From NCBI GenBank assembly GCA_945862465.1, contig CAMAYO010000006.1, positions 1-64,000 on the forward strand: a DNA stretch of 64,000 nt, written 5' to 3'. The notes under the pieces were generated by a model that did no database searches, was not told the origin of the DNA, and saw only the letters and a program-made list of their open reading frames with translations. This DNA comes from Pseudorhodobacter antarcticus (GTDB lineage Bacteria > Pseudomonadota > Alphaproteobacteria > Rhodobacterales > Rhodobacteraceae). Position numbers and translations under genes: made by a program. Positions 1-64,000 of this stretch are shown here, piece after piece. Positions within the stretch are counted from its first letter, which is position 1, and each line of letters begins with the position of its first letter.

Positions 1-10
1 GTTGAAAGCG

Positions 11-295
11 TTACTTCAACTCAACTTCTACAAAGCTCATGGGGGCGGGGCCGTCGTTGACCACGTTATGCTCAACCCCTTCCATTCGGCGATAGGCCGT
101 GCCAGCAGGCACTAAGACCCGACGCGATCCGCCGCCCGGTTCTTCGAGCAGCATATGGCAATCGGTCACAGCGGTGATGACATAATCATGGCCGTGGCGA
201 TGCCAGCCGGTTTCCGCACCGGGGGCAAAGTCAAAACGGGTGACGATCACGCGGTCATCGGCGACAAGTTGGGTGGCGGTGCATTGCGGGCGCAT
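11..295 (-). CDS. Small cupin-domain protein
   Basis: A 94-residue single-domain cupin. The metal-binding pattern is visible in the first half as GWHRHGHDYVITAV (about residues 30-43), with a later conserved histidine in GVEHNVVN (about residue 73-80). The whole protein is one small beta-barrel, which is the usual length for this type. The ATG at 293-295 is preceded by GGAGAA at good spacing. It diverges from the TetR-type regulator on the other strand with about 130 bp between starts, so that regulator may control it. The substrate is unknown; cupins of this size are often sugar, amino-acid or small-molecule binding proteins or regulators. I am sure of the fold, not of the role. Confidence 0.75.
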   Translation of the reverse strand: MRPQCTATQLVADDRVIVTRFDFAPGAETGWHRHGHDYVITAVTDCHMLLEEPGGGSRRVLVPAGTAYRRMEGVEHNVVNDGPAPMSFVEVELK

Positions 296-423
296 GGGGT
301 TCTCCGAATGGGATGGCCTTTGATAAGGCGCGCGGCCCCTTGCCGCCAGCCCCCATCACAAACCTGTTTGCATCTGGCGCGCTTTTGCGGAACGCTAAAT
401 CTACAGGGCACAAACAGGACCCC

Positions 424-1029
424 ATGCTGAAACCCAAAACACGCATCCAAGAACGCAACAGCCGCGCCATTCTAGAGGCGGGGTTAGAGGTTTTTGCCCA
501 GCAAGGATATCGCGGCGCAACCTTGGATGAAATTGCCGTGGTGGCGGGCCTGTCAAAACCCAACCTGCTTTACTACTTCCCGTCCAAAGATGCCGTCTAT
601 GCGGCCATTCTGTCGCGGCAGTTGGAAACATGGCTGGATCCTTTGCGTATGATAGACCCCGCGGGCGACCCTGTGGAGGAAATGCTGGCCTATGTGCGGC
701 GCAAGCTGGAACTTTCGCGGGATTATCCGCGCGAAAGTAGGCTTTTTGCGAATGAGGTGCTGCAAGGTGCCTCTCGCCTGCTGGCAGGGATTGAAGGGCC
801 GCTTAAATCGCTGGTCGATGAAAAGGCCGCCGTCTTGCAGGGCTGGATGGACGAGGGTCGCATTGCGAAGCTGCATCCCGTGCATCTGATTTTTTCGATC
901 TGGTCGCTCACCCAGCACTACGCCGATTTTGACGTGCAAGTCCGCGCCGTGCTGGGCACAGGTCATGATCCTTATGACGAGGCTGGCGCTTTTCTGGACC
1001 ATTTGTTCCGCAGAACCCTATCAGTCTAG
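424..1029 (+). CDS. TetR/AcrR family regulator, RutR-like
   Basis: A 201-residue TetR-family repressor. The N-terminal helix-turn-helix is visible as ILEAGLEVFAQQGYRGATLDEIA followed by GLSKPNLLYYFPSKDAVYAAIL (about residues 15-60). The C-terminal part (RESRLFANEVLQGASRL, then HPVHLIFSIWSLTQHYADFDVQV) resembles the ligand domain of RutR, the regulator of pyrimidine use. I chose the ATG at 424 because it gives the usual family start (MLKPKTRIQERN); an in-frame start at 313 would add 37 residues without similarity. No rut genes are in the window, so the RutR-like name describes sequence type only. Its likely target is the divergent cupin gene or itself. Confidence 0.85.
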   Translation: MLKPKTRIQERNSRAILEAGLEVFAQQGYRGATLDEIAVVAGLSKPNLLYYFPSKDAVYAAILSRQLETWLDPLRMIDPAGDPVEEMLAYVRRKLELSRDYPRESRLFANEVLQGASRLLAGIEGPLKSLVDEKAAVLQGWMDEGRIAKLHPVHLIFSIWSLTQHYADFDVQVRAVLGTGHDPYDEAGAFLDHLFRRTLSV

Positions 1030-1152
1030 CCCGAGCCAAAAACTGCCTTTTTGGTGGAACCTTGCCTGTTCGAAGGATCCCGCAAGGCATCGCTGGACGC
1101 GGCCCTGCGGCGGGTGTAGGCAGCGTTCGAAATAGGTCCACGGCCACAGGTC

Positions 1153-3105
1153 ATGAACGAACAAAACAGCACAGACGATCCGGTTTCTGCCAAAACCGAG
1201 CCCCACACTGCCCCTGCCGATACGGCGCAGCCCCATCATTCCACCCATGAAAAGCCAAAAAACTTCGGGAAACTGATGCTTGGCTGCATTGGCGTGGTTT
1301 ACGGCGACATCGGCACATCGCCGCTCTATGCGCTGCGAGAATCACTGCATGGTGCGGGGTGGGATGGCAAAGATGGGTCCGCTGTGCTGGGAATCGTCTC
1401 ACTGCTCCTTTGGACCTTGGTTCTGATCGTCACGCTCAAATACGTGATCTTGATCATGCGGGCCGACAACCGGGGCGAAGGTGGCACTTTGTCACTGGTG
1501 GCCTTGGTGCAGCAGGCGCTGAAGCGACGGCCAGGATGGCTGATTGCGATTGGCGTGGTGGGGATTTCGCTGTTCTTTGGCGATGCGATGATCACGCCTG
1601 CCATGTCAGTTCTGTCTGCCGTAGAAGGCATGGCGATCGTTGCCCCAAGCTTTTCGCCCTATGTGGTGCCCGCAACCGTTGGCATCATCATAGGTCTGTT
1701 CCTGTTCCAAGCCCAAGGCACCGAACGGGTCGCGATCCTGTTTGGACCGATCATGGTGGTTTGGTTCCTGACGATGGCGGGGCTTGGCGTGATGCATATC
1801 GGGGATAATGTCGGTATCCTTGCGGCCCTGAACCCCATCCATGCCCTTAGCTTTCTTGCAACCCACCAGTTGGGATCGTTCTTTATCTTGGGATCGGTTT
1901 TTCTAGCGGTCACGGGGGGCGAGGCACTCTATGCCGATATGGGCCACTTCGGCCGCAAACCTATCCGCTGGGCTTGGAGCCTTTTGGTCTTTCCGGCCCT
2001 TGCACTCAGCTATCTGGGACAAGGCGCCTTTGTTTTAAGCCACCCCGCAGCCGCCAGCGATCCATTCTTTCTAATGGCGCCCAAAGTGCTGCTTTTGCCC
2101 TTGGTCATCTTGGCCACGGCGGCGGCGGTGATCGCCTCACAGGCGGTGATCTCGGGGGCGTTTTCGATGATGCAACAGGCGGTCCAAATGGGCCTGCTGC
2201 CACGGCTTGAAATTCGCCACACCTCTGAAACGCAGCACGGCCAGATCTATATGCCGCGCGTCAATATGATCTTGATGCTGTCGGTCATCTGTCTCGTGAT
2301 CGCCTTTGGCTCATCCAGCAGACTGGCTTCGGCCTATGGCATTGCGGTCAGCGGTGATATGGTCATCACCACGATCTTGGCCTTCGTGCTGTTTTTGAAG
2401 GCGTGGAAGTGGCCCTTGATGGCGGTGATCGCGGTGATAGCGCCGATCCTGATCGTGGAGCTTCTGTTCTTGGGCGCAAACATGATGAAGCTGCATGACG
2501 GCGGCTATGTGCCCGTGGCGATTGCAGCGACCATGTGTGTGCTGATCTGGTCTTGGGTGCGCGGCACCAACCATGTGAAGCAAAAGGCAGCGGATTCGGC
2601 CATTTCGCTGGTCAAGCTGATCGCCATGCTGGATAAATCGCAACCCATGTCGGTGCCCGGCACGGCGGTGTTTTTGACGCAAGACCCAAACACCGCGCCC
2701 TCAGCCCTGCTGCACAACCTCAAACACAACCGCGTGCTGCACAGTCAGAACTTCATCGTCACCGTGACCGTGGCCAACACCCCCACCGTATCGGACGATA
2801 AGAAAGTCACGATCGAGCGTCTGTCGGATCGCTTCGTGCGCGTGGTGATGACGTTCGGCTATATGGAACGCCCCAACGTGCCGCGCGGCCTGTCGCTGGC
2901 GCGCAAACGTGGCGAGAAGTTCGACATCATGACGACGAGCTTCTTCTTGAACCGCCGCACCTTCCGCTCGGCCCGCAACCAAGGCCTGCCCTTGTGGCAA
3001 GAGCGCATCTTCATAGGCCTGTCCAAATCCGCCGCCGATGCTACGGCCTTCTACGGCCTGCCGTCGAACCGCGTGGTTGAGATGGGCCAGCAGATGACGA
3101 TCTAA
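1153..3105 (+). CDS. kup: Low-affinity potassium transport protein Kup
   Basis: A 650-residue inner-membrane K+ uptake protein of the KUP/HAK/KT family, thought to be a K+/H+ symporter. The family start of the membrane domain, LGCIGVVYGDIGTSPLYALRE (about residues 38-58), is intact. About twelve hydrophobic segments follow, ending near residue 460, and then a cytoplasmic C-terminal domain (VPGTAVFLTQDPNTAPSALLHNLKHN and onward). The length fits the bacterial family. The acidic N-terminal tail before residue 30 is variable in relatives. It stands alone, 123 bp after the TetR gene, with no clear operon partner. Confidence 0.95.
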   Translation: MNEQNSTDDPVSAKTEPHTAPADTAQPHHSTHEKPKNFGKLMLGCIGVVYGDIGTSPLYALRESLHGAGWDGKDGSAVLGIVSLLLWTLVLIVTLKYVILIMRADNRGEGGTLSLVALVQQALKRRPGWLIAIGVVGISLFFGDAMITPAMSVLSAVEGMAIVAPSFSPYVVPATVGIIIGLFLFQAQGTERVAILFGPIMVVWFLTMAGLGVMHIGDNVGILAALNPIHALSFLATHQLGSFFILGSVFLAVTGGEALYADMGHFGRKPIRWAWSLLVFPALALSYLGQGAFVLSHPAAASDPFFLMAPKVLLLPLVILATAAAVIASQAVISGAFSMMQQAVQMGLLPRLEIRHTSETQHGQIYMPRVNMILMLSVICLVIAFGSSSRLASAYGIAVSGDMVITTILAFVLFLKAWKWPLMAVIAVIAPILIVELLFLGANMMKLHDGGYVPVAIAATMCVLIWSWVRGTNHVKQKAADSAISLVKLIAMLDKSQPMSVPGTAVFLTQDPNTAPSALLHNLKHNRVLHSQNFIVTVTVANTPTVSDDKKVTIERLSDRFVRVVMTFGYMERPNVPRGLSLARKRGEKFDIMTTSFFLNRRTFRSARNQGLPLWQERIFIGLSKSAADATAFYGLPSNRVVEMGQQMTI

Positions 3106-3135
3106 AGCCAAGGAGCGCGGCGGCGGTTGGGGGCT

Positions 3136-3951
3136 TTAGGGGGTGGGATTGTCGCGCTTATAGATCCAGTCGTGGTCGGGATCATTGGCAAAGCGCCATT
3201 TCCGCAAGGGGCCTGCCATAACGTTCAGGTAGTACATCTCATAGCCATAGGGCGCGCCGCAGGGGTGGTGGCCTTTGGGGACCAAGGTGACGTCATGATT
3301 TTTGACGGCCAAGGTTTCATCCAGACTGCCATCTTCCGTGTAAACGCGCTGAACCCCAAAGCCTTGGGCCGGGTTCAAGCGGTGGTAATAGGTTTCTTCC
3401 AGATAGGTCATGCGGGGAAAGTCATCCTCGTCATGGCGGTGACTGGGGTAAGACGACCAGTTGCCTTGCGGGGTGAACACTTCCGTCACCAGCAACGATC
3501 CCGCAACATCGCGGCCTTCCATCGCGATGTTGTTGACAAAGCGGGTGTTGGCCCCCGTGCCGCGGGGCAGCATAGAGATGCCATCAGGACCCAAACGGCG
3601 GGCTGGGTAATTGCCTTTCGCGGGGGCGGCGCAGACAGCAAGCGTGCAGGCCGTGGTCGCGACGGCGTTCCACGCGACACCGCCGGGCAGGTAGACACAA
3701 TGTGGCGGGGTTTTTTCAAACACACTCATCCGCTCGCCCATCTCGCCAAAATCTTGGCCAGCGCCCGTGATATGCGCTTTGCCTTCGACCAGCACCAAGA
3801 TGACCTCGCGATCCCGTGTCACTTCGGCCGCACTCTGGCCCGCCTGCAACCGATAAAGGCCAAAGCCCACATAGGACCAGCCCGCCGATTGGGCGGTGAT
3901 GTCATGTACCTTGCCATGAGTGCCAGTTGGTTTTCGCAGCAAATGTGACAT
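3136..3951 (-). CDS. iolB: 5-deoxy-glucuronate isomerase IolB
   Basis: A 271-residue cupin-type isomerase that converts 5-deoxy-D-glucuronate to 5-dehydro-2-deoxy-D-gluconate (DKG) in myo-inositol breakdown. Family motifs are present: SYPSHRHDEDDFPRMTYLEETYYHRLNPAQGFG in the middle and LVPKGHHPCGAPYGYEMYYLNVMAG near the C-terminus. The ATG at 3949-3951 gives the standard start MSHLLRKPTG and has AAAGGG upstream; a longer in-frame start at 4026 would overlap iolD and adds nothing conserved. It is the last gene of the iolC-iolD-iolB operon, 37 bp after iolD. The product is the substrate of the kinase encoded by iolC. Confidence 0.95.
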   Translation of the reverse strand: MSHLLRKPTGTHGKVHDITAQSAGWSYVGFGLYRLQAGQSAAEVTRDREVILVLVEGKAHITGAGQDFGEMGERMSVFEKTPPHCVYLPGGVAWNAVATTACTLAVCAAPAKGNYPARRLGPDGISMLPRGTGANTRFVNNIAMEGRDVAGSLLVTEVFTPQGNWSSYPSHRHDEDDFPRMTYLEETYYHRLNPAQGFGVQRVYTEDGSLDETLAVKNHDVTLVPKGHHPCGAPYGYEMYYLNVMAGPLRKWRFANDPDHDWIYKRDNPTP

Positions 3952-3988
3952 GGCATAACCCTTTCTAGGTGGACAAACCTTTGGCAGC

Positions 3989-5815
3989 TTACCGCACCAA
4001 GGCTTGCTTTGCCGCACCCTTTGCAAAGGCGGTACGGGCGGCGTTCACTTCGGGGCGCACGGAAACTTCGGGCACGGCCACCTCCCACCAACTGCCTCCG
4101 CCACCGGTGCCGGGCATGGGATCCGTGTCGATCACGATGACGGTCGGGATCTTGGCCGATTTGGCCGCTTGCATGGCGGTTTCCAGTTCTGGCACCGATG
4201 CCGCTTTTACCACATTTGCCCCCATAGACCCCGCATGAGCGACAAAGTCGATGTTGGCGGCATTCACATGATAGCTGTCATCCAACAAGTTGTTGAACGG
4301 CGCACCACCGGTGGCTTTTTGCAGCCGGTTGATACAGCCAAAGCCACGATTGTCGGTCAAAACCACGGTAAAGGGCACGCCCATCATCGCGGCCGTGGCA
4401 AGCTCGCTGTTGGCCATCATATAGGACCCGTCGCCCACCATGCAGATCACATCCGCCTCGGGCCGAGCGAGTTTCACGCCCATCGCCCCTGCAATTTCGT
4501 AGCCCATGCAGGAAAATCCGTATTCCATGTGATAGCCGCCCTTGGCGGTGCGCAAAAGCGTGTGCAAGGCGCCGGGCATGGTGCCAGCCGCACTCATCAC
4601 AACCGAACTTGTGCCCGTGTTGCGCTGCACAGCCCCAATCACTTGCGCATCGGTGGGCAACTGATTGCTCGCGGGCAGGGCAGTCAGGCCATCGACGGTC
4701 ACAAACCACGCATCGCGGGCAGCAAAGTCAGGGTCAGCAAAACGGGTGGAGCCTAGAGCGCGAGAAATCTTTTCCAGCGCCACTTTGGCGTCAGACACCA
4801 ACCCCATCGCCCCGCGCTTTGCGGCGTCATAGCCATGCACGTTGATCGACAGAATCTTGCGGCCTGGGGCGGAAAAGACCGTCCACGACCCCGTGGTGAA
4901 ATCGGAAAAGCGGGTGCCTATGCCAATCACCAAATCAGCTTCCGCAGCCAACTGGTTGCCGCAGCCGGTGCCGGTGACACCGGGCGTGCCGAAATGCAGC
5001 TTTTCACCGCCGTCGACAGCGCCTTTGCCGGCTTGGGTTTCCACCAAGGGGATGTTGTGGGTGCGGGCAAAGTCCAGCAGAGCCTGCTGCGCGCCAGAAT
5101 ACAACACGCCGCCGCCTGCCACGATCAGGGGCTTTTTCGCCCCTTTGATCGCAGCGACAGCCGCCGCCAACTCGCGGGCATCAGGTTCGGGGCGGGAAAC
5201 GTACCAGACCTTAGGATCAAAGAATTCAACGGGGTAATCATAAGCCTCGGCCTGCGTGTCTTGGCAAAAGGCCAACGTCACGGGGCCGCAATTGGCGGGG
5301 TCAGTCATCACCCGCAGGGCGCGGGGCAAGGCCGTCAGCAGATGTTCGGGGCGGCTGATGCGGTCGAAATAACGGCTGACGGGGCGGAAACAATCATTGG
5401 CTGAAACTGTGCCATCGTCAAAATCCTCAACCTGTTGCAGCACAGGGTCGGGCGCGCGGCTGGCAAAGACATCGCCCGGAATGAAAAGCACAGGCACCCG
5501 GTTCACATGGGCCAAGGCCGCCGCCGTGACCATATTGGTAGCCCCCGGCCCGATCGACGAGGTGACAGCCATCGCCCGCTTGCGGTTCATGGTTTTGGCA
5601 TAAGCTATGGCGGTATGAGCCATGGTTTGCTCGTTTTGGCCGCGCCATGTGGGCAAGGCAGCCCCAATACCGTGCAACGCCTCCCCAAGACCTGCAACGT
5701 TGCCGTGGCCGAAGATCGCCCAGACACCTGCAATGAAAGGCTCACCCTCTTCCGTCATCTGAACGGACAGCCATTTGACCATGGCTTGGGCTGCGGTAAG
5801 GCGGATCGTTGTCAT
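3989..5815 (-). CDS. iolD: 3D-(3,5/4)-trihydroxycyclohexane-1,2-dione hydrolase IolD
   Basis: A 608-residue thiamin-diphosphate enzyme that opens the ring of 3D-trihydroxycyclohexane-1,2-dione to 5-deoxy-glucuronate. The N-terminal half shows the binding-fold features RKRAMAVTSSIGPGATNMVTAAA. The C-terminal ThDP motif GDGSYMMANSELATAAMMG then TDNRGFG starts near residue 461. The start overlaps the end of iolC by 4 bp (ATGA), which suggests translational coupling. The Rhodobacteraceae operon often has iolE between iolD and iolB; here iolB follows directly, so the dehydratase must be encoded elsewhere. Confidence 0.96.
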   Translation of the reverse strand: MTTIRLTAAQAMVKWLSVQMTEEGEPFIAGVWAIFGHGNVAGLGEALHGIGAALPTWRGQNEQTMAHTAIAYAKTMNRKRAMAVTSSIGPGATNMVTAAALAHVNRVPVLFIPGDVFASRAPDPVLQQVEDFDDGTVSANDCFRPVSRYFDRISRPEHLLTALPRALRVMTDPANCGPVTLAFCQDTQAEAYDYPVEFFDPKVWYVSRPEPDARELAAAVAAIKGAKKPLIVAGGGVLYSGAQQALLDFARTHNIPLVETQAGKGAVDGGEKLHFGTPGVTGTGCGNQLAAEADLVIGIGTRFSDFTTGSWTVFSAPGRKILSINVHGYDAAKRGAMGLVSDAKVALEKISRALGSTRFADPDFAARDAWFVTVDGLTALPASNQLPTDAQVIGAVQRNTGTSSVVMSAAGTMPGALHTLLRTAKGGYHMEYGFSCMGYEIAGAMGVKLARPEADVICMVGDGSYMMANSELATAAMMGVPFTVVLTDNRGFGCINRLQKATGGAPFNNLLDDSYHVNAANIDFVAHAGSMGANVVKAASVPELETAMQAAKSAKIPTVIVIDTDPMPGTGGGGSWWEVAVPEVSVRPEVNAARTAFAKGAAKQALVR

Positions 5816-7719
5816 TCTGCTGCTCCCTGTCCCTTGCGGGCATCATCCCAATATCCCACCAAGCGGCGGTAATTGGCGGCCATAGTGGCGACCGCCGTGG
5901 CATCATCTAACTTGCCCGCAATCCAATCGCGCCCAACATCGGCATGGATCGTGCGGCCCACGGCAAAGCCCTTCACCAAGGGGAAGGGCGCCGCCAAACT
6001 GAACGAGGCGGCAAGTTCCGCTTCGGTTTGGCCCAGACCCAGAATGACAATGCCCTGAACATAGGGATCATTCGCCTCGATTGCGGCACAGGTGGCGGCC
6101 CAAGCCTCGGTCGTTTGCATGGGTTCCAGCTTCCACCAATCGGGGAAGACGCCGATGTCATACCAACGCTGGATCAGGCGCGCGTTGGTCAGATCATCGA
6201 CCGGCCCAACCTTGGAAGGGATGATTTCCAACAGCATCTCCAGCCGATTGCGCCGACAAGCGGCGAAAAGGCGGGTAACCGTGTCTTCTTGGACGGCGCG
6301 CATCTCTTCAGTGTCATCAGGATGGCAAAAACACAAAACCTTGACGATATGTTCCAAGGGCCATTCCGACAGGCCACCGAAGTCGGGGCCAATCTCGGGT
6401 TCTAGCGTTAAGGGGCGCGAGGTGGGCCATTCCACCGGACGCCCGATCCAAAGCCCCTGCCCTGCCGCGCGATAAAGCGCCGTGCGCCCAAGGCGGCTGT
6501 CGCACAAAAGACCAAAGCCTTCACGGCCCTGCGCCACAGCTTGCGTTGCATCAAGGCAAAGCTCTTTAAAGGCCGAAATCTTGTCGGGCGTGGCACCGGG
6601 CAAATCCTCAAGCTGGATGCGGTGGTCATAGGCAAAGGCCTTCACCTCGCCGCAAACTTTGCGGCGGTTGGTGGCCCAATGCACCTGCTCCAGCGCCAAA
6701 TCCTTGCGCAAAGCCTTGTTCACGATGCCACGCTTTAGGAAAAACTGCATCTCCTCCCACGAGGGATAGGCCGGCGTGCAGCCGTGCCGAGATACAGCAA
6801 AAGCGCCGCAGACATTGGCATATTTCAGCGCCGTGGGCCAAGGTTCATCATCCAGCCAGCCTTTAAGCAATCCCGACATAAAGCCGTCGCCCGCGCCCAA
6901 AACGTTAAAAACCTCAATGGAAAAACCGGGGCCTGTCTGGCCATCTTCCAAGCGATCGGGAACAGCGCCGGTAAAGGCCACAGCCCCCATAGGGCCGCGC
7001 TTGCAAACCAAGGTCGCTTTCGACACCGCCCGAACAGCCCGTAGGGCGGCGATGGTGTCGGTGGTGCCGCCGGCAATATGAAACTCTTCCTCTGTGCCCA
7101 CAATCAGGTCAAAGAAATGCAAAGTCTGCTGCAACTTGGCCGTTACCTGCGCGCTTTCGATAAAGCGGCTTTCGCCGTCACCATGCCCCGCAAGGCCCCA
7201 AAGGTTGGGGCGATAGTCGATGTCCAACGCGGTGCGCGCGCCGTGCTTGCGCGCCAAAGTCAGGGCTTTCAGCACCGCGGCTTCGGTCTTGGGGTGCGAC
7301 AGATGCGTGCCTGTGGCGACGACCGAACGCGACTGGGCGATGAAGTCCTCTTCTATGTCATCTTCACACAGAGCCATGTCGGCGCAGTTTTCGCGGTAGA
7401 AGATCAAGGGAAATTGCTTTTCATCGCGAATGCCCAGCAAGACCAGCGCTGTAAGCCGTTCCGGGTCGGTTTTTACACCACGCGTATCCACGCCTTCCTT
7501 GGCCAGTTCTTCCAAGATAAAGCGTCCCATGTGTTCGTTGCCAACCCGCGTGATCAGCGCCGATTTCAGCCCCAAACGCGCCGTGCCCGTGGCCATGTTG
7601 GTGGGTGATCCGCCGACATATTTCTGGAAAGAGGCCATATCTTCCAACCGCCCGCCGACCTGCGCGCCATAAAGATCCACCGAGGATCGGCCAATCGTGA
7701 TGACATCAAGGGTTTTCAT
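5812..7719 (-). CDS. iolC: IolC: 5-dehydro-2-deoxygluconokinase fused to DUF2090 domain
   Basis: A 635-residue two-domain protein. The N-terminal half (about 1-335) is a PfkB-family kinase: ITIGRSSVDLYGAQVGG at the start, VGGSPTNMATGTARLGL near residue 40, and the catalytic NVLGAGDGFMSGLLKGW near residue 275. It phosphorylates DKG. The C-terminal half (about 345-630) is the DUF2090 domain seen fused to IolC in many proteobacteria; it resembles a TIM-barrel aldolase and may act on the kinase product DKGP. The ATG at 7717-7719 is preceded by GGGAG. It is the first gene of the operon. The GGAA-N6-TTCC palindrome lies 57-70 bp upstream of the start. Confidence 0.94.
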   Translation of the reverse strand: MKTLDVITIGRSSVDLYGAQVGGRLEDMASFQKYVGGSPTNMATGTARLGLKSALITRVGNEHMGRFILEELAKEGVDTRGVKTDPERLTALVLLGIRDEKQFPLIFYRENCADMALCEDDIEEDFIAQSRSVVATGTHLSHPKTEAAVLKALTLARKHGARTALDIDYRPNLWGLAGHGDGESRFIESAQVTAKLQQTLHFFDLIVGTEEEFHIAGGTTDTIAALRAVRAVSKATLVCKRGPMGAVAFTGAVPDRLEDGQTGPGFSIEVFNVLGAGDGFMSGLLKGWLDDEPWPTALKYANVCGAFAVSRHGCTPAYPSWEEMQFFLKRGIVNKALRKDLALEQVHWATNRRKVCGEVKAFAYDHRIQLEDLPGATPDKISAFKELCLDATQAVAQGREGFGLLCDSRLGRTALYRAAGQGLWIGRPVEWPTSRPLTLEPEIGPDFGGLSEWPLEHIVKVLCFCHPDDTEEMRAVQEDTVTRLFAACRRNRLEMLLEIIPSKVGPVDDLTNARLIQRWYDIGVFPDWWKLEPMQTTEAWAATCAAIEANDPYVQGIVILGLGQTEAELAASFSLAAPFPLVKGFAVGRTIHADVGRDWIAGKLDDATAVATMAANYRRLVGYWDDARKGQGAAE

Positions 7720-7771
7720 GGCCAAGGCTCCCAAATCAGCGCAGGGCCAAGACTCAGGGGCCGGACTGCAA

Positions 7772-7793
7772 TTTTGGAATTTTTATTCCAAAA
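7772..7793. promoter_or_regulatory. Candidate IolR operator upstream of iolC
   Basis: This is a perfect 22-bp palindrome with arms TTTTGGAAT and ATTCCAAAA around TTTT. Its core is GGAA-N6-TTCC at 7776-7789. It lies 53 bp upstream of iolC and 33 bp beyond the stop of the RpiR-type regulator gene. The same core occurs upstream of the regulator gene. GGAA-N6-TTCC is the motif reported for the RpiR-type IolR of Sinorhizobium, so repressor binding here is the simplest reading. Confidence 0.7.
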
Positions 7794-7825
7794 ATCCAGC
7801 GATGGCAAAGGGTTTTCTTACCCCC

Positions 7826-8680
7826 TTAACTGCCCCGCGCCGATCCAACGGCCACGGCGAGGGCAATAGCCATCGCAATCGTGGCTGACAAGGACCTAAA
7901 TGCGCCGAAGTCCACTTCTGGCACAGTCAAAATCGCATCCGAAAAGCGCACCAAAGGCGATGTCATCCGATCTGTCAGCGCCACCACCGGCAAGCCGCGC
8001 GCCTTGGCGTCTTGGGCCAATGTAAGGGTTTCTTCCGAATAGGGTGCAAAGGTAATGGCCAAAACCGCATCATTGGGGCGTAGGGCGAACCGGTGATCCA
8101 ATTTGCCCACGCCGTCATGCAGCATGGCGGGAACTGACATTTTTTCAAAGACATAGGCCAGATAACTTGCCACTGGAAAGGCGCGGCGTAGTCCCACAAC
8201 ATGAACCGTATCCGCCCCCGCCAGCACGGCAACTGCCTGCTGCAACGCCACTTCATCGGCCGATTTTGCCAAAGCTTCCAGCGATTGCCGCCCCGCTTCG
8301 ATAAACTCGGCCAAAAGCGCTGTGGGGCTGCCAGCGCCACCCTCTTTCAGGTTTTTCAACCGCGTCGAATAATCGGGCCAACCGGGGCTGTAAGCTTCGC
8401 GAAACAGGCGCTGCATCTCGGAAAAACCTGAAAATCCCAAGATCTGACAAAACCGCATCACGGCCGAGGGCGGCACATCGGCGCCTGTCGCCAGCTCTGC
8501 CACGGTGGACACGGCGATGCGGTCGGTGTTGGCGGCGATGTAATCGGCGCATTGCCGCAGGCGGCGGGGCAAATCGTCTAAGATATCGGCCAAACGCGTC
8601 CGAAATTCGTCGACCGAGGCGGGGGGGCCTGTGATCTCGTCGGGCAAGTCGTCGGTCTGGGGCGGATGAGTTTGGTCCAT
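7826..8680 (-). CDS. iolR: RpiR/MurR-family regulator, probable IolR
   Basis: A 284-residue regulator with an N-terminal HTH_6 domain (about 20-95; ADVPPSAVMRFCQILGFSGFSEMQRLFRE) and a C-terminal SIS sugar-phosphate-binding domain (about 130-265; VHVVGLRRAFPVASYLAYVFEKM, then AITFAPYSEETLTLAQDAKARGLPVVALTD). I chose the ATG at 8678-8680, which has GGAAAG upstream; a TTG at 8731 would run through a palindrome and is less likely. It is transcribed towards iolC in the same direction. The two GGAA-N6-TTCC palindromes flank this gene, which fits an autoregulated repressor of the iol operon. The inducer is probably a phosphorylated inositol intermediate (family knowledge). Confidence 0.85.
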   Translation of the reverse strand: MDQTHPPQTDDLPDEITGPPASVDEFRTRLADILDDLPRRLRQCADYIAANTDRIAVSTVAELATGADVPPSAVMRFCQILGFSGFSEMQRLFREAYSPGWPDYSTRLKNLKEGGAGSPTALLAEFIEAGRQSLEALAKSADEVALQQAVAVLAGADTVHVVGLRRAFPVASYLAYVFEKMSVPAMLHDGVGKLDHRFALRPNDAVLAITFAPYSEETLTLAQDAKARGLPVVALTDRMTSPLVRFSDAILTVPEVDFGAFRSLSATIAMAIALAVAVGSARGS

Positions 8681-8715
8681 TGGCTTTCCGTTCTGATGCC
8701 CAAGGCTAGCAGTCT

Positions 8716-8729
8716 GGAACGAATATTCC
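8716..8729. promoter_or_regulatory. Candidate IolR operator upstream of the rpiR-type gene
   Basis: The sequence TGGAA-N6-TTCCA spans 8715-8730, with core GGAA-N6-TTCC at 8716-8729. It is 36-49 bp upstream of the regulator's ATG and about 110 bp from the divergent flavin oxidoreductase gene. It has the same spacing as the site before iolC but different central bases, which supports it as an autoregulatory site. Confidence 0.6.
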
Positions 8730-8841
8730 AAGCCTAATGCACAACGCCAGCAATCCCTTGCCCATGCCTTGCGCGCCGAGGCCCCTTTTCAAACAGGGCG
8801 CGCTGATCTAGGCCAAGGCAACAGACCTGAAAGGCTTGATC

Positions 8842-10794
8842 ATGGCGCAGTTTCCGCATCTGTTTTCGCCACTGACACTGCGGGGCGTGACCCTGCGCAA
8901 CCGCATCTTGTCGACGGGGCATGACACCACTTTGCCCACCGATGGCACGGTAAACGCCGCCTTGGTGGAATACCACCGCGCAAGGGCCAAGGGTGGGGCG
9001 GGGTTGATTGTCACACAGGTGGCAGGCGTGCATGAAACGGCGCGCTACACGTCGCATCTGTTGATGGCCACAAGCGATGACTGCATCGCGGGCTATAGAA
9101 CCTTGGCTAAGGCCGTTCACGCCGAAGGCTGCGCCATCTTCTCGCAACTTTTCCACCCCGGGCGCGAGATTATGGAAAGTGCTGATGGTTTGCTGGCCGT
9201 GGCCTATGCCCCCTCGGCCGTGCCCAACGAGCGCTTTCATGTAATGCCCCGCGCCTTGCCCGTGGCGCTGATTGACGAGATTGTAGCAGGCTATGCCAGT
9301 GCTGCGCGCCGGATGCATCAAGCGGGGCTGGACGGGGTCGAGGTGGTGGCAAGCCATGGCTACCTGCCCGCGCAGTTCCTGAACCCCCGCCTGAACCTGC
9401 GAGACGATGCCTATGGCGGCAGCGATGCCAATCGCCAACGGTTCTTGTTGGAAGTGTGCCAAGCGATCCGCGCGGCAACAGACGAGGGCTTTGTCATCGG
9501 CCTGCGCATCAGCGGCGGAGAGCGCGATGACGCAGGCCTGACGATGGAGGAGGCTGTCACCGCCACCAAAGCCCTAGAACCGCATCTAGATTATGTGAAC
9601 GTTACCACAGGCACCTCAGCCAGTGTCGGCGGGGCTGTGCATATCGCCCCACCCATGGCCTTTGCTGCGGGCTATGTCGCGCCTGACGCAGGTGTCTTTA
9701 AACGAGCCCTGAACCTGCCCGTCTTTGTCGCAGGCCGCATCAACCAACCGCAGATCGCCGAGGCGATCTTGACCGCAGGCCAAGCCGATATGTGCGGCAT
9801 GACCCGCGCGATGATTGCTGACCCCGAAATGCCCAACAAAGCCGCCCGCGGCGCAGTTGACGACATCCGCGCCTGTATCGGGTGCAATCAGGCCTGCATC
9901 GGGCATTTTCATCGCGGCTTGCCGGTGTCGTGCATTCAGCACCCGCAAACCGGACGGGAACTGACCTATGGCAGCTTGATACCGGCCTTGGTGCCAAAGC
10001 GTGTGATGGTGGTGGGCGGCGGGCCAGCGGGCATGAAGGCCGCCGCCACCGCAGCCCAGCGCGGGCATCATGTAACGCTCTATGAGGCAGGCCGGCACCT
10101 CGGCGGCCAAGCCCTAAAAGCGCAGCTTTTGCCCGGTCGGGCCGAGTTTGGCGGCATTATCACCAACCTGACCCGCGAGATGGAACTGGCACAAGTTCAG
10201 ATCCGGCGCGGCACACGCGTAACGGTGGACCTTGTAGAGGCCGAGCGCCCCGATGTGGTGATCTTGGCCACAGGTGCGCTGCCCTATGTGCCCGATTTGC
10301 CCACTGACGGGCAGGTGCAAATCGTCACCGCTTGGCAGGTGCTAGAGGGCAAGGCCACCCCCGGGGCAAGGGTCTTGGTGGCCGATTGGCGCTGTGATTG
10401 GATTGGACCGGGCATAGCAGAACGCCTGACGCGAGCGGGCAGCCATGTGACCTTGGCGGTGAATGGCACCCATCCGGGGGAATCCTTGCCGCTGTATGTG
10501 CGCGACACGATGGCTGCGACCTTGCAGGACTTGGGGGTAGAAATCCGGCCCTATGCGCGGCTTTATGGCACTGCCGGGGATACGGTTTATCTGCAGCACA
10601 CCGCCAGTGGAGCAGCGATGGAAATCACTGGCGTCGACACGGTGGTGCTGGCGCTGGGGCATCAAAGCGTGGACGACTTGTCCGCAAGTCTTTTGGCCAG
10701 GGGGGTGGATGTGCGGATGATCGGCGATTGCCTAAGCCCGCGCACGGCGGAAGAGGCGGTGTTTGACGGGCTGAAGGCGGGGGTGGCGGTTTAA
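8842..10794 (+). CDS. NADH:flavin oxidoreductase / FAD-dependent demethylase-like protein
   Basis: A 650-residue protein of the 2,4-dienoyl-CoA reductase / trimethylamine dehydrogenase group. The N-terminal FMN TIM barrel of the Old Yellow Enzyme type begins FPHLFSPLTLRGVTLRNRI and contains HGYLPAQFLNPRLNLRDDAYGG near residue 172. A 4Fe-4S site CIGCNQACIGHF followed by a cysteine in PVSCIQH lies near residue 347. The C-terminal half is an FAD/NAD module starting RVMVVGGGPAGMKAA. Relatives include demethylases of N-methylated proline and betaines, and dienoyl-CoA reductases; I cannot choose between them. The ATG at 8842 has GAAAGG upstream and is preferred over TTG at 8836. It diverges from the iolR-type gene and stands alone. 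Confidence 0.85.
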   Translation: MAQFPHLFSPLTLRGVTLRNRILSTGHDTTLPTDGTVNAALVEYHRARAKGGAGLIVTQVAGVHETARYTSHLLMATSDDCIAGYRTLAKAVHAEGCAIFSQLFHPGREIMESADGLLAVAYAPSAVPNERFHVMPRALPVALIDEIVAGYASAARRMHQAGLDGVEVVASHGYLPAQFLNPRLNLRDDAYGGSDANRQRFLLEVCQAIRAATDEGFVIGLRISGGERDDAGLTMEEAVTATKALEPHLDYVNVTTGTSASVGGAVHIAPPMAFAAGYVAPDAGVFKRALNLPVFVAGRINQPQIAEAILTAGQADMCGMTRAMIADPEMPNKAARGAVDDIRACIGCNQACIGHFHRGLPVSCIQHPQTGRELTYGSLIPALVPKRVMVVGGGPAGMKAAATAAQRGHHVTLYEAGRHLGGQALKAQLLPGRAEFGGIITNLTREMELAQVQIRRGTRVTVDLVEAERPDVVILATGALPYVPDLPTDGQVQIVTAWQVLEGKATPGARVLVADWRCDWIGPGIAERLTRAGSHVTLAVNGTHPGESLPLYVRDTMAATLQDLGVEIRPYARLYGTAGDTVYLQHTASGAAMEITGVDTVVLALGHQSVDDLSASLLARGVDVRMIGDCLSPRTAEEAVFDGLKAGVAV

Positions 10795-10855
10795 CCCTGC
10801 CCAAAGCGGGCGCCAGCCTCCGCACCCCCAGAGTGTTCGTGTCGCAGGGAAAGGC

Positions 10856-11893
10856 TTAGGGCGCAGGGCCGACGCGGATGACGGTTTTGCCGAAATTCTC
10901 GCCACGAAGCATGGCGGCAAAGGCTGCGGGTGCGGTTTCCAAGCCGTCCATCATGGCTTCGCGATAGTGCATTTTGCCCGTTGCGATCCAGCCTGTCATA
11001 GCTGTCTCAAACGCCGCATAAAGATGTCCGAAATCTTGCGAGACGATAAACCAGCGCACCGTCATGCGTTTGCGCAGGATATGGCCCATCCACAAGCCCA
11101 AGCGGTCGGGCCCCGATGGCAGATCAGTGTCGTTATAGCCCGACACAAGGCCACAAACCGGAATGCGCGCGCTGGTGTTCAAAAGCGGCATCACCGCATC
11201 AAAAACAGCACCCCCGACATTTTCGAAATAGATGTCGATGCCCTTGGGGCAAGCGAGCTGCAATTGCGCAGCAAAATCGTTGGCTTTGTGATCCAGGCAA
11301 AGATCAAAGCCCAAACTCTCAACCGCATAGGCGCATTTCTCAGGCCCACCTGCCACGCCCACAACCCTGCACCCCAAGATCTTGCCAATCTGCCCGACCG
11401 TGGCCCCCACGGGGCCAGTGGCAGCCGCCACGCACAGGATTTCGCCCGTTTTGGGCTGGCCAATCTGGGTCAGCCCTGCCCAAGCCGTCATGCCGGGCAT
11501 CCCCAAGACGCCCAAGGCCCAACTTGGGTTTTTCGGCTTAGGCCCCAAGTTTGTGACACCGACCCCATCGGACAAGGCGTAATCCTGCCAGCCGGAATAA
11601 GACAACACCCAATCGCCCACTGCAAAACCTGCCACATGGCTTTCCACCACCTGCCCCACGGTGCCGCCGACCATCACTTCTCCCAAATTCACAGGCGGCG
11701 CGTAAGAGGGCGCATCGTTCATCCGCCCGCGCATATAGGGGTCCAATGAAAGGTACTGCGTGCGCAGCAGCATTTGGCCCACACCTGCCTTGGGTAGGGG
11801 GACTGCCTCTAGCCGCAAGGTGCTTGCCGTAGGTTCGCCCAACGGGCGCTCTGCCAAGACGATGCGGCGGTTGAGGGTTGCGGTTTGGGGCAT
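10856..11893 (-). CDS. NADP-dependent medium-chain oxidoreductase (CurA/leukotriene B4 dehydrogenase-like)
   Basis: A 345-residue zinc-free member of the medium-chain dehydrogenase/reductase family. The N-terminal GroES-like domain carries LSLDPYMRGRMND near residue 50, typical of the CurA/PTGR/P1-zeta-crystallin branch. The Rossmann segment AAATGPVGATVGQIGKILGCRVVGVAGG lies near residue 155. This family reduces the C=C bond of enals and enones with NADPH. The ATG at 11891-11893 has a purine-rich GAAAGAAG upstream. It converges on the flavin oxidoreductase gene and has no operon partner. Confidence 0.88.
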   Translation of the reverse strand: MPQTATLNRRIVLAERPLGEPTASTLRLEAVPLPKAGVGQMLLRTQYLSLDPYMRGRMNDAPSYAPPVNLGEVMVGGTVGQVVESHVAGFAVGDWVLSYSGWQDYALSDGVGVTNLGPKPKNPSWALGVLGMPGMTAWAGLTQIGQPKTGEILCVAAATGPVGATVGQIGKILGCRVVGVAGGPEKCAYAVESLGFDLCLDHKANDFAAQLQLACPKGIDIYFENVGGAVFDAVMPLLNTSARIPVCGLVSGYNDTDLPSGPDRLGLWMGHILRKRMTVRWFIVSQDFGHLYAAFETAMTGWIATGKMHYREAMMDGLETAPAAFAAMLRGENFGKTVIRVGPAP

Positions 11894-11975
11894 GGGGCTT
11901 CTTTCTGTTTCAACGGCAGGTTTAATTCAGGCCAAGTGTTGATCGCGCACAAAGCCAACACAAGAGCCAACGGGC

Positions 11976-12441
11976 ATGGGGGGCTACGGGCAGCGTCTGG
12001 CGGGTGTATCAGCGCTAAATGAACCGCATGGGCATTTGGACTTTGGGGGGAGCCAACAGGGCGATGAACCTTCTTGCCATTGCCTTAGACGTGTCCGGTT
12101 GCACCGGTTGGTGCTGATTGGCGCGTCTGGCGCGGCCCCAAAAGTGAAGGTGAGCGACATTATAGGGTTAAGGCAGCGCGGCGACCAACGGGCTGGCGAG
12201 AATACTCTGAGGTCTGCACAACCATCGGGTGGCGCGCGGCCTTGCAACCGTGGTAAACGTTGCGCATCCAGATGAGTTTGTGATGGGCTGCGGCAAGTCG
12301 AACGTGGACGAGGTTTTCCACAACCTGCCCCGCGCCTTGGCCAAACCCATCTTCTCGACCGTGTTTCACACGCCGATCTTGCGCAATGCCCTTGGCCAAG
12401 CCAGCGGTCTGCGCGGCGCGGCCTGCCTGAGGAAAGACTGA
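11976..12441 (+). pseudogene. Broken ROK-family sugar kinase (fructokinase/NagK-like), C-terminal remnant
   Basis: The region reads as the last 150 or so residues of a ROK kinase split over two frames. Frame A (11976-12275) gives a decayed zinc-site region (SCHCLRRVRLHRLV where CxCGxxGCxE is expected), then DIIGLRQRGDQRAGENTL, which matches the usual helix after it. Frame B (from about 12211) continues with HRVARGLATVVNVAHPDEFV, MGCGKSNVDEVFHNLPRAL and HTPILRNALGQASGLRGAACL. These are the closing motifs of E. coli Mak/NagK-type kinases. The N-terminal ATP-binding part is missing. The stop TGA (12439-12441) overlaps the ATG of the next gene, so the old operon junction survives. I see no intact copy nearby. 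Confidence 0.75.
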
Positions 12442-13220
12442 TGGAACTGCAAGCGCGCTACGACCTGTGCCACGCCCTGATCCAAGAAGCGGGGGCCTTG
12501 GCCCAAGGCTATTTCAACAACCTGTCCGCCCTGACGATCAAGTCCAAGGGCCTGCAAGACATGGTGTCAGAGGCCGATCTGAACACTGAAGTGCTGATCA
12601 AATCGCGCATCGCGGCAGCCTTTCCCCAAGATGCCTTCTTGGGCGAAGAAACCGGTGTAACGGCTTTTACCCAAGGCCAAGGTATCTGGGTCGTAGACCC
12701 TATCGATGGCACGCAGCCCTTTGTTTCCGGCATGTCAAACTGGTGTGTGTCCATAGCCTTTGTGCGCGACAGTGTTGTTCAATTCGGCATGGTCTATGCC
12801 CCTGTGCGCAATGAGCTTTTCGCCGGCGGCAAAGGTTTTCCCGCCACGTTGAATGGCGCCCCCATGCCCCGACACCCCGGCAAATCCCTGCGCGAGGGGA
12901 TCACCGCCATGGGCTATAACACCCGCATCCCCGTCGGGGATTTTATGCGCCCCTTCGAAGCGCTGTTGCGCGCAGGCGGAATGTTCTTTCGCGACGGATC
13001 AGGCGCTTTGAACCTGTCCTACGTCGCCGCGGGCCGCCTGCTGGGTTACTTTGAGCCCCATATCAATTCATGGGACTGCTTGGGCGCCATCGCCGTGATC
13101 GAAGCCGCGGGCCTGCGCGTCAGCGACTTTCTGGCCAATGACGGCCTGACCAAAGGCAACGCGATCATCGCGGGCGTGCCAGAGGTTTACGAAGAGCTCG
13201 TGCGAATTTCCAAACTATAA
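12441..13220 (+). CDS. Inositol monophosphatase family phosphatase
   Basis: A 259-residue Mg-dependent phosphatase of the IMPase/HisN/CysQ superfamily. The metal-site motifs are present: GEETG near residue 69, WVVDPIDGTQPF near residue 83 and SWDCLGAIAVIEAAGL near residue 210. Residue Q replaces the more usual N in DGTxNF, as in some sugar- and histidinol-phosphatase members. Its ATG overlaps the stop of the broken ROK kinase by one base, so it was the second gene of a kinase-phosphatase operon and is now without an intact partner. The substrate is unknown; sugar phosphate, inositol phosphate or histidinol phosphate are all possible. Confidence 0.88.
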   Translation: MELQARYDLCHALIQEAGALAQGYFNNLSALTIKSKGLQDMVSEADLNTEVLIKSRIAAAFPQDAFLGEETGVTAFTQGQGIWVVDPIDGTQPFVSGMSNWCVSIAFVRDSVVQFGMVYAPVRNELFAGGKGFPATLNGAPMPRHPGKSLREGITAMGYNTRIPVGDFMRPFEALLRAGGMFFRDGSGALNLSYVAAGRLLGYFEPHINSWDCLGAIAVIEAAGLRVSDFLANDGLTKGNAIIAGVPEVYEELVRISKL

Positions 13221-13254
13221 CGAACCGCCGCAGCGAGCGTTCATTCGGCATGGG

Positions 13255-14019
13255 TTACACCCGATCAGGGCTCATTCTGGCCAAAACTTTGTCCATCGCG
13301 TCCTCCCAAGCCCCCAGCGCATTCTGCGCTCTCAGGGTCGAGACAAGGGCTTCGGTGATACCGCCCGGGGTCGTGACACCTCGCACGATATCCTCCAGTG
13401 GTTCACTTGCTTGCAGCAGCACCTCGGCATTGCCACGAAAGGTCTCGGCCACCAATCTCTGGGCGGTTTTGGGTGGCAGGCCGTGGGCAGAATACCAATC
13501 GGCCAGTTGCCGCATCAAAAACATAGACGCGCCCGACATGGCCCCAAAAACGGCAGCCGTCTCGAAAGGCTCTTGTGCGTCAAATTCATGCACAGGACCA
13601 AGATGCGACAAAAAGCGCTGCCATGCAGGATCAGGCGGAAATAAAAGCGATGGCCCCGCCTGAAACGCATTGGCAAATCCCGGCATCATGCTGCAAAATC
13701 CGACCGCCGGGGCACAGGCCGCTTGCAAGGGGCCTAACCCTGCGCCCGCCATGGTCGACAGCACCGATTGCCCTTGGCGAAACACCAAGCCCCGCAAAAT
13801 CTCCAACCCCTCGGCGGCGGGCAGACAGACCAGCACCATATCCGTCTGATCGACAACCGCCTGATTGCTGGCGGCGATTTTCACGCCGTAGCGTGCTGCA
13901 AGGGTCTTCGCCCGTTCCACTCCGCGCGGCGATACGATGAAGTCATAGGGCGAGCCCTGCGCCCCGCGGATCAGGTATTCCGCAAGCGACCCAACCCCCA
14001 GAACCCCAATTTTGGTCAT
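13255..14019 (-). CDS. Pyrroline-5-carboxylate reductase-like NAD(P)-binding protein
   Basis: A 254-residue protein of the ProC / 6-phosphogluconate-dehydrogenase-like type. The N-terminal Rossmann motif is GVLGVGSLAEYLIRGA. The C-terminal helical part shows ETFRGNAEVLLQASEPLEDIVRGVTTPGGITEALVSTLR, which is the ProC dimer signature (PGG-T region). It overlaps the upstream aminotransferase gene by 4 bp (ATGA), so the two form an operon. That pairing suggests reduction of a cyclic imine or imino acid formed after transamination, not ordinary proline synthesis. This is inference. Confidence 0.85.
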   Translation of the reverse strand: MTKIGVLGVGSLAEYLIRGAQGSPYDFIVSPRGVERAKTLAARYGVKIAASNQAVVDQTDMVLVCLPAAEGLEILRGLVFRQGQSVLSTMAGAGLGPLQAACAPAVGFCSMMPGFANAFQAGPSLLFPPDPAWQRFLSHLGPVHEFDAQEPFETAAVFGAMSGASMFLMRQLADWYSAHGLPPKTAQRLVAETFRGNAEVLLQASEPLEDIVRGVTTPGGITEALVSTLRAQNALGAWEDAMDKVLARMSPDRV

Positions 14020-15335
14020 GGCATTTCGTCCAGTACCAAGCCGACAGCATGGGCAGTGGCGGCAATATCTGCCTCCGTGTGCACGATCGACGACAGCGAA
14101 TGCAGCGTGGCCGAGGGGTTCATGTAAACCCCTTTGTCCATCAGGCGCAGCGCAAAATCGCGAAACTTTGCGCGATCCACATGGCCGCAGAAGTCGCGGT
14201 AATCTGTGACCTCGTCCAGATCCGTGAAAAAGATCTGGAACATCGAATTTACGCTCTGCACCACGATCTTGTGCCGGTTGGACAGACGGGCGACCCGCGT
14301 CACTTCAGCGGCCATTTTCTGGCCCAAGTCTTTGATTTTGCGAAAGCCCGCTTGATTGTCGGCGAGCATCGTTTGCAGCATCGTCTTGGTGACATGCAAC
14401 GCCAGGCGGCCCGCATTATGGGTGCCAAAGTGCAAAACCTTGCCCCACTCCAGCCCCGACATGACATCGTCACGCCCCCCGATCAGGGCCATGGGCATAC
14501 CGCCCCCAATGGCCTTGCCATAGGTGACAATATCGGGCGTCAGGCCATACAACTCAGCACAACCGCCCGCCGCCAAACGAAAGCCCGTCACGGTTTCATC
14601 CAAATAGAACAGCGCGCCATATTCGCGGCACAACTCCTGTATGCGCATCAGATAGCCCGGCTTAGGCGGGATGACGCCCATGTTTGACATGACACCCTCG
14701 GTGACGACACAGGCCGCCTCGCGCCCATGTAGGGCCATAGCGCGTTCAAGGGCTGGTATATCATTCCAGCGCACCACAATCGTGTCGGCAAAGCTTTCTT
14801 CCAGAATGCCCGAACTGTCGGGAATGCGGATCGGGCTGTTGGGATGGCCCAAAGCCGCCATGGGCATCGGATTGGTATTGACCAGAACCGAATCCCACCA
14901 GCCATGATAATGGCCTTCGAACTTGATGATTTTGCGCCGCCCGGTGTGGCCACGCGCCAGCCGAAACGCGGCCATACCGGCCTCGGTGCCCGTATTGGCA
15001 AAGCGCACCTTGTCGACATGCGGCAACAAGGCCACCAGCATTTCCGCGACCTCAACCTCGACCTCCAACGCGGTCGCAAAATGCGACCCGCGCAGAATTT
15101 CGCGAGAGACGGTTTCAACAATGGCAGGATGGGCATGCCCAAGGGGCAGCGCACCAAAGGCCATCATCCAATCGATGTATTCTCGGCCATCCACATCATA
15201 AAGCCGCGCGCCCTGACCATGCGACATATAACGGGGCGCGCCGCCAAAGGTCGCCGGCCCGCGCGAGGCCGAAGACACCCCCTCGACCAGAACCTTCAGG
15301 CCACGTTCAAACAAGGATTGCGAGGTGTTGGGCAA
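14016..15335 (-). CDS. Class III aminotransferase (glutamate-1-semialdehyde aminomutase-like)
   Basis: A 439-residue PLP enzyme. The cofactor lysine is in DIVTYGKAIGGGMPMALIGG, near residue 270. Substrate and cofactor loops FANTGTEAGMAAFRLARGHTGR and YHGWWDSVL are visible near residues 110-150, and the aspartate of FYLDETVTGFR lies near 245. It resembles GSA aminomutase but is probably a catabolic aminotransferase, because hemL would not be expected with a ProC-like partner. The first codon is TTG at 15333-15335, with a strong GGAGG at 15342-15347; no ATG lies nearby in frame. It is the first gene of a two-gene operon. Confidence 0.87.
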   Translation of the reverse strand: MPNTSQSLFERGLKVLVEGVSSASRGPATFGGAPRYMSHGQGARLYDVDGREYIDWMMAFGALPLGHAHPAIVETVSREILRGSHFATALEVEVEVAEMLVALLPHVDKVRFANTGTEAGMAAFRLARGHTGRRKIIKFEGHYHGWWDSVLVNTNPMPMAALGHPNSPIRIPDSSGILEESFADTIVVRWNDIPALERAMALHGREAACVVTEGVMSNMGVIPPKPGYLMRIQELCREYGALFYLDETVTGFRLAAGGCAELYGLTPDIVTYGKAIGGGMPMALIGGRDDVMSGLEWGKVLHFGTHNAGRLALHVTKTMLQTMLADNQAGFRKIKDLGQKMAAEVTRVARLSNRHKIVVQSVNSMFQIFFTDLDEVTDYRDFCGHVDRAKFRDFALRLMDKGVYMNPSATLHSLSSIVHTEADIAATAHAVGLVLDEMP

Positions 15336-15533
15336 GGCGGGCCTCCAATAGGATTTGGATAGTGATCCCTGTTCTCAGCCTCAAAGACAATAAGCAAAGA
15401 GGGTCACCTAAGAGATCAACTTTTCAACCAAGATCCCCCAAAAGCCATCGCAGCCCCCTCAGCATTGAAAACCCAAAGAAAAACCGCCGCGATCAAACCG
15501 CAGCGGCCCGTCACCCTTTGTCCCAATACTCCC

Positions 15534-15551
15534 GCCGCAGGCACCTGCGGC
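15534..15551. repeat. Intergenic hairpin of the Rhodobacteraceae REP type
   Basis: The arms GCCGCAG and CTGCGGC enclose GCAC, and the left flank reads CCCAATACTCCC. Read on the minus strand this is a GC hairpin followed by GGGAGTATTGGG. The same plan (GC hairpin followed by a GGGATATTTG-like tail) occurs at 41590-41630 and 62452-62509. It lies in the 243-bp gap between the aminotransferase and gcdH. Nothing else was found in that gap. Confidence 0.55.
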
Positions 15552-15578
15552 GCAAACCTTCAAGCCCAAGCGGTGCCC

Positions 15579-16799
15579 TTAAAAGAACGCCTGCAAGCCC
15601 GTAATTGCCCGCCCCAAGATCAGCGCGTGCACGTCATGCGTGCCTTCATAGGTGTTGACCGTTTCCAAGTTCACCATGTGGCGCATGATCTGGTAGTCTT
15701 CCTGAATACCGTTGCCGCCGTGCATATCACGCGCCCAGCGCGCCGCTTCCAGCGCCTTGCCGCAATTGTTGCGCTTGATGATAGAAATCATCTCAGGCGC
15801 TGCATTCGCATCATCCAGCAAGCGGCCTACGCGAAGGCAGGCTTGCAGGCCCAGCGACACTTCGGTCATCATATTGGCCAATTTCAGTTGGAACAGTTGG
15901 GTCTGCGCCAAGGGTTTGCCGAACTGCTTGCGGTCCAGCCCATATTGGCGCGCCGATTCCATGCAGAACTCGGCAGCGCCCATCACGCCCCAAGCAATGC
16001 CATAGCGCGCACGGTTCAAGCAGCCAAACGGGCCTTTGAGCCCTTCAACAAAGGGCAACAGCGCGTCTTCGCCAACTTCCACATCCTTCATCACAATCTC
16101 GCCCGTGATGGAGGCGCGCAGGCTTAACTTGCCGCCAATTTTGGGGGCCGTCAGCCCCTTGGTGCCCTTATCCAGCACAAAGCCCCTGATCTTGCCGCCA
16201 TGCGCTTCGGATTTGGCCCAAACCACAAACACATCCGCGATGGGGGCGTTGGAAATCCACATCTTGGCACCATTCAGCACGTAGCCGTTGGCGGTCTTTT
16301 TCGCATGGGTCTTCATGCCCGCAGGGTCTGACCCCGCATCAGGTTCGGTCAAGCCAAAGCAGCCGATCCATTCACCCGAGGCCAGCTTGGGCAAATATTT
16401 CTGGCGCTGCGCTTCGGTGCCATAGGCATAGATCGGGTACATCACCAGCGAGGATTGCACCGACATCATCGACCGATAGCCCGAATCCACCCGCTCCACT
16501 TCCCGCGCGATCAGACCGTAGGCCACATAGGTCGATCCCAGCCCGCCGTATTCTTCGGGAATGGTCGACCCAAGCAGCCCCATCGCCCCCATTTCGCGGA
16601 AAATTTCAGGGTCCGAGGATTCCTCGCGGTAGGCTGCAATCACGCGCGGTTGCAGCTTTTCTTGCGCATAGGTGTGCGCGGCCTCGGCCAGCATACGTTC
16701 TTCTTCGCTTAACTGGTCAGCGAAACGGAAGGGGTCTTGCCAATCAAACCGCCCCAGATCGGGCGCATCTTTGGCTTTCAGCTTCGGGCGGTCTGTCAT
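15579..16799 (-). CDS. gcdH: Glutaryl-CoA dehydrogenase
   Basis: A 406-residue acyl-CoA dehydrogenase that oxidises and decarboxylates glutaryl-CoA to crotonyl-CoA in lysine and tryptophan breakdown. Family features are [40 protein letters not shown] in the first third, [18 protein letters not shown] and [20 protein letters not shown] in the middle, and the catalytic glutamate in [20 protein letters not shown] near the C-terminus. The ATG at 16797-16799 follows GGAGAG; an in-frame start at 16889 would cross the divergent control region. It diverges from the LysR-type gene, the usual gcdH-gcdR arrangement. Confidence 0.94.
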
Positions 16800-16874
16800 G
16801 GCACTCTCCATCATTCTTTCCTGACATCTGCCACAGAATGAGGCAGAATGCCACCGAAACGACCTCACCATATC

Positions 16875-16889
16875 ATGAGGAAACCTCAT
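16875..16889. promoter_or_regulatory. Candidate LysR-type binding palindrome
   Basis: ATGAGG-AAA-CCTCAT is a perfect inverted repeat immediately before the ATG (16890) of the LysR-type gene and 76 bp upstream of gcdH. It contains the T-N11-A spacing of LysR boxes (T16876 to A16888). Its position suggests autoregulation together with activation of gcdH. The GAGG inside it is also the only visible ribosome-binding sequence of the LysR gene. Confidence 0.5.
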
Positions 16890-17765
16890 ATGCTTGCGCG
16901 CCGCTATCTGCCCTCGATCCCCTCTTTGCTGGCGCTTGAAGCCGTGGATAGGTTAGGCACAGCCTCGGCTGCAGCTGCCGAGTTGAACCTGACGCAGGGC
17001 GCCGTCAGCCGTCAGTTGCAGGTGCTAGAAGGTCAATTGGGCGTGGCCCTCTTGGTGCGCGACAGGCACCGCTTGCGGCTTACCCCTGCGGCGCAAGATT
17101 TTGTCACCGAAGCCCGCGCCACTTTGCACAGGCTTGATCAAGCCGCCCTCGCCCTGCGCGCCAATCCCAGCGGCGGGTCACTGAACTTAGCCATCTTGCC
17201 CGCCTTCGGGATGCACTGGCTGGCCCCGCGCTTGGCAAAATTCGCAGGGCTTCATCCAGAAGTGACGGTGAACCTGTCGACCCGCCTGAAACCCTTCGAT
17301 TTCACCGAAAGCCGCTTTGACGCCGCCATTCATTACGGGCGGCAAGACTGGGCAGGGGTCGACTATCTGAAACTGACGGACGAAGAAATCCTCGCCGTAG
17401 CCGCCCCTGCCCTTGCCCCCATCGCCGCAGCCCATCAGGCCCTTACCCTGCCCCTGCTGCAACTTGACAGCCGCACAGGCGATTGGGGCCGTTGGCTGGC
17501 GCATCATGGCAGCGCAGGGTTGCGCCCGCCCGCGATGATGTTCGATCAATTCGCCACCATGCAGCAAGCCGCCATCCACGGCATGGGCGCGGCCCTTTTG
17601 CCCGTTTACCTGATCACCCGCGATTTAGCCGAAGGTCGCCTTGTGCCCTTGTTCGGCCCGCCCATACGCGCCTTGGGCAGCTATTATTTGGTCTGGCCCA
17701 AAGACCGCCCAAAGCGCGCGCCATTAACCTCGTTCATCACCTGGCTGGGTGGCGAACTTGGCTAG
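16890..17765 (+). CDS. LysR-family regulator, GcvA/GcdR-like
   Basis: A 291-residue LysR-type regulator. The N-terminal winged helix is [52 protein letters not shown] (read in two parts, residues 6-58). The effector domain follows from about residue 90 ([22 protein letters not shown]). The start [13 protein letters not shown] matches the GcvA-like branch. It diverges from gcdH, so control of glutaryl-CoA breakdown is likely. The downstream FAD gene starts 4 bp after its stop, so the three genes to 20451 may be one transcript. Confidence 0.88.
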
Positions 17766-17768
17766 ACC

Positions 17769-19070
17769 ATGGACAAAACTGACGCGCCGCAGCACAGTCA
17801 GACCATGATCGACACCCTTATCCTTGGCGGCGGACTGGCGGGCACGGCTGCAGCTCTGTGGCTGGCCGACCTTGGTCATGGGTCCACCATTGTCGAGGCG
17901 CGTCCGCGCCTTGGAGGCCGCGCCCATGCCTGCCCTTGGGGCGATGCGGGGCTTGAGGTTGACTATGGCGGCGGATGGATTCGCACGGATCATGCCGAGA
18001 TGATTGGCTTGGCCAAACGCTTGGACATCACCCTGATCCCCCGCGCACCCATAATCCAGCACAGCCATTTTCGCGATGGGATGTGGCATGCCGATCCAGC
18101 GGAAGACATGGCCGCACATGACGCTGGCCTGACACAACTTCTGGCCGATGCCAAGATAATGGCCGACGACACGCCCGCATCCCGTGCACTGCACGCCATG
18201 ACGCTGCAAGACTACCTAACCCACCGTGCCTTGCCGCCCTCGGTCGTGCGCGAGGTTTTGGCGTGGTGGTCCATATCCGGCTCTGCTCCGCCCGATCAGG
18301 TGGGGGTGAACGAATACCTGACCCCCAAGCTGGCCAAGGGCCTGTTGATCAAGCTGGAAGAACTGGCCTTTACCGTGCAAGGCGGCGCATCAATCATCCC
18401 CCAAGAAGCAGCCAAAGCAAGCGGGGCTGATGCGGTGCTGGGCGATGCCGCAGAGCGGCTGGAAGATCGCGGAGATTGCGTGCAAGCCACCCTCGCCTCT
18501 GGCCGAAAAATCACTGCCCGCACCGCCCTTGTGGCCCTACCCGTGAACACCCTGTCACAAATCCGCTTCACCCCACCGCTCACCCCAGCCCAATCTCGCC
18601 TTCGCAAACTGGGCCATCAGGGGGCTGCAATCAAACTGATGATCCGCGCCAAAGGCCCAAGCCCAGGCCATCTCGCCACGGGCGAGGCTTTGGGTCTGCG
18701 CTGGATATATGCAGACAGGCATCTGCCCGACGGCAGCACCCTCCTGGTCGCCTTTGGCCTGCACCGCGAAGTTGGAGAGCCAACCTTTGCCATGGTGCAA
18801 ACCACCATGGCCGCCGCCTTTCCCTCCGCCGAAGTGCTAGACTTCGACTGGCACGACTGGATCAACGACCCTTTCGCGCGCGGCACTTGGGTGTCGCCCA
18901 CCCTCGCCACCCTGCCCGATTACGGCCCCCAACACTGGGCCATGCAAGGCCGCATCGCTTTTGCAGGTTCAGATCTTTACAGCGCCGAGCAGGGCTGGTT
19001 TGAAGGGGCCTTGCAGACCGCTCGCACCGCTGTTGCGGCCCTTGATCTTTGCCTGAAACAGAACGGATAA
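17769..19070 (+). CDS. FAD-dependent amine oxidase family protein
   Basis: A 433-residue flavoprotein of the monoamine oxidase type. The dinucleotide-binding fold LILGGGLAGTAAALWLADLGHGSTIVEARPRLGGRAH starts near residue 16 (given here in one motif group: GGGLAG, E of VEARP, LGGRAH). The C-terminal FAD contact GRIAFAGSDLYSAEQGWFEGAL is near residue 395. Start at 17769 or at the ATG 17805 are both possible; neither has a good ribosome-binding site. It lies between the LysR gene and a second FAD oxidoreductase. The substrate is probably a primary or polyamine; the link to lysine/glutarate breakdown is inference from position. Confidence 0.82.
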   Translation: MDKTDAPQHSQTMIDTLILGGGLAGTAAALWLADLGHGSTIVEARPRLGGRAHACPWGDAGLEVDYGGGWIRTDHAEMIGLAKRLDITLIPRAPIIQHSHFRDGMWHADPAEDMAAHDAGLTQLLADAKIMADDTPASRALHAMTLQDYLTHRALPPSVVREVLAWWSISGSAPPDQVGVNEYLTPKLAKGLLIKLEELAFTVQGGASIIPQEAAKASGADAVLGDAAERLEDRGDCVQATLASGRKITARTALVALPVNTLSQIRFTPPLTPAQSRLRKLGHQGAAIKLMIRAKGPSPGHLATGEALGLRWIYADRHLPDGSTLLVAFGLHREVGEPTFAMVQTTMAAAFPSAEVLDFDWHDWINDPFARGTWVSPTLATLPDYGPQHWAMQGRIAFAGSDLYSAEQGWFEGALQTARTAVAALDLCLKQNG

Positions 19071-19071
19071 G

Positions 19072-20451
19072 ATGATGAAAATTGGCGATGTGTCCTTTTG
19101 GTATGCCGACATCGGCCTTCCCGAAACCCGCCGCCCTGCCCTGCAAGGCGATACCACGGTGGATGTGGCGATCATCGGCGCGGGTTATACGGGGCTTTGG
19201 TCGGCTTGGTATCTGAAACAAGCGCGGCCAGATCTGAACATTATCATTCTTGAAAAAGACTTCGCAGGCTACGGCGCATCAGGGCGCAATGGCGGATGGT
19301 GCATGGGCACTTTTGCTTGGGACCATGAACGCTACGCCGCAGCCTCTTCGCGCCAAGCGGTGTTGGATATGGCGGCCCACCTGCGCGGCACGGTGGCCGA
19401 GATTGCCCGGGTCTGTGAAGAACAGGGCATCGACGCCGACTTTTTGCCGACCGAAGAATTGATGATCGCCTCAAACCCCGCGCAGATGGCCCGGTTGAAA
19501 TCGGAACTGGCCCATCGCCACCATTGGGGAGAGGTCGACCGCGTGCGTGAACTTTCCGCCGCCGAAGTGCAACAGCGCATCAGCGTGCCGGGGGTGACGG
19601 GCGCACTGTCGATCACCGGCATGGCGCGCATACAGCCCGCCAAACTGGTGCGCGGCTTGGCCGATGCGGTGGAACGTGCGGGCGTGCGGATCGTCGAGGG
19701 GACCGAGGTTCTGTCTTACGCCGCAGGCCAAGTCATCACCACCAAAGGCACCCTCACAGCCCCCGTGATCTTGCGCGGAACAGAAGGCTTCACCGCCACG
19801 CTAAAAGGCCACAAGCGCGACTGGTTGCCGCTGAACTCTGCCCAAATCGCCACCGCCATTCTGCCGCCCGAGGTTTGGGCCAAAATCGGCTGGGACGGCC
19901 ACGAATTGATCGGCGATCTGAACAATTCCTATTGCTACTGCCAACGCACCCGCGAAGGCCGCATCACCGTGGGCGCGCGCGGCGTGCCCTATAAGTTCGG
20001 CTCAAAGATGGACAAGAACGGTGCGCCTGATGCCGAAACCATCCGCCGCCTGACCGAAGTGCTACATCGGTATTTCCCCGAAGCTGCAGCCTATCCGATT
20101 GAACACGCTTGGTGCGGTGTGATTGGCGTGCCGCGCGATTGGTGCGCCACGGTGGGGTTTGATCAGGCCACGGGTCTAGGATGGGCGGGCGGCTATGTAG
20201 GGGTGGGGGTTTCAACATCCAACCTCGCAGGGCGCACCTTGGCCGATCTGGTCTTGGGCAAAGACACCGAGATCACCCGCTTGCCTTGGGTCAACCGCCG
20301 CGTGCAGGTGTGGGAGCGCGAGCCGTTCCGCTGGCTGGGCGTGCATACGATGTACACGCTGCTGCGTCTGGCGGATCGGCGCGAAGAGCGGTTGGGCATT
20401 GGCCCGTCGCGGTTTGCGAAGTTTGGCAATTGGCTGACGGGGCGGCATTGA
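19072..20451 (+). CDS. FAD-dependent oxidoreductase of the DAO / gamma-glutamylputrescine oxidase type
   Basis: A 459-residue protein. The N-terminal FAD fold is VAIIGAGYTGLWSAWYL near residue 32, followed by EKDFAGYGASGRNGGW, the signature of PuuB/OrdL-like amine-acid oxidases. The C-terminal YVGVGVSTSNLAGRTLADLV is the closing FAD contact. It starts one base after the stop of the preceding amine oxidase gene, with GGATAAG overlapping that stop. PuuB-like enzymes oxidise N-substituted amines such as gamma-glutamylputrescine; the exact substrate cannot be read here. The stop is followed at once by a repeat element. Confidence 0.85.
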   Translation: MMKIGDVSFWYADIGLPETRRPALQGDTTVDVAIIGAGYTGLWSAWYLKQARPDLNIIILEKDFAGYGASGRNGGWCMGTFAWDHERYAAASSRQAVLDMAAHLRGTVAEIARVCEEQGIDADFLPTEELMIASNPAQMARLKSELAHRHHWGEVDRVRELSAAEVQQRISVPGVTGALSITGMARIQPAKLVRGLADAVERAGVRIVEGTEVLSYAAGQVITTKGTLTAPVILRGTEGFTATLKGHKRDWLPLNSAQIATAILPPEVWAKIGWDGHELIGDLNNSYCYCQRTREGRITVGARGVPYKFGSKMDKNGAPDAETIRRLTEVLHRYFPEAAAYPIEHAWCGVIGVPRDWCATVGFDQATGLGWAGGYVGVGVSTSNLAGRTLADLVLGKDTEITRLPWVNRRVQVWEREPFRWLGVHTMYTLLRLADRREERLGIGPSRFAKFGNWLTGRH

Positions 20452-20457
20452 ACGCCC

Positions 20458-20591
20458 GATTTTTCTGCGAAAAATCTCAGGGGCGCTGGTTGGTTACGAT
20501 GGGCAGTTCGTCTATCTTTAAGCGTGTTTGCTAAGCTTCATCATTGACTGATAAGCCAGCGTCCGCACCACGATTTTTCGCAGAAAAATCG
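20458..20591. repeat. Paired inverted repeat element, family 1 (copy 1)
   Basis: Two 19-bp hairpins lie at 20458-20476 (GATTTTTCTGCGAAAAATC) and 20572-20590 (GATTTTTCGCAGAAAAATC). They are exact reverse complements of each other. Next to them inside the element are GGGGCGCTGG and CCAGCGTCC, which also pair, so the 134-bp unit is a long inverted structure. Related pairs occur at 31497-31544, 38152-38198 and 58705-58756, always just after a gene. This looks like a REP/BIME-type element; it may act on transcript ends. Confidence 0.8.
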
Positions 20592-20595
20592 GGAG

Positions 20596-21570
20596 TCATA
20601 GGCCACTCAACAAAATCTCAAGCTTTGGAATCGTCCCCGTCGCCGTCTCGCCCTTCAAGCATTCAGCCGCAGCACGGTGCCCTAGGCCCAGCGCACGCAG
20701 CGGTTCCCAGCCTTGATGAATGCCCCAGATCACCCCCGCACAAAACGCATCGCCTGCGCCCAAGGGGTTAACGATCAGCGTCGCGGGGTCTGGCAAGCGC
20801 GTCACCGTCCCGCCATGGCCCGCCCAAAGGCCCAAAGCAGGGGTGTGGATGATCACAGCGCGGTTGACCCCTGAAGCGAGCAGCGCCTGTGCGGCTTGAC
20901 CGATGCCAATCTGATCGTCGGGGCCAGCAATCTCGATCCCAGTCGCCAAAGCGGCCTCAACCTCGTTCAGGAACAGATAGTCAATCTGGGACAGGCTGGC
21001 CGCGACAACGGCGGCAAAGTCTGGGCCAGCTTTCGAGACAAGATCGACACACGTCACCATCCCCGCAGCCCTTGCCCGCGCCAACACCCGCGCGGCACCT
21101 GTTTGGCCGTCTTGCAAGGCATCCAAGGCGCCGAGCAGGTTCAGGTAGCCCAGATAAAACACCCCCGCCCCCGCCTATGCCGCAGCCTCGACAGGCAGGT
21201 CTCCTTCGCTCAACAGATCATTGCAGCCGGGGTGGTAAAAGAACGTCCTACTGTCGCCCGGAAGGGTCATCACATGGGTATGTGCCGTCATCGCCCGCCC
21301 TGTGCTTTCCAGCCAGCGCAGATCGGCGCGTGATCCGGCCAGCGCCGCGCGGCAGGTCGCCCCATGTTGGTCAGCGCCCACCAAGCCCATAGCAAACAGC
21401 GGCACATCGACGCCAAAGGCATCCAGCGCCAGCAGCACATTGGCAGCCCCGCCACCGATGCCTTCCACCTCGTTCGATATCGTCACCAGTTCGGATTTGT
21501 CTGGCCAGCGGTCGATCACATGGACAATATCCACGATCCAATTGCCCGCACAGACAATCCCGCCCGTCAT
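20596..21570 (-). pseudogene. PfkB-family sugar kinase interrupted by an in-frame amber codon
   Basis: Reading from the ATG at 21568-21570, codons 1-131 encode a PfkB N-terminus (VCAGNWIVDIVHVIDRWP, EVEGIGGGAANVLLALDAFG). Codon 132 is TAG (21175-21177). The same frame continues as AGAGVFYLGYLNLLGALDAL to codon 324 with no other stop, including KAGPDF, LFLNEVEAALATG and the catalytic NPLGAGDAFCAG. No frameshift is needed, so one base change (for example CAG to TAG) broke the gene. A GTG at 21162 could start a C-terminal fragment, which would lack the sugar-binding N-terminus. The ATG overlaps the MocA-type gene by 4 bp. A sequencing error is possible. Confidence 0.85.
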
Positions 21571-22706
21571 GTGTAATCCACCGCCACTGTGCGCCCTTCC
21601 ACCCCCGCTTGCAGCGCTGCGGTCAAAACGGCGTGGTGATCGGCAGCTTCGGCAGGGGTGGCGCAGACAAAGCCCTTGGCATCGCCGCCCGTCATCTCGT
21701 CCAAGAACGCCGCCCACATCTGCAAGATCGCATCTGTGAAGCCGAATTCAAAGATCCCGCCCGTGATGGCGGGGAATAGGGGCGTATAGCCCAAATCCTC
21801 GGTCGACCAAGCCTGCGGCCCGCCTGCCGTGTAGCGCATAAAGCTCCACTGGCGGGGGGTTTTGGTGGAAAAGCTCGCGGAACCGTGCATCCCTAGCACC
21901 TTAAGCGACCACGAATTGGCCTCCCCGGGGGCGATGCGCCATGTCTTTAACGTCATGGGAAAATCGCCCAAAGCGTGGGGCACATGGGCGTGGATCGTGG
22001 CATTGTCCCAAGTGTCACAGGCCACCATCGCCCCATTGCCATCGGGCCTTTGGCTGACGCGCTTGACCAGATCGGCGGAGACACGCGAAGGTTTCCAACC
22101 CAAGCGTAGGGGCACGTGCAACACGTGCATCCCCAGATCGCCAAGACAGCCATACGCGCCGTTCACCTGCGACATCCGCTTCCAGTTCAACGGCTTGTCG
22201 GGGTTGATGTCGGATGAATGCAGAAAATTCGCCTCGACCTCCAAGATCGGGCCAACAGCGCCCGATTTCACAAAATCAATCACCTTCTGCGCGCCGGGAT
22301 AAAACGGCATCTCGGACGAGCAGCGCACAAAGACATCCGGATAGGCCGCGACCGCGTCCATAATCACGCGGTTCTGCGCGCGGTCCATGCCAAAGGGCTT
22401 TTCACCGAACAGGTGCTTTCCGGCGGCGAGAATGGCTGGATATATTTCAGCGTGCAGCACATGGGGCACGGCGCAATAGACGGCGTCAACCTCGGCCAAG
22501 GCCAAGGTTTCACGGTAATCGGTCGCACGATGCAAAGGCCCAAGCGCCGCGGTGAACCAATCCATGAGCGCAGGGTTCGTATCACACACGGCCACAATCT
22601 TGGGCCGCGCCGTCATGCCCGAAAGATGCATCCACCGCGCCGCAGCCGAGGCGAATTCGCGCCCCATCAGGCCACAGCCGATGATGGCAAAGCGGATCTC
22701 TTTCAC
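21567..22706 (-). CDS. Gfo/Idh/MocA-family oxidoreductase
   Basis: A 379-residue NAD(P)-dependent sugar or inositol dehydrogenase. The Rossmann start is IRFAIIGCGLMGREFASAA, and the family EKP motif is in GKHLFGEKPFGMD near residue 98. The C-terminal domain includes GCLGDLGMHVLHVPLRLG. It begins 1 bp after the aldolase gene's stop and overlaps the broken PfkB kinase by 4 bp, so aldolase, dehydrogenase and kinase form one operon. Together they suggest oxidation, phosphorylation and cleavage of a polyol or sugar; the substrate is not readable. Confidence 0.9.
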   Translation of the reverse strand: MKEIRFAIIGCGLMGREFASAAARWMHLSGMTARPKIVAVCDTNPALMDWFTAALGPLHRATDYRETLALAEVDAVYCAVPHVLHAEIYPAILAAGKHLFGEKPFGMDRAQNRVIMDAVAAYPDVFVRCSSEMPFYPGAQKVIDFVKSGAVGPILEVEANFLHSSDINPDKPLNWKRMSQVNGAYGCLGDLGMHVLHVPLRLGWKPSRVSADLVKRVSQRPDGNGAMVACDTWDNATIHAHVPHALGDFPMTLKTWRIAPGEANSWSLKVLGMHGSASFSTKTPRQWSFMRYTAGGPQAWSTEDLGYTPLFPAITGGIFEFGFTDAILQMWAAFLDEMTGGDAKGFVCATPAEAADHHAVLTAALQAGVEGRTVAVDYT

Positions 22707-22707
22707 C

Positions 22708-23535
22708 TTACGCCCCCATCATCGCCATCGCGGCATCGGCTGACACCCCGTCATGCACCACCGCCATCAGCGCCTTGGTGATCGCATCGGGGCGCGCGTG
22801 TTGCACCACATTGCGGCCATAGACGATGCCCTTAGCACCTTGCTTCATCAACTCCACCGTGCGCGCCAGAATTTCAGCGTCAGACACACGGCCACCGCCG
22901 CGCACGAGAACGGGCAGGCCTTGGGCAATTTCGATCACGCGGTGATAGTCTTGCACATGGGTGCAAGGGTCGGCCTTGATGATATCGGCCCCCAATTCCG
23001 CCGCTTGGCGCACCAATGGCAGGATCAGGTCAATGTTGCCATCGACCATATAGCCGCCCTTGGTATTGTCTTGCATGACCAAGGGTTCCACCATCAGGGG
23101 CACGCCGTAAATCTCGCATTCGCGCTTCAAAGCGTTCACGTTGCGAATGCAAGCACGGTATACTTCGGGCTGGTTTGGCAGCAAAAGCAGGTTCACCACC
23201 ACACAGGCCGCATCCAGCGTCAGCGCCTGTTCCACGGGGCGGTCGATCACTTCGGAAAACAGCGTGGCAGGCAAGGGCGTGCCGTAGACATTGGCGATGT
23301 CGGTGCGCAGCACCAAGGCGGGGCGGGTCTTGCCGGGAATGGCTTGCAAAATCTTGGCCGTGCCGGGAGGAAGTTGGATTGCATCAGGCGCGGCTTTGGC
23401 CACGGTGTGGATCGACTTTGTCATATTCTCGATCCCGCCCAGAAAGGACGTTTCGTTGAACATGCCGTGGTCAATCGCCACATCGAAACAATGACCCGAG
23501 GGGGCGAAAAGGCGGTTCATGCGGGCTTGTTTCAT
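22708..23535 (-). CDS. Class I aldolase of the DhnA/LsrF (FBP aldolase/DeoC) type
   Basis: A 275-residue TIM-barrel aldolase. It starts MKQARMNRLFAPSGHCFDVAIDHGMFNE, like fructose-bisphosphate aldolase class I of archaeal type and LsrF. The Schiff-base lysine is in ADIIKADPCTHVQDY near residue 180, and the phosphate-binding region is LVRGGGRVSD followed by GAKGIVYGRNVVQ. I chose the ATG at 23533-23535 (AAGGA upstream); a longer start at 23595 adds a non-conserved tail. It is the first gene of the operon with the MocA-type dehydrogenase and the broken kinase, and follows an Rrf2-type regulator by 77 bp. Confidence 0.88.
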   Translation of the reverse strand: MKQARMNRLFAPSGHCFDVAIDHGMFNETSFLGGIENMTKSIHTVAKAAPDAIQLPPGTAKILQAIPGKTRPALVLRTDIANVYGTPLPATLFSEVIDRPVEQALTLDAACVVVNLLLLPNQPEVYRACIRNVNALKRECEIYGVPLMVEPLVMQDNTKGGYMVDGNIDLILPLVRQAAELGADIIKADPCTHVQDYHRVIEIAQGLPVLVRGGGRVSDAEILARTVELMKQGAKGIVYGRNVVQHARPDAITKALMAVVHDGVSADAAMAMMGA

Positions 23536-23612
23536 CGGGCGATTCCTTGGGAGTGTGAACAGAGCGACACTGACCAGATCACCCTGCCCCGTCAACCGCG
23601 CGCTTGGCCCTG

Positions 23613-24065
23613 TCAGGCGCCCAACACCGCCGCCTGTTTGTCAGCCGAGCCTTGAATATCGGCCAAGGTCAGGCTTTCGATCAGCACAAGGTAAGACCAG
23701 AACACTTCGGCAAACACCTTGCGGATGCGGCAGGTTTCCTCGTCGCTGCAATCTTCGCAGCGCTGATAGGCGCGGCGTGACAGGCAGGGCAAGGGCGCAA
23801 TCGGCCCGTCGATCATCCGCAACAGTTCCGAGATCGACACCGCCGCCGCAGGCTTGATCATCTGATAGCCGCCCGACCGCCCCCGTATTGACGCGATATA
23901 GCCCGCATTGCGGATTTCCAGCAGGATATGTTCTAAAAACCGCTTAGGCGCACCAGAGCGTTTGGCGATCTCTTCGATCGTCAAGGCCTGCGGGTCTGAC
24001 TGCGCCGCTTCGTCGGCCAAAGTCAGCAAGGCCTTGAGCGCGTATTTCATCTTCTGCGTGATCAT
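23613..24065 (-). CDS. Rrf2-family transcriptional regulator
   Basis: A 150-residue Rrf2 protein. The winged helix is visible as MKYALKALLTLADEA, then LTIEEIAKRSGAPKRFLEHILLEIRNAGYIASIRGRSGGYQM (residues 7-70). Cysteines in CLSRRAYQRCEDCSDEETC (about residues 95-115) give a C-x8-C-x2-C-x5-C pattern, so an Fe-S cluster or redox sensing is possible, as in IscR/NsrR relatives. I use the ATG at 24063-24065; the TTG at 24071 is less likely. It lies in line with the aldolase operon downstream and may regulate it. Confidence 0.87.
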   Translation of the reverse strand: MITQKMKYALKALLTLADEAAQSDPQALTIEEIAKRSGAPKRFLEHILLEIRNAGYIASIRGRSGGYQMIKPAAAVSISELLRMIDGPIAPLPCLSRRAYQRCEDCSDEETCRIRKVFAEVFWSYLVLIESLTLADIQGSADKQAAVLGA

Positions 24066-24106
24066 GGCCAAGACCTAGACGGAAGGGGGCAGGGAATCAA
24101 CCTTGG

Positions 24107-25024
24107 TCAGGAACGCAACAGCGCCTCGATCTCGGCCCGCGCGGGCATGGCGGGGGCTGTGCCGGCGCGCGTCACAGAAATACCCGCCGTGGCAGAGCCA
24201 AAGCGCACTGCGTCGACCGGATCTTGCCCCTCGGCCAAGGCCGCAGCAAACCCGCCGTTAAAGGCATCGCCCGCCCCCGTCGTTTCCACCACGGGGCCAG
24301 CATAGAAGGGTGGCACATGCACGGTTCTCGTTGCGTCTTGATACAGCGCACCCTTTTCGCCCAAGGTGATGATCGCAGCCCCTGCCCCTAGGGCACGTAA
24401 GGCCCGCGCGGCAACCTCGGCCTCGGCGATGGACGTAACGGGAAGGCCTGTCAAAGCCTCAGCTTCCGATTCATTCGGGGTGACATAATCACACAGGGCC
24501 AACATCCCATCGGGCAGGCTAGCGGCGGGCGCGGGGTTTAGGATCGTGGTCACCCCCGCCGCCCGCGCCAGTTTCAGCGCATGGACGGCCACGGGGATGG
24601 GTTGTTCCAACTGGGTGACAAACACCTTGGCCGAAGCAATCAGCGCCGCATTGGCGTCGACATCACCTGTGGCGATATCGGCGGCAGCGCCCGGCGCAAT
24701 GATGATGGCATTGTTGCCTGTGGCATCTTCGATGAAGATATAGGCCGCCCCCGTATAGCTTTTGGGGTCTTGCGTGATGGCCGGTGTCACCCCCGCCTTG
24801 GCCCAAGTTGCCAGCGCCATATCGGCAAAGGGGTCTTTGCCCAAGCGGCTGACAAAGTGGGTCTCAGCCCCCGCCATGGCCGCTGCCACGGCTTGGTTTG
24901 ACCCTTTGCCGCCGGGCCCCAAGGCAAAGCTTTTGCCCATGATCGTCTCGCCCAGTTTGGGCTGGCGCGGGGCGCGGTAGGCTGTGTCAGCGACAAAGAC
25001 GCCGAGGATAACGACGCGGCCCAT
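24107..25024 (-). CDS. rbsK: Ribokinase
   Basis: A 305-residue PfkB-family kinase. Ribokinase features are the early GPGGKGSNQAVAAAMAGAETHFVSRLG (about residues 32-60), NPAPAASLPDGMLALCDYVTPNESEAEALTG near residues 165-195, and the catalytic ETTGAGDAFNGGFAAALAEG near residue 245. It phosphorylates ribose or a related pentose or deoxysugar at O5. The ATG at 25022-25024 lies one base after the stop of the FucU-type gene. It is the last gene of the ATPase-SGNH-FucU-kinase operon that starts at the first GntR-type operator. Confidence 0.9.
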   Translation of the reverse strand: MGRVVILGVFVADTAYRAPRQPKLGETIMGKSFALGPGGKGSNQAVAAAMAGAETHFVSRLGKDPFADMALATWAKAGVTPAITQDPKSYTGAAYIFIEDATGNNAIIIAPGAAADIATGDVDANAALIASAKVFVTQLEQPIPVAVHALKLARAAGVTTILNPAPAASLPDGMLALCDYVTPNESEAEALTGLPVTSIAEAEVAARALRALGAGAAIITLGEKGALYQDATRTVHVPPFYAGPVVETTGAGDAFNGGFAAALAEGQDPVDAVRFGSATAGISVTRAGTAPAMPARAEIEALLRS

Positions 25025-25025
25025 C

Positions 25026-25493
25026 TTAGTGAACCGACCCCACCGCATCCGGCGCAATCACGCCCTTGCGGAAGATAAAGCAGCCGTAAAACCGCCGCTC
25101 ACCGGTTTGGATCACGGCATAAGCCTCGCGCGCGCGGTCATAAAAATCGAAGCGCTCGATCGAGATCATCTCGCGCACACGGCCCTCGGCAGCATTGATC
25201 TTGGCTTGCACCTCGGCCTGAACCGGTTCGATCTTGTCAGGCGCGCCCACCACTTCCATGCGGCCGGCGAAGTCATCGACGAATGTGTCCAGCGGCAGCA
25301 CCGACAAGACGGCTTCGACCACCTCGGCACAGGTCAAATTATCCATCCGCAGCAATTCGCCCAAAACGGTCTGGCGCGCGATGGAATCTGAAGGAAAATT
25401 GGTGTCCGCAATCACCAGCGTGTCGCCGTGGCCCATGGCGCGCAGGGCGTAAAGCACTTCGGCGTTCAGGCGGTTGTCGAGGTTCTTAAGCAT
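25026..25493 (-). CDS. RbsD/FucU-family sugar mutarotase (copy 1, FucU-like)
   Basis: A 155-residue protein starting MLKNLDNRLNAEVLYALRAMGHGDTLVIADTNFP. The conserved histidine of MGHGD, the later FDFYDRAREAYAVIQTGERRFYGCFIFRKGVI and the overall length fit FucU more than RbsD. These enzymes interconvert sugar anomers and supply the form used by kinases or dehydrogenases. Two ATGs lie side by side; GGGAGGA abuts the first, so the second (25491-25493) has the better spacing. A second, related copy is at 31557-32012. Both are inside the presumed GntR regulon. Confidence 0.88.
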   Translation of the reverse strand: MLKNLDNRLNAEVLYALRAMGHGDTLVIADTNFPSDSIARQTVLGELLRMDNLTCAEVVEAVLSVLPLDTFVDDFAGRMEVVGAPDKIEPVQAEVQAKINAAEGRVREMISIERFDFYDRAREAYAVIQTGERRFYGCFIFRKGVIAPDAVGSVH

Positions 25494-25550
25494 CATTCCT
25501 CCCAGATGGTTTCCTGCAAGCTGCAGGGGAAATTGTCGGGCCAAGACCCG

Positions 25551-26195
25551 TTAGGCCAGATGGCTGCGCACCGCTGCGGCCATGGCAAGGCCCAGTTGCA
25601 CCTGCGCTTCGGCCTCGTAATGGATGCCGTCCACCGGGCTGACGGCAATCACCCGGCCTGCATCAAAAAAGCCCGCGTTCAGACGGGTGGTCATGGCTTG
25701 GATGGCGGCAGCCAGCCCGTGCGATTTGGCAGCACCGCCCGCAAACATCTCGGCCAAGCAACCCACTTCCAGAATGGGCGGCGGGGCCAAGACCAGCACC
25801 TTGGGCTCGGCCCCATCGGGGCCGGCGCCTGCGGCGCGGATCATGCGGACAAGGCGGTCTAGGAAAAAGGCTATGTCTGTGGCGCTGACGTGAAAGCAGT
25901 ATTTCAAGTCATTCGTGCCCAGCTTAAGGATCACCATATCCAGCGGCTTGTGGCTTTCCAACAGCGCGGGCAGCACGCGCACGCCGCTGCGGTATTCGCC
26001 CGTCATCGGGTCGTCATGCACTGTGGTGCGGCCAGGGTGGCCTTCGGTGATCACCTCAAACTCTGACCCCAGGGCCTTGCTCATAACCGAGGGCCAGCGC
26101 GCCTCGTGGCCAAACCGCCCTGCCCCGTCCAAGCTGGGCATGGGGCGCGTGCCGTGGGTGTTGCTGTCGCCAAAGCATAGAATCGTGCGGGTCAT
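25551..26195 (-). CDS. SGNH/GDSL-family hydrolase
   Basis: A 214-residue esterase-like protein without a signal peptide, so cytoplasmic. Block I is [12 protein letters not shown] (nucleophile Ser near residue 10), block III is [10 protein letters not shown] near residue 93, and block V is DGIHYEAEA near residue 193, giving a complete Ser-Asp-His triad. The family acts as arylesterase or carbohydrate esterase. It overlaps the ATPase gene by 4 bp, so it belongs to the sugar-uptake operon. A role in removing acetyl or other acyl groups from the imported sugar is plausible inference. Confidence 0.88.
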
Positions 26196-27241
26196 CCGAT
26201 ACGGTCTCCGGCCTCGTCAAACAGGTGCACCATGCCCGCTTGTGGCGCGATGTGCAGCGTCTGTCCTGGTTGGAAAGCCTGACGTTCGCGCACCACAGCA
26301 GTCATTTCCACATCGCCCGCGCGCAGCACCAGATGAATTTCGGCCCCCGTGGGTTCCACCACCACCACCGTCACCGCCTGCCCCTTGTCAGACAGGGTCA
26401 GGTGTTCAGGCCGGATGCCATAGGTCAGCTTTTGGCCTTGGGCCACGGCAACCCCTGCCGGCATAGGCAGATCAACGCCGCCCCCCTTAAAGCGGTCGCC
26501 CGACACTTCGCCCGCGATCAGGTTCATCGACGGCGACCCGATAAAGCCCGCGACAAAGGTGTTGATCGGGCGGTCATAAAGCTCTAGCGGCGCGCCAACT
26601 TGGCTGATGCGGCCCTCGCGCATCACCACGATGCGGTCGGCCATCGTCATCGCTTCGATTTGGTCATGGGTGACATAAACCGTGGTCGTGCCCAAACGCT
26701 GATGCAATTCGCGGATTTCAGAGCGCATCTGCACGCGCAGCTTGGCATCAAGGTTGGACAGCGGTTCGTCAAACAAGAACACCTGCGGGTCGCGCACAAT
26801 CGCGCGGCCCATGGCGACCCGCTGGCGCTGGCCCCCCGACAGGGCGCGGGGATAGCGGTCAAGGTAGGGCTTCAGGCCCAAGATGTCGGCGGCGCGATTG
26901 ACGCGTGTGTCAATCTCGGCCTTGGTCATCCCCGCCATTTTCAACGGAAAGCCCATATTGGCCCCCACCGTTTTATGCGGATAGAGCGCGTAGTTTTGAA
27001 ACACCATGGCAATGTCGCGTTCCGCCGGCGGCAGGTTGTTGACCACGCGGTCGCCGATAGAAACCGTGCCACCTGTGATGCCTTCTAGCCCGGCAATCAT
27101 CCGCAACAGCGTGGATTTGCCGCAGCCCGACGGGCCCACAAGCACAACAAATTGCCCATCCTGAATGTCGACATTCACCCCATGCACGACCTGCATCGCA
27201 CCGTAAGATTTCGTCAGATCGCGGATCCTGACTTCGGCCAT
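26192..27241 (-). CDS. ABC transporter ATP-binding protein, UgpC/MalK type
   Basis: A 349-residue carbohydrate-importer ATPase. Walker A is [18 protein letters not shown] near residue 38, the signature [19 protein letters not shown] near 135, Walker [17 protein letters not shown] just after, and a C-terminal TOBE/OB domain from about 240 ([14 protein letters not shown]). The ATG at 27239-27241 has GGGAGGA upstream. It diverges from the solute-binding protein gene, and a GntR-type palindrome lies between them. The permeases are on the other strand at 29470-31492. Confidence 0.94.
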
Positions 27242-27334
27242 AATTCCTCCCGAACGTCCTATGCAACTTGCGCCACAAACCAAGCATGGCAAATTCGTAG
27301 CCTAGGCTTGGCGCGCTGTCCATCATCTAGCACG

Positions 27335-27346
27335 CTAACATGTTAG
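27335..27346. promoter_or_regulatory. GntR-type operator, site 1
   Basis: CTAACATGTTAG is a perfect 12-bp palindrome in the 270-bp divergent region between the ATPase operon (minus) and the solute-binding protein gene (plus). It is identical to the site beside the GntR gene at 39951-39962. The only other close matches I noticed are at 29436 and 36253, both in control regions of the same island. No other feature was recognised in the gap. Confidence 0.75.
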
Positions 27347-27511
27347 ATGTTGACTTGGGCGTAATGTCGCGGGAAAGTCGTGATCAAGTCTAGATGAGTC
27401 TGGACCCTAGGGTGCGGAAAGCAAAGCTTATAACGAGGCCCCGCTTGGGTCAGACCAGCTTTCCAAATCCAAAACCTGCCGCCTTGCGCGGAAACATTTT
27501 GGGAGGAATGA

Positions 27512-29146
27512 ATGAAGGTCGAACTTTACAACCATATCGTCAATTCGGGTCTGACCCGTCGTGGCGTTCTGAAGGGTGCCGCTTCGGTTGGCGCTTTGTC
27601 GATGATGGGCAGCCTGATGGGCACCAAAGCTGCATTTGCGCAAGACGATCTGCGTCAGCAAATCCTCGCCATTCCGGGCGTGGGCAATGGCTCTCCGACG
27701 GATGCTGATTGGCAAAAAGTGGGCGAACTCTGCTTGGGCGCAACCAAGGCCAATGTGGCTGAGGGTGAGTTTGCTGGCGTTGAGCTGACCTTTATGGGTC
27801 TGAACAACCAAAACCTGCACAATCTGCTGTTCCGCGGTTTCTTGACGTCGTGGGAGGCTTACACGGGCGCCAAGATCAACTGGATTGACCTTGCACAAGC
27901 CGACTATAACCCGCGCCTGCAGCAAGCGATTGCCACTGGCACGGTTGACTTCGACATCGTCGAAATGGGCGCACCCTTCGAAGGTGACACCGCTGGCAAA
28001 GGCCTGCTGGACGAGATGCCCGATTGGGTCAAAACCCAAATCGACATGGACGATTATGTGAGCTACCTGAAGGCCCCCGTTGGCACTTGGGCTGGCAAAA
28101 CCTACCGCATCACGGTGGATGGCGACTGCCACACCTTTGCTTACCGTAAGGACTACTTCGGCGAAGGCTCGATCTCGGGCATGGCTGAAGCACCGACCAC
28201 GTGGCAGGGCGTGAATGCCTATTCCGCGGCCGTCAAAGGCCAAAAAGACCCGCTGACTGGCCAAGACGCCGTTGGCTACCTTGACCCGCTCAAGGGCTGG
28301 GGCGGCTTTGGCTTCTACTTCCTGGAAGACCGCGCTTCAGCCTATGCCAAGCACCCGGCTGACCCGGCATGGCTGTTTGACCCGGACACAATGAAGCCGC
28401 GCGTCAACAACCCGGCTTGGGTTCAGGCGATCCAGGACGTGATGGACAACATCCCGAACCTGCCCGCCGACCAGATCAACGCCGACCCCGGCACGACCGC
28501 GTTCCAGCAGTTCTTGGCTGGCACGGGCTCGGGCATCTGCTGGTGGGGCGACGTGGGCTCCAACGCCAAAACCTCCGACTCGTCGGTTGTGGGCGACGTT
28601 GTGGGCTTCTCGATCAACCCCGGTTCGGAAAAGGTCTACAACTCGAAGACCGGCGAATGGGAAACCCCCGAGGGCGGCAACTTCGCGCCGAACATGGCCT
28701 ATCTGGGCTGGGGCATCTATGTCACCAACCGCGTGTCGGGCGACGAGAAGAAGCGCAAAGCGGCATGGTCGGCTGCTGCCCACCTTGGCGGCAAAGACAT
28801 CTCGCTGTGGACCGCTGCTTACCCGTCGGGCTTCCAGCCCTATCGCAACAGCCACTTTGCCTATGACGAATGGGCTGCTGCTGGGTATGATAAGGACTTT
28901 GTGGCCGATTACCTTGGCTCCAACGCCGACAGCTACAACCACCCGAACGCTGCCATCGAACCCCGTATCCCCGGCATCTTCCAGTACTACTCGGTCGCCG
29001 AGGATGAACTGGCCAAGGGCTATGCAGGTCAATATGCATCGGCACAAGAAACCGCCGACGCGATTGCTGCCGCTTGGGAAAAGATCACCGACCAAATCGG
29101 TCGCGATGGTCAGATCGCTTTGTACAAAGCCTCGCTGGGCATGTGA
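27512..29146 (+). CDS. Sugar ABC transporter substrate-binding protein with Tat signal
   Basis: A 544-residue periplasmic binding protein of the carbohydrate family 1 type. The export signal is LTRRGVLKGAASVGALSMMG (residues 14-33); the twin arginine and following hydrophobic stretch ending at AFAQD suggest Tat export with cleavage near residue 44. The start ATG follows GGGAGGAATGA. The body contains the typical YNPRLQQAIATGTVDFDIVEMG and later LGWGIYVTNRVSGDEKKRKAAW. It diverges from the ATPase gene and is followed by a strong terminator before the permease genes, which would allow higher expression of the binding protein. The ligand is unknown; see the regulon finding. Confidence 0.93.
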   Translation: MKVELYNHIVNSGLTRRGVLKGAASVGALSMMGSLMGTKAAFAQDDLRQQILAIPGVGNGSPTDADWQKVGELCLGATKANVAEGEFAGVELTFMGLNNQNLHNLLFRGFLTSWEAYTGAKINWIDLAQADYNPRLQQAIATGTVDFDIVEMGAPFEGDTAGKGLLDEMPDWVKTQIDMDDYVSYLKAPVGTWAGKTYRITVDGDCHTFAYRKDYFGEGSISGMAEAPTTWQGVNAYSAAVKGQKDPLTGQDAVGYLDPLKGWGGFGFYFLEDRASAYAKHPADPAWLFDPDTMKPRVNNPAWVQAIQDVMDNIPNLPADQINADPGTTAFQQFLAGTGSGICWWGDVGSNAKTSDSSVVGDVVGFSINPGSEKVYNSKTGEWETPEGGNFAPNMAYLGWGIYVTNRVSGDEKKRKAAWSAAAHLGGKDISLWTAAYPSGFQPYRNSHFAYDEWAAAGYDKDFVADYLGSNADSYNHPNAAIEPRIPGIFQYYSVAEDELAKGYAGQYASAQETADAIAAAWEKITDQIGRDGQIALYKASLGM

Positions 29147-29191
29147 TCGGGCTGGGTGGGCCGAAAGGTCCATCCACACCATTCCCAACAG

Positions 29192-29218
29192 GCGCGCCGG
29201 GAAACCGGCGCGCTTTTT
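29192..29218 (+). terminator. Intrinsic terminator after the binding-protein gene
   Basis: GCGCGCCGG-GAAA-CCGGCGCGC is a perfect 9-bp stem with a tetraloop, followed by TTTTT. It lies 45 bp after the stop of the binding-protein gene and 250 bp before the permeases. It would end most transcripts and leave the permeases to their own operator-controlled promoter or to read-through. Confidence 0.9.
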
Positions 29219-29302
29219 CTTTGTGGCAAAGCCCTCCGCAGAAAAAGCGGCACAGAAAACCCTGTGAGGTGAGGGAAGGTATCGCTCAATGGTTTGGCCG
29301 TG

Positions 29303-29398
29303 AAAGATCGTGCCCAAGCCGAGTATGGACGAGATCACCATGCCGCCCAAAATGACCACCGCAAAGGCGCTATTTGCCCCCGCCGCCAAGACGGGGCG
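29303..29398 (-). pseudogene. Possible remnant of an RND efflux pump C-terminus
   Basis: The 323-bp gap between binding protein and permease genes contains, on the minus strand, a 32-residue stretch reading RPVLAAGANSAFAVVILGGM then VISSILGLGTIF. This fits the last transmembrane region of RND pumps (in AcrB: a GAGS..A..G..MGGMV..T..A segment). Nothing upstream or downstream in any frame continues the match. A short decayed fragment left by deletion is the likely explanation; chance similarity of a hydrophobic stretch cannot be excluded. Confidence 0.4.
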
Positions 29399-29435
29399 CA
29401 CAACACTTCCCCCTTTCAACGCGGGCAACGCTTCG

Positions 29436-29447
29436 CTAACATGTCAG
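29436..29447. promoter_or_regulatory. GntR-type operator, site 2
   Basis: CTAACATGTCAG differs from the CTAACATGTTAG palindrome at one position. It lies 23 bp upstream of the first permease ATG, downstream of the terminator at 29192-29218. Together these suggest a separate regulated promoter for the permease-FucU transcript. Confidence 0.6.
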
Positions 29448-29469
29448 CAGGCAACTTGGGTGGATTTGG

Positions 29470-30573
29470 ATGAGCGAAGGCGATCTTCTTCATGTCGTAG
29501 CAAGCGACAACATCGGCCCAACGCGGCGCATCCTTGGACTAGCGCTGATCTGGGGCTCTCCGGCGGTTCTGGCGGTGGTGGCGCTGGTGCAAGTGCTGCA
29601 GGTCTGGGGCGGCTTTGACTTTGGCTTTACCAACTGGCGGCCCACGCTGTACGCTTTTGTGTTTTATGCGGCGTGCCTGTGCTGGGGTCAGGTTCTGGTG
29701 AAGGGCGAGCAGGGCAAACGCATTCTTTTCGTGCTGCCCGCCGCCCTGTTTGTGGTGTCGCTGACTGTCTTTCCACTGCTCTTCGGGCTGATCATCGCCT
29801 TTTCTGACTGGAACTTGTCGTCGCCCGATGGCCGCCAGTTCAATGGCATGGCGAATTTGGTGCAGATGTGGCGCGATCCTTTCTACTGGAACGCCTTGAC
29901 CAATATGGTTTGGTATGTGCTGGCGATCTTGCCCGAATATGTCGTGGCCTTTTTGCTGGCCTTGATGCTGAACGCTGACATCCGCGGCCAAAAGTTTTTC
30001 CGCGTGGCCTTTTTGATGCCCTTGATGCTGTCACCCGTGGCCGTGTCTTGGATGATCGGCAAGTCGATGATGGAAACGCGCTTTGGCCCCTTAGCCAATC
30101 TGATGAAACATCTGGGCTGGGAGGATCCTTCGTTCTTCTCGTCGCCATGGATCGCCAAATCGACCATGATGCTGATGGATGCGTGGACCTTTATTCCCTT
30201 CATGATGATCATGATCTTGGCGGGTTTGCAGGCCATCCCCAAAGAGCTGCAAGAGGCCGCACGGGTGGATGGCGCCACAGGCTGGCGCGCCTTTTGGGAG
30301 GTGACCTTTCCCTTGATGTTGCCCGTGTCGATCACCGCCGTGCTTATACGGTTGATCTTCAAATTGAAGCTTGCTGACATTGTGATCAGCGTCACCTCGG
30401 GCGGGCCGGGGGGGGCAACTGATACCGTGACCAGTTTCATCTTCCGCGAGTATCGAGACAGATCGAACGTGGGCTATGGCACAATGTTGGCGATGGTTTA
30501 CTTGGTGATCATCATCGTGGGCATGACGCTGCTGATGAAAGCCGCTGACCGCTATATGAAATCGAGTTACTGA
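29470..30573 (+). CDS. Sugar ABC transporter permease, MalF/UgpA type
   Basis: A 367-residue inner-membrane protein with an N-terminal extension carrying two extra hydrophobic segments (about residues 25-50 and 55-75) before the usual six. The EAA loop, which contacts the ATPase, is visible as ELQEAARVDGATGWRAFWEVTFPLMLP near residue 258. Its C-terminus is followed 1 bp later by the second permease. It pairs with the ATPase at 26192 and the binding protein at 27512. Confidence 0.92.
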   Translation: MSEGDLLHVVASDNIGPTRRILGLALIWGSPAVLAVVALVQVLQVWGGFDFGFTNWRPTLYAFVFYAACLCWGQVLVKGEQGKRILFVLPAALFVVSLTVFPLLFGLIIAFSDWNLSSPDGRQFNGMANLVQMWRDPFYWNALTNMVWYVLAILPEYVVAFLLALMLNADIRGQKFFRVAFLMPLMLSPVAVSWMIGKSMMETRFGPLANLMKHLGWEDPSFFSSPWIAKSTMMLMDAWTFIPFMMIMILAGLQAIPKELQEAARVDGATGWRAFWEVTFPLMLPVSITAVLIRLIFKLKLADIVISVTSGGPGGATDTVTSFIFREYRDRSNVGYGTMLAMVYLVIIIVGMTLLMKAADRYMKSSY

Positions 30574-30574
30574 C

Positions 30575-31492
30575 ATGACCACACAAATCTTTCGCGACAG
30601 CGCTGCTGACCGCACCTTTCGCGCCAAGTGGTGGACGGGGCGGGTTGTGATCTATGGCCTGTTGATCTTTTGGGCCATAGTGGCGCTGTTTCCGATATAT
30701 TGGACGATGACAACCTCGTTCAAAATGGCGCCTGATGTGATGAAGGGCAGCCTTGTGCCATGGTGGGATTTTACGCCCAAATGGCTGGGCTGGAAATCCT
30801 TGGGCCTGTCGCCAAGCACGATATTTGAGCAGTCGACAGTGCGCGGAGAGTTTCTGCGGCGCTTCTACAATTCGGCTGTTATCTCCGTGAGTTCTTCGAT
30901 TTTGGCGGTGATTTTGGGAAGTATGGCGGCCTATGGGTTAAGCCGGTTCAGCTACAAATTTTTGTGGATGAAGAACGCGGACATCTCTTTCTTTTTTCTC
31001 AGCCAGTTGATCCTGCCGCCGGTGGTTTTGGCCCTGCCCTTCTTGGTGCTGTATCGGGAACTTGCCCTTCTTGATACGCAGATCGGCTTGATCTTGCTTT
31101 ACACCCTGTCGGTCTTGCCCATCGTCATCTGGATCATGCGTGACCAATTCGCGGGCATCCCAACCGAGCTGGAAGAAGCCGCCATGGTGGACGGCCAAAC
31201 GATCTGGGGCGCTTATTTGACCATCATCCTGCCCATTGCCCTGCCCGGCATGGTGGCAGCGCTGATCTTGTCGCTGGTGTTGACATGGAACGAATACTTC
31301 TTCGCGGCCCTTCTGACCTCGACCTATGCCAACACCTTGCCCGTGATGGTGGCCAGCCAAACCGGATCGCAGGGGATTTCGTGGTGGTCGATGGCCGCCC
31401 TAAGCTTTGCCGCCATCCTGCCCTTGATCATCATCGGCATTGGCCTAGAGCGGTTCATCATCAAAGGCATGGCTGCGGGGGCGGTGAAGTGA
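30575..31492 (+). CDS. Sugar ABC transporter permease, MalG/UgpE type
   Basis: A 305-residue permease with six predicted membrane segments. The EAA loop is ELEEAAMVDGQTIWGAYLTIILPIALPG near residue 205. The first segment is preceded by a charged N-terminus and followed by the periplasmic loop (SFKMAPDVMKGSLVPWWDFTPKW). The C-terminal LERFIIKGMAAGAVK is typical of MalG-type partners. It is followed by a repeat pair and then the second FucU-type gene in the same direction. Confidence 0.93.
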   Translation: MTTQIFRDSAADRTFRAKWWTGRVVIYGLLIFWAIVALFPIYWTMTTSFKMAPDVMKGSLVPWWDFTPKWLGWKSLGLSPSTIFEQSTVRGEFLRRFYNSAVISVSSSILAVILGSMAAYGLSRFSYKFLWMKNADISFFFLSQLILPPVVLALPFLVLYRELALLDTQIGLILLYTLSVLPIVIWIMRDQFAGIPTELEEAAMVDGQTIWGAYLTIILPIALPGMVAALILSLVLTWNEYFFAALLTSTYANTLPVMVASQTGSQGISWWSMAALSFAAILPLIIIGIGLERFIIKGMAAGAVK

Positions 31493-31496
31493 AGAA

Positions 31497-31544
31497 CGAT
31501 TTTTCGCCGAAAAATCGGAGAAACGAATTTTCTGCGAAAATTCG
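31497..31544. repeat. Paired inverted repeat element, family 1 (copy 2)
   Basis: Two hairpins lie 6 bp apart: 31497-31517 (core GATTTTTCGCCGAAAAATC) and 31524-31544 (core GAATTTTCTGCGAAAATTC). They have opposite polarity, as in the other copies. Both carry changes in the stem that keep base pairing (AATTTTC with GAAAATT), which suggests that the structure matters. The element fills most of the 64-bp gap between the second permease and the FucU-type gene. Confidence 0.78.
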
Positions 31545-31556
31545 GGAGCCGCGGGT

Positions 31557-32012
31557 ATGTTGAAGGGAATTGATCAACGCCTGAGCGCCGAGATCGTGCA
31601 TGTGCTGATGCTCATGGGGCATGGCGATGATCTGGTGATCTGCGATGTAAACCACCCCGCCGTCACCATCGCCAAAGAAACCACCTATGGCGCTTTGGTC
31701 GATATGTCGGGATGCAACCTGTTGACGGCTGCCGAGGCGATCCTAAGCCTGATGCCCCTCGACACCTTTGTGCCTGCCCCCGTGGCGCGGATGCAGGTGG
31801 TGGGCGATGCCGGCAAGGTGCTGCCACTGTTTGCAGACATGCAGGCCACCTGTTCACGTATTGAAGAACGCGAGATTGCCCTTGAGCCGCTTGAGCGGTT
31901 TGAGTTTTATGACAGAGCCAAGAACGCCTTTGCCATCATCCGCACCTCGGACAGCGGGCCTTATGGCTGCTTTATCCTGAAAAAAGGCGTGATCGATCTA
32001 CCGACGAACTAA
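31557..32012 (+). CDS. fucU: RbsD/FucU-family sugar mutarotase (copy 2, FucU-like)
   Basis: A 151-residue protein. It starts MLKGIDQRLSAEIVHVLMLMGHGDDLVICDVNHP and ends with FEFYDRAKNAFAIIRTSDSGPYGCFILKKGVI, close to the E. coli FucU plan (FYERAQKAFAIV..GNILLKKGV). FucU interconverts alpha and beta L-fucose and also acts on other sugars. It follows the permeases across a repeat element. The presence of two FucU copies in one island suggests two sugar anomers or two substrates. Confidence 0.88.
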   Translation: MLKGIDQRLSAEIVHVLMLMGHGDDLVICDVNHPAVTIAKETTYGALVDMSGCNLLTAAEAILSLMPLDTFVPAPVARMQVVGDAGKVLPLFADMQATCSRIEEREIALEPLERFEFYDRAKNAFAIIRTSDSGPYGCFILKKGVIDLPTN

Positions 32013-32082
32013 GGCGACACCGCTTTGCACTTATCGCCCCAGAGGGCTTCGCACCTTCCACATGGCGTCTTGGGGCAAGGGG

Positions 32083-32829
32083 TTAGAGATTAAGCAGAGA
32101 TTTCAGGTGAGCCAGGATCACCGCAACCCCGGCCTCGCCTTGGGCTTTGGTCGCACGGGGGGCGGTTTGGGTGTACCAGGTTGAGTTTTGGGCCATGCGC
32201 GGGGCTTCCACCGTTTCGGGGGCCAGCGCCAGCATAAGGGCGGTTTCGCCTTCGCCAGCGTGGTCAAAGGGGAAGTGCGCGGCGACTTCGGGCGGCATCA
32301 ATGGGTGAATGCGGATCCAGTTGAACGGGTTGTCGCCCACGGCATGGCCTTCGTAATAGGTCTCCATGGTCGGGGCGCCCCACCAGCCTTCGCCTTGGGT
32401 TGCCTCTAGATGGGCAAAGACGGCTTGGCGCGCGGCCAAGCGAAAGGCCAGATCAGTCGGCATGCCTTGGGCAAAGTTTTCGGTTTGGTGGTGGATAACC
32501 CCGTGGATGTTGCGAAAGCCTACTTTCAGCAGGGCGGCAAACAGGGCTTGCGCCATGGGCAGGAAGGTTTGCGCGTCGACATGCAGCGAGCCACTTTTGG
32601 GGCCAGCTACAGCATGACTCGCCGCGCCATAGGCAAAGGCGGGCAAGATGATCAGGCGGTCGGGGGCTTGGGCTTCCAACCTGTCAAGACAACGGGTGAC
32701 GGCCAAAAGGTCAACCCCAAGCGGCAGATGCTCGCCGTGGTATTCCTGAACACCAATTGCCATGACCAAGGGCGTGTTGGCGGCAATGGCGTCTCGCAGG
32801 TGGTGCGGGGTGAGGAGTTCATATCTCAT
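32083..32829 (-). CDS. Creatininase-family metal-dependent hydrolase
   Basis: A 248-residue protein of the creatininase/MftE type. The metal-binding segment is GVQEYHGEHLPLGVDLLAVTRCLD (Glu, His and Asp ligands, residues 23-46), with another histidine pair in IHGVIHHQTEN near residue 120. The family opens cyclic amides and related rings. I chose the ATG at 32827-32829; the longer frame to 33027 is inside the kinase gene. It overlaps the FGGY kinase by 4 bp and is the last gene of the BtpA-M42-kinase-hydrolase operon. A ring-opening step on a sugar lactone or lactam is conceivable. Confidence 0.83.
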   Translation of the reverse strand: MRYELLTPHHLRDAIAANTPLVMAIGVQEYHGEHLPLGVDLLAVTRCLDRLEAQAPDRLIILPAFAYGAASHAVAGPKSGSLHVDAQTFLPMAQALFAALLKVGFRNIHGVIHHQTENFAQGMPTDLAFRLAARQAVFAHLEATQGEGWWGAPTMETYYEGHAVGDNPFNWIRIHPLMPPEVAAHFPFDHAGEGETALMLALAPETVEAPRMAQNSTWYTQTAPRATKAQGEAGVAVILAHLKSLLNL

Positions 32830-34307
32830 AAAGCTGCCATCAAATCCTTGGTTTGCGCGTAAAGGGCGCGGAAGATTGGGTATTGGCGGGCATAAGCGGC
32901 GTGGCTTTGGGCGGGGACGATGTAATCGACCGGGTTCCAGCGGGCGATGTCGCCCGGCTGCGCCAGCCCAACAGCCAAGGCTGCCAGATAGGCATCGCCG
33001 TAACTGGCCCCCGTGGTGATGCCACAAACGCTTTGATCCAATCCCGTCAGATCAGAGGTCGCCTGCATCCAAGGCTTGTTCTTGGTGCCGCCGCCCACAG
33101 CCAGCACACGGTGCGGGGGGCTTCCGGCCTCGGCGTAGGTATCGGTGATGTGGCGGGTGGCAGAGGCTATGCCCTCAAGCGCTGCGCGGTACATAGCGCC
33201 CCTGTCATGGGTCAGGTTCAGACCAAAGAAAGCGCCCTTGGCGTGGGGATCGTGAATGGGGGTGCGTTCGCCCGAAAAATACGGCAGGCAGATCAGCCCA
33301 TTGGCACCGGGCGGGGTGGCGTTCGCCTCGGCCGTCAGGGTGGCAAAGGCTGTGTCCTTGGGCAGATCGCGCGCGAATTGGTCGCGGAACCAATGGGTCA
33401 GCGTGCCCGATGTCGCCAGCCCCGCCATAGCCGCGTGTTGCCCCGCCACCAGCCAAGGCGCGTGCCACAGGCGCGGGTCAGTCAGACGCTTTTGGGCGAT
33501 TTCGATGATGAAGATGGTCGATCCATACATCATCATCATATCGCCGGGTTCGGCCACACCGACCGACACCGCCTCTGCCGCGGCATCAATCGTGCCGCAG
33601 ATGACGGGGGTTCCCATAGCAAGGCCCGTTTCGCGGGCGGCGGCTGCGCTGACCGCTCCCGCAATTTCGCCCGACCACATCAGGCTTGGCAACATGGCGG
33701 CGGGGCAGATATCGGCCAAATCACAGCACCAGTCCTGCCTTACGATGTCATAAAGCGGGGCAAAGGTAGAGGCGGTGTAATGATCAATCACAAAGCGGCC
33801 GGTCAGCTTCCATGTGAGATAGGTGGTCGAAGTGACAATCTTGTCCGTCTTGACCCACAGCTCGGGCCGCTGGCGGCGCAGCCAAAGGATCTTGGGGCCA
33901 ACGGCCTGCGAGGTCAGGGCATTGCCGCAGCGCTGCAAGATGGTCTCGACCCCAATCTCGGCGTTCAACAGGTCAATCTCATCGGCGGCACGGGTGTCGA
34001 CCCCATAAAGCACACCGTTCATCAGGGGCTGCCCTGCCGCGTCTAAGGGCAACATACAGGGCCCGATGGCCGAGGCCGCAACGCATTTGATATCCTGCGG
34101 GTCTACGCCTGATTGGGATAGGAGGGTGCGGGTGATAAAGACGAAATCACCCCACCAATCCTCTTCAGCCCGATGTTCGGCCCAACCGGCACGAGGCACG
34201 ATCATCTCATGCGCCCGCGCCGCTTGGGCTATGATACGTCCCGACGCGTCAACCAAGACACCCTTGGATTCAAACGTGCCAATGTCGATGCCAAGGGTCA
34301 GGTCCAT
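32826..34307 (-). CDS. FGGY-family carbohydrate kinase
   Basis: A 493-residue sugar kinase with the actin-like fold. The first phosphate motif is TLGIDIGTFESKGVLVDASGRI at the N-terminus, and the C-terminal ATP region is HRVLAVGGGTKNKPWMQATSDLTG near residue 400. It resembles xylulokinases and other ketose kinases, but the substrate cannot be named. The ATG at 34305-34307 has GGAG 9 bp upstream and is 1 bp after the M42 stop; the GTG at 34316 would overlap. It lies in the operon controlled from the third GntR-type operator. Confidence 0.88.
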   Translation of the reverse strand: MDLTLGIDIGTFESKGVLVDASGRIIAQAARAHEMIVPRAGWAEHRAEEDWWGDFVFITRTLLSQSGVDPQDIKCVAASAIGPCMLPLDAAGQPLMNGVLYGVDTRAADEIDLLNAEIGVETILQRCGNALTSQAVGPKILWLRRQRPELWVKTDKIVTSTTYLTWKLTGRFVIDHYTASTFAPLYDIVRQDWCCDLADICPAAMLPSLMWSGEIAGAVSAAAARETGLAMGTPVICGTIDAAAEAVSVGVAEPGDMMMMYGSTIFIIEIAQKRLTDPRLWHAPWLVAGQHAAMAGLATSGTLTHWFRDQFARDLPKDTAFATLTAEANATPPGANGLICLPYFSGERTPIHDPHAKGAFFGLNLTHDRGAMYRAALEGIASATRHITDTYAEAGSPPHRVLAVGGGTKNKPWMQATSDLTGLDQSVCGITTGASYGDAYLAALAVGLAQPGDIARWNPVDYIVPAQSHAAYARQYPIFRALYAQTKDLMAAL

Positions 34308-34308
34308 G

Positions 34309-35394
34309 TCAGTCACGCTCCAGTTTCATCGCTGCAGGGATGCGGTCTAGCGCGCCGTCTAAAAGCCGCACCAAGCCCACCAGATCACGCAGATCGCAGC
34401 ATTCTATGGTGGAATGCGAATGGCGCATGGGATAGCCCACGTCGATCGAGGCCACGCCATCGCCCAAGAGTTGGACATAGCTGAGGTCGGTCAGCACCCC
34501 CACTTGGGCCGATCGTTGCAGCGGCAGCGACAGGGCCTGCGCCGTGTCTTCCATCAAAGACACCAGCGCCGGATGCGGGATCACCCCGTTCAAAGTGCCG
34601 CGCCCGTGGAAAGAATACAGGCTGATCCCCGGCCCACCACCCATCACCATCTCGCCCCGATCCGCCATATCGGGCGTGTCGGTGGCCAGCATCAGGTCAA
34701 TCTGAATGGCAATGTCGGGGTGCAGGTTTTGCGCTGCGACAACCGCGCCGCGCAGGTTGAATTCTTCTTGCACCGACCAGACCAAATAGAGCGTTGGCCC
34801 GTCGCGCCCCTTACGGGCGCGGGCAAGATCAAGGAGCGCTGCACAGCCAGCGCGGTCATCAACCGATGTGCCCGCAATGCGCTCATCCGCCAGTTCAATC
34901 ACGCGGGGTGCATAGACCACCGGCGTGCCGATGCGGATGCCCGCCGCCTCCACCGCCGCTTTGCTGCCATGGCCGGTGTCGATGCGAATCTCGGGTGCTG
35001 TCAGGACTTTGTACTTTTCGTCGGGCGTGGTGGCGTGGTGGGCTTTGTTCATGATGATGCCCGCGATATCGCCCGCAGCACCGCATAAGGTTACCTCTTG
35101 GGCTGCCATAGCGCGTTCGCTCACCCCTCCCATGCGTTCGACCCTGATCAGGCCATCCGCTTCGATCTTGCGCACGAAAAAGCCCAACTGGTCCATATGG
35201 GTGAAGATCATAACCGATGGCTTGGCTGGATCGCCTTGGATCGTGGCGATCAGGTTGCCCAAACGGTCCGTGCGGTTGGGCAGGCCCAAATCATTCAACT
35301 GGCCGCGCAACCAAGCGGCAACGCGTTCTTCATGACCTGATAGGCCTGGAATGGCCATCAGGGTCTTTAAATCAGCGCGCAGGCGGGCGATCAT
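34309..35394 (-). CDS. M42-family metallopeptidase
   Basis: A 361-residue aminopeptidase-type enzyme with all expected metal ligands: IFTHMDQLGFFV near residue 65, GTSVDDRAGCAALLDLARA near residue 180, VQEEFNLRGA near 213, ATDTPD near 238 and YPMRHSHSTIE near 325. M42 enzymes form large cytoplasmic tetrahedral particles that trim peptides; some relatives were once called endoglucanases. It overlaps BtpA-like gene by 4 bp and abuts the sugar kinase. A peptidase in a sugar operon is unusual; the real substrate may be a small amide-linked compound. Confidence 0.88.
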   Translation of the reverse strand: MIARLRADLKTLMAIPGLSGHEERVAAWLRGQLNDLGLPNRTDRLGNLIATIQGDPAKPSVMIFTHMDQLGFFVRKIEADGLIRVERMGGVSERAMAAQEVTLCGAAGDIAGIIMNKAHHATTPDEKYKVLTAPEIRIDTGHGSKAAVEAAGIRIGTPVVYAPRVIELADERIAGTSVDDRAGCAALLDLARARKGRDGPTLYLVWSVQEEFNLRGAVVAAQNLHPDIAIQIDLMLATDTPDMADRGEMVMGGGPGISLYSFHGRGTLNGVIPHPALVSLMEDTAQALSLPLQRSAQVGVLTDLSYVQLLGDGVASIDVGYPMRHSHSTIECCDLRDLVGLVRLLDGALDRIPAAMKLERD

Positions 35395-36203
35395 TTGCCG
35401 CCCCGTGCGGCGCGGGCCTTGGCCATAAAGTCAATGGCGCGGTCAGGGTCAATCGCGTTCCATGTGTGGCCGTCGTATTTCAGCGCTGATCCGACCACAC
35501 AGCCGTCGGCAGCACGCAGGACATCGGCGATGGTGGAGTGTTTGACGCCGGTGTTGGCCAGAACCGGTGTGTCGGGCAGCACGCGTTTGACGGCCTCAAG
35601 ATCGCTCATCGCCGCAGCCTCGCCGGTGATTGCGCCCGATACCAGCACGGCATCTGGGATGGACGAGAATACGGCCGATCGCGCGCGGTCCGCCAAGGGC
35701 CTGCGGTCTAGGCTATCGGCAAACTCGGCGCTGACATTGTAAAGCATCGCCAAATCCGCCCGCCCAAGGCGGTTGCGGTAGCGCATGGCGGCACCAGCGT
35801 TGGGGGTCCACGGGCCCATGTCGCTGGCGTAGGTGCCGGTGAAAATCTCACGCACAAAATGCGCGCCGGTGGCGGCGGCAAGCGCCACAGTCGCCATGGG
35901 GTCCCACAGCACGTTCACGCCAAAGGGCACCGCGATCTCTGACCGCATCGCGCCGATCACAGCGGCCATGGTGGCTGTGGAAGCGGTGTCGACCTGAAAT
36001 TCATAGGGCCGATCGTTCTCGTTGCCAAACATCACGGCGTCAAACCCCGCCGCCTGCAACGCGCGCAGGTCTGCTTGCGCCCCCGCCAGCAGCCCTGCAA
36101 TCCCTGCCTTTTCGTCATAAAGCGGGCTACCCGGCAAGGCCCCCAGATGAACCATGCCAATCACTGGCTTGGTCTGGCCAAACACTTTCGCAAAATTCCG
36201 CAT
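35391..36203 (-). CDS. BtpA/SgcQ-family TIM-barrel protein
   Basis: A 270-residue protein with the family start KPVIGMVHLGALPGSPLYD and later FGVNVLWDPMATVALAAATGAHFVRE and VLANTGVKHSTIADVLRAADGCVVGSALK, which looks like a phosphate-binding end of a TIM barrel. BtpA is linked to photosystem I in cyanobacteria, but the many heterotroph relatives (SgcQ) sit in sugar operons with unknown function. The ATG at 36201-36203 has GGGGGGAAG upstream. It is the first gene of the four-gene minus-strand operon and lies 50 bp from the GntR-type palindrome. Confidence 0.85.
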   Translation of the reverse strand: MRNFAKVFGQTKPVIGMVHLGALPGSPLYDEKAGIAGLLAGAQADLRALQAAGFDAVMFGNENDRPYEFQVDTASTATMAAVIGAMRSEIAVPFGVNVLWDPMATVALAAATGAHFVREIFTGTYASDMGPWTPNAGAAMRYRNRLGRADLAMLYNVSAEFADSLDRRPLADRARSAVFSSIPDAVLVSGAITGEAAAMSDLEAVKRVLPDTPVLANTGVKHSTIADVLRAADGCVVGSALKYDGHTWNAIDPDRAIDFMAKARAARGGK

Positions 36204-36252
36204 CTTCCCCCCCGATGTGCCGCAAAAGACTGCACAAGCTTATCGATTCATA

Positions 36253-36264
36253 CTAGCATGTTAG
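36253..36264. promoter_or_regulatory. GntR-type operator, site 3
   Basis: CTAGCATGTTAG differs at one position from CTAACATGTTAG. It lies between the BtpA-like operon (minus) and the aldo/keto reductase gene (plus), 24 bp from the latter's start. One in-frame ATG for the reductase falls inside the palindrome, which is one reason to reject that ATG as the start. Confidence 0.65.
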
Positions 36265-36287
36265 CCACGCAGCAAAGGGAGTTGCAA

Positions 36288-37316
36288 TTGAAGACACGGG
36301 TCTGGGATCGATTGGGCAAAGGCGCCTTGCAGTTTACCGAACTGGGCTTTGGCACGGCCCCCGTGGGCGGGCTTTATCGGCCCGTCTCGGGCGATGAGGC
36401 CCATGCCACCATGACCCGCGCTTGGGACGCAGGGGTGCGCTATTTTGACACAGCGCCGCTCTATGGGCTCGGCCAGTCGGAAACCCGCCTGAACCGCGCC
36501 TTGGCGGGGCGGTCGGGGTTTATCGTGTCATCCAAGGTCGGGCGGTTGCTGCGGCCCACGCGCAAGGGCGAAGAGCGTGACGGGATAGGCAAATGGTTTG
36601 ATGTGCCCAACCGAAAAGAGATTTTCGACTATTCCTATGATGGCGTGATGCGCTCGGTTGAATTTAGTCTTGAGCGCACAGGCCTTGACCGGATCGACCT
36701 AATCTATGCCCATGATCTGGACATTTTCACCCACGGCTCGGCCGAGGCGATGCAGGCCCGCTTGGACGAGTTTATGGCCAGCGGCTACAAGGCCCTGGTG
36801 GCGCTGCGCGACCAAGGCGTGATCCGCGGCTTTGGCGCAGGGATCAACGAATGGCAGCCCGCACAGTGGCTGGTCGAGCGGGGGGATTTTGACATCTTCC
36901 TGCTCGCAGGGCGCTATACCTTGCTGGAACAAGAGGCCTTGGACAGTTTCCTGCCGCTTTGCTTGGCGCGCGGCGTGGGGATCGTGATCGGTGGGCCATA
37001 CAATTCAGGTGTGCTGGCGACCGGCGCACGACCCGGGGCGTTTTACAACTATAACCCGGCCCCCGATTGGGTTTTGGCCAAGGTGGCCAAGATAGAAGCG
37101 GTCTGCGCCGCGCATAAGGTGCGGCTGGTGGACGCGGCCTTCCAGTTCCCCCTGCTGCATCCGGCGGTCGTGTCGATCATCCCTGGCGGGCAAGGCGTGG
37201 CCGAGGTGGATGCCAATGTTCGTGCAGCCAGCGCGGTTATTCCCGCAGCGCTTTGGGCCGATCTAAAAGCCCAAGGCCTGATGCGCCAAGATGCACCGAC
37301 AGGAGCCTTGGCATGA
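36288..37316 (+). CDS. Aldo/keto reductase, sugar 1-dehydrogenase type
   Basis: A 342-residue NAD(P)-dependent enzyme of the D-threo-aldose/L-fucose dehydrogenase and pyridoxal dehydrogenase branch. The catalytic set is visible: Asp-Thr-Ala and Tyr in VRYFDTAPLYGLGQSETRLNRAL near residue 50, Lys in FIVSSKVGRLLRP near 82, and His in LIYAHDLD near 140. I place the start at TTG 36288 because AAAGGGAG lies 7 bp before it and the protein then begins LKTRVWDRLG; the ATG at 36258 lies in the operator. It probably oxidises an aldose to its lactone, the substrate of the next gene, which it overlaps by 4 bp. Confidence 0.87.
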   Translation: MKTRVWDRLGKGALQFTELGFGTAPVGGLYRPVSGDEAHATMTRAWDAGVRYFDTAPLYGLGQSETRLNRALAGRSGFIVSSKVGRLLRPTRKGEERDGIGKWFDVPNRKEIFDYSYDGVMRSVEFSLERTGLDRIDLIYAHDLDIFTHGSAEAMQARLDEFMASGYKALVALRDQGVIRGFGAGINEWQPAQWLVERGDFDIFLLAGRYTLLEQEALDSFLPLCLARGVGIVIGGPYNSGVLATGARPGAFYNYNPAPDWVLAKVAKIEAVCAAHKVRLVDAAFQFPLLHPAVVSIIPGGQGVAEVDANVRAASAVIPAALWADLKAQGLMRQDAPTGALA

Positions 37317-38146
37317 AAATCGACAGCCACCAACATTTCTGGAACCCCGCGCGTGGTGATTATGACTGGATGCCCAAGGGCGACCCCGTGCTGGATTTGG
37401 TCTATCGCCCGTCAGACCTGACAGCCACCTTAGCCCGCCATCAGATCGACGGCACAGTTTTGGTGCAAGCCGCCGCCACCGTGGCCGAAACGGAATACAT
37501 GTTGGGTCTGGCCGATGCATCAGACTTTATCAAAGGCGTGGTGGGTTGGGTGGATTTCGAACACCCCGCAGATGCAAAGGTGCTGGAACGGCTGAAAGCC
37601 CATCCCAAGTTCAAGGGCGTGCGCCCGATGATCCAAGACATCCCAGACGACAACTGGATGCTGCGCGACGATGTGCAATGGGCCTACGCTGCGCTGAGCG
37701 ATCTGGACCTGACCTTTGACGCCTTGGGCTTTCCGCGCCATTTGGCCAACTTCCTGACGATCCTAAATCGCTATCCCAAGCTGCGGGTGGTGATTGACCA
37801 CTGCATGAAGCCGCAAATCCGGGATCATAACGCCGCCAACTTCGCCTTTTGGGCCGAAGGCATGGCGCGCTTGGCCGGAGAGACGGGAGCTTTCGTCAAA
37901 TTCTCGGCCCTGATCACCGAGGCCAATCCCGACTGGTCGGTAGACGCGCTGCGGCCCTATGTTGACCATATCCTAAGGGTCTTTGGGCCAGAGCGGATCA
38001 TGTGGGGGTCTGATTGGCCGGTGTGTCGATTGCGGGCGGAATATGATGGCTGGATTTCAGCGGCGAAAAGCCTAACCGCGCATCTGCCCCCAGATGCGCA
38101 AGCGCATGTTTATGGCAGGACAGCCGAGCAGTTCTATAGGCTGTGA
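37313..38146 (+). CDS. Amidohydrolase, probable sugar lactonase (COG3618)
   Basis: A 277-residue TIM-barrel metal hydrolase. Ligand motifs are IDSHQHFWNPARGDYDWM at the N-terminus, VIDHCMKP near residue 160 and MWGSDWPVCRL near 230. COG3618 members include L-fucono-1,5-lactonase and L-rhamnonolactonase. It overlaps the aldo/keto reductase by 4 bp (ATGA), the arrangement expected for dehydrogenase plus lactonase of an oxidative sugar route. A repeat pair follows the stop. Confidence 0.88.
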   Translation: MKIDSHQHFWNPARGDYDWMPKGDPVLDLVYRPSDLTATLARHQIDGTVLVQAAATVAETEYMLGLADASDFIKGVVGWVDFEHPADAKVLERLKAHPKFKGVRPMIQDIPDDNWMLRDDVQWAYAALSDLDLTFDALGFPRHLANFLTILNRYPKLRVVIDHCMKPQIRDHNAANFAFWAEGMARLAGETGAFVKFSALITEANPDWSVDALRPYVDHILRVFGPERIMWGSDWPVCRLRAEYDGWISAAKSLTAHLPPDAQAHVYGRTAEQFYRL

Positions 38147-38151
38147 AGAAA

Positions 38152-38198
38152 CGATTTTTCGCAGAAAAATCGACTTTATGATTTTTCTGCGAAAAATC
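38152..38198. repeat. Paired inverted repeat element, family 1 (copy 3)
   Basis: Two hairpins, 38153-38171 (GATTTTTCGCAGAAAAATC) and 38180-38198 (GATTTTTCTGCGAAAAATC), are exact reverse complements separated by 8 bp. The element fills the space between the convergent amidohydrolase and TIM-barrel isomerase genes, so a role at transcript ends in both directions is possible. Confidence 0.8.
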
Positions 38199-38227
38199 AA
38201 TTCTTGCACCAAAAACAAGCGCAGCAC

Positions 38228-39193
38228 TTAGCTATAAAGCTGTGCCGCCACCGCCTGCATGGCCGCTGCGGCATCTTGCACGGCCGTGGCACTTGCCAGC
38301 GCCACATCCGACGAAAGCCGCTTGGCCGTGGCCCGCAAACGATCAGTCATCATCACATTCGCCGCGGCCTCTGCCACGGGGTTCAGGCCGGAATGATCGG
38401 GGAAGGTGTCAAAATAAATCACCCCGTCATAGGCTTGGCGGTCCAGCTCCACGAACAATTCCAATGTCTGCATCGGATGGACAGACCCCACCATCAATCC
38501 ATCATCGCGCTTGCCGTAGCCATCGTTCAAATGCACGCCCAAGATGCGCGAATAGCGCCCCGCCAATTGCGCCGATTGCGCAGGGATTTCGCCCGCAAAC
38601 AGCACATGGCAGAAATCCAGCGTGATGCCGGTATTGGTCCGGCCCAATTCCTTGATCGCCAGAAGGTTGGTCGCAATATCGGGCATCAGAGAAAAAGCGC
38701 GGGGTTCGTTCGGTTTGTATTCCAGCGACACATCAACCGCAGGATTATGATCGCAAACCTGTGCCAAACATTCCAAACTGTCGTCCCACATCCGCGCGTA
38801 ATTGCCCTGAAAAGCGTAATCCACGCCGTCTTGACCCATCCATAGGGTCATCACCTTGCCACCCATTTCTGCCATCGCATCCAAGCCGCGCTTGGTGATA
38901 TCCACCGCCGCTTGGCGCACTTTGGCATCCGGGTTGCTGAAAGCCCCCAGACGAAAGCCGGGGTCGGTGTAATAGCGCATCGCCACACCATTCAGCGCAA
39001 TGCCGTGGTCAGCCATGATGCGCGAGAGCGTGGCGGGGGGGATGCCCTCAAAATGGTCGGGAAAGTTCAGATCGGCGGCGTCGATCCCCGGCACCTCGGC
39101 AATGCGGGCCAAAAGGTCGGGCACGGTGGGGTTCTTTAGACCCAACTTGAAAGCGTTCAAGCGGGCGGCATATCGGGGGCGGTTGGGAATCAT
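38228..39193 (-). CDS. Sugar phosphate isomerase/epimerase (xylose-isomerase-like TIM barrel)
   Basis: A 321-residue TIM-barrel protein. Likely metal ligands are Glu in DVSLEYKPNEPR near residue 155, Asp and His in GITLDFCHVLFAGE near 190 and His/Asp in LGVHLNDGYGKRDD near 220. It resembles L-rhamnose isomerase-like and AP-endonuclease-family-2 sugar isomerases, not IolE. It lies 6 bp after the GntR gene in the same direction, so the regulator and isomerase share a transcript. The substrate is unknown. Confidence 0.85.
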   Translation of the reverse strand: MIPNRPRYAARLNAFKLGLKNPTVPDLLARIAEVPGIDAADLNFPDHFEGIPPATLSRIMADHGIALNGVAMRYYTDPGFRLGAFSNPDAKVRQAAVDITKRGLDAMAEMGGKVMTLWMGQDGVDYAFQGNYARMWDDSLECLAQVCDHNPAVDVSLEYKPNEPRAFSLMPDIATNLLAIKELGRTNTGITLDFCHVLFAGEIPAQSAQLAGRYSRILGVHLNDGYGKRDDGLMVGSVHPMQTLELFVELDRQAYDGVIYFDTFPDHSGLNPVAEAAANVMMTDRLRATAKRLSSDVALASATAVQDAAAAMQAVAAQLYS

Positions 39194-39199
39194 GATATC

Positions 39200-39949
39200 C
39201 TAGTCAGGTTCGAACAAATCGGGACGCGCCAGCGCCAAGGGTTCCAGAAAGCCTATAAGTTGCCCCAAATGCAAGCGTGTAGCCGCACGAGCTGCCACGG
39301 GATCACGCGCCTCAATGGCCGCCAAGATCGCTTGGTGCTCGGCATAGGTCGATTGCACACGGCCGGGCGCCGGCAAGATCAACTGCCGCGCGCGGTTGAC
39401 ATGGACCCAAGAAGTTTCAGCCAAGGCCGCCACACGGCGGTAGCCCGTGAAAGACAGGATCAGTTCGTGCATGGCGGCGTCGGTTTGATAGAAGCCGTCA
39501 AAATCATCATCGTCCAGCAGCGCCTGTTGGAGGCGCAGGTTGTGGCGCAACTGGGTCAATTCATCTTCGGTGATGGTCTGGGCCACATTTTCCACTGCAG
39601 CCAGTTCCAACGCCTCACGCAGGAACGCACCTTCGCGAATTTCGGCCAACGAAAAGCGCGCCACATAGGTGCCCGTTTGCGGCACGATACGGACCAGATG
39701 TTCCACTGCCAAGCGCGTCACGGCCTCTGACACCGGCGAGCGCGACACCCCCAATTGTGCGCAAATCTCGGGCTTGCGCAGGCTGTCGCCGGGGCGGAAG
39801 GACATTGACAAGATCGCCTCGCGCAGGCTGGCGTAGACGCGCTGCGCCAAGGATCCGGCAAAGGCGTCCAATGGCCGCAAAGGTCTGCGCGGGGGCAACT
39901 GCACCTCTAGCGCGGGTACTTCTGGGGCTTGGCGGGGGGCGTCTTGCAT
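39200..39949 (-). CDS. GntR-family regulator, FadR/FCD subfamily
   Basis: A 249-residue regulator. The winged helix spans about residues 33-100 (LAQRVYASLREAILSMSFRPGDSLRKPEICAQLGVSRSPVSEAVTRL, read in parts), and the FCD ligand domain about 110-240 with likely metal ligands in TDAAMHELILSFTGY and AEHQAILAAIEARD. Palindrome site 4 starts two bases before its ATG, so no normal ribosome-binding sequence is present; the message may be leaderless. Four copies of that palindrome in the 24-41 kb island make this protein its probable repressor. The ligand is likely a sugar acid or pathway intermediate, as for other FCD regulators. Confidence 0.9.
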   Translation of the reverse strand: MQDAPRQAPEVPALEVQLPPRRPLRPLDAFAGSLAQRVYASLREAILSMSFRPGDSLRKPEICAQLGVSRSPVSEAVTRLAVEHLVRIVPQTGTYVARFSLAEIREGAFLREALELAAVENVAQTITEDELTQLRHNLRLQQALLDDDDFDGFYQTDAAMHELILSFTGYRRVAALAETSWVHVNRARQLILPAPGRVQSTYAEHQAILAAIEARDPVAARAATRLHLGQLIGFLEPLALARPDLFEPD

Positions 39950-39950
39950 A

Positions 39951-39962
39951 CTAACATGTTAG
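39951..39962. promoter_or_regulatory. GntR-type operator, site 4
   Basis: CTAACATGTTAG, identical to site 1, abuts the GntR start codon (39947-39949) and is 77 bp upstream of the divergent UxaA-type gene. This fits autoregulation and control of the dehydratase. Confidence 0.75.
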
Positions 39963-40038
39963 CTTGGGCCTAGCGCCTGTCAACCATCCCGCCCTGCCCT
40001 GCGCTGTGCTGTGGCGTCGAAGAGAAGGTCTTTAGCCC

Positions 40039-41568
40039 ATGAATAGTCCCAACACCCATTCTGTGATCCGCCTGCATCCAAGCGACAATGTGATCATCGC
40101 GCTTAAGGATCTTAGCGCAGGCGCAATCGTACCAGAGCTTTCCGCCCCCTTGGCTCAAGCCGTGCCGCGCGGGCATAAGGTTGCCACAACCGCGATCAAA
40201 GCGGGGGCGCAGGTGATCCGCTATGGCCAGATCATCGGCGATGCCACACAAGACATCGCAGCAGGTGCCCATATTCACACCCATAATCTGGGGATGGGCG
40301 TGCATAGCACCGACTATGCCTATGCCAGCGAAAGCAACCCGCAGCCGTTGGTGACGCAAAAGCGCACGTTTATGGGCTATCCTAGGGCTGACGGCAAATA
40401 TGGCACGCGGAATTATCTGGGCATCCTGACCTCGGTCAACTGTTCCGGCTCGGTCGCGAAATTCATCGCCGAAGCGGTCGAACGCGAGGGCTGGCTGAAA
40501 GACTTCCCCAACATCGACGGCGTGGTGCCGATTGTGCACGGCACGGGCTGCGGGATGAGTGGGAAAGACGAAGGCTACGCCACCTTGTTTCGCACCCTGC
40601 AAGGCTATGCCCGCAACCCCAACTTTGGCGGCATTCTGCTGGTGGGCCTAGGGTGTGAGGTGTTGCAGGTGGGCAATCTGATCGGTCTTGACCGGCTGCG
40701 CAGCGACGGCAATTTCCGCCATATGACGATCCAAGACGTCGGCGGCACGCGCCGTTCGATTGAGCGCGGCGTGGCGGTGCTGAAGGAAATGGCCGTCATG
40801 GCCAATGAACACAAGCGCGAGCCTGCAGGGTTAGAGCACCTGATGGTCGGCATGCAATGCGGCGGGTCTGATGGCTATTCGGGCATCACCGCCAACCCCG
40901 CCTTGGGGGCGGCGTCTGATCTGTTGGTGGCCCATGGCGGTACGACGATCCTGTCAGAAACGCCCGAAATCTACGGCGCAGAGCATCTGCTAACCCGCCG
41001 CGCTGTCAGCCAAGAGGTGGGCGAAAAGATCGTCGAGCGCATCAAGTGGTGGGAAGACTACACCGCACGCTTGGGCGGCGAGATGGACAACAACCCCTCA
41101 CCCGGTAACAAAAAGGGCGGGCTGACCACGATCTTGGAAAAGTCGCTGGGCGCTGTGGCCAAAGGCGGCACGGCCCCCCTGACGCAGGTGTACAAATACG
41201 CCGAACCCGTCACCGAGCGCGGCTTTGTCTATATGGACAGCCCCGGCTACGATCCGGCATCTGTCACAGGCCAGATCGCGTCGGGGTCGAATCTGATCGT
41301 CTTCACCACGGGGCGCGGGTCGGTTTCGGGCTACAAACCCACGCCTTGCATCAAACTTGCGACCAATTCTGAAATGTACGACCGCATGGCCGAAGATATG
41401 GACATCAACTGCGGCGACATCATCACCGACGGGGTCAGCCTTGAAGACAAGGGCCGCGAGATATTCGAGATGTTCATCACGGTGGCATCGGGCGGGCAGA
41501 CCAAGTCAGAAGAACTGGGTTTTGGCGGGGCAGAGTTTGTGCCTTGGGCCATGGGCGCTGTGATGTAA
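40039..41568 (+). CDS. UxaA-family sugar-acid dehydratase (altronate dehydratase-like)
   Basis: A 509-residue full-length UxaA-type protein. The N-terminal SAF domain (about 1-100) reads NVIIALKDLSAGA and later IRYGQIIGDATQDIAAGAHIHTHNLGM. The catalytic part has GYPRADGKYGTRNYLGILTSVNCSGSV near residue 118, HGTGCGMS near 170, and GMQCGGSDGYSGITANPALGAASDLLV near 270, with cysteine and histidine iron ligands. UxaA enzymes remove water from altronate, galactarate or related aldonates. Here, after the dehydrogenase and lactonase, an L-fuconate- or galactonate-like substrate is the natural guess. It is divergent from the GntR gene. Confidence 0.9.
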   Translation: MNSPNTHSVIRLHPSDNVIIALKDLSAGAIVPELSAPLAQAVPRGHKVATTAIKAGAQVIRYGQIIGDATQDIAAGAHIHTHNLGMGVHSTDYAYASESNPQPLVTQKRTFMGYPRADGKYGTRNYLGILTSVNCSGSVAKFIAEAVEREGWLKDFPNIDGVVPIVHGTGCGMSGKDEGYATLFRTLQGYARNPNFGGILLVGLGCEVLQVGNLIGLDRLRSDGNFRHMTIQDVGGTRRSIERGVAVLKEMAVMANEHKREPAGLEHLMVGMQCGGSDGYSGITANPALGAASDLLVAHGGTTILSETPEIYGAEHLLTRRAVSQEVGEKIVERIKWWEDYTARLGGEMDNNPSPGNKKGGLTTILEKSLGAVAKGGTAPLTQVYKYAEPVTERGFVYMDSPGYDPASVTGQIASGSNLIVFTTGRGSVSGYKPTPCIKLATNSEMYDRMAEDMDINCGDIITDGVSLEDKGREIFEMFITVASGGQTKSEELGFGGAEFVPWAMGAVM

Positions 41569-41589
41569 GGGGGGGCGCTCTGCGGACCC

Positions 41590-41616
41590 GGCTGGGGGGT
41601 TTCACACCCCCCAGCC
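41590..41616. repeat. GC hairpin with Rhodobacteraceae REP-type tail
   Basis: GGCTGGGGGG and CCCCCCAGCC form a perfect 10-bp stem around a 7-base loop, followed by CCCCGTGGGATATTTGTG. It lies 21 bp after the UxaA-type stop. The tail resembles those of the hairpins at 15534 and 62452. It may act as a terminator or transcript stabiliser; no T-run follows directly. Confidence 0.6.
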
Positions 41617-41652
41617 CCCCGTGGGATATTTGTGCACGTATGAAATAGAAAA

Positions 41653-41680
41653 GCCCCCGCGATTTGGCGGGGGCCTTTTT
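41653..41680. terminator. Bidirectional intrinsic terminator
   Basis: GCCCCCGC and GCGGGGGC form an 8-bp stem around GATTTG, with CTTTTT on the right and GAAAA on the left. It lies between the convergent UxaA-type and gmaS genes and could end both transcripts. It is the border between the sugar island and the methylamine module. Confidence 0.88.
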
Positions 41681-41695
41681 GTTCGTGGGCTGAGA

Positions 41696-43015
41696 TCAGA
41701 TATCCAGCGTGTTTTCGTTTTCCCATGCCGAGAAGTGCGAGGCGTAGCTGTTCCACTCACGCGTTTTGAGCTTGATGAAGGCGGTCGAGAATTCTTCGCC
41801 CATCATCGCTTTCAGCGTCTTGTCCTTGTCGTATTCGCGCAAGGCATCCAGCAGGTTCAGCGGCAGTTTCGGGGCACCTTTCACAAGGTGGCCTTGCTGG
41901 TACATGTCGATGTCGTAACGCTTGCCCGGATCGGCATTGGTGCGCACGCCGTCAAGGCCTGCGGCGATGATCACGGCTTGCAGCAGGTATGGGTTGGCCG
42001 CGCCATCGGGCAGGCGCAGTTCAAACCGGCCCGGTCCGGGGACGCGCACCATGTGGGTGCGGTTGTTGCCTGTCCATGTCACCGTGTTGGGGGCCCAAGT
42101 GGCACCTGACGAGGTGCGCGGGGCGTTGATGCGCTTGTAGCTGTTCACGGTCGGGTTGCAGATCGCAGCCAAAGCCGAGGCGTGCTTCATGATACCGCCA
42201 AGGAACGTGCGGCCACGGTCAGACAGCGACAGTTCTTTGGACGGGTCCGAGAAGACGTTCGACTTGCCATCCAAGCTCCACACCGAGATATGGGCGTGGC
42301 AGCCCGAGCCTGTCAGCCCTTTGAACGGCTTGGGCATAAAGGTGGCGCGGTAGCCGTGCTTTTCAGCCACAGACTTCATCATGAACTTGAAGAAGCTGTG
42401 CTTGTCAGCGGTTTGCATCGCGTCGTCGTATTTCCAGTTCATCTCGAACTGGCCAATCGCGTCTTCATGGTCGTTTTGGTAGGCTTCCCAACCAAGCTCC
42501 AGCATGTAATCGCAGACTTCGGCGATCACGTCATAGCGGCGCATCACAGCTTGCTGGTCATAGCAGGGCTTTTCGGCCGTATCATAGGGGTCAGAAATCT
42601 GCGTGCCTTCGGGGTTGAGCAAGAAGAACTCAGGCTCGACCCCCGTCTTGATCCGCAGGCCTTCCTTGGCGGCTTCGCCGATCAAGCGTTCCAAGACGTT
42701 GCGCGGCGCTTGGTCGACAAGCTTGCCCTCCATCTTGGCGCGCGCTGCTACCCATGCCACATCCTTTTTCCACGGCAACTGAATGGCCGAGGACGGATCA
42801 GGTACAGCCATCAGGTCGGGATGGGCGGGGGTCAGGTCAAGCCAAGTGGCAAAGCCCGCAAAGCCTGCCCCATCGTCCACCATATCGTTGATCGCCTGTG
42901 TCGGCACCAGTTTGGCGCGCTGACCACCGAACAAGTCGGTGTAGGAGATCATGAAGTACTTAACACCGCGTTCTTTGGCCCAAGCGGCCAGATCCTTGGT
43001 CGGAGCGTGTGACAT
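41696..43015 (-). CDS. gmaS: Gamma-glutamylmethylamide synthetase GmaS (glutamine-synthetase family)
   Basis: A 439-residue GS-fold enzyme. Conserved GS features include GVEPEFFLLNPEG near residue 130, AIGQFEMNWKYDD near 190, GSGCHAHISVWSLDG near 240 and NRTHMVRVPGPGRFELRLPDGAANPYL near 340. On sequence alone it would be called type III glutamate-ammonia ligase. Its position directly after mgsABC argues for GmaS, which joins methylamine to glutamate with ATP. It is the last gene of the mgsA-mgsB-mgsC-gmaS operon and is followed by an intrinsic terminator. Confidence 0.9.
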   Translation of the reverse strand: MSHAPTKDLAAWAKERGVKYFMISYTDLFGGQRAKLVPTQAINDMVDDGAGFAGFATWLDLTPAHPDLMAVPDPSSAIQLPWKKDVAWVAARAKMEGKLVDQAPRNVLERLIGEAAKEGLRIKTGVEPEFFLLNPEGTQISDPYDTAEKPCYDQQAVMRRYDVIAEVCDYMLELGWEAYQNDHEDAIGQFEMNWKYDDAMQTADKHSFFKFMMKSVAEKHGYRATFMPKPFKGLTGSGCHAHISVWSLDGKSNVFSDPSKELSLSDRGRTFLGGIMKHASALAAICNPTVNSYKRINAPRTSSGATWAPNTVTWTGNNRTHMVRVPGPGRFELRLPDGAANPYLLQAVIIAAGLDGVRTNADPGKRYDIDMYQQGHLVKGAPKLPLNLLDALREYDKDKTLKAMMGEEFSTAFIKLKTREWNSYASHFSAWENENTLDI

Positions 43016-43042
43016 TATAGTCTCCCTGTTCGTTTTTTTTCT

Positions 43043-44371
43043 TCAAAAGCCGCCGTTACGGCCCGGTATCCAGTTTGTGCCTGCAAGGGGAACCCCGGCC
43101 ATGGCCGCGCCTTCGATCGTCAGCGCGCAAAGGTCTTCGGGTTCAAGGTTGTGCAGGTGGTTTTTGCCACAGGCGCGCGCAATCGTCTGCGCCTCTAGCG
43201 TCATGACTTTCAGATAGTTTTTCAGGCGGCGACCGCCCAGAACGGGGTCAAACCGCGCGGCCAGTTCGGGGTTTTGGGTTGTGATGCCGGCAGGGTCGCG
43301 GCCTTCGTGCCAGTCGTCGTATGCGCCGGCTGTCGTGCCGAGTTTGTTGTATTCGGCTTCAAGTGCTGGGTCGTTGTCACCCAAGGCGATCAGCGCTGCC
43401 GTGCCGATGGCCACAGCATCCGCGCCCAAAGCCATAGCCTTGGCCACATCGGCCCCCGTGCGGATACCGCCTGAGACGATCAGTTGCACTTTGCGGTGCA
43501 TCCCCAAATCTTGCAGCGCCTTAACGGCCAGTGGAATACAGGCCAAGATCGGCATACCAACGTTTTCGATGAACACGTCTTGCGTGGCCGCCGTACCGCC
43601 CTGCATCCCGTCCAGCACCACAACGTCAGCGCCAGCCTTCACAGCCAAGGCCGTGTCATAGTAGGGCCGCGCGCCACCGATTTTGATGTAGATCGGCTTT
43701 TCCCAATTGGTGATCTCGCGGATCTCCAGAATCTTGATTTCCAGATCGTCCGGACCAGTCCAATCGGGGTGGCGGCAGGCCGAGCGTTGGTCGATGCCCT
43801 TGGGCAGGTTGCGCATATTGGCCACGCGGTCAGAAATTTTCTGCCCCAGCAGCATACCACCACCACCGGGCTTAGCGCCCTGCCCCACCACAACCTCGAT
43901 CGCGTCAGCGCGGCGCAGGTCGTCGGGGTTCATGCCGTAGCGCGAGGGCAGGTATTGATAGACCAGCGACTTGGAATGGCCGCGTTCTTCTTCGGTCATC
44001 CCGCCGTCACCTGTCGTGGTAGAGGTGCCAGCCGCCGAAGCGCCGCGCCCCAAAGCCTCTTTCGCGGGGCCAGACAGCGCGCCGAATGACATCCCCGCAA
44101 TGGTGATCGGAATGTCCAGATGGATCGGGTTTTTGGCAAAGCGGGTGCCCAGCCAAACATCGGTGGCGCATTTTTCACGGTAGCCTTCCAGCGGATAGCG
44201 TGAGATTGACGCGCCCAAGAACAGCAGGTCGTCAAAATGCGGCAAGCGGCGCTTAGAGCCACCGCCACGGATGTCATAAATCCCAGTGGCGGCCGCGCGG
44301 CGGATTTCAGCGTTCACGTCGTTGGAAAAGGTCCACGACATTTTCGGCGGGGTGTGGGGAAAATCGCTCAT
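43043..44371 (-). CDS. mgsC: N-methylglutamate synthase subunit C (FMN glutamate-synthase domain)
   Basis: A 442-residue protein matching the FMN-binding and synthase domain of glutamate synthase. Visible are ITIAGMSFGALSGPAKEALGRGA near residue 100, KPGGGGMLLGQKI near 165, the FMN region KIGGARPYYDTALAVKAGADVVVLDGMQGGTAATQ near 225, and LIVSGGIRTGADVAKAMALGADAVAIGTAAL near 300. Fe-S cysteines occur in the C-terminal part. The ATG at 44369-44371 gives MSDFPHTPPKMSW; the longer frame lies inside mgsB. It uses methylamine-derived gamma-glutamylmethylamide with the two small subunits to form N-methylglutamate. Confidence 0.93.
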   Translation of the reverse strand: MSDFPHTPPKMSWTFSNDVNAEIRRAAATGIYDIRGGGSKRRLPHFDDLLFLGASISRYPLEGYREKCATDVWLGTRFAKNPIHLDIPITIAGMSFGALSGPAKEALGRGASAAGTSTTTGDGGMTEEERGHSKSLVYQYLPSRYGMNPDDLRRADAIEVVVGQGAKPGGGGMLLGQKISDRVANMRNLPKGIDQRSACRHPDWTGPDDLEIKILEIREITNWEKPIYIKIGGARPYYDTALAVKAGADVVVLDGMQGGTAATQDVFIENVGMPILACIPLAVKALQDLGMHRKVQLIVSGGIRTGADVAKAMALGADAVAIGTAALIALGDNDPALEAEYNKLGTTAGAYDDWHEGRDPAGITTQNPELAARFDPVLGGRRLKNYLKVMTLEAQTIARACGKNHLHNLEPEDLCALTIEGAAMAGVPLAGTNWIPGRNGGF

Positions 44372-44378
44372 ATCTGCC

Positions 44379-45068
44379 TCAGTACGCCGCAGCGTTGTCG
44401 ATATTGAAGTTATACAGCTTGCGGGCCGAGCCATAGCGGCGGAATTGCTCCGGCTTGGCTTTGTGATCCGCTTCGCCGCGACGCAACAGGTCTTCCAAAA
44501 GGGCGTAATGTTCGGGACGCATCTCTTTTTCGATGCAATCAGCCCCCAGCGACTTGACCTTGCCGCGCACGAAAAGCCGCGCTTCATAGAGTGAGTCGCC
44601 CAGCGCTTCGCCTGCGTCACCAAGCACGACGACCGAACCCGACTGCGCCATAAAGCACGACATATGGCCGATGTTGCCATGCACGACGATCTCGATGCCC
44701 TTCATCGAAATGCCGCAGCGCGACGAGGCGTTGCCCTTGATCACCAGCAAGCCACCGCGCCCAGTGGCACCGGCATATTGGCTGGCATCGCCGTCAATCA
44801 CAACTTTGCCCGACATCATGTTTTCAGCCACACCCGGGCCAGCCGAGCCTTTGATAAAGATCGAGGCTTGCTTGTTCATACCCGCGCAATAGTAGCCGGT
44901 TGATCCGCGCACAGTGATTTCCACCGGCGCATCAACGCCCGCAGCGATGGCATGCGCTCCCTTGGGGTTGATAACTTCCCAAGCCGTCATGTTGGTCTGG
45001 CCTTTGAGCGCGTGCAAGGAAGAGTTCAAGGCACGCAGGCCGTCTTTGGACAGATCGAAAGTCTGCAT
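44379..45068 (-). CDS. mgsB: N-methylglutamate synthase subunit B (GXGXG domain)
   Basis: A 229-residue protein equal to the C-terminal GXGXG beta-helix of glutamate synthase. The repeated turns are visible as GSTGYYCAGMNKQASIFIKGSAGPGVAENMMSG, then GRGGLLVIKGNASSRCGISMKG and GNIGHMSCFMAQSGSVVVLGDAGEALGDS. It has no catalytic residues of its own and supports the channel between the amidotransferase and synthase sites. It lies 3 bp after mgsA and 7 bp before mgsC. Confidence 0.93.
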   Translation of the reverse strand: MQTFDLSKDGLRALNSSLHALKGQTNMTAWEVINPKGAHAIAAGVDAPVEITVRGSTGYYCAGMNKQASIFIKGSAGPGVAENMMSGKVVIDGDASQYAGATGRGGLLVIKGNASSRCGISMKGIEIVVHGNIGHMSCFMAQSGSVVVLGDAGEALGDSLYEARLFVRGKVKSLGADCIEKEMRPEHYALLEDLLRRGEADHKAKPEQFRRYGSARKLYNFNIDNAAAY

Positions 45069-45071
45069 TCC

Positions 45072-45968
45072 TTAACGCTCCCAGAAGTAAACAGTGGCGG
45101 GTTCCGGCTCCCAGATGCGGGCGGTTTCGATGCCGGGCAGGTTCACCAAGGCGCGGTATTCGCTGCCAAAGGCGACGTATTGGTCAGTTTCAGCCATCAC
45201 AGCGGGCTTGCAAGCGATGGGGTCACGCACCACGCCAAAGCCGTTCTTGGTGCCGACAACAAAGGTAAAAAAGCCGTCCAGATCGGTCAGGGTCGCCTCC
45301 AGCGCATGGCCCAAAGTGTCACCGCTTTGCAGCTTGTGGCTGATGAAGGCAGCGCCGACTTCAGTGTCGTTTTCGGTTTCAAACGTCATGCCAAGTCGCT
45401 TCAGCTCGCGCCGGACGCCGTTGTGGTTGGATAGCGAGCCGTTGTGCACCAAGCATTGATCGTTGCCGGTCGAGAACGGGTGTGCGCCCATCGTCGTCAC
45501 AGCTGATTCTGTCGCCATGCGGGTGTGGCCGATGCCATGCGTGCCGCCCATTTTGGCGATGCCAAAGCGGGCTGCCACGTCTTTGGGAAGGCCCACTTCC
45601 TTGAAAATCTCGATGCCTTCGCCGGCGCTCATCACTTTGACCTCGGGGCGCAGATGCGTCAGGGCAGAGCGTGCAGCTTCCAACTGAGCCACTGGCACTT
45701 CCAATACGGCATGAGTGTCTTTGATCAACATCAGCACGGGCGTGCCGATGGCGTCCTTAAGATCCGCATCCAAATTGGCAAAATCGCGCCCGGGATGGGC
45801 CGATTGCACCGTCAGTTTGGCGCGGCCTTCGCCAGCGCCTGAATAAATAGCGATGCCTGCCGAATCGGGGCCACGATCGGTCATAGTGACCAGCATATCC
45901 GCCAGCATTGCGCCTAATTTCGGCTCAAGGCTTGCGTCCTTTAGGAACAGCCCAACGATACCACACAT
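45072..45968 (-). CDS. mgsA: N-methylglutamate synthase subunit A (class II glutamine amidotransferase)
   Basis: A 298-residue Ntn-type amidotransferase. The nucleophile is Cys2 in MCGIVGLFLKD, which needs removal of the first Met. The loop GIGHTRMATESAVTTMGAHPFSTG near residue 145 and VHNGSLSNHNGVRREL near 175 bind glutamine in this family; here the amide is probably gamma-glutamylmethylamide. It is the first gene of the mgsABC-gmaS operon. The 246-bp divergent region before it holds repeated AGGAAACT-like elements. Confidence 0.93.
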   Translation of the reverse strand: MCGIVGLFLKDASLEPKLGAMLADMLVTMTDRGPDSAGIAIYSGAGEGRAKLTVQSAHPGRDFANLDADLKDAIGTPVLMLIKDTHAVLEVPVAQLEAARSALTHLRPEVKVMSAGEGIEIFKEVGLPKDVAARFGIAKMGGTHGIGHTRMATESAVTTMGAHPFSTGNDQCLVHNGSLSNHNGVRRELKRLGMTFETENDTEVGAAFISHKLQSGDTLGHALEATLTDLDGFFTFVVGTKNGFGVVRDPIACKPAVMAETDQYVAFGSEYRALVNLPGIETARIWEPEPATVYFWER

Positions 45969-46023
45969 GGTGAGTCTCCTTGCAAGTTTGGATCACGCTA
46001 GCAGGGAAGTTTGGCCATATCAA

Positions 46024-46137
46024 CTGTCAGGAAACTTTTTTGACCAAGATGCAAGGTTGGCAGACCCAATGCTGCATCTGCCAATTTTTTGAGCAGATGA
46101 GAGTTTTCTTGACAGATGATCGCCGGAAGAGTTTCCT
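46024..46137. promoter_or_regulatory. Divergent control region with repeated CTGTCARGAAAACT-like elements
   Basis: Between mgsA and the transporter operon are CTGTCAGGAAACT (46024-46036, plus strand), AGTTTTCTTGACAG (46102-46115, which reads CTGTCAAGAAAACT on the minus strand) and AGTTTCCT (46130-46137). They form inverted half-sites about 70-100 bp apart. Related sequences lie at 50204-50216 and 63729-63741. They may bind one regulator of the methylamine module, for example the XRE-cupin protein encoded at 49495. No promoter boxes could be assigned with confidence. Confidence 0.45.
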
Positions 46138-46150
46138 AAAAGAAAAAAAG

Positions 46151-46222
46151 ATGTCGGCAAAGGAAACGGGCACCAAGGCCAGCCCGCCCGACAAAAGGCC
46201 AAAGGGAGGGAAAAATGTCTGA
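46151..46222 (+). CDS. Possible 23-residue leader peptide
   Basis: ATG at 46151 opens a 23-codon frame (MSAKETGTKASPPDKRPKGG then KNV) that ends with TGA 46220-46222, overlapping the start of the next gene at 46215. Its last codons contain the AAAGGGAGGG ribosome-binding sequence of that gene. An A-rich stretch precedes it, but no clear ribosome-binding site. It is lysine- and proline-rich and has no recognised homologue. It could couple translation to the transporter operon or be chance. Confidence 0.25.
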   Translation: MSAKETGTKASPPDKRPKGGKNV

Positions 46223-46502
46223 TCTAAATGCTAGGATCGAGGCCATGCACAAGGGTGACATCCGTGTCGCTTGGGCTTTTGTGCTGGGCCTGTGGTTCTC
46301 GATTATCTTTGTGGCCTTGGCCACATGGAACCTTGCGCCCAACGGCACGGCACGGGTGCTGTTGCTGATTGCGGGGGCTGTGATCTTGGTGTTCAACACA
46401 GCCGCCATCTTGGCCATGTTGCGCCATTACCGCGAGGACCGCGATTTCATGTATGGGCTGGACATCAAGTTTCTTGATGAAGCCCGCGCGGCGCGGAGGT
46501 AA
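46215..46502 (+). CDS. Small two-helix membrane protein, transporter operon
   Basis: A 95-residue protein with two hydrophobic helices at about 19-41 (WAFVLGLWFSIIFVALATW) and 50-72 (ARVLLLIAGAVILVFNTAAI). A charged N-terminus and a charged tail (RHYREDRDFMYGLDIKFLDE) flank them. The ribosome-binding sequence AAAGGGAGGG is strong. It is the first of four tightly packed genes ending in an APC permease. I recognise no family. A role as accessory subunit of the permease is inferred from position. Confidence 0.8.
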   Translation: MSDLNARIEAMHKGDIRVAWAFVLGLWFSIIFVALATWNLAPNGTARVLLLIAGAVILVFNTAAILAMLRHYREDRDFMYGLDIKFLDEARAARR

Positions 46503-46504
46503 TC

Positions 46505-46882
46505 ATGGCCCATTATGTAGCGCCCAAACAGGGCAAACTGAGCCAGTTGTTCGACGTCGTCGTGCTGATGGCGCTGACCTTCGGCGCGCTGTACATCCCG
46601 ATGTTTCTAGGGCTGGCTGGGGGCGTCAAGACCGTTCCCGAAGGTGCTGGCCAAACATGGGAAGCGATGGGCCAGAACGCGGCGCAAATCGCGCAGTATA
46701 ACGCCCTTGGCTTCACCGACCCCGCCGCCGTTTCCGATATCATCAATGCCCGCTACGATTACAGTTTTTCCATGACGGCCCTGCTGGTTATGGTCGTGAT
46801 TATCGTGGCCTACTACGTGCTGATGTTGAAATTCTCTGAAACCGAATACCGCGAAGTGATCGCGGAAAAATTCGATAAGTGA
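46505..46882 (+). CDS. Small membrane protein, transporter operon
   Basis: A 125-residue protein with hydrophobic helices at about 17-38 (DVVVLMALTFGALYIPMFLG) and 90-111 (MTALLVMVVIIVAYYVLMLK). A periplasmic-size loop of about 50 residues lies between them (KTVPEGAGQTWEAMGQNAAQIAQYNALGFTD in two parts), and the tail is charged. It starts 2 bp after the previous gene. I do not recognise a family. Confidence 0.8.
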   Translation: MAHYVAPKQGKLSQLFDVVVLMALTFGALYIPMFLGLAGGVKTVPEGAGQTWEAMGQNAAQIAQYNALGFTDPAAVSDIINARYDYSFSMTALLVMVVIIVAYYVLMLKFSETEYREVIAEKFDK

Positions 46883-46889
46883 GGGCGCG

Positions 46890-47066
46890 ATGAGCATCTG
46901 GAATTACGCAGAATATGCGGCCTGGGCCCTGTCGGCGGTCTTTGGCCTGTACATGGTGATTGACTGGCTGAAAACGGATTCGACCTATTCGGAAGAGGTT
47001 CTCACCTCGTCTCGTGAGGGCGAGTTGGAAGCTATGACCGAAGCACAAGGAGGTCATCATGGCTGA
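46890..47066 (+). CDS. Small single-helix membrane protein, transporter operon
   Basis: A 58-residue frame starting MSIWNYAEYAAWALSAVFGL, with one helix at about 5-26, then an acidic tail (DSTYSEEVLTSSREGELEAM) and GGHHG at the end. The stop TGA (47064-47066) overlaps the start of the permease gene by 8 bp, and the AGGAGG before that permease lies inside this frame. The tight packing, proper start and single helix support a real gene, although it is short. Confidence 0.7.
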   Translation: MSIWNYAEYAAWALSAVFGLYMVIDWLKTDSTYSEEVLTSSREGELEAMTEAQGGHHG

Positions 47067-48498
47067 TTTTGACATCGCCTCGAAAGAGCGCGACGGCATG
47101 GGGCCGCATGGCACCAATGTCGGCTTGCTGCGCGTGCTGGGGCCGGCCCATGTGTGGGCTTTGGGCGTGGGCATCGTGCTTGTGGGCGAATATATGGGCT
47201 GGAATTTTGCCGTCGGCAAAGGCGGGGCTTACGCCGCACTGGTGGCCTGCTGGTTTGCGGGCATTCTTTACACCTGCGTGGCCATGATCGATTCCGAAGT
47301 CACCTCGACCGTGGCTGCGGCGGGCGGTCAGTATACCCAAGCCAAGCATATCGTGGGTCCGCTGATGGCCTTTAACGTCGGCCTCTATCTGGTCTTTGCC
47401 TATACGATGTTGGAAGCCGCAAATGCCATCACGGCGGGCTATCTGATTTCCGAAGTGGCGCGATTGTCGGGCTTTGAAGGCACACTGGATCAACGCCCCT
47501 TCATCATCTTGTCGATCATGTTCTTGGCATGGCTGAACTATCGCGGGGTTCTGGCGACGCTGACCTTTAACTTGGTCATCACCGCCATCGCCTTCACCGC
47601 CATCATCATCTTGTTCTTGTCCACCACGGGCATCGTTGGCACGTCGATCATGCAACACGCTGACCTGATGTCTGGCTCTGCCGCCCTGCCTTATGGCTGG
47701 ATCGGCGTTTTGGCGGCCATGCACTTTGGTCTGTGGTACTATCTGGGCATCGAAGGCACGACCCAAGCGGCGGAAGAAGTCCGCTCTCCGGCCCGCGCGC
47801 TGCCCTTTGGCACGCTGGCTGGCATCATGACCCTGCTGATCGCGGCGACGCTGACATGGTACGTCTGCACCGGCCTGATCCCGTGGGAGTTCTTGGGCGA
47901 TGGCTTGAATGGCTCGGTCGCCCCCTTGTTCACCGCAGCCTTGCTGACCAACTCGCAGCCCTTGGTTTGGTTGCTGGGCGTGGGCACGCTGTTTGCCACG
48001 CTGGCTTCGGCCAACGGTTGTATCAACGACGCCTCGCGGGCCTGGTTTTCCCTGGGCCGCGACAAGTATCTGCCGGGCTGGTTCGGGGCTGTGCACCCCA
48101 CCTTCCGCACGCCTTACCGCTCTATCGTGTTCTTGGTGCCCATTGCGCTGGCTTTCGCGCTGAAAGCACCGCTGGATCAAGTGGTGACATTCTCGATCCT
48201 GTCGGGCCTGTTGAATTACACCTTCATGCCGCTGAACATGATCATGTTCCGCAAGAAATGGCCTATGGGGTCGATCACACGCGGGTACGAACATCCGTTC
48301 CACCCGCTGCCCTCGATCGTGCTCTTGTTGCTGTGTGCTATCACCTTCTTTGCGGTGTTCTTGGGCTATGGCACGCAACTGGTGGCGATGATCGCCTTCT
48401 ACATCGTGGCCTCGCTGTGGTTCCACTTCTGGCGCTACCGCTTCGTGAACCGCGCCTCGCAGTTCACGATGCCTTGGCCCCGGCCCAAAGGCTACTAA
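47059..48498 (+). CDS. APC-superfamily amine/amino-acid permease
   Basis: A 479-residue membrane protein with about twelve helices. The start of the transport core is HVWALGVGIVLVGEYMGWNFAVGKGG near residue 31, and the family loop after helix 6 reads YYLGIEGTTQAAEEVRSPARALPFGT near residue 230. This resembles ethanolamine permeases. Strong AGGAGG precedes the ATG. It diverges from mgsABC-gmaS, so methylamine, dimethylamine or a glutamate-linked amine is the likely cargo. The three small membrane proteins directly upstream are unusual for an APC permease. An intrinsic terminator follows. Confidence 0.88.
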   Translation: MADFDIASKERDGMGPHGTNVGLLRVLGPAHVWALGVGIVLVGEYMGWNFAVGKGGAYAALVACWFAGILYTCVAMIDSEVTSTVAAAGGQYTQAKHIVGPLMAFNVGLYLVFAYTMLEAANAITAGYLISEVARLSGFEGTLDQRPFIILSIMFLAWLNYRGVLATLTFNLVITAIAFTAIIILFLSTTGIVGTSIMQHADLMSGSAALPYGWIGVLAAMHFGLWYYLGIEGTTQAAEEVRSPARALPFGTLAGIMTLLIAATLTWYVCTGLIPWEFLGDGLNGSVAPLFTAALLTNSQPLVWLLGVGTLFATLASANGCINDASRAWFSLGRDKYLPGWFGAVHPTFRTPYRSIVFLVPIALAFALKAPLDQVVTFSILSGLLNYTFMPLNMIMFRKKWPMGSITRGYEHPFHPLPSIVLLLLCAITFFAVFLGYGTQLVAMIAFYIVASLWFHFWRYRFVNRASQFTMPWPRPKGY

Positions 48499-48507
48499 CC
48501 CAAATCC

Positions 48508-48541
48508 CCGGCCCGCTTGAAAAAGCGGGCCGGTTCTTCTT
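48508..48541 (+). terminator. Intrinsic terminator of the transporter operon
   Basis: CCGGCCCGCTT and AAGCGGGCCGG form an 11-bp stem around GAAA, followed by TTCTTCTT. It lies 10 bp after the permease stop and separates it from the next plus-strand genes. Confidence 0.9.
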
Positions 48542-48554
48542 GAAAGGCGCCTAA

Positions 48555-49226
48555 ATGTCCAAGCTGATCACCCTGCTTATCGCACTTGGACTTGGGCTCT
48601 GGCTGGCACAAACCTTGGTGCAAATCCTGCGTGCCGCGCGAGGGCGGGCCGCATCGCGCGCCAACTACTTCGCTGCCGCCTCAAACTTTCTGGTGGACAT
48701 CCAACGCCAAATTCAACCAACAGGTTTCGCCCGCATCGCCGGCCTCTACGACGGGCTGCGCTTTGACCTGCAAGCCCTGCCCGATACCCTGACCTTTCGC
48801 AAACTGCCCGCACTTTGGGTGATGGTCACCGTCACCGAACCCCAAACGACAAGCGGCGAGGTGCATATCATGGCGCGCGCCAATGGGCAGGAAAGCTTTT
48901 CCACCCATGCGCGAATGCCCGTATCAGTGCACCTTCCCCCGGGCTTTCCGCCCGATTGCACCCTGCGCTGCACCGACCCTGCCGCTTTGCCAGCGCCCGA
49001 AGTGTTGGCGATGATTGCCCCCCTGTTCAGCGACCCCAAGGTCAAAGAGGCCGTTCTCTCGCCCAAAGGCATCCGACTTGTGGTTCTGGCAGAAGAGGGC
49101 GACCGCGCCAATTATCTGATCTTCCGTGACGCCGAACTGGGCCGCACGCCCTTTGCCTCGCAGCGCTTGCACCATCTGCTGACCACGCTCGCCGATCTTC
49201 ACGCAGCCCAAAAGGCCCATCCATGA
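48555..49226 (+). CDS. Membrane-anchored protein of unknown function
   Basis: A 223-residue protein with one N-terminal hydrophobic helix (residues 3-24, LITLLIALGLGLWLAQTLVQIL) and a soluble domain. The soluble part has features such as GLYDGLRFDLQALPDTLTFRKLP and LFSDPKVKEAVLSPKGIRLVVLAEEGDRANYLIFRDAELG. I do not recognise a family. The next gene overlaps it by 4 bp. The pair lies between the transporter operon and the XRE-cupin gene. A link with methylamine use is possible but not shown. Confidence 0.75.
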   Translation: MSKLITLLIALGLGLWLAQTLVQILRAARGRAASRANYFAAASNFLVDIQRQIQPTGFARIAGLYDGLRFDLQALPDTLTFRKLPALWVMVTVTEPQTTSGEVHIMARANGQESFSTHARMPVSVHLPPGFPPDCTLRCTDPAALPAPEVLAMIAPLFSDPKVKEAVLSPKGIRLVVLAEEGDRANYLIFRDAELGRTPFASQRLHHLLTTLADLHAAQKAHP

Positions 49227-49486
49227 AAAAACCGCCTCATCCCTATTTGGTTCTGGCCGTATCCCTGATCTTGCCCGGTTGTGGCCAAGTGCTGAACCGC
49301 CAACCGATGCGTGGGTTGATGTTTTTGTTCTTCACAGCCCTTTTGGGCGCGCTTACCGCCATCACGGCACCGCCCACAGCCTCGCTCATCGGGCATTTGG
49401 CGGGGGGGCTGTTTGTTTATGCGCTGTCGATCCCCGACGCTTACCGCACGGCCCGCTTGCGGTGGACGATTTACGCCAAGGGCTAA
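49223..49486 (+). CDS. Small membrane protein of unknown function
   Basis: An 87-residue protein with two hydrophobic stretches, about residues 8-22 and 31-50, and a third weaker one near 55-70. The N-terminal VSLILPGCGQVLNRQPMRGL resembles the start of small TM2/DUF5683-like membrane proteins (PGxGQ motif). It overlaps the previous gene by 4 bp (ATGA), so they are co-translated. It converges on the XRE-cupin gene. Confidence 0.7.
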   Translation: MKKPPHPYLVLAVSLILPGCGQVLNRQPMRGLMFLFFTALLGALTAITAPPTASLIGHLAGGLFVYALSIPDAYRTARLRWTIYAKG

Positions 49487-49494
49487 AGCCCGCG

Positions 49495-50151
49495 TTACCC
49501 CTGCGGGTAAGCGATGACCGACAGATATTTCGCGGGAAGTTTGTTCAACACTTCCGGCCCATGGCGCGCATCCGCGTCAAAGAACAGGCTGTCACCGGGC
49601 TTTAGGTGAAACAGTTTGTCGCCGTGGCGATAGGTGACTTCGCCTTCCAGCATATAAAGCAATTCCAGCCCTTCATGTTGAAAGGTCGGGAAAATGTCAG
49701 CCTCGGTCGACAGCGTGATCAAATAGGGCTCCACCACAACGCCCGAATTGTTCGACCCGATATGGCCCAAAAGGTTGTACTGATGCCCAGACCGCGTGCC
49801 GCGCCGCTCTACCTCGATATGGTCGCCCGCTTGCACGTGCTGCACCTCGCGGCGTTCTTCGTAAGATTTGAAAAACGCGGTGACGGGCACGGAGAAGGCG
49901 TGGCTTAAGACCTGCAACGTGGTCAACGAGGGCGAGGTGATGCCATTTTCGATCTTGGACAGCATCCCGATCGACAGGCCCGTCACCTGCGCCAGATCAG
50001 CCACCGTTAACCCCTGCTGGCGGCGAAAGGCGCGCACCTCGCGGCCAATGGCGGCCTCTAGGTTGCGCTCTGATATGTCGCGCACCTTGTGCGGGTCTTG
50101 GCTAAGCGCGGGCTTGCCGCGCGGCACGAAAGCTTGGGCGTCGTCGGTCAT
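49495..50151 (-). CDS. XRE-family regulator with C-terminal cupin
   Basis: A 218-residue regulator. The N-terminal helix-turn-helix is VRAFRRQQGLTVADLAQVTGLSIGMLSKIENG then ITSPSLTTLQVLSHAFSV (residues 35-90), and the C-terminal cupin has FPTFQHEGLELLYMLEGEVTYRHGD (about 145-170). Members of this type sense small amines, amino acids or sugars and include polyamine and betaine regulators. I chose the ATG at 50149-50151 (AAAGGA upstream). It follows mgdD by 67 bp in the same direction. It is a good candidate regulator of the methylamine genes. Confidence 0.9.
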   Translation of the reverse strand: MTDDAQAFVPRGKPALSQDPHKVRDISERNLEAAIGREVRAFRRQQGLTVADLAQVTGLSIGMLSKIENGITSPSLTTLQVLSHAFSVPVTAFFKSYEERREVQHVQAGDHIEVERRGTRSGHQYNLLGHIGSNNSGVVVEPYLITLSTEADIFPTFQHEGLELLYMLEGEVTYRHGDKLFHLKPGDSLFFDADARHGPEVLNKLPAKYLSVIAYPQG

Positions 50152-50203
50152 TGAGGCGTCCTTTGAGATCGCTTTGTTCACTATAGGTAAAAAAGATCAC
50201 TTA

Positions 50204-50216
50204 GGACAAGAAAAAC
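50204..50216 (+). promoter_or_regulatory. GGACAAGAAAAACC element upstream of the XRE-cupin gene
   Basis: GGACAAGAAAAAC resembles TGACAAGAAAA before dmmD and CTGTCAAGAAAACT before mgsA. It lies 53 bp upstream of the XRE-cupin start, just beyond the mgdD stop. The match is short and imperfect, so it is a weak candidate for an autoregulatory site. Confidence 0.3.
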
Positions 50217-50218
50217 CG

Positions 50219-50785
50219 TTACAAAACCGACTGTGCCGCCACGATCAACGCATGATGCAGGCTTTGCGCCGAGGATCGCGGGCCATAGATCGTGACGAGG
50301 GTGTCGGATCGTTTGATCAGATAGCAGCCCAAATGCTCCATCACCGTCCGCGTCGCAGCCCCAGCTGGCGCTTTGGCCAGATCAAAATTCGACAGGCGTT
50401 CAAACAACCGTTCCAGCCCAGTCCCCGCCAGATCAAACCGCACCCAAGCGTCGGTTTGTTCAGTGATAGATGCGGCATCGCCAAAAGCGGGCAGCAGGTG
50501 GGCGCGGATGTCTTCGTGGGATGCATAGGGCGCTTCCACCATCCACATCTCTGGCGTCATCCAAAAGGCGCTATAGATAGCGCCGCTCGCCGAAGCCCCC
50601 GCAGGTGGCAAAGGCACGCCTGCAGCCGCAGCAGACGTCTGAACATCGCCCAAGCGCCCGCGCCGCAGGGCAAGAGACGCCAGCGCAATATCGGCGCGTT
50701 CGGTGATGGTCCAAGGGCCGACGGTGTCAACCTCGGGCGCATCGTGGCCAAGGGCGGTGATGGGTTTCAAGATGAAATCAGGCAC
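50219..50785 (-). CDS. mgdD: N-methylglutamate dehydrogenase subunit D (sarcosine oxidase gamma-like)
   Basis: A 188-residue SoxG-like protein related to the GcvT fold (WTITERADIALASLALRRGR at the start, YGPRSSAQSLHHALI near the end). It has no catalytic motif of its own and is a structural subunit. It overlaps mgdC by 8 bp and ends the mgdABCD gene set. Assignment to N-methylglutamate and not sarcosine rests on the neighbouring mgs/gmaS genes. Confidence 0.87.
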   Translation of the reverse strand: MPDFILKPITALGHDAPEVDTVGPWTITERADIALASLALRRGRLGDVQTSAAAAGVPLPPAGASASGAIYSAFWMTPEMWMVEAPYASHEDIRAHLLPAFGDAASITEQTDAWVRFDLAGTGLERLFERLSNFDLAKAPAGAATRTVMEHLGCYLIKRSDTLVTIYGPRSSAQSLHHALIVAAQSVL

Positions 50786-53723
50786 GAAGACGCTCCCCTT
50801 CCGGGTCGATGAAATGCGGGCTGACGATTTCGATTTCTGTGTCAGTCCCGGCCAACAGGTTCACGGCGCGCATCTTTTCACCGATGCGGTTTGCGCCATC
50901 TTTCAGATAGCCCAGCGCGATGTAATGGCCCATATGCGGCGAATAGACCAAGGATGTGATCCAACCGTCATCATTTTCAGCCTTCGCCACAGCCCCGGTT
51001 TTCAGGAAATGACTGCCCGCCTTCAACTCGGATGCTGGGTTCACGGGCTTTACACCGACCAAGCGCAGACCGTCGTCGCGGGTCATCCCCTCGCGCTGCG
51101 ACAAAAGCATCCCGATGGAATCTTTTTTGCGGCTGACCATCTTGCCAAGCCCCATGTTCAGCGCGGTAGAGGTACCGTTCAGCTCATTCCCCGCCACATG
51201 GCCCTTTTCGATGCGCATCACGCCCAAAGCTTCGGTGCCGTAAACCACGGCATCATACTCGGCCCCCGCTTCCATAAGCTTGCGGATCATGGCGTCGCCG
51301 TAGCGCGTGGGCACAGCGATTTCATAGGCCAGTTCGCCCGAAAAGCTGATGCGGAACAGGCGGGCGCGCAGGCCCCCCACGGTGATATTGCCCGCCCCCA
51401 TATAGGGGAAGGCCGCATCGGAGATGTCTTGATCAACCACCTTTTGCAGCAGCTGGCGCGCATTGGGGCCAGCCACCGAAAATTGCGCCCAAGCCTCGGT
51501 CGTCGAGATCAGTTGCACATCCATATCCGGCCACAGCACTTGGCGGCAGAATTCCAGATGGCGGAACACCGTCACCGCATTGGCGGTGGTGGTGGTCATG
51601 ACATATTCGTTTTGCCCCATCCGCGCCGTGGTGCCATCGTCAAACACCATGCCATCTTCGCGCAGCATCAAGCCGTAGCGGCATTTGCCCACGCCCAAAC
51701 TGCTGAACGTGTTGGCATAGACCTTATCCAAGAAAGCCCCCGCATCGGTGCCCTGAATGTCGATCTTGCCCAAAGTGGTCACATCGCAGATGCCGACCGA
51801 TTTGCGCGTGGCCAAAACCTCACGGTCGACCGATTGGCGCCACTCGGTTTCGCCCGACTTGGGCACCCACTGCGTGCGCAGCCAATAGCCCACTTCGACA
51901 AAAACCGCGCCCTGTTCTTGCGCCCATTTGTGCGAGGGTGTCAGGCGGAAGGGTTTGAACTCTTGCCCCCGACCACGCCCACCCAAGGTGCCCAAAGCCA
52001 CAGGCGTATAAGGCGGGCGGTAGATCGTGGTGCCGGTGTCGGGAATGGTCTTGCCCGTCAGCCCCGCCATCACGGCCAGGCCCAGCACGTTGCCGGTCTT
52101 GCCCTGATCGGTCGCCATGCCAAGCGTGGTATAGCGTTTCAGATGCTCGACCGAGGTGAAGTTTTCTTGATGCGCCAGTTTGATGTCTTTGACGGTGACG
52201 TCGTTTTGTGGGTCAATCCAAGCGCGGTTTGCCCCTTTGACATACCACATCGGCGTGATCCGCACGGGCGCATCTTCGGCCTTGGGCAGGTTGACGGCTT
52301 TCACGGTCAGCCCCAGACTTTGCAGCGCAGCCCGCGCCGAGGCGTCACCCGTGACCAAAGCGCCGTGGGTTGACAGCGTGCCTGCGGCGGCACCAGCAAC
52401 CGATAGGTTGGCAATCTCACCCGAGCCGGGAACGAATGCGGCAATATCGTCGCGCCACACAGGACGTGAGCGGTGGTGCGAGGTGATGTTGACGTTGGGA
52501 TTCCACCCGCCCGACACACCCAGCGCATTGGCCTTGATCACTTCCGTCGCGCCATTGGCTTGGCGCACGGTGATGGATGACAGGCCCAGACGGCCCGCGC
52601 TGTCGATCACTTCAGCGCCGCGCAGATGGCGGATGCCGGGCAGCAAATCGCCGCCCTCGCGGCTGTCGATCACCGCCACCACATCCACGCCCTTGGCTTG
52701 CAAATCAAGCGCGGTGCGCAATCCGTCGTCGTTGTTGGTGAAAATCGCCGTGCGGTCGCCCACGGCCACGCCCCAACGGTTGGCATAGGCGCGCAGGGAT
52801 CCCGCCAGCATAATGCCGGGGCGGTCGTTGTTTTCAAAGGCAATCGGGCGTTCGGTGGCCCCGCCAGTTAGAATGGCGCGCTGGGTATAGATGCGCCAAA
52901 AGGTCTGGCGCGGCTTGCCCACAGCGGGTTCGATCAAGTGGTCCGAGACGCGCTCGACCGCGCCGTAAATCCCGTGGTCAAAGGCCCCCACAACCGTGGT
53001 GCGCGCCATCAGGCGCACATTGGGCAGGCTGGCAAGTTCCGCCACCGCCGCATCGGCCCAAGCGGCCCCCGACTGGTCGCCCAAAGCAAAGGTTTCGGCG
53101 TTCAAGCGGCCACCCATGCGGAAATCTTCATCCGCCAAGATCACCCGCGCCCCCGAGCGCCCTGCAGTTAACGCCGCCGACAGGCCCGCAGGGCCAGCGC
53201 CGATGATCAGGATGTCGCAGTGCAAAAAGCCCTTGTCATAGGTATCGGGGTCTTCCAATCGCGTCAGGCTGCCAAGTCCCGCCGCGCGGCGGATGATGGG
53301 TTCATAGACCTTTTCCCAAAACGCCGCCGGCCACATGAAGGTTTTGTAGTAAAAGCCCGCCGTCAGAAAGCTGTTGAAACGGTCGTTGATCGCCAGCGCG
53401 TCAAACTTCAGGCTGGGCCAGCGGTTCTGGCTTTGCGCGGTCAGCCCGTCAAACAACTCTGCCACGGTGGCGCGGGTGTTGGGTTCTTGCCGCGCGCCAG
53501 AGCGCAGTTCGACCAAGGCGTTAGGCTCTTCGGAGCCAGCCGAGATTGGCCCGCGCGGGCGGTGATACTTAAAACTGCGCCCCATCAAGCGCACGCCATT
53601 GGCCAAAAGGGCCGAGGCGAGTGTATCGCCGGGGTGGCCCGTATATGGCAGCCCGTCAAAATGAAAGCGCAGGGTCTGGCTTCGGTCGATCAGGCCGCCT
53701 GCAATGCGGTTGGATTGGCTCAT
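50778..53723 (-). CDS. mgdC: N-methylglutamate dehydrogenase subunit C (sarcosine oxidase alpha-like)
   Basis: A 981-residue large subunit. The N-terminal 2Fe-2S-like domain (about 10-100) reads FHFDGLPYTGHPGDTLASALLANGVRLMGRSFKYHRPRG. The NAD/FAD domain begins ILIIGAGPAGLSAALTAGRSGARVILADED near residue 170. The C-terminal GcvT-like tetrahydrofolate domain occupies about 590-960 (EVLATRKSVGICDVTTLGKIDIQGTDAGAFLDKVY). It passes the methyl carbon as formaldehyde or methylene-THF while glutamate is released. The ATG at 53721-53723 overlaps mgdB by 4 bp. Confidence 0.93.
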   Translation of the reverse strand: MSQSNRIAGGLIDRSQTLRFHFDGLPYTGHPGDTLASALLANGVRLMGRSFKYHRPRGPISAGSEEPNALVELRSGARQEPNTRATVAELFDGLTAQSQNRWPSLKFDALAINDRFNSFLTAGFYYKTFMWPAAFWEKVYEPIIRRAAGLGSLTRLEDPDTYDKGFLHCDILIIGAGPAGLSAALTAGRSGARVILADEDFRMGGRLNAETFALGDQSGAAWADAAVAELASLPNVRLMARTTVVGAFDHGIYGAVERVSDHLIEPAVGKPRQTFWRIYTQRAILTGGATERPIAFENNDRPGIMLAGSLRAYANRWGVAVGDRTAIFTNNDDGLRTALDLQAKGVDVVAVIDSREGGDLLPGIRHLRGAEVIDSAGRLGLSSITVRQANGATEVIKANALGVSGGWNPNVNITSHHRSRPVWRDDIAAFVPGSGEIANLSVAGAAAGTLSTHGALVTGDASARAALQSLGLTVKAVNLPKAEDAPVRITPMWYVKGANRAWIDPQNDVTVKDIKLAHQENFTSVEHLKRYTTLGMATDQGKTGNVLGLAVMAGLTGKTIPDTGTTIYRPPYTPVALGTLGGRGRGQEFKPFRLTPSHKWAQEQGAVFVEVGYWLRTQWVPKSGETEWRQSVDREVLATRKSVGICDVTTLGKIDIQGTDAGAFLDKVYANTFSSLGVGKCRYGLMLREDGMVFDDGTTARMGQNEYVMTTTTANAVTVFRHLEFCRQVLWPDMDVQLISTTEAWAQFSVAGPNARQLLQKVVDQDISDAAFPYMGAGNITVGGLRARLFRISFSGELAYEIAVPTRYGDAMIRKLMEAGAEYDAVVYGTEALGVMRIEKGHVAGNELNGTSTALNMGLGKMVSRKKDSIGMLLSQREGMTRDDGLRLVGVKPVNPASELKAGSHFLKTGAVAKAENDDGWITSLVYSPHMGHYIALGYLKDGANRIGEKMRAVNLLAGTDTEIEIVSPHFIDPEGERLRA

Positions 53724-54004
53724 TTCGAACGCCCCTCGGCCCGGGCCACATCGCGGGCCAATTCTACCTGCAAAATCTCGTGTGTGACGGTATTGCGCGT
53801 CACAACCAGCCATGAACGGTCGCCCTGCTCGTGATACCAAAGCTCGCGGTGGGCCCCTGCGGGATTGTCGCGCAGGTAGGTGTAGTTGTGGAATTCTTCG
53901 ATGGAAGCCGTCATGCCATCGGGCCGCCCAATCAGGCTGGCATCGCCCAGATAGACAAATTCCTGCGCATCGCGCGGCCCAAGGATCGGATGATGAATGA
54001 TCAT
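53720..54004 (-). CDS. mgdB: N-methylglutamate dehydrogenase subunit B (sarcosine oxidase delta-like)
   Basis: A 94-residue SoxD-like subunit. The core REEF-type segment is GPRDAQEFVYLGDASLIGRP, followed by FHNYTYLRDNPAGAHRELWYHEQGDRSWLVVTRNTVTHEI. Sarcosine oxidase delta normally starts with a CPxCG zinc motif; here the matching place is HHPILGPRD with no cysteine. This difference may mark the N-methylglutamate type. It overlaps mgdC by 4 bp and lies 9 bp after mgdA. Confidence 0.9.
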   Translation of the reverse strand: MIIHHPILGPRDAQEFVYLGDASLIGRPDGMTASIEEFHNYTYLRDNPAGAHRELWYHEQGDRSWLVVTRNTVTHEILQVELARDVARAEGRSK

Positions 54005-54013
54005 GGCAGGTTC

Positions 54014-55264
54014 CTAGTGCAGGTTCGGTTGCGCGCCTTGGCCTTTTTCGTCGATCATCAACCCTTTGAGGAAGCGATCGAAACGATAGGCCTTGGCCGT
54101 CACATGGGGTTCGTCTTTGGCCAGAAGATGGGCAAAGCACCACCCGCTGGCGGGCGTGGCCTTAAAGCCGCCATAGCACCAACCGCCGTTGAAATAGAGC
54201 CCATCAACATGGGTCTTGTCGATGATGGGCGATCCATCCATCGACATATCCATAATCCCGCCCCAAGTGCGCAGCAGACGGGCGCGGCCGATCATGGGCA
54301 TCAGGGCCATGCCGCCTTCGATGACATCTTCCACGACGGGCAGGTTGCCGCGCTGGGCATAGGAATTATACCCGTCAATATCGCCGCCAAAGACCAAACC
54401 GCCCTTGTCAGACTGGCTGACATAAAAGTGCCCCGCGCCAAAGGTCATCACGCCGTCGATCAAAGGCTTAAGCCCTTCGGATACAAAGGCTTGCAGCACA
54501 TGGCTTTCCATCGGCAAGCGCATTCCAGCATGGGCCATCACTTTTGACGAAGACCCCGCCACCGCCACGCCCACCTTCTTAGCGCCAATAAACCCGCGAG
54601 AGGTTTCGACCCCCAGGATCTTGCCATTCTCGATCCGCATCCCCGTGACTTCACAGTTCTGAATCAGATCGACCCCTTGGCTGTCCGCGCCGCGCGCATA
54701 GCCCCAAGCCACGGCATCATGGCGCACCGTGCCGCCGCGCCGCTGCATCAAAGCGCCCTTGATCGGGAAGCGCGCGTTGTCAAAGTTCAAGAACGGATAC
54801 ATCGCGCGCACTTGGTCGCGATTGAGCAGTTCGGCATCCGCGCCGTTCAGGATCATCGCATTTCCGCGCCGTGTGGCCGCATCACGCGCCGCATCGGTGT
54901 GGATCAGGTTGATAATCCCGCGCTGGCTGACCATGGCGTTGTAGTTGAAATCTTGTTCCAACCCTTCCCACAGCTTCATCGAGAATTCATAGAAAGGTTC
55001 GTTGCCATCCAGCAGATAGTTCGACCGGATGATCGTGGTGTTGCGCCCGACGTTGCCGCCGCCCAGATAGCCCTTTTCCAGCACCGCGATGCGGGCTTGC
55101 TTGAATTCTTTGGCCAGATAATAGGCCGTGGCCAAACCATGCCCGCCGCCGCCGATGATGATGTAATCATAAGACGCCTGCGGTTCAGGGTCGCGCCAAG
55201 CGTGGCCCCAGCCTTTGTGGCCTGTAAGCGCCTCTTTAAGGATCCGAAAGCCGGAATAGCGCAT
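54014..55264 (-). CDS. mgdA: N-methylglutamate dehydrogenase subunit A (sarcosine oxidase beta-like)
   Basis: A 416-residue flavoprotein. The FAD fold is DYIIIGGGGHGLATAYYLAKE near residue 33. The segment RRGGTVRHDAVAWGYARGA near residue 175 matches the place where the beta subunit of heterotetrameric sarcosine oxidase carries covalent FMN on histidine. The C-terminal GLYFNGGWCYGGFKATPASGW is the closing FAD contact. It is the first gene of the mgdABCD operon, with GGAGATC before the ATG. The 144-bp gap to tdm has no recognised feature. Confidence 0.93.
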   Translation of the reverse strand: MRYSGFRILKEALTGHKGWGHAWRDPEPQASYDYIIIGGGGHGLATAYYLAKEFKQARIAVLEKGYLGGGNVGRNTTIIRSNYLLDGNEPFYEFSMKLWEGLEQDFNYNAMVSQRGIINLIHTDAARDAATRRGNAMILNGADAELLNRDQVRAMYPFLNFDNARFPIKGALMQRRGGTVRHDAVAWGYARGADSQGVDLIQNCEVTGMRIENGKILGVETSRGFIGAKKVGVAVAGSSSKVMAHAGMRLPMESHVLQAFVSEGLKPLIDGVMTFGAGHFYVSQSDKGGLVFGGDIDGYNSYAQRGNLPVVEDVIEGGMALMPMIGRARLLRTWGGIMDMSMDGSPIIDKTHVDGLYFNGGWCYGGFKATPASGWCFAHLLAKDEPHVTAKAYRFDRFLKGLMIDEKGQGAQPNLH

Positions 55265-55408
55265 TCTTGATCTCCGTTTGCTTTAGGCGAAAGTAGCGTG
55301 GGCTTGGGCTTGGTATAGCGCAATTTCCGCCAATCGAGTCTTATTTCCAGCCATTAAGCCACATTCACAAAACTGTGTGCATCCCCGCGACCTGACGCAG
55401 GGATGGCA

Positions 55409-57778
55409 TCAGCTTTGGGGGCGCGTTTTTTTCGGATCATAGGCCGAAAGGGCGGTGATCACCGCAGGCAGTCGCTTTTGGTGGCCGTCAAGCTTGCCCA
55501 CCTCAACCGCTGTGCCCACTTCAGAATGCGCCACGTCTACCCGCGCCAAAGCAATCTGCTTGCCCAGCAAGGGCGAGCGCATGGCAGAACAGATCACACC
55601 AATCTGCGCGCGGCCGATGTGCAGGCAATCGCCGTGGCCCACATCGGTTGCGGCATCCACCTCGATCCCCACGAACTTGCGCGCGGGGTGGTCTTTGCGG
55701 CGGATCAAGGCATCGCGGCCAATGAAATCGTCGGGCTTGGATTTCAGCGGCACGGTAAAGCCAATGCCCGCTTCAAACGGGTCGGTTTCATCGGAAAAAT
55801 CGTAGCCCGCAAAGATTAGGCCGGCTTCGATGCGCACCATATCCAAGCCAAGCAGGCCCATGGGGCGAATGCCCAGATCAGCACCTGCGGCCATAACCGC
55901 ATCATAAACCGCAACGGCATCCTTGGGGTGGCAGAAGATTTCATAGCCCAACTCGCCCGTGTAGCCCGTGCGCGACACCACCAGCGGCGCGCCGTCAAAG
56001 CCATGCAAACGCGCGACCGTGTGGCGGAACCAGCCCAGTTCTTCGACCGTGGCTTGGGCAGGCGCTGTCCAGATGATGCGCTTCATAATCTCGCGGCTGT
56101 TGGGGCCCTGCACCGCCAGATTGTGCAACTGGTCGGTGCTAGAGCGCACCATGACCTTCAGCCCCAGCTTTTCAGCCTGTTCGCGCAGCCAGATACCGCC
56201 AAAATCATCGCCGCCAATCCAGCGGAAGTTATCGCGGCCCAACCGAAACAGCGTGCCGTCATCAATCATGCCGCCATGTTCATAGCACATGGCCGAATAG
56301 ACCACCTGCCCCACCGCCAGCTTTTTGACATCGCGGGTCAGGGTGTATTGCATCAGCGCCTCGGCATCGGGGCCGGTGATTTCGAACTTGCGCAAGGGCG
56401 ACAGGTCTATGGCGACGGCGGCGTTGCGGCAGGCCCAGTATTCCTCGATTGGCCCTGCGGCGGCATAGGCATTGGGCAGCCAGTAGCCGCGATATTCCAC
56501 CATGTTGCGGGTGCGAGCGGACGTGGCGGGGTGGAAGGCGGTTTCTTTGGTCATCTTCGGCTCTGCCTCGGGTGTGGCGCGCCAAGCGACCGCGCGCGAA
56601 AAGGTTTCAGCGCCCGAATAGGTGCGCACATGAATGTCGGAAAGATACCAGCCGTTGGCCGGAGAGGTATCGTCAGGGCAGGCAGAGTTCACACAGACCA
56701 GATCGGTCAGCGCGCGGAACAAAACATAGTCGCCCGGGCGGCTCCACGGTTCGTCGCTGACCAGAACGCCGTGGGCGTCTATCGCGGTGTTGAAAAACAG
56801 GTTCACGGCCATCCAACCGGGGCGGGCATCAATGCCATGCTGGCCAAGCGCGCCGTTGAAATTGTCAGAGCAGTTGGCGTGGCCGGGATAGCCTATCTCA
56901 TCATAATACTTGCTGGCACAGGCCATGGCGAAAGCATCATGGCGGCCCACAGTGTCTTGGATCACCTCAACCAAGGGTTCCCAATCTTGGTCGTAGTATT
57001 TGGCGTGCAGGCCGGGCATCGAATAGGCATGGCCCATCAGCGTGCGCGAGGTGGTCACATCCAAAGCGTGCTGAATGCCCTTATCCAACTTGCGCGCCGA
57101 AAAGCACTGAAAGTCGGTGCATTGGCGGCCATCCACGTCGATGATCTGAATATAATCGCCCGCCTTGACATGATAGGCCCGTGCCGTGCCCGAAGACACG
57201 CGCAGATCAAGTGTGGGGTCGGCCAAGGGTTCAGGCAGATCATGCAAGGCGGCCCAAGCTGGGTTGGCGCGGCGGATGGTTAGGATCAGCGGTGTCAGCG
57301 TCGACTGGTCATGCGGTGACATGGGCGCACCGGGGGCGGCCAAGATCAGATGACCCACGCGTTGCACCTGAAAAGAGGCTTCCGTATTAGCGGGTGTATC
57401 TGCGCCAAACAGGCGGATCGCCTTGGCCCTGCCCAGATCAATCCCGCGCCGCACCAAGCCCGCGCGCAAACGGCCCATGCCCGAACCGCCGGCTGTGATC
57501 AGCGCCTTCAAGCCCTCACCCAGACAATCGCCCGCGACGCCTAGTATCGTAGGGTCAATCATGCCCGTCGCATCGGCGGCCAAAACTTCGGCAACCTGAC
57601 CGCCTTCAAGGTTCGAGACGGTGATCAGATCACCTGTGTCAATTTCAACCATCAACGCGCCGCCACCGGGCACTTCATAGCGCTCGTTTCCAGACTTGCG
57701 CTGCATATCGCGGGTTGTCAGGATGCGACTGGGCCGTGGCGGGCCGGGGTTGACCTTGGGATAGGGGCTGTCGAGCAT
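55409..57778 (-). CDS. tdm: Trimethylamine N-oxide demethylase (aldolase) Tdm
   Basis: A 789-residue two-part enzyme. The N-terminal part (to about 390) holds the DUF1989-type domain with likely metal and active-site residues in DVDGRQCTDFQCFSARKLDKG, PGHANCSDNFNGALG and CVNSACPDDTSPANGW. The C-terminal part (about 400-780) is a GcvT-like tetrahydrofolate-binding domain (VAIDLSPLRKFEITGPDAEALMQYTLTRD, SRTGYTGELGYEIFCHP). Tdm splits TMAO into dimethylamine and formaldehyde, and the folate domain captures the formaldehyde. GGGAGG precedes the ATG. A further DUF1989-like stretch at residues 30-165 makes the N-terminus a probable duplication. Confidence 0.92.
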   Translation of the reverse strand: MLDSPYPKVNPGPPRPSRILTTRDMQRKSGNERYEVPGGGALMVEIDTGDLITVSNLEGGQVAEVLAADATGMIDPTILGVAGDCLGEGLKALITAGGSGMGRLRAGLVRRGIDLGRAKAIRLFGADTPANTEASFQVQRVGHLILAAPGAPMSPHDQSTLTPLILTIRRANPAWAALHDLPEPLADPTLDLRVSSGTARAYHVKAGDYIQIIDVDGRQCTDFQCFSARKLDKGIQHALDVTTSRTLMGHAYSMPGLHAKYYDQDWEPLVEVIQDTVGRHDAFAMACASKYYDEIGYPGHANCSDNFNGALGQHGIDARPGWMAVNLFFNTAIDAHGVLVSDEPWSRPGDYVLFRALTDLVCVNSACPDDTSPANGWYLSDIHVRTYSGAETFSRAVAWRATPEAEPKMTKETAFHPATSARTRNMVEYRGYWLPNAYAAAGPIEEYWACRNAAVAIDLSPLRKFEITGPDAEALMQYTLTRDVKKLAVGQVVYSAMCYEHGGMIDDGTLFRLGRDNFRWIGGDDFGGIWLREQAEKLGLKVMVRSSTDQLHNLAVQGPNSREIMKRIIWTAPAQATVEELGWFRHTVARLHGFDGAPLVVSRTGYTGELGYEIFCHPKDAVAVYDAVMAAGADLGIRPMGLLGLDMVRIEAGLIFAGYDFSDETDPFEAGIGFTVPLKSKPDDFIGRDALIRRKDHPARKFVGIEVDAATDVGHGDCLHIGRAQIGVICSAMRSPLLGKQIALARVDVAHSEVGTAVEVGKLDGHQKRLPAVITALSAYDPKKTRPQS

Positions 57779-57802
57779 GGGGCCTCCCGCAGGGACGATT
57801 TC

Positions 57803-57834
57803 ATTCTTCGTAAAACTTGTTCATTGTGAAGAAT
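57803..57834. promoter_or_regulatory. Inverted repeat upstream of tdm
   Basis: ATTCTTC (57803-57809) and GAAGAAT (57828-57834) form a 7-bp inverted repeat with an 18-bp spacer in the divergent region between tdm and the EamA gene. The inner part has TTCATTGTGAA, itself a partial palindrome (57820-57830). A regulator site is likely; the binder is unknown. Confidence 0.45.
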
Positions 57835-57872
57835 AACACGGGCTGCGCCCGGCACAAGTAGGAAGGAGAGCT

Positions 57873-58706
57873 ATGCTAGCCCTAGGACTTGGATTGATCG
57901 CGGCCTTAGGCTGGGGCACACATGACCTTTTGGTGCGCACCATTGCGCCGGGGGCAAGGGTGCTGCCGCAACTGGCGGCGGTGATGCTGGTGGCAGCGCT
58001 GGTGACAGCGCCCTTTGGCTGGACCAGAGCATTGCCTGATCTAGAGACACTGGCCTTGGCGATTGCCTCGGGCTGCACCTATTTTGGCGCAAGCTTGGCG
58101 CTTTACGCAGCCTTTGCCCGCGCACCCGTTAAATTGGTGGCCCCCGTGATTGGGGCCTACCCCCTGCCCGCCTTGGGATATGAGCTGCTGCGCGGCAATC
58201 CGGTAAGCGGCATTGAATGGCTGGCCGCGGGCTTGATCGTGGCAGGTGTGGCGGTGGTGGCGACCCAAGGCGACAGCGACAGCCAACGCCCGCATCCTGC
58301 CGCCCTGCCCCTTGCTTTTGTCGCCTGTTTTGGCATGGCCACCAGCTTTGCCCTTGGGCAAGAGGCAGCCTCGCGCATAGAGCCTATGCACGCCGCAAGC
58401 CTTGCGCGGTCGGGTGGGGCTGTGCTCGCCTTGGCGCTATTGGCGCTGCAGCCCAAGGGCGTAGGGGCTGCGCTGAAACGCTGGCCGGTTTTGCTAGCGA
58501 TGGGATGTTTGGACGGGCTGGCGCTTTCGTCTGTCATCGCCGCAGGCGCTTTGGCGCAGGCCAGCTATGCCTCGGTGACCTCATCCTTGTTCGGGGTGGT
58601 GACGATCTTGCTGGCTTGGGGCATTTTGGGCGAGCGGGTCCGGCTGGCACAGGGGGCGGGGATTGCGCTGATTTTCACAGGGCTTGGCTGGTTGGCTTGG
58701 GGGTGA
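57873..58706 (+). CDS. EamA/DMT-family transporter
   Basis: A 277-residue membrane protein of ten short helices in two EamA repeats. The first repeat starts LGLGLIAALGWGTHDLLVRTI; the second starts near residue 145 (PLAFVACFGMATSFALGQEAAS) and ends SVTSSLFGVVTILLAWGILGERVRLAQGAGIALIFTG. AAGGAGAG precedes the ATG. It diverges from tdm across the inverted repeat, so export or import of a methylated amine or related metabolite is possible. A repeat pair overlaps its stop. Confidence 0.88.
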   Translation: MLALGLGLIAALGWGTHDLLVRTIAPGARVLPQLAAVMLVAALVTAPFGWTRALPDLETLALAIASGCTYFGASLALYAAFARAPVKLVAPVIGAYPLPALGYELLRGNPVSGIEWLAAGLIVAGVAVVATQGDSDSQRPHPAALPLAFVACFGMATSFALGQEAASRIEPMHAASLARSGGAVLALALLALQPKGVGAALKRWPVLLAMGCLDGLALSSVIAAGALAQASYASVTSSLFGVVTILLAWGILGERVRLAQGAGIALIFTGLGWLAWG

Positions 58707-58756
58707 TTTTTCGCAGAAAAATCGTGGCCAAGGCGTCGATTTTTCTGCAAGAAATC
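58705..58756. repeat. Paired inverted repeat element, family 1 (copy 4)
   Basis: One perfect hairpin, GATTTTTCGCAGAAAAATC (58705-58723), is followed by a degraded one, GATTTTTCTGCAAGAAATC (58738-58756), in opposite polarity. The element overlaps the EamA stop at one end and the stop of the GlxA-type gene at the other. It lies between convergent genes, like copy 3. Confidence 0.72.
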
Positions 58757-59753
58757 ACATCTCAGGCGGCATAGCCCCCGACAATCCTCGCAATCCCGCC
58801 AAAGCTTTGCGCTCATTCTGCGGGCTAACGCCAAAGGCTTGCGCATAATGTCGCGCCATGGGGCCTGATCTGGGGTAGCCCACGGAAGCTGCAATCTCGG
58901 CCAAGGAATCATCAGAATACAGCACCCTTTGCCGCGCCTTGGCCAAGCGCACCAAGCGGTAATAGCGCAGCGGGCTTTGGCCCGTTTCTCGCTTGAACAG
59001 GCGTTCAAAGTTGCGCTCTGACATCTCAACCGCGCCCGCCACATCTGGGATGCGCAACGGGTCTTCGATATGCGCGTCAAACAGGCGGATCGCCTCACGG
59101 ATCGGTTGGGGCAAGGCATCGGCTGTGCCACCTGCGCCTTGCACCGGCACCTTTTGGCGGGCATCTTCATCGCGCACAAAGGGGTGCTGAAACCAGCAGG
59201 CGACTTCGGTCATCGTCTCGCGGCCCAAGCGTTCTTCGATCAGGCGCAGCATCAGGTCAAACACTGCCCCCGCGCCCGAAGCCGTGATGCGCCGCCGGTC
59301 GCGCACGATCACGGTTTCTTCGGCAGAGACTTGGGCAAACTCGGCCTTAAAGGCCGTCTCGTAGCACCAATGCACCGAACAGCGGTGGCCTTCCATCAAC
59401 CCCGCCCGCACCAAGGGAAAGATGCCACCGGAAAAGGCCCCGATCGTGACACCAGCCCGGTCAAGGCGGCGCAGCACGGCGGGGGTGTGCTTGGGGTCAA
59501 GAAAAGCACCTGTGGGCGGCGACAGAAGGTAGACTTGGTCCAACCCCTGCGCCTGATCCAGCACATCGTCGGGCGTAAAGCGCACCTCGGCAGACGATCG
59601 CACGGGTTCTGACGTCTCACCCAAAAGCACCCAAGAAAAGGCGCGTGTGCCCGTGATTTCGTTGGCAGCCCGCAAAGGCTCGATGGCCGAAGTCAGGCAG
59701 GCCATCGGAAACCCTTGGAACATCAAGAACCCAAGGTGCAAAGGCTTGGTCAT
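58755..59753 (-). CDS. GlxA-family regulator (DJ-1/PfpI-like domain plus AraC HTH)
   Basis: A 332-residue regulator. The N-terminal DJ-1/PfpI-like domain (about 5-180) starts LHLGFLMFQGFPMACLTSAIEPLRAAN and has FSGGIFPLVRAGLMEGHRCSVHWCYETAF. The C-terminal AraC domain (about 225-315) has VEMSERNFERLFKRETGQSPLRYYRLVRLAKARQ. It resembles GbdR-type regulators of betaine and dimethylglycine use. The ATG at 59751-59753 lies 10 bp after the last dmm gene, so it is probably co-transcribed with dmm and may activate it. No good ribosome-binding site is seen. Confidence 0.88.
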   Translation of the reverse strand: MTKPLHLGFLMFQGFPMACLTSAIEPLRAANEITGTRAFSWVLLGETSEPVRSSAEVRFTPDDVLDQAQGLDQVYLLSPPTGAFLDPKHTPAVLRRLDRAGVTIGAFSGGIFPLVRAGLMEGHRCSVHWCYETAFKAEFAQVSAEETVIVRDRRRITASGAGAVFDLMLRLIEERLGRETMTEVACWFQHPFVRDEDARQKVPVQGAGGTADALPQPIREAIRLFDAHIEDPLRIPDVAGAVEMSERNFERLFKRETGQSPLRYYRLVRLAKARQRVLYSDDSLAEIAASVGYPRSGPMARHYAQAFGVSPQNERKALAGLRGLSGAMPPEM

Positions 59754-59763
59754 TTTGCGCGCG

Positions 59764-60834
59764 TCATTCCGGTGTTGGCCACCACCCGGGCGAGGTTGGC
59801 TTGCCATCGTCATATTTCGCCAACCATTCCACCATGGCGGGTTGGTTGCGGGCGAAACCCTTGTAGGCCGCAATGTCAGGGTGAATGTCGCGCAGCACAC
59901 GGTGCAAACGGCGGCCCCATTTGGGCATGGTCACCAGTTCTTCGAACTTGCCCAGATAGGCGCGGATCGAAAAGGCGATGGCATTGGAACGCGGCAGTCG
60001 GAACAGCGCCTGCAATTCCACGCGCAGGTGCTGCTTTGACCCAAGGTTATCTTGCGTCAGCGAGGCCTTGGTGGGGCCCCATTTGGGATAGGTTTCAGGC
60101 GCTGTGTCCAACAACGGGTTCACCGTCATCGTCCAGTTGAACCGCCGCACCGGAGAGCCGTTTTGCAGCTTCAGCAAGAACTTCAGCGCACGGTCAAAGA
60201 CCTGCTTTTCATGGGCCAAAGGCACAGGCGCGTGCCATTCCATAAAGTTCATACCCACATCAAAATCTAGCGACCAATCGGCTTGGGTCGTGATCATGCC
60301 GGCATCCATCCACAGGTTGCCATCGCGTTCGTCTTGCAACGAAAAGTCACCCTGAGTTTGGCGGGTGATGTATTCCATCGGGCCGTAAGGCAGGGTCGAC
60401 TCGTCAAGGAAGGTGAACTTGTGGTCGATCCCCAAGGGCCGGTTGATCCAGTGCCACTGGTTGCCGTTCTTGTGCAGCGAAAACCACTGCGGATAATCCC
60501 GCGCGTTGCTGTCCATGATCAGTTCCAGCAAATCCCAGCCCGCCAAGGTCATATGGGGCAGGCTTTGGCAGCGCAGCGGGTCTTCGGCCAGCACCTTGGC
60601 GCGGTCGATCATTTCGCTGACGTAATGCTCATCGACATCAAAGGTCTTTTCAAAGACCGATCCGGGGCGGCCGGATATGTGCGGCTCCATATTGACCGAA
60701 TACATGTAGTCGTCTCGGTCAAACGGAAAGGGAAAGCGCGCGATGGCGGCGGGAGAGTTCTTAAAGGTGAAATCGTCGCGAAACGTCTCATCCTTGAAGA
60801 AATCGCCAAGTTCGGGTTTGAAATCCAGGCTCAT
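59764..60834 (-). CDS. dmmC: Dimethylamine monooxygenase heme subunit (DUF3445/HODM family)
   Basis: A 356-residue protein of the heme-dependent oxidative N-demethylase family. Recognisable parts are RFPFPFDRDDYMYSVNMEPH at the N-terminus, DLLELIMDSNARDYPQWF near residue 103, NLWMDAGMITTQADWSLDFDVGMNFMEWHAPVP near 170-205 and RSNAIAFSIRAYLGKFEEL near 285. It should carry the oxygen-activating heme that converts dimethylamine to methylamine and formaldehyde. GGAGG precedes the ATG. Lettering follows gene order dmmD-A-B-C and may differ from published names. Confidence 0.88.
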   Translation of the reverse strand: MSLDFKPELGDFFKDETFRDDFTFKNSPAAIARFPFPFDRDDYMYSVNMEPHISGRPGSVFEKTFDVDEHYVSEMIDRAKVLAEDPLRCQSLPHMTLAGWDLLELIMDSNARDYPQWFSLHKNGNQWHWINRPLGIDHKFTFLDESTLPYGPMEYITRQTQGDFSLQDERDGNLWMDAGMITTQADWSLDFDVGMNFMEWHAPVPLAHEKQVFDRALKFLLKLQNGSPVRRFNWTMTVNPLLDTAPETYPKWGPTKASLTQDNLGSKQHLRVELQALFRLPRSNAIAFSIRAYLGKFEELVTMPKWGRRLHRVLRDIHPDIAAYKGFARNQPAMVEWLAKYDDGKPTSPGWWPTPE

Positions 60835-60843
60835 CTGGTCCTC

Positions 60844-61806
60844 CTATCGGTCCAGCACAAGGGTTTTACCCTCGAACCGGGAAACACAGGGCATGATCTT
60901 GGCACCCTCGGCCTGTTCTTGTGGACTTAGCCAATGGTCGCGGTGCAAGATCGTGCCGTCACATTTGATAACAGCCGTTTCGCACTGCCCACAGGCGCCG
61001 CCCCGGCACATATAGGGCGCATCGACGCCGGCGGCTTCGATGGCTTCGAGCAGCGATTGATGCGTGCCCACGGTGATGGTCTTGCCCGATTTCGCCAGTT
61101 CGGCGGTAAAGGCAAGGCCTGTGCCGGGGGCCAAGAATTCTTCGAAATGCACGGCGTGGTCAGGCCAACCGGCGGCCTGAGCCGTCTTACGCACCCAACC
61201 GATCATGCCCTTGGGCCCGCAGACATACAGATGCGTGCCGATGGGCTGGCGGTTCAGCAAGCCCTTAAGGTCAATCACCATGCCTTCGTCGTCAAAGTAT
61301 AGATGCACGCGGTCGCCGTGTGCTGCCTTAAGGTCGCCCATATAGGCCCCCAAGGCGCGGTTGCGCGCGGCGTAGTGCAGTTCAAACTTGCCACCAAAAT
61401 GGCCCAACTGCTTGATCTGCGACAAGAACGGCGTGATTCCGATGCCGCCCGCGATCATCAGGTGCTTTTTGGCCCGCGTGTCCAGCGCAAAGAAGTTCAG
61501 CGGATGGCTCAACACGATCTCTTCCCCTGCGCGCACATGAGCGTGCAAGAATAACGATCCGCCCCGCCCAGCGTCATCGCGCCGGACCGAGATTTCGTAG
61601 CCCGAGGTATCAGCCGGGTCTGACATCAGCGAATAGGGGTTCAACCGGCGTGTGCCGTGGTCGTCCATTTCCACCACAACATGCGATCCGCCCGAAAATG
61701 ACGGCAGCGGCGCACCATCGCGCGAGACGAACCGAAAGCGCTTGATCAGCTCGTTGACCTCGACCACCTCGGCCACTTTGACCTCTAGCTTTACCCCACC
61801 GCTCAT
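60844..61806 (-). CDS. dmmB: Dimethylamine monooxygenase reductase subunit (PDR family)
   Basis: A 320-residue phthalate-dioxygenase-reductase type protein. The flavin domain has RRLNPYSLMSDPADTSGYEISVRRDDAGRGGSLFLH near residues 55-90, the NAD domain has HLMIAGGIGITPFLSQIKQLGHFGG near 115, and the C-terminal plant-type 2Fe-2S site is CRGGACGQCETAVIKCDG near 265, with the last cysteine in MPCVSRFEG. It passes electrons from NAD(P)H to the heme subunit. It overlaps the preceding subunit gene by 4 bp. Confidence 0.92.
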   Translation of the reverse strand: MSGGVKLEVKVAEVVEVNELIKRFRFVSRDGAPLPSFSGGSHVVVEMDDHGTRRLNPYSLMSDPADTSGYEISVRRDDAGRGGSLFLHAHVRAGEEIVLSHPLNFFALDTRAKKHLMIAGGIGITPFLSQIKQLGHFGGKFELHYAARNRALGAYMGDLKAAHGDRVHLYFDDEGMVIDLKGLLNRQPIGTHLYVCGPKGMIGWVRKTAQAAGWPDHAVHFEEFLAPGTGLAFTAELAKSGKTITVGTHQSLLEAIEAAGVDAPYMCRGGACGQCETAVIKCDGTILHRDHWLSPQEQAEGAKIMPCVSRFEGKTLVLDR

Positions 61807-62423
61807 TTGAACCGCTCCACCGCTGCCGGAACAAGACCGGGGTCTTCGGCGTCAATATTGACGCCCTGAAAGGCCGCAATCCGGCGCGAGTAATGGTCGC
61901 GCACATACAGGCTTAGGCCGCAATGGCTGCACACAAAGGGGTCAAGCGCCACGTTTTCGGTGATGCCCTTGCAATGAACGCATTGCACACGGCGCAGGGT
62001 GGACCCGCGGTGTTCCTTCTGGATCGCGGCAAAGGGCAGGCCGGTCATCATAATCTCGCGCTCGGCTTGGCCGATCAGTCCCTCGGTTCCCGTCAAGTAA
62101 AACTGCGTGCCCATATGGGCTTCACTCACCACCTTGGTCAGGCGCGGCAGCATGGCCGCAATGGTCGGCGCGCGGTAGCTTTGCGCCGCCCCCAAGGTTT
62201 GCACGGCGGCCCATTGGTCGGTGCCAGTGGGGCCGGGGGCATACAAGATATGCATTTGCGCCAACATCGCCGCGCGGTCGGGTGCCTTGGCGAGCAGATC
62301 GGCCAAGGCTTCCGCCCCCTCGCCGTCTGCGATGACAACATGGGCGTTTCCGGGGCGCGGTTCTAGCGTGGCGTAGACGGGGCGGCTTTTGATCGAAGGG
62401 GGGAAGATCGTCTTGCTCATGAC
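61803..62423 (-). CDS. dmmA: Dimethylamine monooxygenase small subunit (DmmA-like)
   Basis: A 206-residue protein with an N-terminal alpha/beta domain resembling a ferredoxin-reductase NAD lobe (AHVVIADGEGAEALADLLA; later GTQFYLTGTEGLIGQAEREIMMTG) and a C-terminal zinc-ribbon-like part (VQCVHCKGITENVALDPF, VCSHCGLSLYVRDHY). Two Cys pairs are intact. I use the ATG at 62421-62423 (AGG upstream); an ATG at 62445-62447 would add eight residues but has no ribosome-binding sequence. A long hairpin lies between it and dmmD. Confidence 0.85.
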   Translation of the reverse strand, partial: VMSKTIFPPSIKSRPVYATLEPRPGNAHVVIADGEGAEALADLLAKAPDRAAMLAQMHILYAPGPTGTDQWAAVQTLGAAQSYRAPTIAAMLPRLTKVVSEAHMGTQFYLTGTEGLIGQAEREIMMTGLPFAAIQKEHRGSTLRRVQCVHCKGITENVALDPFVCSHCGLSLYVRDHYSRRIAAFQGVNIDAEDPGLVPAAVERFK

Positions 62424-62451
62424 TTTGCCTATCTTCACGTCTTTCATATGT

Positions 62452-62509
62452 GCCCAAATATCCCCGCCGGAGGCACGGTCCGCGCGACGCGCTCCGGCGG
62501 GGTTTGGGC
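62452..62509. repeat. Long intercistronic hairpin between dmmD and the dmmA-like gene
   Basis: GCCCAAA (62452-62458) pairs with TTTGGGC (62503-62509), and CCCCGCCGGAG (62462-62472) pairs with CTCCGGCGGGG (62492-62502). The right arms are contiguous, whereas the left arms have TAT between them. Total stem is 18 bp with a loop of 19 bases. The minus strand reads CCTCCGGCGGGGATATTTGG, a sequence type I know as frequent between Rhodobacteraceae genes. In this place it could lower or process the transcript between the folate-dependent gene and the monooxygenase genes. Confidence 0.8.
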
Positions 62510-62516
62510 GCTTGCC

Positions 62517-63653
62517 TTAGCCCTGAGCGGACCGGCGTTTTTTGTCGACATCATAGAAGGGCAGCGAATGGCTCTTGGCCTTGATCGCACCATGCGTGCC
62601 GCAATTGACCACCAGATCTGTGCCGTTGTTGGCGCAATCGACCGGCAGGCGGGCGATGGCGACCGTGTGGTTGTTCAGCGGCGAATACATCGCCTGGGTC
62701 ACAACGCCGACCTGCTTGCCGCCGTGCATCACAGGCGCGCCGTTGCCGGGGACATTCTTGCCTTCCAGCTTCAGGCCCCAAATCTTAAAGCGCTCACGGC
62801 CCTTCAGGCGGTAATGCTCTTCTGCACCGCGAAACCCAACCTTGCCGGGCGAGACGGTGAAATCTAGCCCCAGTTCCCACAGCGTATCGCCGGGGCCTTC
62901 GTTTTCGAACGGATACATTTCCGAATTGTCGAAGGGGAAGAAGAGCAGATAGCTTTCGGTGCGCAACATATCCAGCGTGGTAAAGCGGCACGGGATGATC
63001 CCCATGGCAGCGCCCTCTTCCAGAATGCGGTCCCAGATCAGGCCGGCATCTTGGCCACGGCAGAAAATCTCATAGCCCCGCTCGCCGGTGTAGCCGGTGC
63101 GCGACAGGGTGATGGGCTTGCCAAACAGGCTGGTGCCCATGTGGCTGAAATAGCCCAGTTGGCGCACGCCGGGGATGTGCTTTTCCAGATAATCCACCGC
63201 CAGCGGGCCTTGCAGCGACAGGTCGTGCAATTGGTCATCAAAGCGGATCGACACATCGCGGCCCGTGGCGGCCATGGTCAATTGCTCATGCCCTTGGCCA
63301 GACCCATGCACCACGGTGAAGCTGTCAGGCCCAAAGCGGTAGATCACGCAGTCATCGACGAACTTGCCCGCATCATTCAGCATGCAGGCGTAAACCGCGC
63401 GGCCCGGCATGAGCTTTTCCATGTTGCGGGTCGTGGCGCGCTCAATCACATGGCTGGCCGCAGCGCCGGTGATATGCACCTTTTTCAGGCCCGACACATC
63501 CATCAACCCTGCCTTGGTGCGGATTGCCATGTATTCGGCTTCCGGATCGCCCGCATAAGACCAAGCGGTCCCCATGCCCGACCAATCTTCCAGATTAGAG
63601 CCCAAGGCGCGGTGACGGTCGCCCAAAGTCGAGAATCGCCAAGAATTCGTCAT
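62517..63653 (-). CDS. dmmD: GcvT-family aminomethyltransferase, formaldehyde-to-THF subunit
   Basis: A 378-residue GcvT-fold protein. Typical parts are DVSGLKKVHITGAAASHVIERATTRNMEKLMPGRAVYACMLNDAGKFVDDCVIYRF near residues 50-110 and SRTGYTGERGYEIFCRGQDAGLIWDRI near 190. It should transfer the formaldehyde released by dimethylamine demethylation to tetrahydrofolate. The ATG at 63651-63653 has GGGGGAAAC upstream; the longer frame to 63728 lacks conservation. It is the first gene of the dmm operon. A TGACAAGAAAA element lies 76 bp upstream. Confidence 0.88.
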   Translation of the reverse strand: MTNSWRFSTLGDRHRALGSNLEDWSGMGTAWSYAGDPEAEYMAIRTKAGLMDVSGLKKVHITGAAASHVIERATTRNMEKLMPGRAVYACMLNDAGKFVDDCVIYRFGPDSFTVVHGSGQGHEQLTMAATGRDVSIRFDDQLHDLSLQGPLAVDYLEKHIPGVRQLGYFSHMGTSLFGKPITLSRTGYTGERGYEIFCRGQDAGLIWDRILEEGAAMGIIPCRFTTLDMLRTESYLLFFPFDNSEMYPFENEGPGDTLWELGLDFTVSPGKVGFRGAEEHYRLKGRERFKIWGLKLEGKNVPGNGAPVMHGGKQVGVVTQAMYSPLNNHTVAIARLPVDCANNGTDLVVNCGTHGAIKAKSHSLPFYDVDKKRRSAQG

Positions 63654-63728
63654 AGTTTCCCCCGCAGGTTCAGATTTGGCCGAAGTTTGTAGGGCGCTTA
63701 CGCAAAAAGCAATACTCAAGTGCAACAT

Positions 63729-63741
63729 ATTTTCTTGTCAG
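63729..63741 (-). promoter_or_regulatory. CTGACAAGAAAAT element upstream of dmmD
   Basis: On the minus strand the sequence reads CTGACAAGAAAAT, close to CTGTCAAGAAAACT at 46102-46115 and CTGTCAGGAAACT at 46024-46036. It lies in the 110-bp space between the upstream terminator and dmmD. A shared regulator of dmm and mgs genes is possible. Confidence 0.4.
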
Positions 63742-63763
63742 CAAACAAACTGGCCGCCAGATG

Positions 63764-63790
63764 AAAAAAGGGGCACCAAAGCGGCGCCCC
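63764..63790 (-). terminator. Intrinsic terminator after the truncated gene
   Basis: On the minus strand GGGGCGCC and GGTGCCCC form an 8-bp stem (one G-T pair) around GCTTT, followed by TTTTTT (63764-63769). It ends the transcript of the gene at 63814 and insulates the dmm promoter. Confidence 0.9.
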
Positions 63791-63813
63791 TTTCGATCGC
63801 TTGTGATGTAGAG

Positions 63814-64000
63814 TTAGGCCGGAAGCTGGAAGAACCAGTTAGACCACAGCACCACGGCCAAGCCCGCCAGCAAAGCAAGGTAGGGCAACATCCCCGCCTT
63901 GCGTTCGCCCAAATCGCCGTCTTTCAGGCCCAGATCAGCCATTGCATGGGGCGGGAACTTACCGCCGTCTTGCACCCAGTGCCGATAGGCAAAGACCGGG
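63814..64000 (-). CDS. C-terminal part of a membrane protein (cut by window end)
   Basis: The last 60 or so codons of a minus-strand gene whose start lies beyond the window. It reads FAYRHWVQDGGKFPPHAMADLG..., then a hydrophobic helix PYLALLAGLAVVLWSNWFFQ and stops at PA. The layout (soluble stretch, one terminal helix) suggests the end of a multi-helix membrane protein, possibly a transporter for methylated amines given the context. I do not recognise the family from this piece. Confidence 0.65.
   Translation of the reverse strand, partial: PVFAYRHWVQDGGKFPPHAMADLGLKDGDLGERKAGMLPYLALLAGLAVVLWSNWFFQLPA

Follow-up and report, generated by a model that had tools for sequence, protein, structure and literature searches.

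Organization of the locus

Are the small membrane proteins encoded beside an APC-superfamily permease in a 64,000-nucleotide stretch of Pseudorhodobacter antarcticus DNA (the window, that is, the whole stretch analysed) dedicated partners of that permease, and what might such an assembly carry? An APC permease of bacteria is generally regarded as a carrier made of one protein, and the carrier for methylamine in N-methylglutamate-pathway bacteria is poorly defined. A sequence-only reading of the window had described four packed genes encoding 95, 125, 58 and 479 residues, and the ORF coordinates confirmed this arrangement: smallA (46215..46502; 95 aa), smallB (46505..46882; 125 aa), smallC (46890..47066; 58 aa) and the permease gene (47059..48498; 479 aa) all lie on the + strand, separated by 2 bp and 7 bp, with an 8-bp overlap between smallC and the permease gene. 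The neighbouring genes agreed with the proposed divergence from mgsABC-gmaS, with gmaS and mgsCBA of the N-methylglutamate pathway located at 41696..45968 on the - strand; these were named by homology to annotated genes of Paracoccus aminophilus JCM 7686 pAMI6 and, in part, by common usage.

The operon was also said to end at a strong terminator. A terminator-like hairpin (48508..48533, + strand), with 11 pairs, nine of them G-C, and a T-rich tail, does follow the permease gene, but the conserved unit continues beyond it with orf223 (48555..49226, + strand), encoding an N-terminal membrane helix and a domain, and orf87 (49223..49486, + strand), encoding a further small membrane protein. The region 45900-49700 contains seven terminator-like sites, compared with a shuffle mean of 4.8, and this hairpin has the longest stem. 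Of 104 homologous gaps between the permease gene and orf223, 72 contain a hairpin, where 2.9 would be expected from mononucleotide shuffles. An XRE-cupin regulator gene (49495..50181, - strand) is the convergent neighbour. The resulting module of six membrane proteins had identical order and strand in all 110 complete sets.

Linkage and distribution of the module

The same gene order was sought in other genomes, beginning from the best 80 of 352 stretches, 74 of which were left after removal of duplicates. By tblastn, 162 orthologous matches were reduced to 117 distinct permeases (those with identical last 250 residues being counted once), and loci were counted only where the flank was sufficient: 98 upstream, 94 downstream and 81 for context, where each flank of the module had to reach 5 kb and was mostly 6 to 9 kb long. 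We found that smallA, smallB and smallC were kept upstream of the permease gene in all 98 distinct testable orthologues (62-100% identity), so that beside none of these were the small genes absent, although the loci do not count as independent events because the sequences are related. For smallC, tblastn detected the gene in 97 of these loci, and inspection of the translation revealed it in the remaining one, L112. Downstream, orf223 and orf87 were present in 94 of 94 testable loci, and the partners are therefore encoded with every testable carrier orthologue. Sixteen distant APC permeases had no A, B or C within at least 900 nt upstream, none of them having the 1600 or 2600 nt required of orthologues.

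Profile searches gave a matching picture, with smallB found in the same 6 of 385 alphaproteobacterial genomes as the permease orthologue, and smallA in the same 14 of 61 relatives. In one other order 16 of the 17 genomes have the permease, and the module was found in several alphaproteobacterial orders, on a Paraburkholderia plasmid and in one genome of another class. Since A, B and C occur at all testable orthologues and the profiles match exactly the permease-bearing genomes, the earlier suggestion of dedicated conserved partners is supported, except that there are five partners rather than three. The distance matrix of each small protein correlated with that of the permease (r 0.93, 0.87 and 0.87), but this mirror-tree test does not discriminate, because the controls mgsC (0.88) and mgsA (0.87) track the permease equally.

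Properties of the permease and the small proteins

The permease matched Pfam AA_permease_2 over residues 36-436 (E 1.5e-29; 103.7 bits against a curated cut-off of 27), which bears out its predicted membership of the APC superfamily. Its score against NCBIfam TIGR00908, the ethanolamine permease equivalog, was 176.1 bits, below the cut-off of 381.75. Its nearest solved chains by profile match were 6f34 and 5oqt (GkApcT), with SLC7 chains also among the matches, and its sequence is strongly conserved along the whole length.

Of the small proteins, described earlier as having one or two helices, smallA has two hydrophobic helices and a conserved C-terminal tail (HYxxDxxFxYGLDIKxLD), and smallB has two helices flanking a loop of about 50 residues, predicted from charges to be periplasmic, followed by a conserved C-terminal tail (SxxEYREVIAEKF); smallC, however, has a single weak hydrophobic segment below the Kyte-Doolittle threshold of 1.5, and a conserved tail (LTSSREGE). 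Invariant residues are most numerous in the three C-terminal tails (6, 6 and 3, respectively). The helices showed weak conservation moments, the three best being reached by 88, 95 and 100 of 2000 shuffles and the other two by 692 and 819. The dN/dS values of the three genes against seven relatives (0.05-0.33) indicate purifying selection and, together with their presence in every testable orthologous locus, rule out chance ORFs.

The sequence-only reading could not place these proteins in a family; smallA, smallB and smallC of this locus matched no Pfam family, and a Pfam scan of 24 smallA and 24 smallB members yielded single-member matches only; the symporter partner types DUF485, DUF4212 and DUF3311 were absent from both sets of matches. 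Searches of smallA and smallB against PDB sequences gave no convincing match, an AlphaFold2 model of smallB (pLDDT 82.9) had no Foldseek match in the PDB, and we found no description of the small proteins in the open-access literature searched. Taken with orf223 and orf87, the locus looks, from its sequence, like an APC permease with dedicated co-encoded accessory proteins, five partners in no established family.

Predicted fold of orf223

The orf223 protein matched no Pfam family, whereas orf87, which is 49-63% identical between distant loci, gave a sub-threshold partial match to DUF5683. An AlphaFold2 model of orf223 (pLDDT 93.8) aligned in VIA-align with 7tm3_4 (Z 12.0 over 199 residues) and with TtfA, 6t84 (Z 11.7 over 150 residues); four entries gave Z 9.5-12.0 against 7.3 for the next, and the best Foldseek E was 7.7e-3. 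Among the matches listed, the folds of type III secretion chaperones (Z about 7) were treated as background. The entry 9I78 contains CCDC47 (PMC12572126), which, judging from residue ranges, is probably also present in 7tm3 and 6w6l. The predicted fold of orf223 thus resembles those of CCDC47, a membrane-protein chaperone, and TtfA, described as a membrane-anchored cofactor of the transporter MmpL3 (PMC6593404). A profile search of PDB sequences with orf223 returned nothing up to E 10, and the likeness seen is one of predicted fold. The charges suggest that its domain lies on the cytoplasmic side.

Gene context and the likely cargo

The divergent gmaS-mgsCBA genes point to the cargo of the permease. 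Among 81 modules, 59 are adjoined by gmaS and 58 by each of mgsA, mgsB and mgsC, and at least one of gmaS, mgsC and mgsA lies beside 59; for example, the module adjoins mgsABC-gmaS in pAMI6. For the 22 modules with none of these three adjacent, 16 genomes were checked, leaving out L113 (a plasmid record) and five modules with other amine genes nearby, and 15 of the 16 have mgsC elsewhere. Two permease-bearing genomes scanned, G1052 and G036 (the latter 79% complete), had no detectable mgsC. Among 295 Rhodobacteraceae genomes, mgsC was present in 11 of 12 with a permease orthologue, compared with 107 overall (p 8e-5). Context and genome content therefore support the earlier proposal that methylamine or a related amine is carried, and suggest monomethylamine as the likeliest cargo. 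Against this, the module was not noticed in R. pomeroyi, which uses methylated amines, in scans not aimed at it by name.

It is rather unlikely, in our estimate, that the same module instead serves for dimethylamine, trimethylamine or TMAO, or for methylated amines of many kinds. Consistent with such a cargo, tmm lies near 16 of the 81 modules, the dmm reductase gene (dmm2) near 14, dmmC (dmm1) near 11 and a Tdm-like gene near 6, and DmmC (dimethylamine monooxygenase) occurs in 32 of 52 module genomes; the other 20, G977 and all but one of the 16 from the other order among them, lack it at E 1e-50, with G002, G479, G427 and G107 among the module genomes scanned being less than 90% complete. 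What initially suggested a TMAO reading was the presence of a DUF1989-GcvT (Tdm-like) gene in the window. TmoP, presumably the APC member Msil_3606, is said, after work by Zhu in 2014, to be the TMAO permease of Methylocella silvestris. In that organism TmoP is named in a report that places a dmmD-like gene at 3605 and dmmABC at 3607-3609 (PMC5520151), that is, TmoP would stand directly beside dmm genes. The module permease lies about 11 kb from the dmm genes of this genome, and a different APC permease (G000:C6:63820-65490) adjoins them; the latter, which may serve TMAO, is 71% identical to the APC permease beside dmm in pAMI6 (579 aa), likely TmoP by its position. Using this protein as a positional proxy for TmoP, we found only 23% identity to the module permease over 145 columns (E 0.005), and the module permease is less likely to be TmoP than initially supposed.

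A separate methylamine importer is not strictly needed, since ammonium transporters also carry methylamine. In a Pseudomonas, the product of amt, a gene of a gmaS-mgsABC-amt operon, is named as the methylamine transporter (PMC8292978), which argues in the same direction. For pelagic Methylophilaceae, the mode of methylamine uptake is called unclear (PMC6794327).

Proposed function and alternatives

With methylamine-use genes mostly alongside, the constant linkage makes the locus look like a many-part amine importer. We propose, at a probability of about one in two, that its six inner-membrane proteins together import a small methylated amine, monomethylamine being the likeliest; A, B and C would be accessory subunits, and orf223 and orf87 an assembly or regulation pair. 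The permease would bind and move the amine; A, B and C would pack around it through their helices as obligate subunits, their conserved tails, cytoplasmic to judge from charges, stabilising or gating the carrier; and anchored orf223, with its TtfA/CCDC47-like domain, would pair with orf87 in assembling or regulating the complex. The hairpin 3' of the permease gene probably lowers expression of this pair relative to the carrier. More tentatively, the working importer may consist of the permease with A, B and C, four or more distinct membrane proteins in all, and have its own co-encoded assembly pair. Constant linkage equally fits co-regulated proteins that are never in contact.

A possible but doubtful alternative is that the permease acts alone, all five partners being biogenesis, stability or quality-control factors outside the working transporter. 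The likeness of orf223 to helpers of other membrane proteins favours this, as do the distance matrices, in which orf223 agrees best with orf87 and vice versa (r 0.91), and the hairpin, which suggests a different expression level for these two; fold likeness, however, is no proof of function, and the tight A-B-C-permease spacing would be commoner among stoichiometric subunits than among catalytic helpers. We consider it improbable that the module is a sensor or transceptor in which the permease-like protein, the tails and orf223 signal external amine to regulators such as the XRE-cupin protein. The tails are conserved, five loci (L115, L143, L151, L152 and L170) have a universal-stress-protein gene inside the module or immediately behind it, an XRE-cupin homologue is near 41 of the 81 modules, and GerAB, described as permease-like and as one of the three subunits of spore germinant receptors, offers a precedent; but the domain searches showed none of the six proteins to have a kinase, receiver or nucleotide-binding domain, and conservation of the permease throughout does not favour signalling. 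That the small ORFs do something unrelated in the membrane and share no more than a transcript with the permease is highly improbable: co-occurrence is all-or-none across the 98 loci and in both profile scans of whole genomes, and the order is common to distant groups.

A fixed six-gene module tied to the N-methylglutamate pathway in distant groups provides a concrete candidate for the methylamine carrier and offers at least three unnamed small-protein families in culturable hosts, for example Paracoccus aminophilus and Sinorhizobium. If the more tentative reading holds, a multi-protein importer with its own assembly pair, monomethylamine would have a dedicated carrier that does not belong to the ammonium-transporter family, and bacteria would have an equivalent of the heteromeric amino acid transporters, served by a membrane chaperone of its own.

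Comparison with known systems

In the heteromeric amino acid transporters, SLC7 with SLC3, a LeuT-fold carrier has a dedicated single-helix partner. The SLC3 partners have a large extracellular domain, whereas A, B and C are small, with their most conserved parts predicted to be cytoplasmic. Some sodium:solute symporters, such as ActP (partner of the DUF485 type) and MctP (partner of the DUF3311 type), likewise pair a LeuT-fold carrier with a co-encoded small membrane protein, but differ in carrier family and in having one partner rather than five, and A, B and C have no Pfam match there. The closest curated model, ethanolamine permease TIGR00908, has a small cationic amine as cargo, although the module permease scores below its cut-off; TmoP is also an APC permease of methylated-amine catabolism, but its likely pAMI6 counterpart barely aligns with the module permease. 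GerAA-GerAB-GerAC germinant receptors, likened here by description only, similarly contain an APC-superfamily permease-like protein in a multi-protein membrane complex, but are spore receptors with other partner families. TtfA, as described, shares with orf223 an N-terminal helix followed by a domain, but differs in the family of its carrier and in having no sequence relation to orf223 found among PDB sequences. A structural precedent is GkApcT-MgtS (PDB 5OQT/6F34), in which the permease's best solved profile match is an APC carrier with the small single-helix protein MgtS packed on it, MgtS being described as an E. coli protein from the expression host (PMC5803215); the module's small proteins, unlike MgtS, are co-encoded with their carrier in every testable locus.

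Conservation of a six-gene module

The genes smallA (46215-46502), smallB (46505-46882), smallC (46890-47066) and permease (47059-48498), all on the forward strand, encode proteins of 95, 125, 58 and 479 amino acids and are as tightly packed as the sequence-only reading had described, with gaps of 2 bp (A/B) and 7 bp (B/C) and an 8-bp overlap between the C and permease genes. The 479-aa protein is an APC-superfamily permease (Pfam AA_permease_2, 103.7 bits), which scored 176.1 bits against the TIGR00908 ethanolamine permease, below the model cut-off of 381.75, and whose top profile matches were GkApcT (6f34 and 5oqt; E about 1e-21), followed by CAT, xCT and LAT chains. As that reading had also held, A, B and C had no above-cut-off match in Pfam or NCBIfam, and Pfam searches with aligned homologues (24 of A and 24 of B) gave just single-member matches (E 0.002-0.01). 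Its description of one- or two-helix proteins fits A and B, each with two hydrophobic helices; C has a single weak segment.

Permease loci were collected from genome contigs (the best 80 of 352), further genomes and plasmid records with the permease as sole query, which kept the small genes out of the selection, and de-duplication left 117 distinct permeases of 62-100% identity. By tblastn, smallA and smallB were present in all 98 loci with at least 1600 nt upstream and smallC in 97, that of the 98th (Paraburkholderia, L112) being readable in translation. The next two genes, orf223 (48555-49226, +) and orf87 (49223-49486, +), were present in 94/94 loci with at least 2600 nt downstream, and all 110 complete six-gene sets had a single gene order and strand. 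Genes A-C were absent upstream of 16/16 distant APC permeases (22-29% identity), each with 900 nt or more of upstream sequence, and among the matches listed no permease fell between about 30% and 62% identity. A smallB profile matched six of 385 alphaproteobacterial genomes, the same six that carry the permease, and a smallA profile matched 14 of 61 relatives, again the same 14 with a permease orthologue. The search for the four-gene order beside orthologous permeases thus upheld the earlier observation of a permease with three dedicated small partners, which is right but understated, since orf223 and orf87 belong to the set as well.

We found the permease in 16/17 genomes of another alphaproteobacterial order (that of genome G073, f37), versus 12/295 sampled Rhodobacteraceae. 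It was also found on named replicons such as Paracoccus aminophilus pAMI6, Aminobacter sp. SR38 pSR1 and Sinorhizobium meliloti pSymB, and all six genes were present in G977, a 1.9-Mb genome outside the Alphaproteobacteria.

Properties of the partner proteins

For the permease, dN/dS against seven relatives was 0.03-0.14; the small proteins gave 0.05-0.26 (A), 0.05-0.33 (B) and 0.06-0.24 (C), orf87 gave 0.10-0.24 and orf223 gave 0.20-0.52. The AlphaFold2 model of smallB (pLDDT 82.9, pTM 0.40) has helices at 11-34 and 90-123 plus two short loop helices. Conservation moments of the membrane helices were weak, and invariant residues were most numerous in the C-terminal tails (A 69-95 and B 109-125, six each; C 28-51, three, where some C rows are shortened), which, judged from charges, are probably cytoplasmic.

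In the orf223 product, a membrane helix at the N terminus is followed by a domain (AlphaFold2 overall pLDDT 93.8). Foldseek found nothing below E 0.001 for this model, the top match being 7tm3_4 (E 7.7e-3); VIA-align gave 7tm3_4 (Z 12.0; 199 aligned, rmsd 4.2), TtfA 6t84 (Z 11.7; 150 aligned, rmsd 3.0), 9i78_4 (Z 10.1) and 6w6l_7 (Z 9.5), with type III secretion chaperones below these (Z at most 7.3). From the fitting residue ranges, the translocon chains 7tm3_4 and 6w6l_7 would be CCDC47, which is described as present in 9I78 (PMC12572126). TtfA is reported to be membrane-anchored with a cytoplasmic C terminus and to be required for MmpL3 transport (PMC6593404), and CCDC47 and Asterix are partners in the PAT complex, which acts as a chaperone of multipass proteins (PMC12572126 among the sources). 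orf87 encodes a small membrane protein whose invariant residues include P18, G21, R30 and DAY at 72-74; in distance matrices orf223 and orf87 were the closest pair (r 0.91).

The six-gene linkage, exceptionless in the testable loci, is best explained by a multi-subunit carrier. Alternatively, the carrier may work alone, with the partners devoted to its assembly; this is possible for A-C and fits orf223 and orf87 almost equally well.

A hairpin with a T-rich tail (48508-48533, +) lies in the gap between permease and orf223 (48499-48554). It had been read as a strong terminator ending the operon; the hairpin is there, but orf223 and orf87 follow in every testable locus. A stem of at least 7 bp was found in 72/104 permease-orf223 gaps (25-300 nt), versus 2.9 expected from mononucleotide shuffles, and was followed by at least four T in the next 10 bases in 41 gaps; the other 31 hairpins lack these, so the hairpin may serve to adjust expression and not to terminate the operon. 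It may be a partial terminator or a processing hairpin giving the last two genes different expression. Four loci (L115, L143, L151 and L170) carry a universal-stress-protein gene between permease and orf223, and L152 has one after orf87, so that this gene looks like an optional component of the module.

Predicted cargo

Window gene names are partly based on homology to annotated pAMI6 and pSymB genes and on Pfam. Where 5 kb or more flanked the module on each side (81 loci), the N-methylglutamate pathway genes gmaS (59 loci) and mgsA, mgsB and mgsC (58 apiece) lay nearby, as did mgd-type soxB (30), tmm (16), dmm reductase (14), dmmC (11) and Tdm-like genes (6); 14 of the loci also had an APC permease of the type linked to dmm on pAMI6. 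All catabolic genes were absent at the thresholds used in 17 loci, from 16 genomes tested, 15 of which contain mgsC (68-94% identity). In one of these loci, L170 of G977, there are mgd-like and gmaS-like genes that did not reach the thresholds, and mgsC is on the same contig. DmmC was present in 32/52 module genomes and absent from 15/16 of the order of G073. Among the 295 Rhodobacteraceae, which include the window's own genome, 12 had a permease orthologue (a thirteenth match was a distant APC), 107 had mgsC (E 1e-100 or better) and 11 of the 12 had both (p 8e-5; p 2e-5 with mgsC limited to its 94 closer matches, as counted by eye). The N-methylglutamate pathway is hence the common denominator of module genomes, and gene context and genome content point to monomethylamine as the probable cargo. 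Many of the 107 mgsC genomes lack the module; the pathway therefore does not generally require it.

In three loci of the order of G073 where the module lies apart from amine catabolic genes (L142, L143 and L152), another long AA_permease_2 protein (559-601 aa) is encoded within a few kb, and L142 and L143 also have a LuxR-type response regulator.

A second APC permease

TmoP, the TMAO permease of Methylocella silvestris, is presumably an APC permease, and we take it to be Msil_3606. A figure legend in PMC5520151 names tmoP, and that paper gives Msil_3605 as dmmD-like and Msil_3607-3609 as dmmABC. The positional counterpart of TmoP on pAMI6, a 579-aa APC adjoining dmmDABC, aligned with the window's permease at only 23% identity over 145 columns (E 0.005). 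Its 71% identical homologue (L187, L190; G000:C6:63820-65490, on the same contig) overlaps the window's end, runs to the contig end and adjoins the dmmD-like gene of the window's dmm genes; the module permease is therefore probably not TmoP. Contig C89 of the window's genome carries a tmm homologue and a fragment of another pAMI6-dmm-type APC permease, and together with the dmm-adjoining permease this suggests that TMAO or TMA may have its own carrier. Beside the dmm genes, a GlxA/AraC-type regulator (58755-59900) is 30% identical to a GlxA-type regulator of pAMI6; it is possibly a counterpart of TmaR, described for R. pomeroyi as the master regulator of trimethylamine catabolism (PMC13390433).

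Comparison with known systems

In the GkApcT structure, MgtS is packed on TM5, and its authors liken MgtS to the heavy subunits of heteromeric transporters (PMC5803215). The structure thus shows that a helix can pack on an APC carrier, but it sets no precedent for a co-encoded partner set such as that of the module. GerAB of the spore germinant receptors is described as another permease-like protein within a multi-protein complex.
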